A stretch of DNA of 64,000 bases, from the NCBI GenBank assembly GCA_918026815.1, contig CAKJVC010000172.1, positions 62,001 to 126,000 on the forward strand, given 5' to 3'. Of the stretch, positions 1 to 64,000 are shown one piece after another. The DNA is from Chalara sp. BL73. Its lineage: Eukaryota; Ascomycota; Leotiomycetes; Helotiales. The position numbers were made by a program, and so were the translations under genes. The notes beneath the pieces are model-generated. The model was not told the DNA's origin and did not search any database. It saw nothing but the letters and a program-made list of their open reading frames with translations. Numbering within the stretch: position 1 is the stretch's first letter; each line of letters starts with the position of its first letter.

Positions 1-186
1 GTGCACGCTGAGAAATGGATACCAAACCATTCCTTCAAACCCGTTTGAGCCCGATATTCTCGTGCACCTAATCTTAGTTACGTCTCCTTATAATACTTAC
101 GAAGGTGATATCAATAGCCTATCTAAGGGACCTATATTGGGGGAATGAAACAGGCACCACCCGCATCAATCATCTATGCGCTAAAC

Positions 187-2175
187 TCAATAATAAGATG
201 CTGGCCCATCTTCGTCTGTCTCATCTATCCCAAACTCTATGTGCTTTGTGTCCTGATCGCCATTTCCGGTGGTGGACGCAGAAATAGCCAGGAGTGCAAG
301 TAGAAAACATGCTCCAGACATGAGGAACATTAAGCCCATCCAGATCTCTCCAAGTTGCATTCCCCATCGAAAAGCGCTGGCAAATAGAGGCGCACCAATA
401 AGCATACCACAATAGACTAGGACGGCAATAGCTGTGTAGAGGGAACCTAAGCGCTCTTGTTCCACCATACTCGTGACCACGCTCCGCGCTGGGACTGCAA
501 CACATGGAAGTTAGTTTTCACTCAAATCTTAATTTAGAAGCTAAGACGTAGCCATTTGGTTTGTTATCAGCTCTTTCAGAGACATCAATCAAAGCCAATA
601 TTACAGAAATATAAAATTCTGATCCCAAGGACAAGATTGAACTGAATTGGTTGGAATGGGAGGCTATTGCTCTGTTGAGCTTCTTACCAGCGAATGCAGA
701 TCCTAGAGAAGCCAAAAGATGGCCAGCCGCCAAGAGTTTCCAAGATGCCGCGACAAAAAGTGTGCCCGACCCGATGATGAGGAATGAGCCACTTATCTGT
801 GCGATGAGTTTGTCTTTGGCCAGTTCGTGTAGCTGGAGACGAAGCAATATGCTAGATATAATCGGAATTACAAGTGCCAGAACTAGTAAGTGTACCCCGG
901 CGCCAACTGAAATGATGTATGAAGCCTAGCAGGCTCAATGTTAGTAGGTGGCATGTAACGGTAGGAACCTTCTTACCTTGCTCAATGGCCGGTCAAGCCG
1001 CTTGGCAGCGTACTGAATGAGGAGGTGTCCATTTGTCTGCCATCCTAGGTAGTAGGCGAAGAAACATGATAGAACGAGAACAACTCTGGTGTTTCTTCTG
1101 ATCCATCGACAAAGATTCATTGATTCAGTACGATAATTTCGTAGACGAAAGTGCAAGCTACTTTTGACACCACAACCTTCGTCACTAGATAAGTTCAGAC
1201 TCCGGTGATCATGAGCCTGGCTCTCTGTCATTGATGGTAAAGACTCTGGGACAAAAAGCACCGCAATGACGAAACCAACGATTGTTAAAGCTGTTGAAAT
1301 CCACATGGGGATCCATGCATTTACGTCCGTCAGAGCACCACCAGCTGGAACGAAGGCAAGCTGGGACAGCATTTGGGCTGCATTAATTTGAGAGAAAGCT
1401 GTTGTTCTAGCATTCATTAGTGGCGTGGGGCTCATGTGCATGCCGGGCTTCTTTACCTTTGTTCGGGAGGGCATATATCAGCGACTAAGACGAACGAAAT
1501 AGCTGATAGCCCTGCCGCACCTGCTCCGATGGCTTGCCATAAGCCCCCAAGCCATACCATACGCACCGGAAGGGTATTGGGAAAGCCATCTAGTGAAGTT
1601 CAGAGTAGGGTTTGAGAGCGCAACAAACGTGTCAACTCACAAACCATTCGGATCCACAGGTCATTCATGAACAATCCGATAATGGATAGGAGCAAGACCT
1701 TTTTGCGTCCAGCGCGGTCCGCAAGGGCCCCATAAGGGACAGCCAGTAGAATAGCTAAGGAAATACATATGTTAGGTAAGCCTGGCACAAATAAATTAGG
1801 GTTAAAGTGGCCATTACCGGGGAGAGCCTCAGAGACATCCCTCCACCCATTAATATAGGCAACCTCACTCTGAATCGGCTCGGCCTTGCACCTGTCTCCC
1901 CTGGTTGGGACATATTGGGGCCTAGGATGGAATCCCTCCTTGGCATAGTACTCACGACAGATTATGTCTTGAAGTATAGCAGTTTGAGGCACTAGACTGA
2001 TATGGCTGCCCATATTCAGAATGAGCGTCACTGCTGCTACTGATAGGATGGCTCGCCAGATGTGGGAGACGTTGGGCGCAAAGGATGGCGGCGGCGATGG
2101 AGACCGAAAATCAGAGGGAGGGGCTAGTAAAGGTGCAGCTTCATCCTGCCGCCTATCTTCGGTTTGAGTTGACAT
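187..2175 (-). CDS. MFS transporter, multi-exon
   Basis: Major facilitator superfamily permease, probably in the plasma membrane; substrate unknown. The start at 2175 opens a hydrophilic acidic N-terminus, then a first membrane helix and a second helix followed by the loop A-D-R-A-G-R-K-K, the MFS loop 2-3 signature. A clear intron follows W-I-R-M-V (donor gtgagt near 1638), and another short one ends near 1410. Later exons carry repeated hydrophobic helices and end in an acidic tail at 187. The join between the exon ending near 600 and the last exon starting near 500 was not resolved: the obvious donor and acceptor are out of phase by eye, so an extra intron or a small lesion is possible. 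It lies just downstream of a D-serine dehydratase-like gene on the same strand. Family call is firm, substrate is not. Confidence 0.8.
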
Positions 2176-2841
2176 GGTGAACAGCTCTTAAATAACCAGC
2201 CGAGGATTGGCAGAACGGATGAAAAAGTTGGAAGAAAAAGAAAAGGAGGAAATGCGCAGGCCATTGATGCAAATTTTGAAACCATGTTGCCTTGTTGGTT
2301 CTTGTTCCCGCTCTTCGTTTGGTTGGTGGGCTAGGCGGGCGGATGAGGCGATCGACGGTGCCACCTTGGTTCCGGTGTCAGAAAATAACCGGGCAAGGGT
2401 TATCAGTATGCCCTGTATGTTGGTTTAAATCGAACCATCTTTACAGCGGTGATTTGTCCTGCAAACAAAGTCTGTCAAGAATTGGCTTACGTAATAGGCC
2501 GAGGAGCTAGAAAATCTCTACAGGTCTACAACATAGATATAAGATATCATACAATACAAGCCCCTACAGCCCATATTTTATCGACGTGATATCCTCTATC
2601 AATTTCATATCCTTAACAAAGTGCTTGTTTAATTCTTATCACGTGTTCTGACACAACTAAACGAAGGTTTATCCGTCCGCTGCACAATGATTTGATTGCT
2701 TTGCTCCGCGCATTCTTCAAGGCGTGAACAATGATGAGAGTTGAAGTGTTTGAAGTGTTTGAAGTGTGAATATAGAGGTGCACTAGCAACATAGTCATGT
2801 CCCTAGAAGTGTGGATTTAAACTACTAAACGCAGGATCTAC
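2176..2841. other. Intergenic, MFS promoter side
   Basis: No convincing gene. It holds the upstream region of the MFS gene and the 3' flank of the next gene. A 9-bp unit (ttgaagtgt) is repeated three times in tandem at 2741-2767. Confidence 0.5.
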
Positions 2842-4212
2842 TTACCACCACTTCCAAGGGTAGTAAATATCTTTGACCATCCCGTCCTGATCTATAACAA
2901 ACTGCCATCCGTACATCGCACTAACAATACAAGTATGCTGTACATCTAGCTCGATCTTGTCACCAATTTTCCATTCATGTTCGACAGCCACCTTTCGTTG
3001 TCCATCTCCCACATAGATCAAAATCCCATGCTCTTGACTCACGCGATCTACGATCCATCCGGGTCTATTGCTGTCACGGACTCTCGCAATTCCTGACAAA
3101 TGCCCAGGCTCTCGAGTCAGCGCTAGCACTCCAGCGCTTATGAGTGCCTCATTTCGATCTGGATATATAGAGCAGATCTCTGTTATTACAGTCATAGCAA
3201 GGCCAGATGAGCCAACAGTTCCAGTCGAAAGTTGTTGAAGGTCATTGTAGATTACCGTCCCTGCTAGTATTTAGCATTAATACTCTCAGCTTCACCGTGG
3301 GGAAATACCAGCATGGATCTCAAAGGTTATGTTTGATGCACACTTCTCTCGAATTGGTCGAATAACTCTCGCAGTGGGCGACGACCCAACTGACAGTGTG
3401 AGTGGCCGCGTTTGGTCTCTCAAGAGTCTAGTCACCCGCAATACCCCATCTATATGTTCTTGAAGGACGGCTCCGGCGTCCTGGATAGTTCGGCTCGTTG
3501 CTGCTTTCGCAGAATAAGAATAGAAGCCATAAATATCAACGTTTGGAGAATCTTCAGCGACGCGAACTAATTCCTTCAGTGCGGCCGATTCAGGAGGTAA
3601 ACCAGCACGCTTGGTTCCCATATCTAATTTGATGAAGACAGACCATGGCTTTGATTTGTTTTCGGGACAGCGTTCATATTTGGATAGTAGAGAGATGTGG
3701 TCGATATGATCCACGAGAAGACGTGTTGTGACGGTCTTAGAAAGTATGTCCATCTCCGGAAGCATTGATGGTCCTATCGGCAAACCATATAGGACCTTGA
3801 GATACCGTGTTAGATTGTGCAAATGGGACAAGTTCTTGACTCACATCTGTTATAATACCCTCAGCGATTAAAGGCTCTAAGCCACGTATCTCTCTCAAGG
3901 TAGAGGCAATTACTTTAGTGCACGCAGAGCCTAATAAAATTCTTGTTACATCTAGAGTCTTCTCCATTTAGCACATCTTCCACGTTAGGGATGTGCTGTC
4001 GTCATTACCTTATTAGATTTGACGTGAGCTCGAAAGTCCACCCCCGCTGCCTTCACATTTTCACGGAAAATTCGTGCGTTCTCTTTAATGGTTGGCAGCG
4101 ATAGACATAGTGATGGCGATGGCAACTCTGTCTTGTGTTTTCCGATATACCTATGAATGTCGGCGGGATAAGGGGAGTTCATTCTGTCCAAGGTGTCTAA
4201 TGTGCAAACCAT
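2842..4212 (-). CDS. D-serine dehydratase-like PLP enzyme
   Basis: Fold type III PLP enzyme of the alanine racemase N-terminal/D-serine dehydratase (Dsd1-like) family, about 400 aa; members deaminate D-serine or related D-3-hydroxy amino acids to the keto acid and ammonia. Exon 1 (start 4212) contains F-R-A-H-V-K-S-N-K, the equivalent of the R-x-H-x-K-T motif with the PLP lysine. A 50-nt intron follows K-S-N-K, then exons rejoin in phase at T-L-D-V-T-R and D-V-L-Y-G-L-P. The middle exon carries F-I-K-L-D-M-G-T-K-R-A-G and the substrate-side G-F-Y-S-Y-S. The C-terminal exon has V-Q-H-T-C, the His-x-Cys zinc site typical of eukaryotic D-serine dehydratases, and ends in Y-Y-P-W-K-W-W. Exact substrate is inferred. 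Confidence 0.8.
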
Positions 4213-5558
4213 ATGCCGATGTTGCCTAAATTCATCTAGAATTTATATCAATGAGTGGCCAAAAAAAAAAAAAAAATCACTGTTCGAATGTTCAAATCAT
4301 GTGCGTGATACGGATAGGCCGGAATATATATGCGAAGGCGGTATCGAGCTCCGTAGTTAGGTCGTTAATTCTCTCGAGCTAAACACGGGTATCAAGTTAC
4401 CAAGCAGCCTCCTGGCTATATCTTAACTTGGTTGTTAGTTTATTGGGCTATTATTCTGTATAATAGAGTTCATTTTCGACCGATCGTTTCTGTAAATTCC
4501 CTAGACCCGGGTGCTGAGTCCGGTCCCGTTGTCGTCTCAAAAAAGCGGCCACCTCTACAGCAATTATTTACATTTCCGAGCTACCCAGTCTGCTTATTTT
4601 CCAATTTCCATCATAGCCACTTACTAGTCTCTGCCTTCTGGGTCATTTTAGTGGGTTTCATATCCAAATTGGGCTTCTCTACGCCGAAATATCCAAAACT
4701 CGGGCGCCGAGTCCACCACTATTGTGGCGGGGAACATGCTGAGAGCAAGAACAGCAACAGGATCTAGCACAAAACTCATAGGCGTGATAGCGGTGGCTGT
4801 AGCATACTGGAGAGAGCACCGGCGAGCCTAAGCTCTATATAATAGATAAACGTCAATAGCTTATAAGGGTGTAAAATATAGAAGGGTGGAAAAGTGTGTT
4901 GTATTGATGATGATGCGCCTCCCTACCGGAAGCGCAGGTTATATACAACTCATGCTCCTCAGGTCACATGACTGACCACTCATGAGTATCACGTGACAGA
5001 GTGTGAAAGGAAAGAAAATCGTCCCCACCACACTATTATCCGACCAGAGAGGTATATCCACAAAGGTATCAAGCGTCACAGTGGTATGAAGAGTTAGCAT
5101 GTACCCTATATTTATTGCCTGAGTATGTTCAGCAATATGGCACCTAATTCCGGATCTGCAGGCAGTGAGCTGGAATAGAAGAAAAGCCCTCCAGCCACAA
5201 TGGCTTCCGAGTAAATACTTACACGTGGTGGGGGCGCACCCTTGGTGCAGAATAAGAGCGCGTGACATTATTCAATGATTTATTGAGGGAGGTTGGGAAG
5301 CGAGATTATGATTTAGGCTTTTGGATGATGGTTTATAAGGATTAAGGAACAGGTAAGAAGGGTTTACCACTTAGTGAGACTGACAAAGTATTTCGAATGT
5401 TAGAGCCCTATTCACTTTACATAGTGATTTTCTTCTAATATTTTACTCAGTTTATTGAGTTGATTAATTGCTTCGAAGTCGACTGTCGCTAAGCATGGAG
5501 CCCTTGCCGGATTCTCCCTCCGAGAGAATCAACATACTTTGCAGTCGGAAAATTTCCT
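4213..5558. other. Gene-poor stretch with possible LTR-like remnant
   Basis: No gene supported. A poly-A tract of about 17 lies at 4261. The stretch from about 4898 (tgttgtattgatg) to about 5270 has the look of a fungal copia-type LTR: a TGTTG start, a TATATA box and interleaved near-palindromes of the gtcacatgac type. I see no matching second copy, target-site duplication or internal coding region, so this is only a suggestion. Confidence 0.3.
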
Positions 5559-8277
5559 TTAGGGATTCTGCTGGTTAGCGCCTTCCAAATTCAGATCACT
5601 ATTTCTGTCCTGTTCTTCATTCCGTGCCCAAAACCAGTACTGTTCAGCCATTTCTTCCGATATCCCATCGCCGAAAGAATTAAGACCGATGAGATCGATG
5701 GAAGAGAGGAGGTCCGACTCAGATGCTCCTCCGTCGATATCGACTGCATTCCAAAGCCAATTGTAGCCCTGACCGTCATTCTTTGATGAAAATGAAGGTG
5801 AATTACGACTTGTGTTTATTTCAGTAGCTAGCTGCTGGAGCTCTTGGAGCTCCTTTCTCCTTGACTTGGCAGGTGCGTTGCCTTGGCACGCCATCCAATC
5901 CAGGATCATGTCCGCTGTTGTGATACAACTAGCATCAATTAGTATCAGAGGATAAGCGATGGTCGTCAATGTAATGATGAAGCCTGCAGAGAAGACGGCT
6001 TGCAGGTCAAATGGTAGGAACGGTTCTAGGATGTGTTAGTTGGCAGAAAGAAGAGCCTTGAAACATGTACCAATGAGATCTTGTTCGTGAAGGCTTGACA
6101 AAATTTTGATAATCGTTGTTGCAGCACCAATGCACGTCTGCAATAATGCAACGACCGCATCTGAAACAGTCTTGGCTATTTCATCACCTGGCGGCGCCAT
6201 TCGTTGTTTAACTAGGGTAAACATTATTGGCCGTGTGATCATAATGGTGCACTGGCTGTAGGTCAGGTATCAAAGGGCCACCACGACTGTGCTGAAACTT
6301 GGGACAAAATACCTGATAATACATGATTTGTAAAGTTGCAGCTACTCGTGAGACTCGGCTTTGTCTATTCAAATTTAGGTCAAACTTTCCAGTAAAATTT
6401 TCTGCTAAACTCGTCATCTTATAGAGGACACCTTGAAGTCCTAATATAAATGCTTTATCCAGAGTTCCGTTAATCTTGTATGCAGCTATGAAGCAATTAG
6501 CAAGGTACCAAATGAGACATAAGACATAGTATACAAGTCATCACATTCCCTTCCAGCATAGCTAGCTTTGCATGAAGTATCAATGCGGAGTTGTCAAACC
6601 CTAAATCCTTCTCTTTAGGCATTGAAATGTCAATATCTCTGTCATCAACAGTCAACGGGGCTCCCATATTGATAGAAAGCTTTCTATCGATAATGTACAA
6701 CGTCCACCAAAGACGGCGACGACGTTCATACTCTCTTTTCTCAAGAGACCCTGGAGGAATCTCCCTATTCATGCCCAAACAAAATGCCATTCGGACCGCT
6801 TCCCCTATCTGACACGGTTTATCTTGGTTATCATAACGGTCTATGACACAGTGGGATTCAAAACTTACAAAGGTGTAGGCAGAACTTCTCATATCTACAG
6901 TGAGTAGGTATAATGACATCATACAAAGTATCTCAATGCTTAGGATAGGATTCTCCCATGATTCTAATACATTCGGTTTCAATTTTAAGGCTTGAAGAAA
7001 TTCTACGGCGCCTGGGGGACCAAGTGTAGAGGCTCTTCTTCGGAGAAACAACTTCCCAAAGGCAACTACAAGAAGGAATTGCACGTGCCATAAGTCTTTC
7101 ATGTCGTTAGATAGATTTCCATTATAGTGTTGATCGAGATTGTGCATGAAGCTTTCCTTATCAAACAGATGATAAGTCGCACCCAGGTGAAACAAGGTGG
7201 TATTAGTCAGGTATTCTGCATAGTCTCGAGGTGGGATGTCATAGTCATGCAATGGTATAATCTGACGAGCCGACGCCGAGGCTATACTGTAAGTATCTTC
7301 TTCGGACCTGGGGGTCAGGTCGATGGAATCATTGCTCCCTGTGGCCTTCTTAAGAAAACTCCGAATCTGCCAGCTAAAAGACCAAGAAGAAGACGACCCC
7401 AAATAGCCTAAATTAGTTCATAAGAAATATCTGTGAAATCGACCAAGTCATGAAATCAGACTTACGTTGCTTTCCAGATGAATCTGTCAAAAAGAAAGAC
7501 TGGGATGATGTAAGGGGGTTTCGGACAGATGAGACAGCTTCGCCGATCAACGGTAAAGGATCCTGAACTGATACCAAAGATGGCTCTCCGGAGGTAGTAG
7601 TACCCTGGTGGTGTAAAGGGGCCTCCTTAGGAGTTTTTGGGTGTGATATAAGAGGCGTGATACCCGCATCATGGCATGATTGTCCCTCTATGGAATTGCG
7701 TGCAGGGAACCATGACGAAGGTGGTGGTAAATAACCATTACTGTGTTGATCTGGGGTCTGAATACTTGCAATGGCAGTAGATTGTGTGATATGTTTAACA
7801 GAAGATGAGTGAGCATGGTCAGGTGATATTTCCTGATCAGCACAATGGCTAGTAGAACTGACCCTTGATATACCGGCGCCACCCCCTGCAGTTTCCTGCT
7901 GTTCATACCTTGCAATTGTGCTCCTGAGATGTTGCAAGTGCCTGAGATACACTTGTCAGATAAAATAATCTATCCTTCGCTAGGAAAGAATTTTTTTACT
8001 TCTCCGATACCAGGACTCTCCTTCCAACATCCTCAAATGTGCAGGGTGAAGGAAGGCCGAAGCAATTCTGACAAGGAAGGTGACCTGAGCATTTGATCTT
8101 CTTCCGTCTGCATCTTTGGCACCTGGATAAGGATGAATTAGCACTATGAGTAGATACGGGTAGAATAGGGCTAACAGACGCATTGCGGGTCTTCGCGCGG
8201 GTTTCACCAGCGGCCCGTGACCTAGCCGGCCGTTCATGTACATCTGATTGAGGGCCGATGCCAGCAACTTGCTCCAT
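5559..8277 (-). CDS. Zn2Cys6 transcription factor with fungal TF domain
   Basis: Binuclear zinc-cluster regulator. The start at 8277 gives a basic N-terminus and then a full cluster, C-x2-C-x6-C-x5-C-x2-C-x6-C, with the typical R-R-K-K-I-K-C core. An intron follows G-E-K; using the acceptor just before gcacttgcaac keeps phase and leads into a short coiled-coil segment (H-L-Q-H-L-R-S-T-I), the usual linker/dimerisation element. The middle region (6497-7402) is the Fungal_trans domain, with E-Y-L-T-N-T, a Y-x-V-x-M helix block and R-R-R-L-W-W-T-L-Y-I-I-D-R. The C-terminal exons end in an acidic region at 5559. It is transcribed divergently from the dehalogenase-like gene at 8758, with 480 bp between starts, which suggests that gene as a possible target. 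Internal exon borders between 6030 and 6500 are not certain. Confidence 0.85.
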
Positions 8278-8757
8278 TGTAGATCGGATTGGTGCTACTT
8301 GACCAGTCTATTCTCTGCAGAAGGCTGCTCTTTCACGATCGCTGGTCATTTAAAGCCTGCGGAGGAACCAGCCAAGGGGGATTATTGCTTAGCCATGTTC
8401 GGAAATGATATCCGTGTTTAGCGTCGTTTGAACGGCTTTGGCCGGACCCAACACCCGTCTTGGCAACCTCAACAACCAGACCACCATTCAATAGTCTATC
8501 TACATCTTACCCTTCCTATGTCATACCTGCCTTAGATTCTCAGACCTTGCATTCGTAAGGACTATACTATTCCTCTAGAGCGATTGTTTCTTCGTCTTAA
8601 AGGTTCCGCTTCGAAGCCCAAAACACATTATCCAAATACTGTCACCACAAAAGGCACTTCCAAAAAGAATATCATTCCAATACTGTACGGGCACCCCGCC
8701 ATTCCCAATTATTTTATATTCAACAACTTTCTCTAGATTAATACTAAGACAACCCTG
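8278..8757. promoter_or_regulatory. Divergent promoter region, regulator / HAD hydrolase
   Basis: 480 bp between two divergent starts. It contains isolated CGG triplets but no paired CGG element that I could identify. No ORF of interest. Confidence 0.4.
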
Positions 8758-9381
8758 ATGGCGTATCCCAAAGCTATTATTTTCGATCTTCTCACGGCTC
8801 TTTTAGACAGCTGGAAAGTCTGGGATACCGCAGCTGGCAGCTCGGGCGATGGTCGAAGATGGCGCACACGTTACCTCGAGTTAACATATGGCTGTGGCAT
8901 TTATCAACCTTATGAAGACCTTGTTAAGCAAGCAGCTATTGATGCCGGCCTACAAGCCAATGCCCCGGCAGCTCTCCTTGCCAGTTGGGATAGTCTGGAG
9001 CCATGGCCCGAGGCCGTTGAGATTCTCGCCAAGCTGCGGGCTCGTGGTATACTGATAGGTGTTGTTACCAACTGCTCAATTGAACTTGGGCGGCGAGCCG
9101 CGAGCCGTTGTGAAGTGCCTTTCGATGCGGTCGTGACTTCAGAAGAAGCGGGATATTATAAACCGCATCCGATTCCTTATGCCGCTGTACTATCAGCTCT
9201 AGGTGTGGGCGCTTCTGATGCACTGTTTGTAGCTGGGAGTAGCGCAGACGTACCTGGCGCAACACAGGCTGGAATGAAAGTTGTCTGGCACAATCGTGTA
9301 AACCTGACGCCAACACCTGGCTCGACGCCACCGCTGCGTGAAGGACGTTCCCTGGATGAGGCATTACAGGGATTTTTATAG
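8758..9381 (+). CDS. HAD-superfamily hydrolase, 2-haloacid dehalogenase-like
   Basis: Single-exon protein of 207 aa. Motif I is I-I-F-D-L-L-T-A-L-L-D-S-W, with the nucleophilic Asp at residue 10 but no second catalytic Asp two residues later. That pattern is seen in L-2-haloacid dehalogenases rather than phosphatases, which need DxDx(T/V). Motif II is V-V-T-N-C-S, motif III the lysine in Y-Y-K-P-H-P, and motif IV is reduced to V-A-G-S-S-A-D-V. A cap domain occupies about residues 15-85. A C-C/hydrolase specificity cannot be told from sequence. It is divergent from a Zn2Cys6 regulator and near a D-serine dehydratase-like gene and an MFS permease, so a small catabolic or detoxification module is possible. 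Confidence 0.8.
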   Translation: MAYPKAIIFDLLTALLDSWKVWDTAAGSSGDGRRWRTRYLELTYGCGIYQPYEDLVKQAAIDAGLQANAPAALLASWDSLEPWPEAVEILAKLRARGILIGVVTNCSIELGRRAASRCEVPFDAVVTSEEAGYYKPHPIPYAAVLSALGVGASDALFVAGSSADVPGATQAGMKVVWHNRVNLTPTPGSTPPLREGRSLDEALQGFL

Positions 9382-9916
9382 TTTTGCAAACATATTTGAC
9401 CAATAAAAACAGGCTCTGCATAAAGACTACTCGCCGTGCGTTAGAGCCAGTAATAAATGACACATGAAGTCACATGGAGATGAGTGAGGCCCCAGGTCAG
9501 CGAGTTAGCTCGAAATATACATAGGTTTCATTCAACAATATTACCAACGCAATCTCAATTTAGCCACCACCCTACTCGCAATAGTGTAGGCTAATGTTGC
9601 ATTGTAAGGGGCTAAAGCTCTAAGCCGGCGATTCATAGTCTGTTACAGCCCAAAACATGGAATAGTTAGTCCTAAAATTCATGTCCTTTTAAAACTAGGA
9701 TAGGACTGAAAGCCCCTATTTTCGGCTCCCAATTCCAAGGCTATCCGTAGGTACATAAAAACAAAGAAAGTGTACAAATAAGAAGATAGATTCAAACCCC
9801 TCGGTAATCATTTCCGGCTTTGCTAATAGCACTTTTTTCTTTGTTGTTTTAACATTATTCAAGCAATAAATGCTGTATTTTTTTCACTCCAATATTTATT
9901 TTAAACGCAAGTCAAC
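9382..9916. other. Intergenic
   Basis: 3' flank of the HAD gene and AT-rich upstream region of the next small candidate gene. Nothing else seen. Confidence 0.5.
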
Positions 9917-10139
9917 ATGCCACGCTACGTTTGCAGTAAGTGCGGCCGTTCTGGGTCCGAAGGCAGCCTTGACAGCACCCAGGAAGACCAGTCAAAAGTT
10001 AATCCCGAAGCTGTTGTGGAAAGGACCAAGCTCCCCAGAAAAATCGCTCGAGACAAGAGAGAATTTGACAATACATGCAAGTTAAATTGTTCTTGAATTG
10101 CCTTCAGCGCTGATATGTTTATATTTCAGATCATCCTAG
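9917..10139 (+). CDS. Candidate small Cys-motif protein
   Basis: Small candidate gene, not recognised. The ATG at 9917 opens M-P-R-Y-V-C-S-K-C-G, a single C-x2-C knuckle followed by a polar, charged stretch. Unspliced it stops at 10096 (59 aa). A credible 49-nt intron (10081-10129: GT start, gctgat branch-like sequence, atatttcag end) would give a 57-aa product ending K-S-S at 10139. It converges on the zinc-ribbon locus at 10126. There is no homology evidence; it could be a non-coding transcript or chance ORF. Confidence 0.3.
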
Positions 10140-10823
10140 GCTGAAAAGTGATGATCTTATTCACAAGGCGCATCGACTGCGGGTAGGCGGACGCAAGACG
10201 GAGCAAATTCCTTATTATGATATATGTGAGGCAAGGACAAATCCTGTTCAATTGTGTCATAATTGCGGTTGGACCTCCGCTCTCGAGGCTGACTCTAATG
10301 GATACACATCGCGACCGAAGGTCCCGGGTACTAAATGCTTGATTAGCATTTATGGCAAGCAGGGGGTTTTCTCTGAATTCCGTACCTGAATATGTGACAG
10401 CCATTTCGCCCACTATCTCCTTAAAAGTTTCCCAAACGACATCCGTTTCCGCAATGACCCACAACCTAGAGCTGGCGTGGTCGAGCGCTTTGGATAAGGA
10501 CAACCTTTTGTCTCCCCCTAGCCGATGTACGAATACCACCTTTTCATCTCCGGTAGAGTATTTTTGTTTCGAACCACAAGAACCGCTACATATTTGTTGT
10601 CCCCAATAGCCATAGCCGCATCTCTCATCAGGCTTTTTTTTGTCTGCTCGGAATTACCTGCGTTAATTAAATATACCCTCCACTCGATGTGCGGACAATT
10701 TTTGTTCCGAATCGGAAGAGTCCATCTGTTGCAAGTGGCACAGAATTCTTCGGAACCAGCATGGGGTCTCTTGCAATGCCAGCATATAAGTTGCTGTGCA
10801 TCACAGATCGACGGAGCTGCCAT
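10126..10823 (-). pseudogene. Zinc-ribbon-like unknown gene, apparently frameshifted
   Basis: Unrecognised locus. The N-terminal part has two C-x2-C pairs (C-W-H-C and C-A-T-C, eleven residues apart), a zinc-ribbon-like arrangement, then a segment with V-A-V-L-V-V-R-N-K. The reading frame then stops near 10518, while the -1 frame continues from the same place with a plausible stretch (V-V-F-V-H-R-L-G-G-D) to 10126. The switch can be placed at an A5 homopolymer near 10570, so a one-base loss, biological or from assembly, is the simplest reading. The open frame also extends upstream of the ATG at 10823 to an acceptor-like tttacag near 10880, so the true N-terminus may lie in another exon. Confidence 0.4.
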
Positions 10824-10905
10824 AGGAACCTTGCTGGGAGGAGCAAATGACGAAATAGAAGTGTTCAGTAAGCTGGGTGCTGTAAAACAAAAATTGAGCT
10901 GTTAG

Positions 10906-11879
10906 AAAAAGAACTAGATTGTCGTGATGGATGGAGCAACTCGAGTTCTACCTTTATCTATACTGAAAAGAGCTGTAGCTCAATCGATAAAGGAGTGAGA
11001 TAATTTTTTGTGTCGTTGTAAACCGTAGCCAGATTTCATGGAGTTTCATGTTTCAGGCCAGAAATAAAGGGCAGAGAGGCAATGTTTACCAATTTTTTAT
11101 ATTTAGTCTAGCAAGGGATGAACAAAGAAGTGAAAGAGAGACAAGAAAGGCATTGTGGTAAGTGTGGTGATATTGATAAAACAAAAGAAGTATGTCAGAC
11201 TCCTAGGAGTGTTGGTAGTAATACAGAGGTAATTCAAATATCTTCTTTAGGATGCAATAAAGTCTCCAACACGTGGATCAGAACTCTGTCTCTCCTGTTC
11301 ACTCTCCTGTTCACTCTCCTGTTCTTGTGGATGCTCTCCAACCTGTTTTGGATACATTCGGATATCCCAGGGAAAAGCGAACACGTCAGTAGATATACCT
11401 ACCATATTCATGACGTTAATTAGGTCATGGAACCCGGTTCGGATGTTCTGGGGATAATGAAGCAGACGATGTCAGTGAGTCCGTGGCTAGTATCCACTAC
11501 CGTTTCCTTTAGAGTGACCTGACACTAAGTTTAGTTTGGCCCTTGCATGTGGGGGGTTGCTTTGGAGTTGATACGATATAGTTAGCGGATCGCCAGGGGG
11601 TGCAGAGGTTAGGAAAACCCACTAATATCATTGAAAGTGAAACACCAGCTCAGAAAAGGAAATAGAGTTAGAGGCTAAGTAAAATGTAAATGGGCAGATC
11701 GTGGTTGGGCAACGTTTTTGTACGGGATATCTAATATATACAAATGCGTACTCAATCGTTTCGTTTATTGTATCCAAACGCCAACCAATGCATTCTTTCT
11801 CTTTCATATATCATGCTCTCACAGAGGTGTATACCACTCCCCCTAGTCATTAACGCATCCACATTTCATCTAGCCTTAT
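10906..11879. other. Intergenic with 12-bp tandem repeat
   Basis: No gene supported. A tandem repeat of tctcctgttcac, about 2.8 copies, lies at 11291-11324. Confidence 0.5.
11291..11324. repeat. 12-bp minisatellite, about 2.8 copies
   Basis: Direct tandem repetition of the 12-mer tctcctgttcac, perfect over the copies present. Confidence 0.8.
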
Positions 11880-13693
11880 TTATACAATCGTTCCGGCATC
11901 TTCAACCTTCTCTTCAACAACTCCTCCCTCGGAGCCATCGCGCTTAGTATATCCCATATCCTCAGCGAATGTAGTCTTGGGAGTCCACTTGCTGCTCTGT
12001 CTTGGGGTTGTCTCCTCCATCATTCTATCAACTTGCTCAAGAGTAAGGCCCTTGGTCTCTGGGATCAGAACGTAGGCATACACGAAGCATAGAGCGCAAA
12101 GGGAGCCCCAGAGAAAGAAGATTTTTGGTCCGAGGTCAACTCCACCATTATCAGTGGAAGTGAGATATGGCGTGATGATGGCGATGATGCAGTTCCAGAG
12201 CCAGTTGCTGGCAGTCGAGAGACCAACGCCGCGAGAACGGATGGGCAATGGGAAAATCTCGCCGATGACAACCCATGCGCCAGGGCCCCAGGTGGTGGCG
12301 AAGAAGAAGATGTAAATACAGATGAATGCGATCATAGCCTTAACCGCGTTATCGTTATCGAAGACAGTGACACCCAAGATAGCGACGATGAATTGGCAGA
12401 TCACCATACCGAGGGCTCCCCAGATCCTGTTGATATGTCAGTGAACGTCACAATGAGCGAGAGGAAGGACATACATGATAGTGCGACGACCAAGTCTCTC
12501 AATGATGTAGAATGATAGAGGGGTGGAGCACACGTTGACGAGAGAAGTGATGAGCGAGATTAAGAATGGATTGCTGATCGTTCCGAGAGCCGTGAAGAAG
12601 GTGGTACCAAAGTAAAAGATGAAGTTGACACCAGTCCACTGTTGCATCATCTGCAAGCTGGTTCCCAAAATCGTACGGCGCAAATTGGAAGCTGGGTTTC
12701 GAAGACCTCCCTTAAAGCAGTTGGCCCAAGATGAGAAGTAGCCGGATTGCGGGATAACGCTCATTTCGTACTCATAGTTAGCGACAATCTCAGCAAGCTC
12801 TTCCTGGACAAAGATGGAGTCCTTGGGTTGATCGCGGAGGCGCTCGAGAACGGCTGTAGCCTTGACGAGGTCGCCCTTTTTGACGAAATAGCGGGGAGAC
12901 TCGGGAAGCCAAAATAGCCCTGCCGCCAGAATGATAGCCCAGAGGAATTGTACCGCGATCGGGATGCGGAAAGCGCCAGTGTCCAAGCGATTCTGAGTAC
13001 CATAGTCGACGCACGAGGCGAGAAGGAGACCAATTGTGATGGCAAATTGATAACCTGGTTAAATATTAGAAGACGGGAAGGTGTATGCACTTGGTAAGCT
13101 TACCTGACACAACTGCTCCACGGACGGCCTTTGGTGCAATCTCAGACATGTACAGAATGATGATGGCCGAGACAAACCCGACACCAAAGCCGGCTACCAG
13201 ACGACCCGTAACAAGCAATCCAAGGCCGGATCCGTCGGATGCTGTCTGGAGGATGACACCAACGGAATACACAAAGCAGCCGAGAATAACGGTCGTGCGA
13301 CGTCCAAACCAATCTGCCAAGTCACCAGCAATAATCGCACCAAAGAAGGTACCAGCCGACAGAATGGAGACGATAAGAGACTTGTCAGAGGTTGGGATCT
13401 AACATTTGTCAGTGTCTGCTGCATACCCGAATCCAGGTAGTCGCGTTTGCAGGTTTACTTACAACAAAGGCATCGGTTAGAGCATCCGAAGCATTGGCGC
13501 CTGGGATTGCTTGACCGGTTTGTTTGTAAATGAAGTAATCCATGGCGAGCACACCGGAGATATATCCGGAATCATAACCGAAGAAGATACCACCGAATGC
13601 GGCAAACACACACATGAGGTACGACTTCCATGTGGTGGGAGCCTCGACACGACTGGTGTCGGCCGTCGCGGCTGCGATACCACCGGCACCCAT
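11880..13693 (-). CDS. MFS sugar transporter
   Basis: Sugar porter of the MFS (hexose transporter type), 12 membrane helices, plasma membrane. The start at 13693 gives a short N-terminal tail, then the first helix with F-F-G-Y-D-S-G-Y-I-S-G-V. Diagnostic motifs follow in order: D-W-F-G-R-R-T, G-R-L-V-A-G-F-G-V-G, P-E-S-P-R-Y, Q-Q-W-T-G-V-N-F-I-F-Y-F-G, E-R-L-G-R-R, W-G-P-G-A-W-V-V-I-G-E-I-F-P and P-E-T-K-G. All are hallmarks of fungal high-affinity glucose/monosaccharide porters. Four exons are seen, with introns near 13400-13460, 13025-13100 and 12430-12475. The upstream region holds a cluster of SYGGRG sequences, compatible with carbon catabolite control through CreA. Substrate range is inferred. 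Confidence 0.9.
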
Positions 13694-16229
13694 TGTGAGG
13701 GATGTATTTGGGGTTTAAGATGAGGGAGGTGAGGATTAGGGCTTAAGGACCTTGCCTAGATGGAGATGGGAAGTTGAAGCTGAAAGACACGACACACGAA
13801 CAACACAGCAATAGAAATGAGAGAAAGCAGAAGAATATATATGCTCAATTAAAATAGGGGAGGGTACTCTCAGCAGCGCCTTTACGGCCTGTTCGCGTCT
13901 CGTGGAATTGGATACTTTTCTTTCGGGCCTTTTGTGGCCATCGGTTTGGAGTCTCCAAATCCTCCAGATTCGTGAGCGTGGAGACTTGGAGAGCTTTCCA
14001 GGGGGGCAAATGGAGAAGTCGAAACGTCTCCAGGTCTCTCCCGCGGTCTGGAAACGTGACCTCGATGGGTTCTCCATCAAATCTCCAGTCCCGCCAGCTC
14101 GGTCAATCTTGGAATCTGGCCGACGCCGGTGCATCTCTCGGCGGGACTTGTCAATGCTTTCTCATCAATAATCAAACGCATCCTGCGAGAAGAATCGGGA
14201 ACGGTCAAGCGAGACAGGGGAAATCCCATCGTTCGCGGCCGCCGCTTGACTCGAGAACACGAGGATATTGGCTGATTTCATGATCAAGCGCTGGGCGAGG
14301 TGGGATTTGGAAGAGCCAGATGCGGCGCAATTGTGGGTATTCGCCCATCAAAATGGGTATACTTCGGCGTGGAACGAGGAACGACCAAGGAAACCATGAA
14401 TACGCAAATTCAAGCCTTTTGCATGACGCGGTGGTGGAACACGGGCTCGGCCGGGTGGAGCACCAAATACAAATCAGAGTCCAGTTCCTGTCACGGAGGC
14501 ACCGAGGCTCTGGACCACCACCGAAATCAGATGAGACAAGCCAGTAAAGTACTAGTACAGTGAAAGAAAGAGAAAAAAAATCATTTGACACGAGTTGACA
14601 TGTGAGCGCATGACATTGCGGAACAGGAAAACGGATGCGGCGATGCCGTGAACATTTAGGTGTAGATGGAATAATAATGCCATGTTGTGATGAAAGCAAT
14701 AAACAAGACATTAGGGGTGTTCAGGTAGAGTACTTCAGAGCCTGTACACGCTGTAAGTTCAGGGGTTTGGCAGGGAAGGACATCTTGGCGTAATGTGGCA
14801 AAAGTCAACCAGCCCCTGCAAATGCCAAGCACCAGGAACAGCCGACCATCCAGGCCACTTCCAGTAAGTAGTGTGATTTGAATATGGATGAGGCTGCTCC
14901 CTCGGAAACAAAGTCGGTAGATCTTAAGGTTTTTTTTTAGGTTTTTTTGGACGGCCCACCAGATGTTCACGGCCCATGGGCACGTTGTTGGCATGTTTTC
15001 ACGCTTCCTTTCTAGCATCAAATCAGGTATCCGAAAGCGGTGCATGGTTGCGCACATAGATTGCGACTCTTCTGAACGCATTGCTTGGGGTCAAAAGCCC
15101 CATTCGCCCCGTAAAATACACTTTCTAGAAAGTAGGTGTCAATTTCCAATCTATAACCATGTGGTATCAGGCAAAGTAGACAACCAGCGGGCAATGAAAA
15201 CTGTCCTTGCGGTTAGCTTTTCTACACCCGACATTACTGTAGTCTAAAGCATTGCTCTAGCGACATGTTCCTTAATATTTCAGTCAGCAAGACGTTTCCA
15301 ACTAAACCAAATTATGACTTCTAGGTCGCACCAAGTATGCCATACATTGGGAGCTACGTACAGCGGGTTCTATACCTTATACCAGGAAATTGGCATTTCT
15401 TAGTAACAAACAAAATTAAATGCCATTATCGTTAAAAACGGCCCAGCCATATTTTTAACTTAAATCATATTTACAACGGTTGAATATTATATCAACGAAT
15501 GTGCAGAGTAATTGAATGAAGCATTGCCCAAGCACATGGTAAGTTATTTGCCCTCTATGTTAGAATCGCAAAACCTTTCAGCTTAAGCAAAGTTAAGTTT
15601 AATTTAACAAGTAGAAAAATGATCAAGTGGCAGCCAGTAATAGCGTTTAACATGCGCAAGTCTATAATTGATTTTGCTTGACTATAAGCGATTTCGTAAG
15701 CGTTCTGAGTTACGATAAGCTAGGAATTTGCAAAAGGGGTCTGAGGACCAGGAGTACTCTCAGCCGTTGTTGCCAGATCTACTGGCTCCGCAGCCACAGC
15801 GCTGGCTATCTCTTTTTGTCTCAGAGCCAAAACAAGCAGCTCTCCTCTTATCCAGTCAGGTGCCCGAACCTGTACTTTCAGAGCTTCAGGATTCAATGTT
15901 GCGCGAGGCAGCCAGATTTAGCTGATTCTTACCACCGACAGAGCCCATATATTTGCAGGCTGGTATGATAGCTTCGCATGCACTTCTGCCTTGTTATTTA
16001 CTATGAATTAGTAACTCCGAATCGTGATGCATTGAGGGGCGGCGTTTAGTTGCGAGCGCCTCAATAGCTTCTAGGTTTCAGAGTCCGGCCTAGTGCCTTC
16101 TTCACGCCATCGTTTAAGCGTTTGTAGCGAATTCGTTGTGAGTGGATGATGCATACCTATGCGGCTAGTCTGGCATGCGAGGCACTCTCCCATCAGTGTT
16201 AATGCCTGTCTGATTTTGCCTAGGGTTTT
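13694..16229. other. Long intergenic region, sugar transporter promoter side
   Basis: No complete gene supported. The first 500 bp are a GC-richer promoter-like segment with repeated CTCCAG/GTGGAG. A short stretch at about 15728-15925 has a coding-like composition (rich in Q, L, P, E) without start context or recognisable family. The segment 16071-16229 is an apparent lost 3' end of the NLR gene, described there. Confidence 0.45.
13962..14088. promoter_or_regulatory. Cluster of SYGGRG (CreA-type) motifs
   Basis: Four matches to SYGGRG lie within 127 bp: CTCCAG (CTGGAG on the other strand) at 13962-13967, 14028-14033 and 14083-14088, and GTGGAG at 13978-13983. They are 270-395 bp upstream of the sugar transporter start. 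The motif is short and degenerate, so the cluster rather than any single site is the evidence. Confidence 0.3.
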
Positions 16230-17342
16230 CTATGTGAAAGCGAGATTGCTCATATTGGTCAGCGTGTCTGGATGCTTTACGCCGCCCAGCACTTTCTTTC
16301 TGACTTCCAACATTTGAACTTCTAAATTTTCGGCCTTTTCCAAGCGCCCTTGATCCTTATATGTCAGAGCCAAGTTACCCATGCTAGTTAGCGTGTCCGG
16401 ATGCTCTACACCTAGCACTTTCTTTCTGATTTCCAATGCTTGCACTTCTAAATTTTCGGCTTCTTCTAAGCGTCCTTGATCCCAATATGTTGTAGCCAAG
16501 TTGGCCATGCTAATCAGCGTGTTTGGGTGCTCTGCGCCGAGCACTTTTTTTCTGATTCCTAATGCTTGCACTTCTAAATTTTCGGCCTTTTCTATGCGTT
16601 CTTGATTCCAATATATCGTAGCCAAGTTAGACATACTAATCAGCGTGTCTGGATGCTCTATGCCGAGCAATCTTTCCCTGATTTCTAGTACTTGTGCTTC
16701 TAAATTTTCGGCCTTTTCCAAAAGCCCTTGATCCGAATATGTCACAGCCAAGTTAGACATACTAGTCAGCGTGTCTGGGTGCTCTACGCCGAGCATTTTC
16801 TTTTTGATTTCAAGTACTTGTACTCCTAAATTATCGGCCTCTTCCAAGCGCCCTTGATCCCAATATGTTGTAGCCAAGTTAGACATACTAGCCAGCGTGT
16901 CTGGGTGCTCTATGCCTAGCACTTTTTTTCTGGTTTCCAATGCTTGCATTTCTAAATTTTCGGCCTTTTCCAAGCGTCCTTGATTCCAATATATCGTAGC
17001 CAAGCCAGACATACTAATCAGCGTGTCTGGATGCTTTACGCCTAGCACTTTCTTTCTGATTTCCAATGCTTGCATTTCTAAATTTTCGGCCTCTTCCAAG
17101 CGCCCTTGATTCCAATATATCGTAGCCAAGTTAGACATACTAGTCAGCGTGTCTGGATGCTCTACGCCGAGCACTTTTTTTCTGATCCCCAATGCTTGCA
17201 CTTCTAAATTTTTGGCCTCTTCCAAGCGCCCTTGATTTGCATATATCGTAGCCAACCTAGACATGCTAGTCAGCGTGTCTGGATGCTCCACGCCCAGTAC
17301 CCTCTGTTTTGCTCTGAGGACCTCAGTGTATTGGCCTTCAGC
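16230..17342 (-). repeat. 126-bp TPR-coding tandem repeats, nine units
   Basis: Nine consecutive 42-codon units. Units 2-8 occupy 16335-17216 with no length variation. Unit 9 has one extra glycine codon (L-G-G-V-K-H) and is cut by the stop. High identity between units points to recent duplication or concerted evolution, as known for fungal NLR repeat domains. Confidence 0.9.
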
Positions 17343-19437
17343 CTCGTTATACCGTCCATCACTTTCGAGACACTTCCCATATCTCCATGCTAGATCCCTT
17401 CTATCCTCCCCATCCATACCTGAGCTATTAGACATTAAAACATATCGCACATGCGGAAAGTAAGTTCTCCACAAAGTTCTGTTATTGTGGTCGTCGTCAG
17501 GAAATACTTCACTCATCCGCGAGATAGCTTTCTCTGTCCAATTCGCGGTCAGATTCTGTTGTCGAAGCCAGTTTCGTGTTGCGAGATGCACAAGTCGGTG
17601 AAGATCGAAAACTTGATCTGCTGATCGCTTAATGATGAATGAGTATGCTTTAAGAGTGCCGATCGCATCAGTCTCCCTTTTCCGAGACTGGCCTGCCGGA
17701 AGCAAAGACTGTGGTATGTCTTTCGAATCTATGCAGGCCATAAACGACAAGTAGTCGGCTGCTAAAAGATCATGCTGCCGAATCTGCTCAAATGAGATTA
17801 GCCATGTTGTGGCCACTGGATTTTTCACGTTGTAATATCTTCCGTCGTCTTCAAAATCTTCGCTAAGAAGCTCAATTACGTTTTCTTCTTGATCTGCCAA
17901 AAGAGATAGATATTCGGCAATCTGAATTCTATTCTCGTTGATATATGCTGTCGCCTGAACAATAGCGAGCGGGAGGTAAGTTAGTTCTTTTAGTAAAATA
18001 TTGGTATTTGTTCGATTGCTGACCAGGTCCGGATCGATTAGGCACTTCTGCAGCAAACGTGTAGCCGTATTTTCATCCATTTCAGGCACTTTTATAAGAT
18101 TCTTCTGTGCGAGCTTGACCGCTGCTTTCTGATCGCGTGTCGTGAAGATAATAAACCCGCGTTCACTCCTTGGGAGATATTCGATCAAACGATCAGACTC
18201 TTGTTCAGAAGCTGTCTTGCCAATCCACATGTCAATATTGTCCGCATTGTCAAATACCAAAAGCCACTGTCCAGCACTGGTTCTGCTTAGATAATCTTGA
18301 ACAAGTCTCTTGACATTTGCCTTCTCTTCTTCAGGTCCGGGTATACCAAGTTGCCGGGCCACCTTCAGGTATGCTTGGTGGAGACTCTCTTTGTTAGTCG
18401 CGGGAATCCAGATTATTGAGCACTTCTTATTTTTTTCTTTGATCCGGTACATCAGCTCAATCACTAATTGCGTCTTTCCTACACCTCCAAGCCCCGTAAC
18501 TGCGAGTTTGGTGGTATGGTTTTGATGGGATACCATTTCTTCCAGTTTTGCGAGCTGGATTGTGCGACCTGTGAAGTTGGGGTTTCTATTAAATGGTACA
18601 ATAAAATGACCGTCATTTTCTATCGAACACGAATAAGCTAAGTTCAAGTCATGTTGAATTCGCCCTACCTTCAGCACTATTCGGCTGACTGCTGCTCTTG
18701 GAGAATTCTCTGATAGTCATTTCCAGCCGTTTCTGTGCGGCCTCTTTCCCCTCACCATAAATCGGGGCCATCGACACTTCACATAGGCCTAATAAACAAT
18801 AAATCATATCCTCTTCTTCTGTTGTCTCACGGCATGCTGCCCATTCTATCCGTGCAGCTACGTTGAAGTCAGGCAAGGTATTTCCTGGCAAGGCCGCAAA
18901 TGGAATCCGTGTTATCTCATGAACCAGCATTCCGAGGGACCTTTTACTACCTAATCGCTTGCGGTCCTTGGAGAAAAATTCCACTACAGTCGGAGCAATA
19001 AGTTCTTGAAGTGTCCAGCCTCTGGTAAACCATTTACTCATCCGAAATGCCGCTTCCCATGTGGCTTGATCTATCAAGGATTCTTTGTTGGGGCTCGACG
19101 CTGACACATCCGCAAGATACACATAGCACTTGGTCGCATTTTGATACCAACGAAACATAGAATTAATCGCGGTTGTAAGCTCAGTATTGTTTGACTTATC
19201 TATGCAGCAAGTGTCTACCCAGAAGTATCGTAGGCCATCTCTGTGGGCTTGCTCTCCACAGAATTTGATCTTTTCATATCCAGCCTTATGCATTCCGGTC
19301 ATGCTGGTAAAATCCTGATATGTCACCTCTTCGCCATGGATCCAAGTGTGCGAAAGTATGGCATACGAAAGGTTATTGTGAGTAGGAACTTCGATGAGGC
19401 GGAAATTCCCTGGCCTGATGACCTCTAAGAGTCGCAT
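16230..19437 (-). CDS. HET/NB-ARC/TPR NOD-like receptor, C-terminally truncated
   Basis: Fungal NLR of the heterokaryon-incompatibility type, 1,052 aa as encoded. The start chosen is the ATG at 19437 (M-R-L-L-E-V), the usual beginning of HET proteins; an in-frame ATG at 19551 is less likely. Residues about 1-250 are the HET domain, with A-I-L-S-H-T-W, Y-F-W-V-D-T-C-C-I-D-K and W-F-T-R-G-W-T-L-Q-E-L. A 49-nt intron (gtaggg to ttcgatag, about 18665 to 18617) keeps phase into the NB-ARC domain, with P-loop G-L-G-G-V-G-K-T, Walker B L-L-V-F-D-N-A-D and T-T-R-D. The C-terminus is nine 42-residue TPRs, nearly identical (L-G-V-E-H-P-D-T-L core). The protein stops within the ninth repeat at a TAG in place of the tyrosine of the repeat, followed by 52 further open codons resembling the usual cap. 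Confidence 0.9.
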
Positions 19438-21904
19438 GCTGTAGGCTGAATCAGTTTGATTAAAACGAGAACTAAGCAACAGGACAAAATTTAATGGCTG
19501 TCTCATGGATATTGTGGACGATGTGTCTGGTAGTAGGCAGAAGATGCCCAATTACAAGACTGCCTTCTCATCACGTGTTGTGTATGCATGATGCATAATG
19601 CACTCGGATATGCTCAGTAAGGCCTCCAATGAAGTATTGCTGACTAACTGGAGAACTTGTGAAACCGGCAATAACAGCCGAGTATACTCCTGGCTCGTGG
19701 TTTCTTTTGCACGCATTCGACTTTCTGTAAACTTGAAACTTCTGTATAGCACACAAAGAATAAAGAATGAGATCCCCAAAGTTCAGTTCTTTTAGTTTCA
19801 GCAATAATGAAGCCATGGAAACATGACAATCATAACTTTTGCGTGGATTAATGGTCAGGGAGCATGAATATGAATGTGACTAAATGAGCTGTAATCCAAT
19901 TAATTGCGAGGATAATATCTCTTGGGAATAGAGAGGTTTTAACTTACCTTATCAGAAGTATAATTAGGCACTCACTCCTTGTTACTGTCATCTGGCTTGC
20001 CCCGTTACCCGAGGCACTCGATTGTATTTGTGCCTTACATATTGGGCAATAACTCCAGGACCATCAGCCATGCCCAGTAACCCTCAGGCACTAATGTCCT
20101 ATGGATATGTGACTAGTTTTAACACGGGCATAGGCTCTTTCACTTTATCACATAGCAAGCATCCTTAACTCAATTACAAAATTTGTGAACATCACGATCA
20201 ACCAGATGCGGATTGACATATTTTCCTTTACTAAAGTCTCTTTAATTCCACAATATTGGCTGCGCTTCAAGAAATTGAATATTGGACACCAACAAGATCG
20301 ACCCGAAATTCTCAGGCGGATAGGCATTCGCTCAATCTTGCATCCTCGATTCCAAATATCCATTACGGTGCCCCGCGCAGTTAAGAATATCTGAAAATGA
20401 AATTGCTTTGCGAGTCCTTGTTTAACGTAGACTTTGCGTCTACCCGAAAATGAGGCTTTGAGAGAACAGATAGGTAAACAATGTGAATAAGAAACCCAAG
20501 TCTTACAAAGCTACAAGCTACAAAACTATTCGCTGGCTAGTCAGATTCATGCTATAACGACTACATGCAAGAAGCAAAAGGTTAGGCTAATGAGACATTT
20601 AGCGGATGTGCTTTACTCGTGCCACCCTTAGTTGGCGCTGCCGTGCAGAGCGCTCTGGCATACACCGCGGATGTTACTGTTTCCAAATGTGCCATCTTTG
20701 GGCATCTTTTTAAGGACGAAACCGCTTTTTTCCCTTTTCTAGTGAGCAATATAGCTCCTATTAGTATAAATGAATATGCCTTTGGGCCACCGCCCGGAGA
20801 ACTACTTGTGTTACGGCCTGCCTGCCTGCCTGCCTATAATTGAGCTTTATGACCCGACTTCCACTTTGAAGATAGGGAATATACGCTTCCCAAACAAGAT
20901 ATTGAGATTTCGTCTTTGGCCAAGCCCAGAGTCAGCGCCATGTAGCGGATGGTCCGAAATCACCCTAGAGTCGTGTTTCAAGGTAGCGCATGCCATTCCA
21001 GAGCGTTACGTCACTTTTTGCAACGAAGGGCATCCCCAAGGGCCCCTATTAATAACTTATATCTTATTGGATATGTTCCTATCATAGCTCAAACTGTCAG
21101 CAGCGGGAGGCGTCCGCCTATGCATGTCAACAACATGCACTCACTACCAGAGGAAGCAAAAGCGAGGCTGAGCATGCCATTTCCCAAATAAAATATTAAA
21201 AGGTTGCCTTGGCTTTCTGATCTCTAAGCTCAGCATTCTTTTCAATGGTGGGAAATCGAAGATTGCATCGCGTTTGCCAAGATATCGGAAGGCAATTACG
21301 ATATCAAGGGTGGAAAAGGCGGGGGGAGGAAGATAACCTGCATCGGGTGTGTTGTATTCTGTGCATGTTTAGCGCTTTCGAACGGGTCGGCACTTGCTCT
21401 CTTCCTGCCGCCCTTGGCACACACGCTTCGGCATAGGTTTGTGCTATGGGCATGCATAAAATTCATAACCCCTTCATAATATTTTGCAACGGGCATCGCG
21501 GGATCTCAAGCTCCCAGCTTCGTGCATGTATGATGTGTGCAACGCTGCCATCATTACTGACGGCCTTGTGTGTAATAGGGTGACTCTGGTTTGCCGGCAG
21601 TATTATATTGGGGCCTGTCCTGAATCAGTTCTGCGCAGATCTACCTCTGGACTGAAGGATACCCAATGTTTCTTGTATACACCTGATACATTTTGATGCA
21701 ACATTTTCATAATGGAAAGCACGGCATATGCGCATCAAAAGAATTCTGGGTGAGGTCTATAGGTTCCTTCTATGCTTTTAGATAGAATGATTTAAATAAA
21801 TATGTTCATTCCCCTCTGCTTCACTCGTCCAACATTGAATCTTCTATTACTTTTTTCCAAGTTAAATCTCAATCAGATAAATAAGTTGCGTCTTCCGCGA
21901 CAAG
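19438..21904. other. Long intergenic region between NLR and P450
   Basis: About 2.5 kb without a gene I can support. It contains a CCTG microsatellite at 20817-20834 (4.5 copies). Several short ORFs look like chance. Confidence 0.5.
20817..20834. repeat. CCTG microsatellite
   Basis: Four and a half perfect tandem copies of cctg. Confidence 0.8.
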
Positions 21905-23561
21905 ATGGCTTTGCTAGAACTTCCATTCCCTTTCTTAGGGCTTTGTGTAGTTTTTGGTCTTGTAAGCCCTACCGATATACATGCTAGCCGTTTCTGACCA
22001 ACCCGATATAGTTGCCCTGCTATATTCTTGGACTAGCAATTTACAGAGTGTACTTCCATCCCCTGGCTGCATTCCCAGGTCCAAAGCTATGTGCCATCAC
22101 TCGAATCCCATGGTTATACAACTTCGCCCTGGGCCGACAAACTCATTTTGCGCTCGGGCTACATGAATCCTACGGCCAAGTTGTTCGAATCGCGCCAAAT
22201 GAGCTCTCGTATACTCTCGACGAGGCAGCGAAGGACATTTACGGCTTTCGCCTGGGCAAACCTGAGATGGGGAAGAATCGGAAGAACTATAGACCCGATC
22301 CTGCAGGCGAGAACATCATCGTTGCCAACCGTGAAGACCACTCTCGGTTCCGCAAAAATCTTTCTCATGGATTTTCCGATTCGTCCATGCGCCAACAAGA
22401 GCAGCTAATTCAGAATTATGTCAATCTCCTCATCCAGCGCCTTGAGGAACACTGCAAGGACGGCGAAGCGTCTCTGGACATGTGTGCATGGTACAATTGG
22501 ACTACCTTTGATATCATAGGAGACCTGACTTTCGGGGAGTCATTCGGATGCCTAGAAAATTCGGACTACCACCCTTGGGTCAGCATAATCTTCGATAACA
22601 TCAAAGGCGGGGCCATTATGCGTGCGTTCAGCTACATACCATACGGAGAGGAGGCGGCTGAATACTTCGTACCCAAGAAATTAGTCGCCCGCCACAAGCT
22701 TCACCGTCGAATGACGCTCGAAAAGGTCACGTACAGAACGCAGCTGGAGGAAGAGCGGCCGGATTTCCTGGGCCACATCATGAAGCGGAAGGAGAAGGGT
22801 TTCACCTTCCCGGAGCTAGTGAGCAATTCGAATATTCTCATTCTAGCCGGTAGCGAGACCACGGCAACTATGCTTTCCGGTATGACGTACCTGCTGCTGA
22901 AACATCCTGCCGTGATGTCCAAGGTCCTGCACGAGGTGCGCTCTTCGTTCAGCAGCATGGACGACATCACCATTCACTCGACCACCAACCTGAAGTACCT
23001 GATAGCTTGTATTGAAGAGGGGCTGCGCATTTACCCCCCGGTGCCTAACGGGTTCTCGAGAATCGTGCCCAAAGGAGGAGATTTCGTTGCCGGAAAATGG
23101 GTTCCTGGCGGAGTAAGTTTTGTCCCAAAACGCCTTATTCGAGTAGGCGTGTTTATGACGGGCTAACCCCCCTCTATAGACGATCGTAGGGTTAAACTTT
23201 CTAGCGGCGCAACGCTCCCCACACAACTTTCAGGACCCGGACTCGTATATACCGGAGCGGTTTCTCAGCGAGGCCCGTTATGAGAATGACAAAATCGGCG
23301 CCTTCATTCCGTTTTCAACCGGCCCGAGGAACTGCATCGGCAAGAAGTATGATTCTGAAAAACATCTGGCTTTACGCGCCATCTTTTGCTAACCATATCA
23401 ACAGCTTAGCGTGGGCAGAAATGCGAGTGATCCTGGCGAAAATGTTGCTGAACTTCGACTGGGAACTTGCCCAAGGGAGCGAAGACTGGCTAAACCAAAA
23501 GGCTTATATCATTTGGGAGAAAGGCCCATTGAATGTGAAGCTAAAGAAGGTTGTTGCATAG
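21905..23561 (+). CDS. Cytochrome P450 monooxygenase
   Basis: Membrane-anchored fungal P450, 493 aa from four exons: 21905-21961, 22012-23112, 23180-23346 and 23405-23561; all joins keep phase. Residues about 1-30 form the N-terminal anchor, followed by Y-F-H-P-L-A-A-F-P-G-P-K. The I-helix oxygen-binding motif is A-G-S-E-T-T-A-T, the ExxR motif lies in E-E-G-L-R-I-Y-P-P, and the heme loop is F-S-T-G-P-R-N-C-I-G-K with the cysteine ligand. The P-G-P-K start and E-E-G-L-R-I-Y-P-P-V-P-N-G block resemble the CYP65 clan (isotrichodermin C-15 hydroxylase-like), usually active in secondary metabolism; that is an inference. It converges on a Zn2Cys6 regulator gene 585 bp away. No backbone synthase is present nearby. 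Confidence 0.9.
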
Positions 23562-24146
23562 TTTTGGGACTACGTTTCGGCTTGCTAACAAGGGCAAGTT
23601 CGGCTAGGTGAGCATGGGCATTTGATGATAAGTGTCACTGAGATGTGGACAAGAGGTAGGCGGTCGATACGACGTTGGTAATACTATGTCCCTTAACTGA
23701 ATGCCTCCTACACGGCGATACGGCGCAGGCAACGTTTTCCAACCCAGGGCGCGGAATGTTAGCTCTCCAGATCACAACATATTTAAGCCCGTTTCTGTAT
23801 AAGAAAATATGTAAAAACTTGGACATTTATGCTGCAAAACCTGAAAATCAACCGTAGCAACGCTTATAAAAACGCCGTAACAGCATACCGCGATATACAT
23901 CTCTTGCTTGAAGATTTTGCTCTGGTCCAGTGAACTCTGTATCGATATTTTCTGCTGTCCAACCGGGCTCAGAAGTCGCCAACGCGTTATGGGTTGAGTG
24001 GCATGCATCTTGATCGAGCAAGATCACAAGCCAAATGCAAAAGCAGCTGCAGCGAGGTTTGGATGGAGGGTGGTAGCAATGTTCGGATAAAAGAGCCGTC
24101 CAATATGCAGATCGTAGGGTAACGACATTCATTTCATCTGCAGCCG
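23562..24146. other. Convergent intergenic
   Basis: Shared 3' flank of the P450 and the Zn2Cys6 regulator. Nothing else seen. Confidence 0.5.
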
Positions 24147-25979
24147 CTACCCAAACAGCTGCGCTTCCTGCCGCAATTTATCCACCTCTCGATGAACAAC
24201 CTGACCAGCCTCTGCTCTGCCCCAAGTAACAGACCCATTAACCTCCTCCTCGGCCCCATTCTCGCCCACTCTCAGGCAACTGACATCAAACTTCTTCCCC
24301 ACCGGATCAATACTAATATTAGCACCCCTCAACCTCCACCTCTCCTCGATGAACCCCTCACTAAGCCTATCCGAGCACCCTACAAGACCAAGCGGCAGCC
24401 CCTCCTCCTCGGTCTTGATAATCCATTCGCCGATGGCCGCCATGCTCTCTCCCTCGAGCACCGGCTCGCTGCCAGCCAGCTTAAGCACCCTTACCGCCCT
24501 CCTTCTGATCTTCTCATCACGGCACTTCTGCGCCACGTAGAACAGCGGCTGGATGAACGGCACATCCGCCGTGAAGAAGTACCACTTCTTCTGGCGCTCT
24601 GGCTGCATAGCGACGACCTTTTCGCCGAGGGACGTGATGGTGTCGAAAACGGTGAGGTACGAATCAAACGCTGTTTGCACAGAGGTGAAGGCCGTGCTGA
24701 GCCAGAGAAAGCAGTGCCAGTATAGTATCATGAGGGTGTGGTGGGCGATCTGGCGACGGGTATCTAGGGGGTTGATACGCGGGATAAGGTCGTTGAAAGC
24801 GTCGAGCCAGCTTTGCAGTCTTGCTTTCAGCTCAGCCCATCGCTTTACCACGGTTTTGGGGATGTCATCCGGGGATGCATATGAGATAGGTAAGTTGAGC
24901 TGCGGCCGCGGATCATACTGCAGATGCCGGCGTATCAAGCGCAGAATGTTGGGCACAATGGCCTCGATATTGCGTTTTGCATGCGTCATGCTGTCAAATG
25001 CATGAGGGACATCCGGGGAGAGCAATGCCTGAGTTTCGTAGAGGGCTGATGTGGTGCTACCAAGGGTATCCATGCGATTGAATGAGTACGCCGTCTCTTC
25101 CAGAGTGCTTGGGATTTTCTTTTTCGTCCCGTACTCTTGCAGCGCCGTCTTGATAAGCATAAAACCATTCTGGAGATGCCAGTACGCGCCGGCAACATTG
25201 CCCGACAAGCTCTCAAAGGAGACGAAAAGGTGGCTGGCCAGCAGGGAGATATCCCAAGCCAAAATCGACCCCTGACCATTCGCATCATCAAGAACTTTTT
25301 GCAAGACCTTGACAGATTGCGCATAATGTTGTAAACCATTATTGTAAAGCTCCTTGCGTCGGTCACTCGCCATGCCGCGGGAGATATGGTGCATCATGGC
25401 CATACCGAGGACGATGTGCCGAATACATGGCTCGGCTTGCACGGACTGAAAGAGCTGTGCGGAATCAACGCACGAGGACTCGAAGGGGGAAGCAAACTGG
25501 TCGAAAAAGAAGGCGCCAGCGTACTGGAGATAATTACCGTCCTCTGTGTCTACTTGAAAAGGTTGAGGTGGTGGCCGAGCGGGTCGGGGTGCAAGATGGG
25601 TAGTTGATACGATGGAAGGGAAGTCACATATCCAACCGGAAGTGCTGCAATTGATGCAGGCTGGATGTGTTTCGTCGCATTTGATATGCCTTTTTCTATA
25701 AACTAATCAGGACGATCAAAGCCGAATGTAGTTGGCATATGGGACTGACTTGCAGGTCTTGCAACCGCTCCTGGACGTTGTGGTGCGTTCCCTAGTCTGT
25801 TTGTGCCTGAACCGTATGACTTTTTTCACGGGTGTCGATTTTGGTCTTGGTGTAGACAGCGTACTTGACCTGGTCGTCCTAATATCCTGGCTTAGATTAC
25901 TAGTGATCTTTGGAATAAGCGGTCGTAAAGGATGACTGGGAAGGTCCATGTCAGACGGCTCACGAAATTCCAAGCCCAC
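24147..25979 (-). CDS. Zn2Cys6 transcription factor
   Basis: Zinc-cluster regulator of 592 aa from two exons (25979-25750 and 25695-24147) with a 54-nt intron inside the zinc-cluster coding region, a common intron position in this family. Joined in phase, the cluster reads C-x2-C-x6-C-x6-C-x2-C-x6-C with K-K-R-H-I-K-C. It is preceded by a basic Ser/Thr-rich N-terminus and followed by P-R-P-A-R-P-P-P-Q-P and a long alpha-helical Fungal_trans_2-type region with no membrane segments. An internal ATG (M-D-L-P-S-H, ten codons on) is an alternative start. Tail-to-tail with the P450, so it may control it, but no target sites were identified. Confidence 0.85.
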
Positions 25980-27052
25980 AAGGCGATGGGAGTTGCAGAG
26001 GGGAGGTCACATTTAGAATTAGGTGACGTGGAAGCACTTGTATATACCCTCCTACGGTAGATGCCGCGTGGAGAATCATTTTATCAAGAAAAAGTATGCA
26101 TGCCAAGAAGAATATCCATTGGCCAACTTCTAAGCGGTTCCCGGCAGCCTGATGTTACAGCTCAGCCCTACCATAGGGCTTGGACAGTTTGTTGGTTTAT
26201 TCAATTAAGGTTGCATTTTTCATGTATTCTGTATTTATGGCTGCCCGAATCATAAAATGGAAGCCTTACTTATGCGCTTAAGAGATGTCGTCTCACCACA
26301 TATACAATCTCTTCTAGACATTGTGGTCTCATCTATGCGGGCGGGCCTTTAATGTTGTGGGGAAGAACACCAAATGAGAAGAGCATTCTGCTGCATTGTG
26401 GATACCAGGTCATACAAAAAGATATGATTCTGGCTGACTCCAATATAGGAGGAAAGGCTCACAAATCCGAAATGCGTAATAAAAAGGAGACCTGGCCCCG
26501 TCCGACTCCAATGGGCATTTCCAAACCAAAGACGAGAAATATAGGAAATGAACCGCGACTGCACTTTAGAGAGTTCAAGAATGATAAATTATGATTGGAG
26601 GTAGAATCAGAATGTATGGGATAATATCGGCATTTGTATCGCTATCTATCTGTCTGTATTTGAGCCTTAAAACGGATCCATCCCACAAAAGCAGATGCCC
26701 TGCCCAGCAAGGGGTTCCCTCCATTCATCCACCATTTCTGCGAATCCCTGAACGCCAAAGAATGCATATGCCAATGTTGTATACCCTCGCACTGGAGTCG
26801 GCGCTGGTCGAGTAAGACAAAGGAAAATGGAATTTAAGTATTCATATCCTCAAGTCTAGCAAAGAGAATATATATGCATTAAAAATCGTAAGCATCTCGA
26901 AATGCGATGGTTTTGTATGCATTGACGGAAGGAAATATAAATGAGGAGTCGTGTAACCATTGTGTTGCCATATTAATACATCGGCAGAAGCGATAGTGTC
27001 AAAGGTAATTCCTTATATCTGCAAGATATCATTGTTCCGCCACTCGCCGTAA
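25980..27052. other. Intergenic
   Basis: Upstream region of the regulator and 3' flank of the BAR gene. Short ORFs here lack coding character. Confidence 0.5.
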
Positions 27053-28543
27053 TCAGTAGCGGTTCACGCTGGTAGAACTAATCTCTGCTCGCTTCATTGG
27101 TGGAGGTGGAGGTGGCTTTTTCGATCTGCTGGGTGGTGGAGGCGGCGGTTGCTTTCTTCCGTTGGTGTTCAAATTTTCCCTCGCGGCGCTACCGTGACTT
27201 GTAGCAGGACTGACGCTTCTTGCACCGTACGACCGATCTGGACTCGCACTGTTTAGCGTTGAGTCGTCCGACGGGTCACCAAACACATCATTGCCACTAG
27301 TATTTATGCGTTGTGTTGGTCGAAGTTGTGCCCGAAGAGTTCCAGCATCGCCGATGTTGGAGTTCTGGCGGCTGATCGGCGACTCGCGGTAGATGGAGGT
27401 TGGACCTTGGAACGTGGAGGAACGACTCATGCTCGGGCGTTGAGCCTGTGGAGACTCGACCGCGTAGTCGTCGTTGGTATTCAGACGTTCGAGACGGGTG
27501 CTTAGATGAGTTGATGGGACTCGGCTTCCCGACCGGATGGATGGCCGGACTGGCTCGGGCTCTGCGGGCTCGTCGTTGTATCTTTCATGGTAGGAATGAG
27601 CAGTATTTGCCCGCGGCCTAGCAGCGGGACGCCTCTGGTTACGACCCGGAGATGAAGATGTGTTGCTAGAACTATTAGCTTATTTTCATCAGATCGACAT
27701 GTGTACCTACCCAGCAGGCCAATCTCTCTTTAAACGGAGGAGTTCATCGCGGCATCTATCGTAGTATTCCAACTCGGCATCCAAGAAAGCCCCAAGATCC
27801 GCGACGCTTTCTGCCTCCGCCTCCTTGATGTCCTCCATACGTCTGAGAACATCCTCGCTAGACTCTTCGTATTTGGCTTTTTGTGATCGAAGCTCTTCTT
27901 CTGTTCTGAAATCCTCCTTTTTGGCTTTCTGCACTTTCGAGAGGGAAGCATCATAGGCAAGCCTGCGGTTTTCGAGCTTCTTTCGTGCAGCCTAGATGCG
28001 TTAGCACAGCTTGGAGATACTGCTGTCCTAATAGACATACCTGATACTCCTTCATCATAGCCAAGGAGCGCTCTAGCGACTCAAGCCATCCATTTGTAGC
28101 ATTCGCGACATAAGTCTCCTGCAGTCGTGCGATACGATCATTCGCTCTTCCCATGCCTGTAATAGTCAGTATAATTCGTCCCACCCACACCAATATACGT
28201 ACTGATCAGGCAATTGCCAAACTCGGAGTCAGGCTCAAAGTCCTCGCCATGATGCATCATGGTATGACCCAAATATGCCACTGGCAGGACCTTCTCCCTC
28301 TCCTCTATCTCGTTGCGTTTCGAGAGGGACTTGACGTAGACGGTCATGGACTTGTGCAACTTCTCCATTCCTAGAAAAAGTTAGAAACAGTGGTGGTATG
28401 TATATAGAAGACGTACCATCGTGCCTGAGCGACATCTCCGTCTCCAGTGCCTTGAACTCGTCGGACACATTGGTCTTGGACTCCGCGCCCATCTTCTCTC
28501 CGGCCCATTGCTTCACTCGATCAAGCTTCTTGTTGATATTCAT
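27053..28543 (-). CDS. N-BAR (endophilin-like) domain protein
   Basis: Membrane-curvature protein of the BAR superfamily, likely at endocytic or endosomal membranes with actin-linked partners. Start at 28543 (M-N-I-N-K-K-L-D-R-V-K-Q-W-A), an amphipathic N-terminus. The BAR region spans roughly residues 1-240 across several exons and includes F-K-A-L-E-T-E-M-S-L-R-H-D, M-E-K-L-H-K-S-M, H-G-E-D-F-E-P-D-S-E-F-G-N-C-L, a W-L-E-S-L-E-R-S-L helix and the coiled block K-V-Q-K-A-K-K-E-D. Introns lie near 28375-28420, 28155-28205, 27990-28040 and 27665-27710. The C-terminal half is low complexity, Ser/Pro-rich, with two polyproline runs (six or seven P), likely SH3 ligands. No SH3 domain of its own is visible. 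Confidence 0.85.
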
Positions 28544-30680
28544 TTTTGCGATTGATTGCGTGCGGGGAAAATATGATTGACGTAGGGTATTTGAACGATA
28601 ATCTGCCTCCTGAAGGAAGGAAGTGGATTTATGTAGCTCCTTTGCCGGATTGGCCGGGGGGGTGAATGCGTTGTTGATTTTATAATGTTCGTCGTCAAAG
28701 GGCAACGCAACCACGATCTACTGGTGGTGCCGAACCCCTGTCCCAATACCAAGGATCGCAATTTGTTGATTTTACCCAAGAGATTGGCGATTGCTGGAGC
28801 AATTAAGCCGGTGAATTGAGTGAGACAGCGATGCGGGTTGTGGGATATTTGGGATTAAATGCAGAAGCAATGCTGAAGAAAAACGAGCGAGGTGTTCCCC
28901 TAGAAGGAATGCGGATTCGGCGGAATTTCGAGAGAGCACACGAGGTTGTCGGAAGGATTTGTAATGGATTTTGAGAGAGTGTGAGAGAGAAAAGGGGGGG
29001 CACAATCAGAAGAGAGGGTGAATGTGGGAAGATGACACAGCGAGTACTGTAGGAGGTGGTAACAGGTATTTGGGATTGAGTATGTGTGTGTGTAAGAGAG
29101 GAGAGATGGTAACTTCCGGATCGGATGGGGGGAAGGCTGATGCTGATGCTGATGCTGTTGCTGGTGGATGATGTGTAATAATAACGTTACAGATAATTCA
29201 TGCAAAAGTCGAGAGAAGAAAATCGAGAAATTATCAAACGATCATACCGGATGGTGGAATTATATATCTTTCATCTTTATTTGTCTTTCAATTCTGTTCC
29301 TGTTCCTGTACCTGGCCCGTTCCTGTGGCTGTGAATGGACGCATCTCCCAAGCCAAGAGCCCGCCACCAGATAAACGTTCGTGTGTACGACCACGAGTAC
29401 GACAGGAGGTCGTTGTCCCTGGTTGGAACTCTTCTGCTTGTTCTTCTTTTGGTATACCTCCTCTCCTCAAACACGCGCTCGCTCGCTGTTCGTTGGACCA
29501 GAGGCGACAAATAAGAGGCTGACTCTATGCCAGAGGAATGTGCGCCAATTGATGCATACACATCTACTTTATTATATGACTTTATCCCATGGATGCGTGC
29601 ATTCCTCAGATATCATCCAACAGACTTTTTGGTGGGAGGTTTTCCCCCCCTCTAATCAAATATACCTTGGGCTATCCGATGATCCATTCATTGAAAATAA
29701 CAAAATAGTTAAGATAATAACAGCAATAATTTTAAAAATAAGAATGGCTCTGAAGCGTCGTACTGGTATTGTAGCGTATGCAAGGTCCGTCGCAGGGGGC
29801 CCGACAACCCGACAGCTTTTAAGGTTACCACCCACTACAACGTAGGCGCAGCATCATCTTTTTTGGGGATCACTCCATGGCCACTCAATTCCCAAGTCAC
29901 GGCAAAATCCCAGACCTTTTTCCGCCCCCTTCCCTTCTCTTTACCTCTTTCCTACCCCAACACAGCGCTTGATGAAGGTTTTTGCCACAGATCCTCACAG
30001 AACCAGTCCTCTCTCTCTCCACGTTTCTTGGTTGCTAGACGATATTCATTTGATTCGCGATGATCAGGCCCGGATATTCCCAACCATGAAACGGACTATA
30101 TATAGAATTTCGCTTTGTTTCGAAAGAATCAATTGAGTTTGGGTCGAGAAGAGAGGGTGGAGTCCGGTGGTTTTCCCCTTTTTCTGGCGTGAACCACCAT
30201 CCAGCCGCCCCGTCGTGACGCCGATGCTGTCGAAGCCGCTGGCGTGACCTCCCATCACCCCACCACGTAATGCTTGATCGGTGGCCAGAACCCGTGCAAT
30301 GATGTGGATTGGAAACTAAAAAAAAAAATATTAAAAAAAAGAAAGAAAGGAAAAAGAGGTGATTGCAGGAATGAGTGTGCAACAATTTTTGAAATAGAAA
30401 ATACGCGAGAGTTGCATTATTATCCATTTCAGAACCGGAATGCCCGGAGCAGAAGCGCTCCTGGCTGAATGTATGAAAAGTTTACTGGAAGTAAATCGTA
30501 CAGGAATCTGAAGTAATTCTCCCCTTGTGACCATTTAAAGTGACCAGTTCATTTGAAACATTGGAATAGAAAGCTTATTATACTTGGCAACCAAAAAGCA
30601 TCCTCCCAAATCGTTGGAGAACGCCAAAGGGGGCTCAGATTCAAAAAGAGAATCTGTTAAAAAAAGATTCAAGGAAACCT
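28544..30680. other. Long intergenic region upstream of BAR gene
   Basis: Over 2 kb without a supported gene. The part near 28.6-29.2 kb is probably long 5' UTR and promoter of the BAR gene, with pyrimidine-rich tracts and a GCTGAT hexamer repeat at 29136-29158. The rest is AT-rich. Confidence 0.5.
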
Positions 30681-30786
30681 GTCCTCGGTGAGACTCGAAC
30701 TCACGACCTTTGGATAGCCCCAGGGTTTATCCGGATCATATTGAAGAATATGAGACCAACGCTCTAACCAACTGAGCCACGAAGAC
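30681..30786 (-). tRNA. tRNA-Met (CAT), intron-containing
   Basis: On the minus strand the transcript starts GTCTTCG and ends CGAGGAC, a 7-bp acceptor stem with one G-U. The D-arm GCTC...GAGC and the T-arm GTGAG-TTCGAGT-CTCAC are intact. The anticodon loop reads CTCATA before an intron of about 33 nt placed one base 3' of the anticodon. The intron pairs with the anticodon (CATATT against AATATG), as expected for a pre-tRNA. One T-T mismatch closes the anticodon stem. Confidence 0.9.
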
Positions 30787-31108
30787 TGAAAATGTTTTGT
30801 TGCGGATCCGGTTATGTCAATTCATGACTGTTGCACATGCAGCCAAGTCCCCTCTTGAGACATCCGTTCACATGATGTCATCATGCGATGGCTCATCTTG
30901 CCTTTCCTTTCACTACCACAAGAACTCATTTCGATTAACTAGTGTTATAATTGTTCTCTTATGAGGATTATCGTCTCCAAATCAACTATTGAAGCGTTTG
31001 TTCCTCAAGACTCCAAACCAGCCTTGTCAATAACGAGCATCTCCAGCTGGATTAGTGGCCGTTACCTAACATCGACATCAACAAGGCTCCCCTCCGCGCA
31101 TCGCCATC
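30787..31108. other. Short intergenic, channel promoter
   Basis: Upstream region of the CSC1-like gene; nothing specific seen. Confidence 0.5.
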
Positions 31109-33761
31109 ATGAGCGGCCACGGAGGGCATCGTAGCGATGAGTCCAAATCTGGTGCCTCCATCCTCGCAGCCTTCATTCCGACATTCACTACAGCCATCAT
31201 TTACATAGCAATTTTTGTTCTCATCCGCCAAAAGTCCCAAAAGTTCTACGCCCCGAGAACATTCCTTGGCACCATCCCCGAGAAAGATCGTACTCCCAGC
31301 TCGAGAGCCAGCGGGAAATCGTGGTTCCATGACTTCAGGAGCCTTCCTGACCACTTTGTGTTACAGCATAACTCTCTTGATGCCTTTCTCTATTTACGCT
31401 TCTTGAAATTTATCATTGCGTTGTGTTTTTTTGGAGGCTGCATCACATGGCCAATTCTAATACCAATTCACGCTACTGGCGGAGGTCGATCAAGTCAACT
31501 TGACAGGATTAGTTTTAGTAATATTGCTCGAAATGACTATCTTTGGGCTCATATCGCAGTGTCTTTCGTGCTATTTGGAGGCACCTTCTGCCTCATTGTG
31601 AGAGAACGTTTACAGCTTATTGGAGCACGCCAGGCATACCTGTTAGATGAAGCAAGAGCCAAACGATTGTCATCGAGGACGGTACTCTTTCTCCATGTAC
31701 CTCAGGGAGCCTTGGATCCTAGAAATTTGAAGGAGTATTTCGGCCAGGACGCAGAGCAATCGTGGCCGGTTGAAGATAGCGGTAACCTAGACGACCTGGT
31801 GGAGAAGCGGAGGGCGGCAGCGTTCAATTTGGAGCGCTCCCAGCTCGATCTCATCAAAGCCACCAGCAAGCACTTTCGTAGAGGCCAGCAGGTCCAGGAA
31901 GCCGCTACTTCAGCCGAAGAGGAAGCCCTCCTCCCAGGACCCAAGGCCCTTCAAAAGGTCCTCCCTCTCACTAGATCTATCCATGACAAAATCAAAAGGT
32001 CACTTGCTGCTGTGGTCGAGACATCAGAAAACATCGACAATTGTCGAACAACAAGAAATGACAATTTGTCAAGACATTCAGCAATATTCGTTAGCTTCAA
32101 AACGCAAGCTGCTGCCCATACAGCGTACGAGAAGATCTCATTTAAGCCTAATTTGCCTAACCATACACGCTTTTTGAATGTTCAGCCCAAAGAGGTTCTT
32201 TGGAAAAATCTGGCAATGTCTCCTGAAGCACGAGTGTCCAAAGCGTCACTTGCCCTGGCTTTTGCAGTTGCCTTCATAATTTTCTACTCTATCCCGTCAG
32301 GACTCATTGGTACACTCAGCAATGTCAGCTACTTGGCTGAGAAAATCGAATGGCTTAGATGGCTCGAAGACCTGCCAGATTGGGTGCTGGCTCTCCTTAC
32401 CGGCCTTGTCCCACCAGCACTCGTCAGCTGGCTTCAGTCCTACGTTCCAAAACTATTCAGGCGTAAGCATAATTTACTTCGTTTTGTCTCATGATCACTC
32501 ACTCACCTCATTGCAGATATCGCGAAGCTCAGCGGCGAGCCTACAATTCCACAAGCAGAGTTGAAGACCCAAGCATGGACATTCGCTTTCCAAATTATCC
32601 AAGTATTCCTCGTTACGACCTTCTCTTCTGGTGCTGCTGCTGTGGCGAAGAAGACTATCAACGATCCTATGGGTACACCAGCTCTTCTGGCAGAAGCACT
32701 ACCTAAAGCAAGCAATTTCTACCTGACCTACTTCACCCTTCAAGGTACAGCTAGCGCAGCTGATAATATCCTCAACTACTCTGACCTTCTCGAGTACTGG
32801 TTCTTTAGATATGTCTGGCACAAGACCCCCAGAGATCAATTTGGTGACCATGCACAGATGAAGGGTACTCCTTGGGGCTCATGGTATCCCAAATTCACGA
32901 ATCTATTCGTCATTGGTAAGTTCGCGTATAACCCGGAGATCCCCTAAGACTTGCTCATATTAAGTAGCCATTGCATACGCCTGTATTGCACCATTACTTC
33001 TCGGTTTTGCCGTCATTGGCATCTCACTCTATTACCTCGCTTACAGATATAGCCTCCTGTATGTCCGCCAAACAAAGGTCGACACACGTGGGGAAAACTA
33101 TCAACGCGCTCTTAAGCAAATGGTTACTGGCATCTACCTGGCTCAACTTGTTCTTATTGGTCTTTTCGGCGCCCGCAAAGCAGGCAAACAGGCAACAGTC
33201 ATGACTGGGCAGTTGGTCATCACAGCTATTCTAAATGCAGCAGTTGATCACAAGGTGCGACCGCTGGAACTCTATCTAGGTAGAGATAAGTGGTACACGG
33301 ATGAAGCGCCACTTATCGCACAAGAGGAAGGCATAAATCAGGACGATGAGGAACAGGTGCATATCGCCCAGCATACTCGACGGCTGGGCCTCCAACCACT
33401 TGGAAAGGACATATCGAGCTGGCTGTCCAAATTTTTAGACACGGTCATCGGCTCGTCGCGCGATCGTATCGATACATGGATGCATGAGCCGAGGTCGAGG
33501 CACTTCGATGATGCGGAGCAAGTTGAGCTCAGCAGTGACGAGCTGGAGAAAGCATACAAGAATCCAGCACTGACGGCCAAGACACCGAAACTATGGGTTC
33601 CAAAGGATAGGCTAGGCATTTCCAAACAGATTATTGAGGAAAATAAAGAAGTGGATATACAAACTACGGATGACGGTGCGGAGATTGATAACAAAGGAAG
33701 GCTACACTGGGAGAGAGAATTTGAGAAGGTACCCATTTTCTCACAGCCGAAAGTTATATGA
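31109..33761 (+). CDS. CSC1/OSCA-like (DUF221) membrane channel
   Basis: Calcium-permeable stress-gated cation channel family protein (RSN1/CSC1/OSCA), 848 aa from exons 31109-32462, 32517-32915 and 32968-33761, all joined in phase. The N-terminal RSN1_TM part holds three helices (first F-I-P-T-F-T-T-A-I-I-Y-I-A). It is followed by the cytosolic 14-3-3-like/PHM7_cyt loop with V-L-F-L-H-V-P and F-V-S-F-K-T-Q-A-A-A. The RSN1_7TM core runs from W-K-N-L-A-M-S to the last helices around K-Q-M-V-T-G-I-Y-L-A-Q-L. A charged C-terminal tail follows. Length and order match the family. Likely in plasma membrane or secretory pathway. Mechanosensitivity or osmosensing is known for relatives and only inferred here. 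Confidence 0.9.
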
Positions 33762-34523
33762 TAATTTGTCAAGCGCTTGGGAGGCTATGTATGATTGTGA
33801 TTAATTTGGACTATATTATCTGCCATGTCATCTACAAGAAAGGAAATTTGGGGGAGCCCAAACGGGGAAACGAATCTAGGCACACAATATTGAATTGGCA
33901 AGGCAACATTTTAATTTTACAAGGCTTTCTGAATACGAAGTCTCACAAGAGTCCTTACCGTTCTGCAGCAATGCGTGTTAATTTTTGAGACATCCAGAAG
34001 CAGGTAACAGCTACTATGAACATGACAACGGCAGCTCTAAGCATAAAAGCAAGACCTACCCAGGCTGTACTAATTTTGAAGGCTACGGGTTGCCAGTCAC
34101 GCACATCAAGATCCGAAATCAGACATGGCTTGGGCACGTGGAATATGGGCACCTTGCTTTAGTAAGCCATCAATATTTGAAGGATTTCCACTTCTTGCGC
34201 TTAGCACGCATTTGTGAATGGTGTTCCTGGGCCTGCGTGGCAAGGATGAGACGGTTATGCTTTTTTATGTTGGAGATTAGGAAAGCCGTAGCCAGCCTTA
34301 CAGCGTACATAACAACCTTTTCGAAATGCGCTTGGGGACGCTCTAATATAGCTCTGGTCTTGAAATTCAGCCGGCGGTGGTAGCCTTATATAGAATGTGC
34401 GTATTATGTAAGAATCCTTCAAGATATACAGTCACTACCCGAAGCAAGATCTATTTTCGGAGCCTCTCCCCTTATTAACATCCTCCCCCTTCAGCACGTC
34501 ATGAACCGGAGGGGCTAAAAGCG
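33762..34523. other. Convergent intergenic
   Basis: 3' flanks of the channel and of the unknown membrane protein. No further gene seen. Confidence 0.5.
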
Positions 34524-36053
34524 TCAGATCTCCCACGCCACCCCGGAAATCATCCAAGAAACAAGCTGCACCAATGCGAAATACGCGCCCGCTTGCCCAA
34601 CGACATCCTGCCGAAAGCATAAGCATCGCGCCAATCTCGGCTCGGACTTCTCCGCGGGGTTAAATATAACTCACGGTCCAAGATAGAGCGGTCTGCTCGG
34701 TGACGATGGTAGATTCGAACCCTTGGCCGTTCAACAACAGCACGCCGCGGCACGGAGTGTACGCCGTCTGGGGCCCGGCCACGTCGCAGACGAGATTCAT
34801 GTACGGGGTAGTCGAGATCACGATATCTGGGTGCGTCGGCCTGATTTCGCAAACTATGTATGCAATCAAAGGCTCTTGTTTACTGTATACATAGCGCGCC
34901 TTGCCATCGCGGGATTTGAAGTAGTGGTTGTTCAGGAGCACCGTTGATGTCCCGTGGGCGTTGAACAGCTGCATGTTGGAGTAAGCGTTCGCGTAGGCTT
35001 CTCCGGCAGATAAAGCCGGATCGTAAACGAACATCCACAGGTTCGGGCTGCCGAGCTGGGGGTCGGCTTGAGATGTGTTGTCTGCGTTTCTGTCGTTAGT
35101 TTCCCCCTTGCGATCTAAATTTCTCCCTCGATCATCGCGGCTTATGAACCTCGTCAGCCTGCAACACTTACAGTTGAACCTAAATTTCAGTGTCATTACG
35201 TTCGCTCGTGTGATGAGGTTCTCCTTGGGAATAAGAGACAAGCTTTTCTTCCCATCGCCATCACCGTCGCCACCGTTATCTAGGAAGTTGGGAAGGAGGC
35301 GAGGTACCCAGCTGTCATCACACTTGCACGAGGCGGTGTTGAGCACGTCTTCTTTACTCAGAGAACTGCACATTGGGGCATTGGGATCCTGTTTTCCGAT
35401 GAAGCATGTCCACGGCTGCTGATCCTGCAAGTTGGCTTGGTAGCGTGCATGGTCCTGAATGATATATAATGCCGGGAAGCGGAAGGACGGCTGCCCTGTC
35501 AAATCAGATCATGCTTAAACTGGGAAGATCTATCAATATATATGTATATCTTACGATTCTTTCTTGTCGAGTTTGCTGAATCCACAGATTTAACCCATCG
35601 TGCCAGACTAACTCGTACAGGATAGTCATTGCCACGACCGTTAAGATGAAGAGAAGGACCGTGTGGACAAGATTTCGTCGATACACCCGGGTCCCTACGG
35701 TGGTCAAAAGTTGATTTACAACGATCTAACGTTGCGGTGAGCTTACGACGCAAGAAAAAGTCGTCAGCACACAAATACACCAACACACCAAAAATGACAG
35801 AATTCGAAATCAATACCACAATGCGCATCCATGGCCTTGGATAACCGACCGCAAATCCTCCAAGAAATAAAAATGCCAGGAAGCAAATTGTCGACCAAAA
35901 GACGCGGGATGCGCATGGCGTACTATTATCGAGAGGGTCAAGATAATGAAGCGCGGAGAGATATTTCCTTCTGAGCGTCTTGCAGGTAAAGCTGATGTTT
36001 GCAGACACTTTAGATGTTGCAAACTCGAACATGTGTACCAATCTTATCGACAT
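34524..36053 (-). CDS. Unknown four-helix membrane protein with Cys-rich loop
   Basis: Not recognised. Five exons can be joined in phase from the start at 36053. Three helices lie in the first half (around V-F-W-S-T-I-C-F-L-A-F-L, M-R-I-V-V-L-I-S-N-S-V-I-F and H-T-V-L-L-F-I-L-T-V-V). A large hydrophilic region of roughly 250 aa follows, with several cysteines (W-T-C-F-I-G, P-M-C-S-S, S-C-K-C-D-D, N-L-V-C-D-V-A-G, Y-T-P-C-R-G). After S-W-T a gtgagt donor and the ttcggcag acceptor (69-nt intron) add a fourth helix, V-G-Q-A-G-A-Y-F-A-L-V-Q-L-V-S-W, and a stop at 34524. Without that splice the product would end at 34660 with no final helix. The architecture suggests a surface or vacuolar membrane protein; function unknown. 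Confidence 0.6.
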
Positions 36054-36756
36054 TTTGCTGTATTTGAATGGACAAATAGTAGATTGAAACAGTCGGAGCT
36101 TGTTGCTAAAATGTTATAGAGTCCATGATTATCTACCTCTCGTCCTCTTACTCTCCATTATCAGCATCGGGGCATTGTGTAACATTGGGCTGCGGTGAGG
36201 CAACGGGAGGCATCCAGTTTGTATATTTTACTTGACCTAATATTTCAGCTCGGGTACCAGCACTTGTTTCCGGGTATGCCACGCCGCAGAGTGAAGCGTG
36301 AGGGGTTTTTGGGAATAGACGCCAATGACGGCACAGAAAGCTAGGGCGGAACCTCCTATAATCTTGGCTCTATATAGATCGAGATTGTGACTTAATCCTG
36401 AGAAATACGCTGAATTGTTTGTTCAAACTGAGCAATGTTCTCTCCTAAGTGTATGTTGAGCATGGCATAACAAAACGTAATGTCTCAATTTGAACTAGCA
36501 GGAATGAAGCATAACATAAAGCGAGTAGAAATTGATATCAGAGAATGCATTAGATTCTCTAGTCCGTATTTATGCAACAAGCTGTTGTTGGCTTTTTTGT
36601 TCCCACAAACTTACTGAGCCAAGTAGAACCCTCCATAGCTTCCACCAGTCATATTTGTATTCATACATGCACTATTTATCTCTATACGAACCTTTTAGCC
36701 ATCCTTAACTCCGCGCTAAACCGATCAGAGAAAGCAAAGCAGAGCATTACCACCAA
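36054..36756. other. Intergenic
   Basis: Promoter side of the unknown membrane protein and 3' flank of Arp8. Nothing else seen. Confidence 0.5.
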
Positions 36757-39137
36757 TCAGTAATTCCATAACACCTTGTTGTGGAGCGCTCGCGAACCCA
36801 AACGTTCAAACTCCAATTGCCCAATCCAGCTCTCATGGGTAGTTAGCTGCGCATAGACCGCTGCTCCTTTCCACACCACAACTTGGTTATCGAGATCGCG
36901 AGGACTGGTACTAACCAATATCTTGTCTCCCAATTCAGGCCGCTTGAGCTTCAGTTTTTCTTCCAAAAAAGATGTCAACCCAGGTGTCTTAGCTCCACCA
37001 CCAATGACCAGAATGTTGCCGAAGAAGTCTCGAGCTTTTTTCCCTGTCTCATCACCCTTGGTCGCATGCGTAATGGAAGTGATAATCGCAGAGTCGAGAG
37101 GAGCGATGGGAAGGACACTATCACGCTCATCGGCAATCGAATGTGCAGTGCGTGCAAGAGGATCTGTAAAACTTGGAAAGGCTGGGCCTGGGGTGCCGGA
37201 ATGAGAGCCGTTGCCAAACTGAAAGGCACCGCCATTAGGGGCTGGTGAACCGCCATTCGCGCCATTCGCCCCAAATTGAAACATTGGATTAGGAGTATCC
37301 GCTCCTTCTGGAGCAGGTGAAGTCGCTGCTGAGGTAACCCGCGAATCGCCGTTGGTTTGGCTGTCCACATGAGAGAGATGATTGAAAGGATTAGGCTTTT
37401 CCTTTTGAGGCGTAGAGAAGTCGCCAGTGTCATTCCCGTTCGAAGTTACGACACTATTGATTAGAGAAGGCTTGATGCTTGCCAGGATCGCGAGCTGGGC
37501 AGTAGACTCTGGATCGTTAGGTTTGTCCACATCGTAGGGGTCGGTGGAGCGTGCGAACAGCTTTCGCCGGTCAACGAGCTTATTCTTAATATAAAATAAA
37601 GAGGGCTCAAAAAATCCCAATGGCGCTAGGATGGGCTCATCGTAGGTTTTGTATTTGTAGAGGAAGGTGGGTCGGTTTGGGGCTCGAAGATGGAACTGCT
37701 GATTCTGGACATAGATATCAGGGTGATACATGGTGCATACCTTGATCTTCTGCTCCTCAGCAAGTAAGAAATCGTGGCGACGAACGAGATCAATATCCCG
37801 GTAGGGAAAGCTATTACACAGCATCATCTTGACCAGCGTCTCTGTAACATCATAGCCACCAAACTTCAGGTTGATCCGGGAGTCCTCAATTATCATGCCA
37901 TCCTCTATGCAAGATATTGATGTCTTTTGCGCACCAATGTCGATAAGACAATTCAAAGGATAGCCAGCGCCATAGGTAGCGGCGAGGCCCTCCTGTATGA
38001 ATGCAACCTGCTTGAACTCTATCTCTTTCAAACAGCTTTCAAGCATCGCCTCAACATATTTCTTGTCGTAAAGGTCTGGAATCACGAAGACGCAGCTGTA
38101 ATTTTTGAACTCTTTTGGGCTCACGCCAAGTTCCTTCGTCATCGCCATGTGGAAGATGTTGTCCATACAGTCCGTAAGGCCGTCAGCAGAACCGAAATCG
38201 TGCTCGTTGAGCCAGCCATGACGAATGGGCCAACGCAGTCTGTATTTCTGTTTCTCGCCTTTGACACCCACAGCCGCATCGAAAGGAACGCGTTGAGCTT
38301 CGAGTCCAATGAATCCGAGGCCGTCATCCGTGGATACTTCGGTCCACTCGATGCGAATAGGATCATTGTGCTCGGGGATCTTCTCGGGATGGGACGTCCC
38401 GTTGAACTTGATGACCAGATCTCTTGAATTGGGCAGAACCTTAACCTTCCTAGCTCGCATAGCGACTTTCATCTCATTGTGGACCTTGGTGAACTTTTTT
38501 GTGAATTCTTCTCCAAACCACTCCTCTGGTGTATCACTCAACTCGGCGCGAATTGGCAGAGGTTTGTACACATCTGTCTCAGTATCCCGCCATTGATGGG
38601 CGATACAGAAAGGAATCGTCTTTGGTAGAGAGTCACTGGCAAAACCAATCCGAAGATTCTGGCTTCCGGGATGAATGATAATGATCTTTGATGCGTCGTT
38701 TGTGTCCCGGCCTGTTCCTTCATCATCCTCATCGTCCTCGGGAACTGGCACATCTGTGCTGCCGGTGCGCGCAAGGTCGCGGTCCCGGTCTTTAGCATTC
38801 CGAACCATATTATTTCGATTTACATCTTGCTGCAGTCGGAGGGAGAGGATTTGATGAGGCTCTTTCATGTATGTTCTTGGAAATGAATATTTAGTACAAG
38901 TAATTGATTGTCCAAGGAAATACCCACGTATAATAGTTCTTTTGGTTGGTAATGGTCGGCTCTGGCCAACTGGATTGCTTCATGCCATTGTCAGTCCGCT
39001 CCAGACCTGCGTTCATCACGATCAGTATTGTTCCGCAAGTGCACTTTCCCTTGTTGCTACTACAAGGTCAAAAGGAAAAGCAGCCCATCCTCACCCTCTT
39101 CGCGCAGTAGCGCCTTTCCAGACTTTTTGCCCACCAT
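36757..39137 (-). CDS. ARP8: Actin-related protein Arp8, INO80 complex subunit
   Basis: Nuclear actin-related protein of the INO80 chromatin-remodelling complex, where Arp8 with Arp4 and actin binds nucleosomes/DNA. Three exons give 747 aa. Exon 1 starts at 39137 (M-V-G-K-K-S-G-K-A-L-L-R-E-E-G, the conserved Arp8 N-terminus). Exon 2 holds L-E-R-T-D-N and N-Q-K-N-Y-Y-T. Exon 3 holds the rest. Actin-fold segments are I-I-I-I-H-P-G-S-Q-N-L-R-I-G, L-C-N-S-F-P-Y-R-D-I, L-I-D-I-G-A-Q-K-T-S and I-L-V-I-G-G-G-A-K-T-P-G. A large low-complexity insertion (about residues 525-620) separates the last two, as usual for Arp8. An in-frame upstream ATG at 39242 is possible but lacks family support. Very likely single copy and housekeeping. 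Confidence 0.93.
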
Positions 39138-40620
39138 ATCGCTGTCGTCTGTGTCGTCTTCGGACGAGCACGAGTTGATGATAGGCACAGCAGAGCTGTG
39201 ACAACTCTGGTGCTTAGGTTGAGCTTCCATTGTGGCTCGCAAGGTTTGATTAGTCCCAAAGTAGTTAGATCAATGCCGCTTTTACTGCGAGTGGTGAATC
39301 AAAAAGCGGCAGCTGACATTTAAGGCTGGAGGATCTTAGCTTTACCTGCGTGCCTAGATGATGCTTGGCTTTGCTTTCAAGACTTCCTGCTCTAAATATT
39401 GAGGGTACACATCTACTGGAATCCTGGTGTGACATGTGGTCCTGATCTGAGTGCCTTGATATATTAGGCCCCTAGTCTCTTACAATATTTAATACTACCT
39501 ATGTAAGGCAAGTGTAGTTGTGCAAAGTTCTGGATGGTTCAAGAGTCATTTGCTGCATAAATTAAGACTGACGCAGGAGAACTTCTCACCTAATTTAAGA
39601 TCTATGGTCATTGCTGGGTGCTGGTGTCTATAATATGGCCGTGATGTAATTCGGAAGCAAGGAAACAAAGAAGCTCATACCTAGCTATGACCACCTCTGG
39701 AAACTACTCTTGCTAGGTTGGATTATCTGATACACAACTCTGTGCTGCCACGGTGCTACCCAGCACAGACCTTACGCTTCTATGTAGATAATCTTTTTTT
39801 CTCTGCAGTAGTTCATAAACCTGGTCAGATTACCTAGCACTTAGAACTTCTCAAGTGATTAATAAAAGCTTAATTCTTCAGATGTCCGCTTTTGCAATAT
39901 TCTAAGAGCATCCGGAGTGAAAAACCACAGCTAGGCACCCTATATCTATAGCCATTACAATCGTTTGCTCTGCATTTATGTGAACATTTGTGCTCGTAAC
40001 CCAGGTTAAGTAGGAAAGGCATTACAGTTAGGACTAGCGTTACGCCGAGTAGAACCCAAAGCGAAGTACTACGTCTAGTCCAAATTCTGAGACCGTCAAA
40101 TCTCGAGATATTATTAGCGCTTGTATAAGGAAAATCTGGGGCAGTGATCTACCGTACGACTGTGAGCACAATGCAGGTGTTCAACAGTTGGACTTTGAAT
40201 CCGCAGTCGCCTGAGATGATATATTGATAAAGCAGAGCCAAACTTATCACTAAATCATGTTGCTATTTCCTTTCCAGGATCTTGTTGCACAAACCAATGA
40301 AAAGAGATATTAGCTCTCTCAGAATCTCAAAGGCGCACAAGTCTAATCAGTTGTCCTAGTCCCTCAGTTATTTGAAGGGGCATAACTCTTTAGTACTTGG
40401 CCATTTGGACAATCTTCTCCCATCAAGAGACCTTACAAATTCATATCCGCGATCGAACCATTATAAGTCCCCATATACGTAGAAGTATCCATTGCGAGCA
40501 AGAAACGGGCATTAACCTCGCGGTCCGTCTCGCTATGACGGGCACAGATCTCAACTATTTGTAAATAATTAAATACAATATTAAAATTATGCATTGTACA
40601 TTTTCTTTCCATTGGCTGAT
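39138..40620. other. Intergenic
   Basis: About 1.5 kb, AT-rich, no ORF with coding character and no repeat recognised. Confidence 0.5.
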
Positions 40621-42066
40621 CTACAAACTTCCCAGAATTCCTACTGGGCTTAGCAAGCTTCCCACAGATGAGAACAAGCCTCTTGCAGCAGCATGAACCT
40701 CGTTAATCTCCCCTGAAGAGTCAGCAACTTCGCCGACAACGGTATAAGCGTAATCGGAAACGGGAGCTACTAATGGCATCGCGATAGATAATACGAGTGC
40801 AACATCATTCTTGATGGTTTTTTTGGTTTCTGTCAATGTCAGATATTGTCGAGAACAAGCAGGTTGGCCAACATACCTTCGGTAACAGTGTTCACTGTAG
40901 TGAGGATGTTGTCCTCAAGGTCACCAAGGACACTCTTAATGCCAGTCAGAGCATTAAGGAGGGAACCAATTTCGCCAAGCGAGAGGGGTTCAGCAACTTC
41001 GCTTACGGAAGGAGTGATAGTTGTGATAGTGTTATTCATGACGGTAGCGATCTTTCCAAGGGATGTTTGCAATGTTGGCGCGATTGAGTCCACAACCACT
41101 GGCTCGGCTCCTGGAGCTGGGGCAGGGATATCTGCCAAGGACTGAACAGCGTTGGCTAGGGCAAGTCAGTTGAATGAAGATAAACGATAACGGGTTCTTT
41201 GCATTGATGGAACTTACTCATGGAAAGGAGTTCCCAACCAATGGTCCATTTCAGCGTGGAGACAGCACCTGACAAGACAGACACTGGCGAACGTTTTGTT
41301 AGAGATGATGGTAGAGAAACACGCTTAAGGACAGTGTCGAGAACTGGCCCAGCAACAGGAATGGATTCGGCGGTATCTTCGACCTGAATATGATTAGCGC
41401 CAATTCTATAACGGATCATGCTTCAACATACTGTATCCAAAGCTGGTCCAACTGTGGACGCTACAGTGCTGGAAATGCCATTTACCAAAGGGCCGACAGC
41501 AGGGGCCGCAGCGCCTTCGACCGTGCTCACGGTGCTATCGACTGTGTTAAGAACAGGAGCGAGGGCCGGCGCAGCAGCAGACTCGACTGTAATGGCTGCG
41601 CCTTCGGCGGTACTAAGAACAGGATCGACAAGTGAGCCAGCAACTGGAAGCTCTTTCTTAACGATGCCGTTGACGCTAGTGACAGTACCGACGGTATTTC
41701 CAACAATGGGTTCAGCAGCTGGAACAAATGACACCGTTGTCTCGACTATATGACTTCTTAGTCGACTTCACTCTCTAAGCCTGTTTCCGGTAAACACTCA
41801 CCGTTGTCAACAGCAGCACCTTCTTCACCCGTGACTGAACCGACAAGAGAACCGACAGGGAGCGAATTGGCCGTAGGTTCAACAGTTCCAACGGTGGGAA
41901 CAATCGGAATGTCTCTTTTGGTGATACATGTTAGGTCCCCAGTATTTACACATCCCACGGCTTCATATTCAATCTCGCTGATGGTCTGTCTGCCTTGTGC
42001 TGTTGGAGCTGTGAGCACCTGCGAGCCAAACCCAAAGGCTGCAATAGTGATGGTGAAAAGCTGCAT
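40621..42066 (-). CDS. Secreted Ala/Val/Thr-rich protein of unknown function
   Basis: Five exons join in phase from the ATG at 42066, with introns opening at gtgagt, gtatgt, gtaagt and gtatgt. Residues 1-19 are a clear signal peptide (M-Q-L-F-T-I-T-I-A-A-F-G-F-G-S...T-A). The mature chain is low complexity, rich in V, A, P, T and S, with loosely repeated segments of the type P-V-x-x-x-V-x-x-T-V (V-L-N-T-V-D-S-T-V-S-T-V, P-V-L-D-T-V). There is a dibasic K-R in two places. It has few cysteines and no GPI-like C-terminus that I can see. A cell-wall or secreted structural role is possible but not shown; no family recognised. Confidence 0.65.
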
Positions 42067-43700
42067 GACTTCAATGATGTATAATTCGAAAGTGGGTATT
42101 ATTTTGTGAGCTAAAAAGAAACAAACAGCTTTTGAAAGAGTGTAATGTCAAATCTGACAGTAATGAAAGGACTGGCAAGAGAAGAAAGATCGTGATGGTA
42201 CTGATGATTCCCTAAGAAAACTTCTCTACTGATATATATACCTGTATCCAACACAAGTAAAGGTAAGATATGACGTCGGTTACCAAGAGCGAATGATAAG
42301 CTTACCACGATCGTTTAAGTTTGATCGCCGAGTTAGCATCTCTTCTGTCTGGAGAAGGCCCGGAGGTGGAATTGCGATCATCGAACAAACGACTAGGTTT
42401 CGGGCTTTTGAAACTGAAGGTTGTCCACTGTGCGCTGACATTTAACGCCAGAGCAATTAGATGATGATTTCAAGTTAATGATTTATTTCTTCTGCAGTAT
42501 CCAATCATAAGCCAAACCCGTGGGTTTTTTTTGTCTAAACTATCACAGAAAATCTTCATTCAGGTTCTATCAATTACATTCTTTGTCCTTTGGGGAACTG
42601 GGGCAGGGTAGCGCCAAGCCAGTCCGCTGTAACCCAATCCATATCAAGAGATATTGTAGCGATCGTTGTGTAGATCATCTACTACCCCTGGCAATCATAT
42701 TCCTCTCTCGGCCAACGCACAAACTTTTTTTTGTAGCATGACGATCACGGGGCCTGAATCCTATGGCACACACTGCATGAATCGCCTGCTTTAATTCTCC
42801 CGAACCAGTGCTGATAGCCTCACAGCCACATTGCCGTTGCTGATCAGGGGTATTATTATTATTTTCAATTGAGGAAAGTATTCACTTGTTTGATCGCAAC
42901 ATCAATTCAAACTTCGGATCTTTATTATCACAATGACATCCCGTGAGGATATCAACAGTACTCTGAGTTACTTACATTTCTTGCCAAAGTAGCCAATAAT
43001 CGCTGAGTAATGGGAACTGTTGATAGCACTTCTATCTTTATCTTAAGCAGTTGGATTACTTTTTGAGATATTTTGAGATTATGCACATAATCTATCCACT
43101 AAAGCTGAAACGAATATATGTCTCTCACCGCCATCCATACGACGTCAAATCAGGTCCTGAGACCTTACTGGATAACTCTTGCATATACTACTACAATTAA
43201 TTGTTTCTGGTTCACCTTTCCCAACTTCTAATTTTCGAGTAACATACTCTATTGGGAGAAGCAGACTTCCATTTCATCCCAGAACAGTTTCGGCAATTGC
43301 CATGGTGTTATATTTCCAACCAGCCAAAGATATGTCATATCAGACATCTCGTTGTGGTCATAGCTCGCGTTGAATTACCTTACCAGCAACCATGGCATCA
43401 TGGTAAATTGGCATATCAAAAATTGAGCATGCCTTGTGTGCGCATCAAATTCTGTTTGAGATTCCTTGTATCTAAATGGTTAGCTCTACCACGAATTTGG
43501 GACTCCCAGGACATAGCTTGGATATTGACCGTACCGAAATGATGGCGATTTAGTCCTTCCCAGGTACTGGATATTATGAGGCTGGAGTAATTAACCTTAG
43601 CTCTTTCTACACTTCTATGACTGGAGACCAGAACGCAATCTCTAACATATGAGTTTTCTGCCAAAACTTTGTGGCCACCACCACTAATAAGAGCTTTCAA
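42067..43700. other. Intergenic
   Basis: Promoter of the secreted protein and AT-rich sequence. No gene supported. Confidence 0.5.
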
Positions 43701-45038
43701 CTATTTGTACCCTATCAAATTCTTACTCTTTCGCAACCGTTTTCCTGTCTTACGTCCAGAAGTCGCCTGAATCCCATCACTATCCTCGGCAGATGCATTA
43801 GACGAGCTTTCTGCCCTATGCTTTAAAGATCCTATAACCAGAGCTTGTGGCCTTAGTACTGATTCAGCCTCGCTAGACTCATAGCCCTCTTCTCCCAACG
43901 GCCCCTCATGCAGCGAATCATGTTCAGGGTAATGCAAGGTCTGTTCAGGAATGCCATCTTCTGGCTCAACGTCCATGCAGATATTGATGCCGCCTGGGAG
44001 AGCATCTGTGACATACTCGCCCATTTGGCGGAAGAAACCCCTTTTACAGCTTCGTGTGTATAGTATTGACAATAACATAACGTTGCCCAGTCCATTTGGT
44101 GATGAAGTGTCGCAACTCTCTTCCCCTCAGCAGTTGAACATTGTCGCTCTTGGTGCCTTCTCGTATTAGCTGCAGTGTCATCGCTTCAAGATTCGGATTC
44201 AGAAACAGCTGCTGTTGAGCCAGGTCTCTCGCTTTCTTCCAGTAATCTTGTGATCCACCGCCTACTTAACCGACAATGGCAAGCAGCAAACTTCCAGTTA
44301 CCCATTGTTCGACCTCCAAAGAATGTGGTTTCCCCATACCCTCATCGATTGCCTTTTCAAACTCTCTTGATATCTTTAAGGTGCCGTAGAAGGGAGCCTT
44401 TGCATTGATATCAGCGTCGATGAACTTAATCTTTGCAACGCTGTGGCCGTTTACTAGGAAAGTATCGATAATACGGCCATGTTTCTCTTCACGTGCCACA
44501 GCTCCCTTATCGGCAACTTCATGTGAGGCCTTAGTTTTAATGTTCGCGATGTCTTGAGCAAGTTGCAGAATATCCAGGCGATCTGGGATGATACGCGTTT
44601 CGTCTTCATAGCATTCGAGCACGAGTTGTCCTTTAGTCGGAAATCCAATGCCATTCCAAGAGTACTGCCTCGGACCGCCAGCCTTCTGTTCCAGTGTCAT
44701 CATACATGGACTTCAAGGGAAGGCGAGCACATCTATGATCAGTAGTCGACTTCTTTGGTTCTTTGTCTTCTATCAAGGGAGTTTGGGCTACTTCTTTTGC
44801 TGTCTGGCTGAGTTTTCATTTCTCTAACGCCTTCGCCATCTGGATTGGCTGTTGATGTCATAGGTATTTCGTCTCCACCTCCTTCTACGCTGCATTTCCT
44901 ACGGTTGACTAGGGCTTCATAAGCTTGTGTTACTAGCACCCATGTTTTAATATCATTCTCTCTAGTCTTATTTGGAATCGGAGCCTCATGTGGATATCGA
45001 GGAGGATATGGGCCTTCAGCAGTTTGAAATCGTCGCAT
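43701..45038 (-). pseudogene. Unrecognised, possibly broken locus
   Basis: Several minus-strand open segments have coding-like composition but do not form a clean gene: 44739-45038 (Pro/Arg-rich), 44266-44703 (soluble, mixed) and 43701-44078 (acidic, ends with a basic R-K-T-G-K-R-L-R-K-S-K). The middle segment ends at a TAA (44266-44268). Beyond that single stop the same frame stays open for 73 codons to 44044, with protein-like content (Q-D-Y-W-K-K-A-R-D-L-A-Q-Q-Q). That pattern fits a nonsense mutation or an unrecognised intron. I could not find in-phase splice sites linking all segments. No family recognised. Confidence 0.3.
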
Positions 45039-45349
45039 CGAGCGATCTGATCAAAATCACTGCATGAAGTTGGTTTTTTACTATTTAAGGTGTCTTTCCG
45101 GGATTTTTCGTGCTCGTACTTTCCTTTTCTGTGTAATGATTATGAGGTGAGGTTGGCCTACCCGTTTGTTTCCAATTGACAAACCCGGATATCAGTACCT
45201 GAAGCATGAGGCTATGGCCTCTAGCAGCGAACCCAACCATTATTCCCTGTGCCATCTGAGAATAAAGAGATGCTAAAAAAAACATTGTTCTCCCGGTGAC
45301 TAGAAAAAAACTTCGCTTAAATTTGTATTATTATTGCAAGCTACATTAT

Positions 45350-46619
45350 CTATAAGGGACTGTATTCATGCTTTAAAGATCCGAAGCCGACCTGTGGCCG
45401 ATATTCTTCCACATCCGTGGCCCCAAAATCCCACACGGAATACATTTGTCTCAACAGCGGCGTGCCAAAGAGAAAGAAACCATCATTATTCCCTCCATTA
45501 AATGGTGGCCAGCATGCATCGTCGCGATATGCAAAGCCTGGCCTCCGCAGCTGCTCGCCGGTGAGGATGATCTCCCTTTGATCTAAAATGTCTCCAAATC
45601 TGAATGCAACCGACCACGATGAGTTGAATTCAGTACACAGCGGAATGTGGTGTCCTTCCAGTATTGCGCTGTAGTTCATGCCGATCGATGCATAGATCTC
45701 GTCGACCTTGTTCTCGGGAACGCTGATGGATCCAGCTCCTGTGTCGAAGACTCCCCATGAATAGTCGAGGGGAACATGGGTCTCATTCACAACACCGTCT
45801 GCTTCCGTTTTGAAGCCGCTCATTGTGACCAGAGATGATCGCCAAACTTGGTATTGGTCATCTCGCGTCTGCAACGGGACCCACGTGAGGTTGCCTTCTA
45901 CATAAACGTCCTCTTTGGAGCCGCCAAGGGTAAGCACACCTTCACCAGCTGAACTCCCCGTGTCATTGAACTCCTTGCCGTAGTACAACCCAAAGCGTGG
46001 CTCATCCAAAGCTCCCTCCTCGATGAGCGTTTCTACTAGCGTAGTGGTATTCGCATCGGAGATTGTTGAGAAGGCCAATCCTAAGAAACCATCGCCGGCT
46101 GTCTGCGCCCAATCGGTTACATTAACAGACATGAATGTCTGGTTCCAGGTCAGGTCTCCAATTTGGAATTGATCATAGACACCTGAGCCCGAGGTATCAC
46201 CGCCTAGGTACTCGATTGTGGCGTATGTTCCTAGAGAACCGCTTGTCGTCGATGCGCTGGCATTGTAACCATTCCGAGGGAACCTTATATTATTCAGTAT
46301 TTAGATCCAAGTCAATTGGGCAATTAAAAAAAGGCTTACGTACCCGCTGTAATTATTGCATTCTGTTACACAAAACTCATCTCTCACCCACACCGTGGAA
46401 CTGCCCGTGTCGAAAAGAAGCAAATACTCCTCTGCCGGTGTGCCAATAGCGACTTTAACGAGTGACTACATATCGAAAATTATTTAGTTGTCAAATGAAA
46501 AAGTGTAGATAGAAACTTACATAAGTGTTTTTGACCCAGATTGGAAGATCAAGAACAGCTGCTGACGCAACTGACGACAGGGAAGCGACCAGCAAGAGCG
46601 AGTGGAAGAGTGTTGACAT
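45350..46619 (-). CDS. Secreted pepsin-like aspartic protease (A1)
   Basis: Extracellular aspartic endopeptidase. The start at 46619 gives a signal peptide (L-F-H-S-L-L-L-V-A-S-L-S-S-V-A-S-A). Introns near 46467-46521 and 46285-46343 join in phase. The first catalytic motif is L-L-F-D-T-G-S-S-T-V-W-V and the second is G-V-F-D-T-G-A-G-S, so both aspartates are present, with Ala where Ser/Thr is usual. A disulfide-like C-V-T-E-C follows the first motif. Only about 12 residues separate the signal peptide from the body of the enzyme, so the usual 40-60 residue propeptide is missing. Either the enzyme does not need one or an upstream exon was overlooked. It is about 8 kb from the RiPP-like cluster, and I see no direct tie. 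Confidence 0.85.
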
Positions 46620-47096
46620 TTTAAATGAATGGAAGACAGCCCTGAGAGCAGTGATGTTGTCATATGAGCATCGATGCTCTCTCTATATATGTTTTAATGT
46701 TGATGGCCAGTGAGTTCCAGGAGTGGCAGGTTCCAAGAACTTCTCGTATCCGTCAGTAAACTTTCCCCTGCGTCGATCATAATCATCAGCGTCAATGCCG
46801 AGTTACGAGATCCAAAGTGGGAAAAAAAAACAAGTACGTGCCGGATGGCTGAGCGCATGGTAATAAACATCTCCTAAATTAACTTTAATGCTTTGATAAT
46901 TTTTAACTGGTCCTGTTTGTTTCACTAGTCGCAGTTCGTATCTAAAAATGAGAATTATGTCATAGGGAAGAGAGACGTCAAGTGCAGATCCCTCAATCAA
47001 CAACTCAACTCATCCATTCCATTCGACTCTCCTATGGAGTCTTAGGCTCTACACAATATCTCACCATGTAAAATTGAGAACCATGCATCTTCGTCT
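46620..47096. other. Intergenic
   Basis: Contains, at 47042-47096, the alternative C-terminus of the methyltransferase in a shifted frame. Nothing else seen. Confidence 0.5.
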
Positions 47097-47870
47097 TTAC
47101 CCCATCTCCTCCAACACGCCGCCATCCTCTTGCTTACAATGTCCACCATTAACCGCATATCCCCTGAAACTAGACTGTGTAAGCCTCTCCACCCAAAGAT
47201 CACTCCACCATGCCCTCTCTTCCTGTGTACTATAACACCAGCTGCCTGTGCTACACGTGATATCCTCCCTTGCAAACCCAGCTTGGCGGGCCCAAACATG
47301 GATATGGGATCCCGGATGTGGATTGCCTCCTTTGGCCTCCGAGACTCGAGTATGGACATCTTTCCACTCAGCCAGCTCTGGTAACTCGGGATACCAGGCC
47401 ATGGCAGCGCTCTCGCGCACCGCCACAAGCCCACCGGGCTTCGCGACCCTTCTCATCTCCCTGAGACCCTGGACCGGATCTCTGATATGTTGCAGAACCT
47501 GATGGGCGTGCACGATGTCAAAGGCGTCATCTTCGAAAGGCAGGGCATGGATGTCACCTATTTTGAACTCGATGTTCGTGACATTTTGCTCAGCAGCCAG
47601 GGCACGCGCGTGTGCCAGGGGCTCATCTGTATACTCAACTCCGGTGAGATGACCGTCGGAGATGTATTTGGCGAGGCCAACTGATATGCTGCCTGGCCCG
47701 CAGCCTACATCCAAAATTTTCATGTCAGGTTTTAGGCGTGGCAGGAGATACGGGATTGAATTTGTAACTGTGCGCCACGAATGAGTGCGAAGGACGGAAG
47801 CACTATGATCTGAGGCGTAGACTCCATCCTTGAGCCCCATATCGGTGTTCTTCGATGTATTGATAGTCAT
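47097..47870 (-). CDS. Class I SAM-dependent methyltransferase, C-terminus shifted
   Basis: Small-molecule-type methyltransferase with a Rossmann fold, 257 aa as read. Motif I is I-L-D-V-G-C-G-P-G-S, then the acidic post-I residue in G-V-E-Y-T, F-K-I-G-D-I-H-A-L-P-F, F-D-I-V-H-A-H-Q-V-L-Q-H and R-V-A-K-P-G-G, as in UbiE-like enzymes. The last residues in this frame (Q-E-D-G-G-V-L-E-E-M-G) do not look like the family. The next frame, entered around 47120, gives W-R-R-W-G-K-D-E-D-A-W-F and L-H-G-E-I-L-C-R ending at 47042, a C-terminus I recognise from this group. A one-base indel, or an alternative end, is likely. Substrate unknown; it could serve the neighbouring peptide cluster, which is inference only. 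Confidence 0.8.
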   Translation of the reverse strand: MTINTSKNTDMGLKDGVYASDHSASVLRTHSWRTVTNSIPYLLPRLKPDMKILDVGCGPGSISVGLAKYISDGHLTGVEYTDEPLAHARALAAEQNVTNIEFKIGDIHALPFEDDAFDIVHAHQVLQHIRDPVQGLREMRRVAKPGGLVAVRESAAMAWYPELPELAEWKDVHTRVSEAKGGNPHPGSHIHVWARQAGFAREDITCSTGSWCYSTQEERAWWSDLWVERLTQSSFRGYAVNGGHCKQEDGGVLEEMG

Positions 47871-48523
47871 GCTCTGGAGTATCTGATGTCACAATATTGG
47901 GGCAATCATCAATTTTGAATGTTTATGGGTAGCTTTATCTGAGCATGCACCAGTGCTTTCTTAGGTACTAGATCCTTCACGCGCCTCTTGGTACAACTAT
48001 TTGACTGGTTTTATCAGCGTTCTGAATTCATACGCTTTGTGAAGCAACGGAGTGGTCGATTTCCAGCTCATGTTGATTTCAGTTTGTAAGTGGATCACCT
48101 GCAGACCTCAGGCAGCCATGAAGCACAGCCACACCAATCTGTGATCAAAAACTGATGGCCGAGTACCCTCTGCTATACTAGGCCCCGAGACTATCAGCTT
48201 AAAGTGAGAATACATATTTGGAAGATATAATAGTAGGTACCCAAAGCGCAAATAATAAGACTTAGATTCTGAAGCTAGTTTGCTCACATAAAATCAATTA
48301 TAACAGACAGAAGCCAAATGTACCATATACCATGCACGTTTTATGTGCTGCTCTTCGACCAATGCAGTCGAACCACATAAGGCAAATGCTCTTGTGGAAG
48401 CACTATTGCGCCTTATAATCTGACAAATACCTCCTAGTCATGCAACCCCTAGCCCAGCACTCGCAGCAAAAAGTAACAACCGTATAGTTGATATGTACAT
48501 GCCAACCACATATGCATCCCAAG
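47871..48523. other. Intergenic
   Basis: Promoter of the methyltransferase and 3' flank of the nucleoside-hydrolase-like gene. Confidence 0.5.
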
Positions 48524-50185
48524 CTACTTTGCAAACAACAGACCACCTTTCATCAGAGCCTTGATAGCTGTTGCCATTTTCCGGCCGTTAACACCCGGGA
48601 TGGCCGGGCTTTCCTCCACTGCTTTGATGTTCTTCCCTGGATCCCCTTCGACTCCGGGAATTCTCTCAATGCCAACAACCCTGTGTAAAATTTCCCACTT
48701 GACTGTTTCTTCATTGACGACGCCGAGTTTTTTTACCACGTCATCACCAGCTACACCAATAGCCGCGAGAGCATCATAAAGTGTACATTTATCGAGTAAT
48801 GCAAAAGCTTCATCTGCGCTTGTTGGGTGATTCGTTCGTATGTGCTTTCCCTCTGTATTCAACAGGTACTCCCCGGCCACATCTCTCTTGTAGGATGAGC
48901 TTGGCGTCCAACTCGTTTTGTTGATGAGGTACCACTCTTCGTTCATAAATGATGCGAACCGTGTACCTTCGTGGCCACAAGATGTATAGAAATGCCGCTC
49001 CTGATGCCAGTGTATCGTTTTGAGATATCGACCAATACCATGCCCATCCCTGCTCAGCTCTTGAAAGAAATCAACCGAGATAGGGGTGGCAAATGCGGCT
49101 GCCTTGCCCCACACAGTGGATGGGATTTCATTCAAGTTCATGAAGTCATGCCACACTGTTGCTGCCTTGAAGTGATATTTGTTATTTGCGCCAGCCTTTA
49201 AGGGTGTCGTATAGTTAGTTTGGGGGTCCACACTATAAGCTCCTTGAATGTGCACATGATCCAGAGAATCTTTGGTTAAAAGTCCAGGGAATTTGTTTGA
49301 AAATTCGGCAATATCCATCAAAGATGAAATGAGGAGAAGTTTGACCTTGCACTTATCCTTGATAGCATTGCTGAAGATATTGTGGAGGAGACTTGAGCCA
49401 TCGTCAATGCGATCATTCTCTGCAGCCAAGAAATCGCAATAACCGAACTCATAGTGGTTTTCCTTGTGGATCTTGCTCGCCTCATCCTCAGGTGGAATTC
49501 CCTGGGAGCCGATGCCAACCGGGATGTCTCGTAGGTTCATCTTATCCAACGTGCCTCTTGCCAGCCTGGCGCGCTTTGCTGCAGGGTTAAGATTTGTGAC
49601 GACGCCGACCAGTTCAATCACTTGTAAGCGGTGGAGCTCTGCTAGAACAACAAGAGCCGTAAGGTCGTCGAGATCCTTCCCAATATCGCTAATAACGGCA
49701 ACTCGAGGAGGCGAGATGCCTTTGGCTCTTCGTGCCTGAACAACCTCTCCAAGCGCTTGATAGACGCTATTATGCTCATCACTCAAGCCTTGACGCATCA
49801 TCCCGGAGATCCCTCTTGATTTATTTTTTAGTTTCCAAAACATTTTGAGAAGAGGTTGTTGACTGCCATAGGGTAGGACTGCTGTTTGTGATAATTCTGG
49901 GCAGGTTTCTGTTTGCAGTCTTGGGTTCTTTGTTAGCAACTGGCGCATTGTTTGAGTCTTTGAAGTGTACCTTTGGGAGTGAATCACAAGCTTAGTCCTG
50001 ACGCTCCAACCCAAGTCATAGATACTTAGTAGTGTATCGTAACATCGTGACTTGAGTTCCATCTGACCAGACCAACCCACTTCCAATGCATCAAAAAGTT
50101 TTATAAGTATTTCGAAGAGAATGATCGAAATGGCATTGTAAGCCATTATACTTGTGTTGATAGCTACTCTAAAGCCTATTTCCAA
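48524..50185 (-). CDS. Inosine/uridine-preferring nucleoside hydrolase-like protein
   Basis: 553 aa if read from the first ATG. The homologous part begins around residue 145 (S-V-Y-Q-A-L-G-E-V-V-Q), so the true start may be one of several internal ATGs. The domain start is A-V-I-S-D-I-G-K-D-L-D-D-L-T-A-L, the position of the metal-binding D-T-D-P-G-x-D-D motif of IU nucleoside hydrolases. The first Asp and the final Asp pair are kept, while the second Asp is Gly and the conserved Gly is Asp. Later segments (L-V-G-V-V-T-N-L-N-P, L-L-L-I-S-S-L-M-D-I-A, H-I-Q-G-A-Y, a W-H-D-F region) fit the fold. A fungal subfamily with this G-K-D variant exists to my recollection. Catalysis on nucleosides is not assured. 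Confidence 0.75.
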   Translation of the reverse strand: MEIGFRVAINTSIMAYNAISIILFEILIKLFDALEVGWSGQMELKSRCYDTLLSIYDLGWSVRTKLVIHSQRYTSKTQTMRQLLTKNPRLQTETCPELSQTAVLPYGSQQPLLKMFWKLKNKSRGISGMMRQGLSDEHNSVYQALGEVVQARRAKGISPPRVAVISDIGKDLDDLTALVVLAELHRLQVIELVGVVTNLNPAAKRARLARGTLDKMNLRDIPVGIGSQGIPPEDEASKIHKENHYEFGYCDFLAAENDRIDDGSSLLHNIFSNAIKDKCKVKLLLISSLMDIAEFSNKFPGLLTKDSLDHVHIQGAYSVDPQTNYTTPLKAGANNKYHFKAATVWHDFMNLNEIPSTVWGKAAAFATPISVDFFQELSRDGHGIGRYLKTIHWHQERHFYTSCGHEGTRFASFMNEEWYLINKTSWTPSSSYKRDVAGEYLLNTEGKHIRTNHPTSADEAFALLDKCTLYDALAAIGVAGDDVVKKLGVVNEETVKWEILHRVVGIERIPGVEGDPGKNIKAVEESPAIPGVNGRKMATAIKALMKGGLLFAK

Positions 50186-51372
50186 CCCTGGCTGACCTTT
50201 CTTTGTAGTCGGCCATTGTAACGTGAATATAGATTGCTTGTGACATATTAGAACTAAGCTAATCTATTCTACTTCAGGGTATTAGCAACTCGTGTTTCGG
50301 TGAGTCTCGTGAGATATCAAACGACCTGGCCAACGGCCGCTGCATAGCCGCTAAGCTAACAACCTTATTATTTGCTATGGTAGTATAGTATTGACTGTGA
50401 AGAGCTTCGCAGCCTAGCTGAACAGCAATAGAAGAAACATTCGACTGTGGCTGCTACTTGTTCCAGCCAATTGCGTGACTCTAGTCCTCTCTTTCTTGCA
50501 GATGAGCTTACGCTCCAAATAGGATCTTCCCCTTTCACCGTTACTATATCCCGAGTTCTATCCATAATCCCTTGAACTGTCTCGTGATTTGTTGGTTCGC
50601 GAAGGATATGTGGATTTGGGCAGGGTATCGTGGTCAAGCCTCATTGTCATCCGAACAATCTTGGCAAACTACTTTAATGACCCGCCATGAGCATGTGGAA
50701 TATCCACCCAATCGCAGCGTTTAAATCCAGTGGTTAATGCGTGAGACTCATGGCGTCCGCCCTTTCTGCGATTTGCAACAAAACCACGATTTAAGTGATT
50801 CTTTGATGCTTATTGGATAAAGAATCACCAAATTATTGGTCCATCGAGATTGCCACTCACTGTGGCCATAATAGATAGCCAAAAAAGAGTCAGAGCCCAG
50901 ATTCCGACCATATGGTATTTCGTGAATGCATTTGCGCAAAATGTCAGTCATGACGGATTTTGAATCCAGATTCCGTCTCCAGATCCTCGAATGCCTGCAG
51001 GAGCGACCGTAAATTTCTGTTGGAAAAGGTGTCACCGATTGGAATCGCGCGCGAAACGCCTGTCAAAGATGCCAGAGGCGGAGCTCACCGGTAAGCGAAG
51101 CGTGTTTCCCACATGCTCAGCCTTGTGTCATGGCCGGGCCATAATACCAGGACCCCGGAAAGTAGAGAGTCAGGCCGTTGGTTTTGGCGACCAAAAATCG
51201 CCTCGTGATTGCCTTCAGTCGAACTAAAATAGGCTACTGTTTGTTCTATAAGGCCGGCTCGGTTCGTAATCCCAAACCAACATTCAAATTCTCATTTTCT
51301 AGTAGACATATTGCTCAGGGTCTCGTTTTCTAGAAAGCGTTTTCCCCAAGATTTCATTTATTTGCCACAGAG
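50186..51372. other. Intergenic
   Basis: No gene supported. Confidence 0.5.
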
Positions 51373-52044
51373 ATGGCTCTCTATACCTTTGCACATTCGG
51401 AGACGATGCCTCTCGATATCGCTCCCAAAATATTACAGAATGGAAGATCCGTTTACGGCGCTTCTCCTCCACCACCAATTAATGCTGAAAACAAGGAAGA
51501 TACACGAGCACGGAGGACTCAGCAGGCCAAGATCATTGTTGGATTTCCTGGTATAGGGAAGAGTACTATCGTGAAAGATATCGCCACAAATCCAGAGAAG
51601 TACAAATGGCTGGGAATCGCTCAGATCCTGGACGAGCCAAATTATGCCAAAGGAAAAGAGGTCGAGTTCCGGACTGCTCTCCTTGATCTGGTTCAAGAAC
51701 CAGGTCATGTTCTTCTGCTTCCTGCACACGGTTGGGTATGTGCATTGACATTCCTCCGAAGTGTGTACTGATATATTTCACAGATTGGAGATTTTCTTGT
51801 TGAGCAGAAGCTATCCTTCACCTCTGTCTTCCCAACACGCGATGCGAAGGAAGAGTATCGAACTCGATATGTAAACAGGGGAAGCCCTGTGGCCCTGATA
51901 GAAAAGATTTATAGCCTGTGGGATATTTTCATCGACGGTATGGAATCCACGCAGCAACACTGTAACCATGTTATCCTTAAGAAGGAACAATATCTTGCGG
52001 ATGTGTTTCCAATAATCATGAAGAGAGACTCTACATCAGATTGA
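51373..52044 (+). CDS. P-loop NTPase, kinase-like, phage-type
   Basis: 207 aa from exons 51373-51735 and 51784-52044; the 48-nt intron (gtatgt to ttcacag) keeps phase. Walker A is I-I-V-G-F-P-G-I-G-K-S-T at about residues 55-66. After it come a short strand and A-L-L-D-L-V-Q-E-P-G-H-V-L-L-L-P-A-H, which can serve as Walker B-like strand, then F-T-S-V-F-P-T-R-D-A-K-E-E-Y-R-T-R-Y, an Arg-rich lid-like segment. The layout resembles small deoxynucleotide-kinase-like or predicted ATPase proteins of large phages, related copies of which I recall in fungi. The family name is a recollection and the role is unknown. No neighbouring phage or viral gene is visible. Confidence 0.65.
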
Positions 52045-53977
52045 TGATTTAGACCCATATTGGATTCGATCTAAATAAATCGGAACCTGAACTATAAAGG
52101 AAAGCGAGAAGAACCTCAATTAGGTGGACTCTCATGTAAGTCGAATCGCAATGCTCGAAGTGTGGTCTATTCTAATCAAGCACAGAGCATGATATCCACC
52201 AAGAGCTGAGCCGCGAGGACGGTGAGAGGTGCAAATATAGGACTTATAACCCCTTTCGTCAGTAGTAGGGTAGCAGGAGGAGAATGATCGCTTGAGAACG
52301 TGTGGGGGTAGATACTGTTACTAGTGAAGACCCTAGCACGCCATTGTTAATGGAGATTCCATTCCGGTCCACCAAAACCAACATACTAAAGTTGCTTTGT
52401 GAAGCCTTCTAGTGTACTTTCCTATTCTCCCAATGCTCCACTCCATTCCCGATTGTATGATCGTTTAGGTTTAACGCCGCCGTTGAAGAGAAAGGGCATG
52501 CAAAATGCGGCACTGCGGTCTCCTCTGCGCATTCAATGTTTGGCTTGTCGTGTAGTCTCGGGCTGGAGTTTCAAGTCCTTCAGGAATATAAGGTATCGGA
52601 TAACGTTCGAAGTCCAAAATGTAGGATCTAACCTTTAGGATCTTGTGTCGTATCCTATTGTGTTGTTAGCCGAATTAGAACGCAATATAGCTTATTAGCC
52701 TGTTCACCAATGAAACCCCGCCTGTCTATCCCATCCTTCCTCTCAGCAAGTATTAAACATAACTTAGCTCTGCGTTTATAATCCTTCTGCAATGCCATTG
52801 CAATGATTAGACCCTCCACCCCTAGTCAAACGTGAAGGATTTGTTCCTGGGATCCGGCGAGGATGTCCACCTCGCATTCTCCAGACATGCATGGCACATC
52901 GGATTCCGAAGGGTCCTATTACAGACGCTATTGGACCATTTCAGCACAATGTGACATGATAGAGGTGTGCTGAGGTACCTGGGGCGAGGCAAATCAAAAT
53001 CGCAGAGTTGACATGAAGGCGACTGCGCCCGTGCCATTGTGCCAAGACACCATGTTAGCCTCACCAACTCACGGACCAGGAAAGTTCTCAACCACAAAAG
53101 TCGATATCACTGGCAGTGTGAAACTTATCTCCTCTCTTACCACGTCTCTTATATGAAGCGATAATTGCAGCACATACCAGAAAGCGCTCTTGCCTCTACT
53201 ATACGTGCGGAGTAGAAGCGCGGCTCCAATTTCGGCAAAGTGTTTTCAGACACAATGGCAGATCGATGAATTCTATGCCTTGGGTTATCTCGTGTCACTT
53301 TTCTTCGATGGGATATCTCTCAAGGCGAAGTACGTGGATATTTAGTTACTTGCCTTTGATGGCCAGGCTATGATGAAGCAAAGTTTGTTCTTGATTGAGC
53401 ACAGAAACTGACAACAACCTTAGAGTGCGGAAAATAAATGCATGTTAACTTTACAAGCCAATTGGCATATTATTATTTTAAAAGGCAGGTTGCTTCTCCC
53501 TTGGGTACTCCCAGTATTCCCTCTATAACATTCAAAGGGTTTTCTGTATATCATAATATAAAACAGGCTACTGTTTCAAAGCTTGCAGAGGGGCGCGATT
53601 TAGGAGTCTCACTCTCGTGCGACCTAGTTTAGGAGTACTGGATTGATTAGTAGTTAAAAGTTTAATCCTTTGAGTCTGTGGCTGCATTGTCAAAAGTCGA
53701 AAAGTCTTGACTCGAGCTAGAGTGGTTTCAGTGTTTCCACGGCCAAACCAACAATATACGTACGTTAATCACTGACGGCAGGTAGAGAAGAATCCAGGAA
53801 GGGTAACTAGATGATAAAGGACGGAAGTGATTCTATTAGTTCTATATCTCTGAGCCCCACTCTCACAAGCGAGGGCTGCGATAACCTTAAGCCACATCCC
53901 TCCAATCGGCCGCATGACAGATTTCCTAAGTGTATCACATTTTTTTCTCTTCTCATATTCAACAAGCAACTTTCATC
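52045..53977. other. Long intergenic region left of the RiPP-like cluster
   Basis: About 1.9 kb with no supported gene. A CGGCCG at about 53907 sits 70 bp upstream of the hydrolase start. Confidence 0.5.
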
Positions 53978-56253
53978 ATGGATGCCAAAGGAGTACATGG
54001 GCCGGCCTGCCATAGAGGTGGTACTTCTTTGGCAGCGCAAGAAAAACGAATGGGGAGGATGATCAGGCTGAGCCTTACACTTAGCGTGATCAGTCTGTAT
54101 CTCGTGACCCAGATGTTCTTGGTAATGTGGAAGAATGGCTCATTTGACTCTTTCGGCATGCATGCATCGTCACAGAAGGAATATCCAGAGAAGAGAGGCT
54201 GGTGGAGCGTACGGGCTCGGAGCCCTAGACTAGATTCCAGCTAACAAGCATCAGATAACCCCTACCACAGACTTAGTGTGGCATAACTGCTATGAGAAGT
54301 ATGACTGTGCAAAATTAGATGTAAGAGAAACCAAACTCGATATAATGAAATGTATTAGTTAAATCTGAAAATAGGTTCCGCTCGATTGGATTGATCCTTC
54401 AGATGAGCTTCGAACTTCAATAGCTATCATAAGATTTAATGCCACAGATCGAGAAAACTATAGAGGGCCAGTGTTCATTAATCCTGGTCTGTTTCTAGCC
54501 CTCTTAACTAGCATAAACTTACCAGGTGTACAGGCGGCCCTGGGGGATCTGGTGTGTGGTTTGTGAAACGCCTCGCACCTTACTATCAAATGGTTGTTGG
54601 GAAGAATCACGTAAGATGCCTTATGAACGTTCTGAACAATATTCTAATGGCCCTCGGCTTAGGATATCATCAGCTTCGATCCTCGTGGCGGTGAGTGATG
54701 TTCTTTCTGCGTAGAGCTGTGACCCTTGTAAGCTCATCCTTCTAGTGGGAAAATCCATGCCTCGAATCGACTGCTGGGAATCCGACGAGAATGCTCGCAT
54801 CTGGGAAATGAAAGATGCAGAAGTCATCGATGCCCATCCGGGTACATTGTATGATGCCTATGCTCATGCTTCGGCCTTCTCAAAGCAATGTGCAAGTATG
54901 ATTGGGGGTGGCAACCGGACAAGCACGCTTCTGTCGGATAGAAGTCTAGCGGAAGCAGGTCCTGGTAGGTTTGTCTCAACGGCATCTGTGGCCCGTGATA
55001 TGCTTGAAATTATGGAAAAGGCTGGCCAGAAAAAGTTGAGATACTGGGGCTTTAGCTATGGCACGGTGTTAGGGACCACGTTTGCAACAATGTTTCCGGA
55101 CAGAATCGATCGAATGGTAAATGACGGTACGTTTTAGCTTGATTTGATAGAAACTTCCTAATGTGTGTAGGTAACGTAGATGCAGTAGAGTTTACCGCAG
55201 GAAATGGTACACACTTCGTTCAAGATACAGATAAGGTTATGGATGCATTCTACCGATTCTGCCATCAGGCTGGCCCTGAAAACTGCACATTTTATGCCTC
55301 ATCGCCTAGAGAGATCGAGACTAGACTAGAACGCCTTCTAAAAACCATTCGAAAGCATCCAATCATCGTTCCAGCTCCGCAGTTCTCCAACAAGAGGCCC
55401 GAAGTGGTGTCTTTCTCCTCCGTACGGCGTATGATCGCCAGTGCACTATACAGGCCATTGTTGATGTTTCCTTCACTCGCAGACGCTCTTGCAGCGCTCG
55501 AAGAAGGTAACGGGCGTCCATTTATCGATTTCTCCGGCCAGGGAGCTGGGGATCCCATTCTCTGTGAAAACGAGCCTGGCCCAACACCTGAACTACCAGA
55601 AGTAGAAGACTCCCCAGATGCTACTAACGCAATCCTTTGCTCCGATGGTGGGCTTATGGCAGATACTGCTGATGAATTTGGAGGTTATGTAGATAAGTTG
55701 GTAGCTTTGAGCAAGAGCGCAGGAGCCACAATGGCACACATGCGGTTAGCATGTATGGGTTGGACGGTTGAGGCAAAATGGAGATTCGCAGGTATGGAAA
55801 TCCGATATTCTCGTCATATGATTCTGACAAATCGCGTTAGGTCCATTTGAAGGAAACACCAGCTTCCCAATCTTGTGGGTGGCAAACACAGGAGATAACG
55901 TAACACCTCTACGGAGTGCAGTGCAAAATGCCAAAGGATTTCCAGGATCTGTGGTCCTTGTTCTCGATACTTATGGTGTAAGTTTTGCTCCTCATGCATA
56001 TAATATACACTTGTGATGCTGATTAGATAAATAGCACACAAGCTTAGCCATGCCATCACGATGCACAGCAAAGGCAATTAATGCATATTTCCAAGACGGA
56101 AAGCTCCCGCCACCAGATACCGTCTGTGATCCAGATATGATGCCGTTTGATAAATTCAACATTACGGTTGTCCGTCCCGGCAGCAGCGACGCGAACGAAG
56201 AATTAGACTCTGCTTTACTGAACTTGATGTTAGCCCCGGTTATCAAGCCATGA
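53978..56253 (+). CDS. Alpha/beta hydrolase, peptidase S33/TAP-like, membrane-anchored
   Basis: Serine hydrolase of the tripeptidyl-aminopeptidase-like S33 group. The start at 53978 precedes a single hydrophobic segment (I-R-L-S-L-T-L-S-V-I-S-L-Y-L), suggesting a type II membrane anchor. Eight or so exons join in phase: W-W-S to I-T-P-T-T-D; A-K-L-D to V-P-L-D-W; N-P to G-G-P-G-G-S-G (oxyanion loop); then D-I-I-S-F-D-P-R-G-V-G. The nucleophile elbow is W-G-F-S-Y-G-T. The catalytic Asp lies in V-A-N-T-G-D-N-V-T-P-L and the His in D-T-Y-G-H-T-S, within the TAP-like C-terminal domain. All three catalytic residues are present. It ends 559 bp from the convergent UstYa-like gene. Its place in the putative RiPP cluster makes trimming of the peptide a reasonable hypothesis. 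Confidence 0.85.
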
Positions 56254-56811
56254 TATGATAAATCTCCTGTTGTATTGCGCAATTTTGAACCATGAACAAG
56301 GTGTGCGTCGATGTTTGTGTTACGCAGGGTTGTTTTTGGCGTTAGGAAGTTACGAAGATATCCACTTTACATACTCTAATACTCAAATTGTATGATGTTA
56401 TCCACACCTAAGTCTTTGCCAGTGCGTGTGCTTAGTTTTAATCATTGTGTGTAGTCGTGAGCTCTCATACTCACTTTTCTACATTATCCAACAAAATAAT
56501 GAGTCAGTATGGTTTCCTAAATAACTGTTGGCTGACAGCTTCTGTTTTGAACTGTCCTCAACTATTTATGAAAGGCTGGCGATCAACCTCCATTTCAAGA
56601 ACATATGGATGAAGTGTAGGATTGCGCCAAGAAGTTAAATTCAGTGGTATCCGTAGTCTGTTTATTTAGCCAATGTGTGTAGCTCTTAAACCAGGTGACT
56701 AAATAACTACTAAACTGGGGTACATTTCCGCCGCTACATAAATTTTTCTTGTCATACGGTGAGCCTGATCACAAAGACGGAATTAAATACTTTTTATGGA
56801 GCATCTCCAGG
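56254..56811. other. Convergent intergenic
   Basis: 3' flanks of the hydrolase and of the UstYa-like gene. Nothing else seen. Confidence 0.5.
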
Positions 56812-58078
56812 CTATACAAGATCATGGTTCTTAAAATTGAGACCAGGGTCAAGTCTGTGTCCCAGTTCTGTACCGCTATGTCCAAGCCACGGAGCTGGCC
56901 AAACCCATGTATCATTTGGCAAAGGGAATTTCGCCATAGCCTCAAACTTTTCTCTATCCACTGCATTGTCATTTGCCCAATCTACCAAAGCGCCAAAGTC
57001 GCGGCATTTGTGGCTGATGCTGAAGTCAGGCCACGGCTCTTTGAAAGTTTCCATCCACGAGTAGGTGTACATGTCGGTCGACCCATAGCATTTAATATTT
57101 TGAAGCAGATTATCCACACAGTGGGTGAGATGGACCCACGGAAAGGTATCATTATTAGGAAGATCGTTTTCGGCACCCGGATATCTGCTGAAAGCTGCTC
57201 GACGAAGCATGTTTACGCAACTGATGTGTATGACTCAAATTAGCATAATTGTTTGGTTCACCTTGGCGCCACGAATATTCGAGATTCAAGCTGAAAATAT
57301 TGGAATTTTGAATACATACTGAATTTGGTGGAACTTCATAATTTAGCTTTTATCTCGAAAATGTCAGGGAAGAAAACCTACCATATCCATCGATGCCATA
57401 TATGCATTGTCACCGAGCCCCCACTGAGAGATTTAGACAGTTTTTGGATGAATTTGAATAGATACTTACGTATTCATCTGGATACCTGGCAGCGGTATTG
57501 GGATCTTTACCCAGCTTCAACACCTGCTCTTTGGTAATCGCAAACATCGGGAATTGCTCATATGTATCGTGCCAGAGAGCATCTGTTGCTGGTCCGGGAC
57601 CTATTCTGCCTATTCCACGGGACTCGGGTGCGAAGAGAGTACCGTTCATTTGCATAGTATGCATTGGGATTTCGGTGTCATCTAATATTGGAGCTGCATG
57701 TCATTTGAGCTAAGTTAGTCGAAGGTCTCTTTTGCGTCGAGGATAAGAGAAAATATGGAATTTACAGTAGAATGATGTCAACTTCAGCGCAGTTCTATAA
57801 TCGCAATATCCTTCGGTTAGATGATTTGATCTACCATAAGGCGAGAAATAGAGGGGCGTGATAAAGATAAGGGCCATAATAATATTCGAAGTTAATGATA
57901 TCCATAGCAAGAATTCGAAATATCTAATCCTAAGACATTGCGGAAAGAGTGTCTGATTAAGGGCGGCCGCCCCTTTCTGTACCTCACAAACATCTTCCGA
58001 AGGCATGATATTGTATTTGAATTGCATGAGCATCGTCGGTATTATGAAGGAAAGGAATGAGGAGGTGGAAGTTTTCAT
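56812..58078 (-). CDS. UstYa-like (DUF3328) oxidase
   Basis: Member of the UstYa/DUF3328 family, which in dikaritin pathways carries out oxidative cyclisation of the core peptide. 338 aa if five exons are joined: 58078-57766, 57693-57470, 57423-57382, 57290-57262 and 57220-56812, all in phase. One membrane helix (Y-F-E-F-L-L-W-I-S-L-T-S-N-I-I-M-A) is followed by the family markers Y-S-P-I-L-D-D, M-N-G-T-L-F-A-P, D-A-L-W-H-D-T-Y and Y-P-D-E-Y-W-G-L-G-D-N-A-Y. The second metal motif is intact, H-L-T-H-C-V-D-N-L-L-Q. The first HxxHC motif is not recoverable: only C-V-N-M-L-R-R is left after the 29-nt exon, whose boundaries are uncertain. Start may also be an internal ATG. Divergent from the precursor gene. 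Confidence 0.8.
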
Positions 58079-58426
58079 CCCCTGTCAGAGTTGCCCAAGA
58101 TTTAGAGAGGAGAAAAGCAATGTAACTTCATAATGGTTGCACACGAAAAACAAAACGTTACTATACATGACCAAACTAAGCTGCATCTAGCCGCCTATCG
58201 CGCTTCACTCCAAGGCTCTGCAGTCTGAAGTGTTTTTTTCTTATGTTGAGGCCAAACGGCATCGCTCATATAAACTACATAAACAGTCACAGTCTCCCAA
58301 TTCTCCAAGTTCCAATGTCCATCGCTTTAATAAGCATAGATCGGTGCTTAAGGTAGTCCATGACACAGAGTAACCAACTGCCGTTAACTAGGTCGATGAT
58401 GTTGCAAAAGTCGGAAGCATGATATA

Positions 58427-58440
58427 TGCGGCTCGCCGCA
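58427..58440. promoter_or_regulatory. Perfect palindrome TGCGG-CTCG-CCGCA (CGG-N4-CCG)
   Basis: The arms TGCGG and CCGCA are perfect reverse complements flanking a 4-nt centre. CGG inverted pairs at fixed spacing are the known recognition form for Zn2Cys6 dimers. It is about 350 bp from both divergent starts. Confidence 0.5.
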
Positions 58441-58703
58441 ACACATTTGATGGCACACGACATTTTTGCAGTACTTGATTCCGCTACCTTTAAACCTTGA
58501 CAGTCTATGACGCCTACTCCCTTAGGTGGGAACGATTTGTGACTTGTTAGGCGTTTGAAGTACGGCATACTTGCTAAGAGTAGGTCGCAGCACAAGCAGG
58601 ATAGTACAGCCATAGTGGCATGATTATTATCTGAGTATGCATTCTACGTTATCGTGTGTTCTACAGCGCTACTTTAGTTCCGAGTCCTGCGTCACCTATT
58701 TTG

Positions 58704-58733
58704 TATTTAAGGGCGGCTTTCCGCTCTTAAATA
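58704..58733. promoter_or_regulatory. 30-bp inverted repeat containing CGG-N4-CCG
   Basis: Two 13-bp arms (left tatttaagggcgg) match as reverse complements at 12 of 13 positions around a CTTT centre, giving CGG-CTTT-CCG in the middle. It ends 60 bp upstream of the precursor ATG. Confidence 0.6.
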
Positions 58734-58793
58734 CCGTAGAGATACCAATCGATCCAACAGTTTATATTAAGAGATCATTTACCACATCAAAAT

Positions 58794-59212
58794 ATGCATT
58801 TCGTCAAGTTCGCCACCATCCTCAGTCTTTCTTTTTTCACTGTTGCTCTCCCACTCTACGATGCATCTTCGTCAAGCTCGGCCAATGCCGATTCACAGCT
58901 CCAGAAACGGCTTGCAACATACCTGCTCTCAGATGGAGAAGTGCAGAAGCGGCTCGCGACGTACGCGCTTTCTGACGGAGAATTAGAGAAAAGATTTGCC
59001 ACTTATATACTCTCCGATGAAGAGCTGGAGAAACGGTAAGACGTCCTTCCTCATTCCAGCTAAATTTCAAACGCAACAAGAAAGTTCTAGGACTCTAGGT
59101 CCTGATGCTAATATTTATATGTAGATTCGCAACGTATCTTGTAGATCTTCCAACGGAGGTGGCGAGCAGGGGAATGGCAACAGACGTTATCGGTGTTGGA
59201 CGGAAGGCATGA
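58794..59212 (+). CDS. Secreted RiPP precursor with Kex2-spaced repeats
   Basis: Likely ribosomal peptide precursor of dikaritin type, 109 aa from exons 58794-59035 and 59125-59212. Residues 1-19 are a signal peptide (M-H-F-V-K-F-A-T-I-L-S-L-S-F-F-T-V-A-L). A Ser-rich leader ends in K-R at 38-39. Three 14-residue units follow, each [L/F]-A-T-Y-x-L-S-D-[G/E]-E-x-x-K-R (residues 40-81), so every unit is released by Lys-Arg cleavage as known for Kex2. A fourth, divergent copy starts F-A-T-Y-L-V-D-L-P and has no terminal K-R. The 89-nt intron splits the last Arg codon of unit 3. Invariant Tyr at position 4 suits the Tyr-based ether cyclisation known from ustiloxin-type peptides. The adjacent UstYa-like gene supports this. 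The core sequence is not one I recognise; biological activity is unknown. Confidence 0.85.
58911..59151 (+). repeat. 42-bp core-peptide repeats, three and a partial fourth
   Basis: Tandem 14-codon units at 58911-58952, 58953-58994 and 58995-59124 (the last interrupted by the intron in its final codon), then the diverged copy from 59126. Coordinates of unit borders are set by the Lys-Arg codons. Confidence 0.75.
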
Positions 59213-59646
59213 AAGATTGAATTTGAGAAATATATAGCCAGACTGAAGCTATTTCAAGACGCTCTTTGTACCTCCCCAAATTCGATGGCTAGAATATATC
59301 ATGTTGCAATCAAAGCCGGTTGTCAAGGACAATATCAAGATAGATCACATGATTTCAGTGGGCCAACTATCCTCCGGCTACTAGCCGCACTTATGCATTG
59401 CGAAAGATCAACAACTTTTTTTTTTTAATTTCTCAGGGATTAGTTTTATTTTATTAATTACTGTTTATTTAAGCTTTTAGAATAATATTACTTTTACTGT
59501 GTACTCTCAAGCCTATGTTTACCGCTGGTGACCCTTACACCGCCCCTTTTCCGCTCGCTTAACGGATCGACACGCTCACGTCGTCCCACTTGCAAACTCT
59601 GCAAAAAAATTAGTAGAAAAAATGCTAAAAAAGCAGATGAAATATT
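59213..59646. other. Intergenic
   Basis: 3' flank of the precursor, including a poly-T tract near 59417. Nothing else seen. Confidence 0.5.
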
Positions 59647-59717
59647 GACCTGCGCAGGGATCGAACCTGCAATCTCCTGATTCGTAGTCAGACGCCTTGC
59701 CATTGGGCCAGCAGGCC
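59647..59717 (-). tRNA. tRNA-Arg (ACG)
   Basis: 71 nt on the minus strand, no intron. Acceptor arms GGCCTGC and GCAGGTC pair with one G-U. Anticodon arm CTGA-CTACGAA-TCAG has T33 and anticodon ACG; the T-arm is TGCAGG-TTCGATC-CCTGCG-like. It sits inside the putative cluster, between the precursor and the flavin oxidoreductase. Confidence 0.92.
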
Positions 59718-60902
59718 ATACTTTGTTGCATATCTGAGTTTTGCGTTTTGTATTTGGCTACATACGTAGAATAAAAACCAGCTGTATGGGATAACAGGGC
59801 GGCAGAGGCACCCCTGAACTGGAGCGATACTTCTAAACCCTCATAATGTTTAATTATTTTGCGGAGATCCTTTGAAAGATCAGTAGTTATTTCAGGAAAC
59901 GAAAACATACCAATGCTCGCCTCGCTCCGCAGGTCTCTCCAGTAGCGCTGATCGAGCTTGCTTCTATACTAATTGCCCTTTATATGTATATTAGTTACCA
60001 TAGGAGACCTACGGGATATCATGCCTTTCACTCCGGGATCTGTAGATTCACCTCCTTACAGGCTCCACCTTCCCGCGCCAGACTACATCATAAGGAGCAC
60101 TATGGTGCATCGATATGTTTTAATCCGACGCTGCCTGCTTCCTGTAGCAGCCATTTCAGAAAAATATGTTTACACATCAATTTTGCCAGTTGATATGGCT
60201 GATGCTAGCCTCTAATCCTGGCCAAGTCTCTGGCGTTAAGCCATTTAGCATTTGGCGCACATAATTTTAGCCTTAGGTCCGCAAACAAGTCAGGAAAACA
60301 AAAATAATTTGTCCCCCTTTTTATATCAATAAGGCTGTGATTCATTAGAATACAACAGCTGGCCATACAACCCGCTTGTCGTTTAATCCGGGCTCCCACA
60401 ATTATTTTGGAACAATGTATACAATGGGCCTATCTTCAGATTCGTTATGGGAGGACTCATTATGAAACCATTGGATTAAGTACTGCCACTTTCTCATAAA
60501 ATGCCCTGGGCCTTTCCATAATCAAAGCAGGAAATCTTCCGACTCCGCCTTGGCATTTGCAATATGGCTTACGGTAGCTCAATATCATATGCAGCGTCAT
60601 GCATACATGCTTATTAACATATAATTTTCACTGTCCATTGGCTACCGTATGTATCTCGAAAGTACCGTGGTCTTTTGCTTCAAGATAACGGGGCTCCGGC
60701 AAGCCAATATAGCAGTACTATTCACAAATGCGGGATAAACGGGAAGTCCAAGGCATTGTTCTATAAATCCCACATCTCCCCTCAGCATTTCCATATCGAA
60801 TATGATATACTACCATTTTATATTGATTTGATCGGCACCCAACAGTTTATCCTTCCTTGACACCTCGAGTTATTCCTTTGTCATATTAATTATACACGCA
60901 CC
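59718..60902. other. Intergenic, flavin oxidoreductase promoter side
   Basis: No gene supported. It includes a CGG-N4-CCG element at 60689-60698, listed separately. Confidence 0.5.
60689..60698. promoter_or_regulatory. CGG-GGCT-CCG element
   Basis: Inverted CGG pair with 4-nt spacing, the same geometry as the two elements between oxidase and precursor, about 205 bp upstream of the flavin oxidoreductase ATG. Confidence 0.4.
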
Positions 60903-62490
<1,588 letters not shown>

Positions 62491-64000
62491 ATGGGTGTAT
62501 TTGAAGCGCATAATATTTTTCAAATGTTGGTTGAACTTTCAAGCTTGCAATCAACCATGCTCTCATGATTTCGGCTGAGATATTCATTCCTCTTGATTAC
62601 AATTCACAGCGATCAGCCAAGATGCAAGTGACGAATCCTTAAAGTAGTACAGAGCGTAGCTCGGAAGGAACAGTCATGCTGTCTTTGTCCTTCTAGCACT
62701 CTTCCACTCGTGTCCTACTGTTCAGAGGCAAAATTCAAGTTCTGATTACGCGTCTCAGAATACAGTATTCGTCACATTCCTCATCATCTCTAGGGGATTC
62801 TGATTACCCAGCGAGGCACATTCTCTGGCCCCCAACACTCAGCTGAACAATCCATCCCTCATCTGAGAAAAAGAAAAAAAAAAAAAACAGGGAAAATTGG
62901 GAAAATATTCGAAAGCCATGGAATCAATGAGGCAATTAGGACTTGTGGATTCTTTGTGTGTGAAAATACTTTGGAAAATCGAATCTGATACCATCTGTAC
63001 TAAACCACGATCAAGTATAAGGGGTGTATATCAGGTGCTAGCATGCTGTGGATAGAATATGGGGCCTTATTTTTCAGGCAACAATAATACGCAATGAACT
63101 GACATCCTGGTTCCTTCAAACGATGTAGGTGAAAGCTGAAGGTGGACGATGGGAGTGAACGGCTGCGACGGGAGATAGCAAATTTGATGTCGCCATGACA
63201 GTGCCACGCTCTCGTAACTCAAATATTCATGTCTCCACTTTGGAATGCGAAACAAAACCCGACCCAACCGTGTCGGATGACCGTGGAACATATTAAATTT
63301 GCAATTATTAACGCAGACGTGGGGGGAGAGAAAGCAAAAATGACCACACGACCAACTGGCCAAGCACGAAGGAATGAGGTCAATACCTGGATTTGCAATC
63401 ATCCACTGCACCTCTTGCGGCAGAAAACGAAGCCAACACGAGAATTTTTCATCAATCCTTGTTGGGCTGAGCTGATGGTTGCACACCAAAGGCAGTGCTG
63501 ACGTGTCAAAGTGTGAGCGAGCGCAAGCAGATGCTGTATGCCTGCGCTTGCATAGATATTGGCTTGGCCGACAGGGTCAAGTTTGAGGTCGTGATTCCTG
63601 CCCGATAGCGCTCATCCTGTGCTTCCTTCGGTGCCGCCGATCGCGAATGGCTGTGCTATTGAATGCGCGCGCATTCAAGTCCTGCTCATTTCCACATTTC
63701 TGCTCGTTGATTGACAGCGTGACCAGTCAAAGACGCCGTTTCCTGACACAGCCTCCACGGAGCACCCCTCCATTGTCATGAAATCTGCCTCGCTTCTTGT
63801 TTGTCCATCCTTTGACGACACCAAAATCTGACCCGCCACAGTCAGTAGGTGGCTCTCGAGATGACTCTTCCTGTGGTATGGTGATTTCCCGGTTCCCAAC
63901 CGTTTCGGGTATGCTCTTTGTTCGGATTTTTGACGGAGTCTGCGGAAGGAGCAAGGTACTATGTTTGTCTTTCTCACTAAGGCCAGATCTGGTCACAGAT
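62491..64000. other. Right end of window, no gene supported
   Basis: 1.5 kb beyond the flavin oxidoreductase. A pure-A run lies near 62878. Minus-strand open segments at 63067-63489 and 63675-63996 have neither start context nor a recognisable family; a gene entering from the right edge cannot be excluded. Confidence 0.45.

Follow-up and report, generated by a model that had tools for sequence, protein, structure and literature searches.

A repeat precursor gene of Chalara sp. BL73 and the UstYa-family gene (PF11807, DUF3328; UstY hereafter) lying head-to-head with it probably form a dikaritin-type RiPP locus, in which a secreted precursor is cut by Kex2 and the tyrosine at position 4 of its units (Tyr4) is cross-linked by the UstY to give three related cyclic peptides. 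The locus lies in the window, the whole stretch of 64,000 nucleotides that was analysed (positions 62001-126000 of contig C150, in a genome of 58.66 Mb and 199 contigs). At the sequence level this reading draws on three units closed by Lys-Arg (KR) and a fourth without KR, on the intact predicted exons of the UstY gene and on orthologs of both genes in Bisporella. Systems of this type are already known from many fungi, and the peptide sequence alone looks new. 

Only five dikaritins had been reported by 2022 (PMC10512285), against a genome survey in which 1758 of 7878 repeat precursors (KEPs) had a DUF3328 gene nearby (PMC7329392). Because the locus is small and intact (one precursor, one UstY), has units that correspond one-to-one in a second fungus and has exact predicted masses, it would make a convenient test case for the residue to which a UstY joins Tyr in a Y-x-L core instead of Y-x-I.

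Structure of the precursor gene

The forward strand between positions 58794 and 59212 encodes a protein of 109 residues after removal of an 89-nt GT-AG intron (translation of 58794-59035 and 59125-59212), with the residue order leader MHFVKFATILSLSFFTVALPLYDASSSSSANADSQLQKR, LATYLLSDGEVQKR, LATYALSDGELEKR, FATYILSDEELEKR, FATYLVDLPTEVAS, RGMATDVIGVGRKA (Table 1). The spliced open reading frame bears out the original prediction of a 109-residue precursor with three KR-closed units of 14 residues and a diverged fourth. Left unspliced, the frame runs into a stop codon directly after the KR of the third unit and gives 81 residues; units 1-3 stand in both readings. KR closes the three 14-residue units, and unit 4 (FATYLVDLPTEVAS) is without it. 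By hydropathy alone the N-terminus has its best 12-residue mean, 2.04, at residue 8, which is consistent with a signal peptide. The precursor holds neither Trp nor Cys, and all four units in the window start with X-Ala after KR, the Ste13 signature. A tRNA-Arg (ACG) gene lies about 430 bp downstream, at 59645-59718 on the minus strand.

Table 1. Positions of the precursor, the UstY gene, neighbouring features and two further precursors (window positions unless a contig is named).
Feature	Position	Strand	Remarks
Precursor exon 1: hydrophobic start, then Ser-rich leader with KR at its end, units 1-3	58794..59035	+
Likely signal peptide, residues 1-19 (end is a guess)	58794..58850	+	from hydropathy
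Unit 1, LATYLLSDGEVQKR	58911..58952	+
Unit 2, LATYALSDGELEKR	58953..58994	+
Unit 3, FATYILSDEELEKR	58995..59035	+	predicted intron interrupts the final Arg codon, whose remainder is at 59125
Predicted intron, 89 nt, GTAAGA...ATGTAG	59036..59124	+	frame change of related P0002 falls within the intron
Precursor exon 2: unit 4, diverged, FATYLVDLPTEVAS (59126-59167), followed by tail and stop codon	59125..59212	+
UstYa-family gene, 310 aa	56812..58078	-	PF11807, 165 bits
UstY predicted exons	58078-57835, 57693-57470, 57423-57382, 57333-57320, 57220-56812	-	GT-AG introns
Shared divergent promoter region, UstY/precursor, 715 bp	58079..58793	.
Palindrome, 32 nt, 14-nt arms 93% complementary, 4-nt loop	58703..58734	.	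candidate regulator site
GCGG-N4-CCGC sites	58713-58724, 58428-58439		first at centre of the 32-nt palindrome
Alpha/beta hydrolase, TAP-like C-terminus	53930..56253 (limits approximate)	+	PF00561, PF08386; convergent with UstY
FMN oxidoreductase	61.2-62.5 kb
Methyltransferase	47.1-47.9 kb
Aspartyl protease	45.4-46.3 kb
C8 precursor (L047, C8:231000-240999)	3410-2948 of that locus	-	UstY from about 4169, plus strand
C14 precursor (L050, C14:618000-626999)	2768-2317 of that locus	-	UstY from about 3723, plus strand

Relatives and conservation of the repeat

A search of 5.8 billion proteins yielded 290 candidates, of which two are relatives of the precursor at E <= 1. One, P0001, is a hypothetical protein of 81 aa from Bisporella sp. 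PMI_857 (Helotiales, Leotiomycetes) that is identical at 70 of 81 residues, keeps four KR sites and ends after the fourth, which closes its third unit. The other, P0002, is a metagenome fragment of 64 aa. Its C-terminal end matches the exon-2 peptide except for 3 of 28 residues, and the one frame in which it is read spans two frames of the window, the change falling inside the intron, which is read through in another frame. These two features of P0002 point to a coding exon 2 and a non-coding intron. The splice appears to have been overlooked in both public models, one ending after the third unit and the other reading the intron into exon 2. When the query was padded to 239 residues so as to catch longer precursors built from such units, none of 783 candidates reached E <= 10. 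Five unit sequences were not found in the literature searched, although the precursor or its ortholog may appear in the KEP tables that supplement PMC7329392 and PMC6339444. Among the titles listed on UstY, DUF3328 or RiPPs in Bisporella, the Helotiales or the Leotiomycetes, none concerns this locus. The core sequence is thus new as far as these protein and literature searches reach.

Compared in order, the units of the window and of Bisporella agree at 13/14, 14/14 and 12/14 residues, a sum of 39, and any other pairing sums to 33 at most. The units have therefore not been homogenised between the two fungi, and three distinct peptides have been kept. Within the window, fewer residues are shared (11/14 between units 1 and 2, 9/14 between 1 and 3, 11/14 between 2 and 3). 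The original prediction placed the variation at unit positions 1, 5 and 9-12; it is found at 1, 5, 9, 11 and 12, but position 10 is Glu throughout units 1-3, and the variation is not confined to these positions in Bisporella, where positions 2 and 6 also vary. The invariance claimed for Tyr4, the diverged unit included, stands: Thr3 and Tyr4 are the sole unchanging positions across all seven units seen. Residue 6, two after Tyr4, is always Leu in units 1-3 here; the Bisporella units have Leu, Leu and Arg there and start with LV, LA and FT, so that X-Ala occurs in one of the three.

A scan for similar units spaced by Lys/Arg-Arg, run over the window and 44 loci (297,506 bases, partly overlapping the window), had the precursor reading frame as its sole match, and three passes over residue-shuffled sequence had none. 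The 81 residues of exon 1 match only their own place in the genome at E <= 0.001. Between any two of units 1-3, 13-16 of 42 nucleotides differ, mostly silently (for units 1 and 2, 1 and 3, and 2 and 3, respectively, pS is 0.94, 0.71 and 1.19, and pN is 0.13, 0.17 and 0.13). When equal numbers of nucleotide changes were placed at random in 20,000 trials, the expected amino-acid changes were 8.2, 7.8 and 9.2 for these pairs, against 3, 5 and 3 in the real units (P as printed 0.0000, 0.0338 and 0.0000). With silent sites near saturation and so few changes in the protein, the repeat is old, coding and selected as a peptide. For unit 4 against units 1-3 constraint is not significant (P 0.10-0.23), and this unit may be decaying or have another role.

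The adjoining UstYa-family gene

The start codons of the UstY gene and the precursor gene are 715 bp apart. The UstY protein carries two HxxHC motifs, HQIHC and HLTHC, and a predicted membrane span near residue 56; its first exon and intron were picked among eight frame-keeping splices as those keeping this span. A reading of the gene as disrupted at the first HxxHC motif, which followed from a one-intron join, was rejected when tblastn against the Bisporella protein P0003 showed a missed mini-exon. Since two GT-AG introns around the mini-exon give a full and unaltered reading, the UstY is treated as intact. A single DUF3328 gene adjoins the precursor rather than several, the contig having one PF11807 place.

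Over the 132 residues searched, the UstY is 95% identical to P0003. The contigs bearing P0003 and P0001 are both 166,447 bases long, and the pair is therefore very probably linked in Bisporella too. The only other relative found was P0004, 74% identical and on a contig of 668 bases. No solved structure matched the UstY by sequence at E <= 0.1, and an AlphaFold2 model of the Bisporella protein, built from three alignment rows, reached a pLDDT of 30.9 and was discarded. The UstY is named as the partner of the precursor from its position; with 89 exon-level PF11807 places in the genome, another UstY could act instead.

Comparison with known dikaritins and related precursors

In working terms a dikaritin is defined by a KEP precursor together with a UstYa homolog (PMC9632046; PMC10512285). 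By its sequence the locus agrees with this definition in its tandem repeats between kexin sites, where 10 residues or more are asked for and the three units have 14, and in a nearby DUF3328/UstYa gene whose product carries two HxxHC motifs. The definition also names an N-terminal signal peptide, which hydropathy makes likely here, and a product cyclised by the UstYa homolog, which is a prediction for this locus. The designation of the gene as a dikaritin-type RiPP precursor is thus supported by its KR-closed tandem units, its hydrophobic N-terminus and the UstYa-family gene beside it. An older, five-gene definition includes a tyrosinase, multiple DUF3328 proteins, a methyltransferase, and a transporter or peptidase (PMC12048977). 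Two of these were not found, with no tyrosinase match and only one PF11807 place on C150; the methyltransferase of Table 1 and the TAP-like hydrolase (53.9-56.3 kb) are at most candidate members of the cluster.

Like those of ustiloxin, phomopsin and asperipin-2a, the locus has a leader that is predicted to direct secretion, units of roughly 14 residues that close in KR and each hold a Tyr, and next to the precursor a UstYa-family gene whose product carries two HxxHC motifs; for UstA, cleavage into 13/14-mers is assumed (PMC6514808). The core, however, is (L/F)ATY(L/A/I)LSD here and EDYxI or FYYTGY in those systems, and the original prediction that it differs from the ustiloxin and phomopsin cores is upheld by ATYxL against EDYxI (PMC6339444). 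There are also three clear units where UstA has 16, and a single UstY, compared with two for ustiloxin and five for phomopsin (PMC7329392). The lower-bound searches gave neither a tyrosinase (PF00264) nor an S41 match on C150, against at least 39 tyrosinase matches and at least one weak S41 match in the genome. The single UstY homolog recalls the minimal cluster of asperipin-2a, from which the locus differs in its unrelated core and in having the TAP-like hydrolase instead of a reductase; a general Pfam scan of 36 stretches, not directed at the reductase by name, contained no asperipin-type reductase. By eye, there is a likeness to the KEPs of Le Marquer 2019 with the core DADAATXYV[A/V]D (PMC6339444), which have Ala-Thr near Tyr and then aliphatic residues and Asp, but the spacing is AT-x-Y there and AT-Y here. 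KEP cores are highly diverse, and DUF3328 genes peak next to KEP genes (PMC7329392).

Proposed maturation of the peptides

By analogy with the family, the precursor would be secreted and then cut by Kex2 after each Lys-Arg, and Kex1 would trim the units to LATYLLSDGEVQ, LATYALSDGELE and FATYILSDEELE. As linear, singly protonated peptides these have calculated m/z values of 1308.668, 1281.621 and 1429.673; a cross-link would lower each by 2.016, and removal of the leading X-Ala would give 1124.547, 1097.500 and 1211.568. The UstY would carry out a copper-dependent oxidation at Tyr4 of each unit. Members of its family are said to be dicopper enzymes that form, in asperipin-2a, an ether between a Tyr oxygen and a Phe beta-carbon (PMC12186524). 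Tyr is present in 65.6% of repeats with a DUF3328 gene nearby and in 38.2% of those without (PMC7329392). The cross-link may be an ether joining the phenol of Tyr4 and the residue 6 beta-carbon (i, i+2). We propose this bond tentatively, at somewhat short of even confidence, because the first and third core residues of ustiloxin and phomopsin, the Tyr and Ile of their Tyr-x-Ile cores, are joined (PMC7329392). The Arg at position 6 of the third Bisporella unit weakens it for that unit. Final trimming might be a Ste13-type loss of the leading X-Ala or the work of the TAP-like hydrolase, a possible trimming peptidase; both are guesses.

The X-Ala dipeptides sit uneasily with this scheme. According to PMC6339444, epichloecyclin precursors and those of toxic cyclic peptides lack the Ste13 signature, and its presence in four window units counts against a cyclic product, while Bisporella keeps it in one unit of three and keeps the UstY. 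We think it unlikely, for all that, that the units are released as linear, unmodified hormone- or pheromone-like peptides by Kex2, Kex1 and Ste13 with the neighbouring UstY acting elsewhere. Ascomycete alpha-pheromone peptides have the pattern WCxxxGQxC, and a precursor without Trp or Cys is unlike it. Their precursors do share X-Ala after KR with all four units of the window, and KEPs with a Ste13 signature are regarded as hormone candidates, the signature being absent from cyclic toxin precursors (PMC6339444); yet X-Ala is missing from two of the three Bisporella units while the UstY ortholog is 95% identical over the piece searched, and alpha-pheromone precursors differ further from the gene here with its UstY neighbour. 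Pheromone-annotated KEPs with DUF3328 neighbours number three cases only (PMC7329392). Pheromone types other than the alpha pattern exist (PMC6339444), and a genome search for the alpha-pheromone DNA pattern was uninformative (one place, a 44-aa frame without repeats, against two for the reversed control). Because the units carry the alpha-pheromone Ste13 dipeptide and adjoin a UstY, they might instead be trimmed to T-Y-x-L-S-D with Tyr locked to the second residue after it, giving three cross-linked signals rather than a toxin. We hold this cyclised hormone to be quite improbable; it would, if true, bridge linear pheromone KEPs and dikaritins, an evolutionary step proposed in PMC7329392.

Two readings without a cyclic product have still less to recommend them over the dikaritin-type locus. 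That the locus is a relic or silent, with an intact sequence but no expression or no processing in Chalara, is very unlikely: units 1-3 are conserved as protein against near-saturated silent sites, and precursor and UstY both read intact and have close Bisporella orthologs. In favour of a relic, the protein search at E <= 1 gave two relatives and no more, and one of these is a fragment read in the wrong frame. A structural repeat protein cut by Kex2 into pieces that cover the hyphae, like Rep1 of Ustilago maydis (PMC7329392), would fit a signal-like N-terminus and Kex2 repeats taken alone, but the three short acidic units, the linkage to a UstY and unit identities that stay distinct between two fungi make it highly improbable.

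Other UstY loci in the genome

A looser repeat scan of 50 loci (283,533 bases) gave three repeat precursors, on C150, C8 and C14, against 0, 0, 0, 1 and 3 in five passes over shuffled sequence, and each of the three lies head-to-head with a UstY. The C8 precursor has a signal-like start and the cores IYNVD, IYGFE, IYGFE and KYAFK, and its UstY is 56% identical to P0003 over 72 aa. The C14 precursor, in a model of 132 aa, has long units with ATYLDPENGLYP, ATYVDAENGLYP and AAYLDAELGLYP. The ATY likeness of the C150 precursor is not significant to either (P 0.14 for C14, 0.99 for C8).

Six P0003-matching UstY loci were viewed with at least 8 kb, and a precursor is present at C150, C8 and C14:622k; none was found at C86:34k, C172:9k or C60:2.7k. 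For the matches on C41, C107, C62 and C181 the view covered about 1.5 kb to either side. No repeat precursor turned up at ten weaker PF11807 places (L035-L044). Some UstY matches have identical scores on different contigs (C62:2040005 and C181:3489; C11:5072, C156:2857 and C10:578230), several near contig ends, and are perhaps duplicated copies.

Promoter region and other neighbours

The 32-nt palindrome in the shared promoter folds at a z of -5.5, and we take it to resemble the binding site of a zinc-cluster regulator, as a candidate. The pattern GCGG-N4-CCGC, which was chosen after sight of the sequence, occurs three times in the window where 0.54 are expected, a count attained in 2 of 100 shuffles, and two of the three sites lie within the 715-bp promoter. 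It is absent from 47 of 49 loci, the two that have it overlapping the window, and CGG-N4-CCG is not enriched in the window (10 against 6.77 expected). The promoter of the C8 pair contains neither pattern. Elsewhere in the window (16230-19551, minus strand), a HET-domain frame lies next to an NB-ARC/TPR-repeat frame whose TPR units are very regular, perhaps together an incompatibility-type immune gene.
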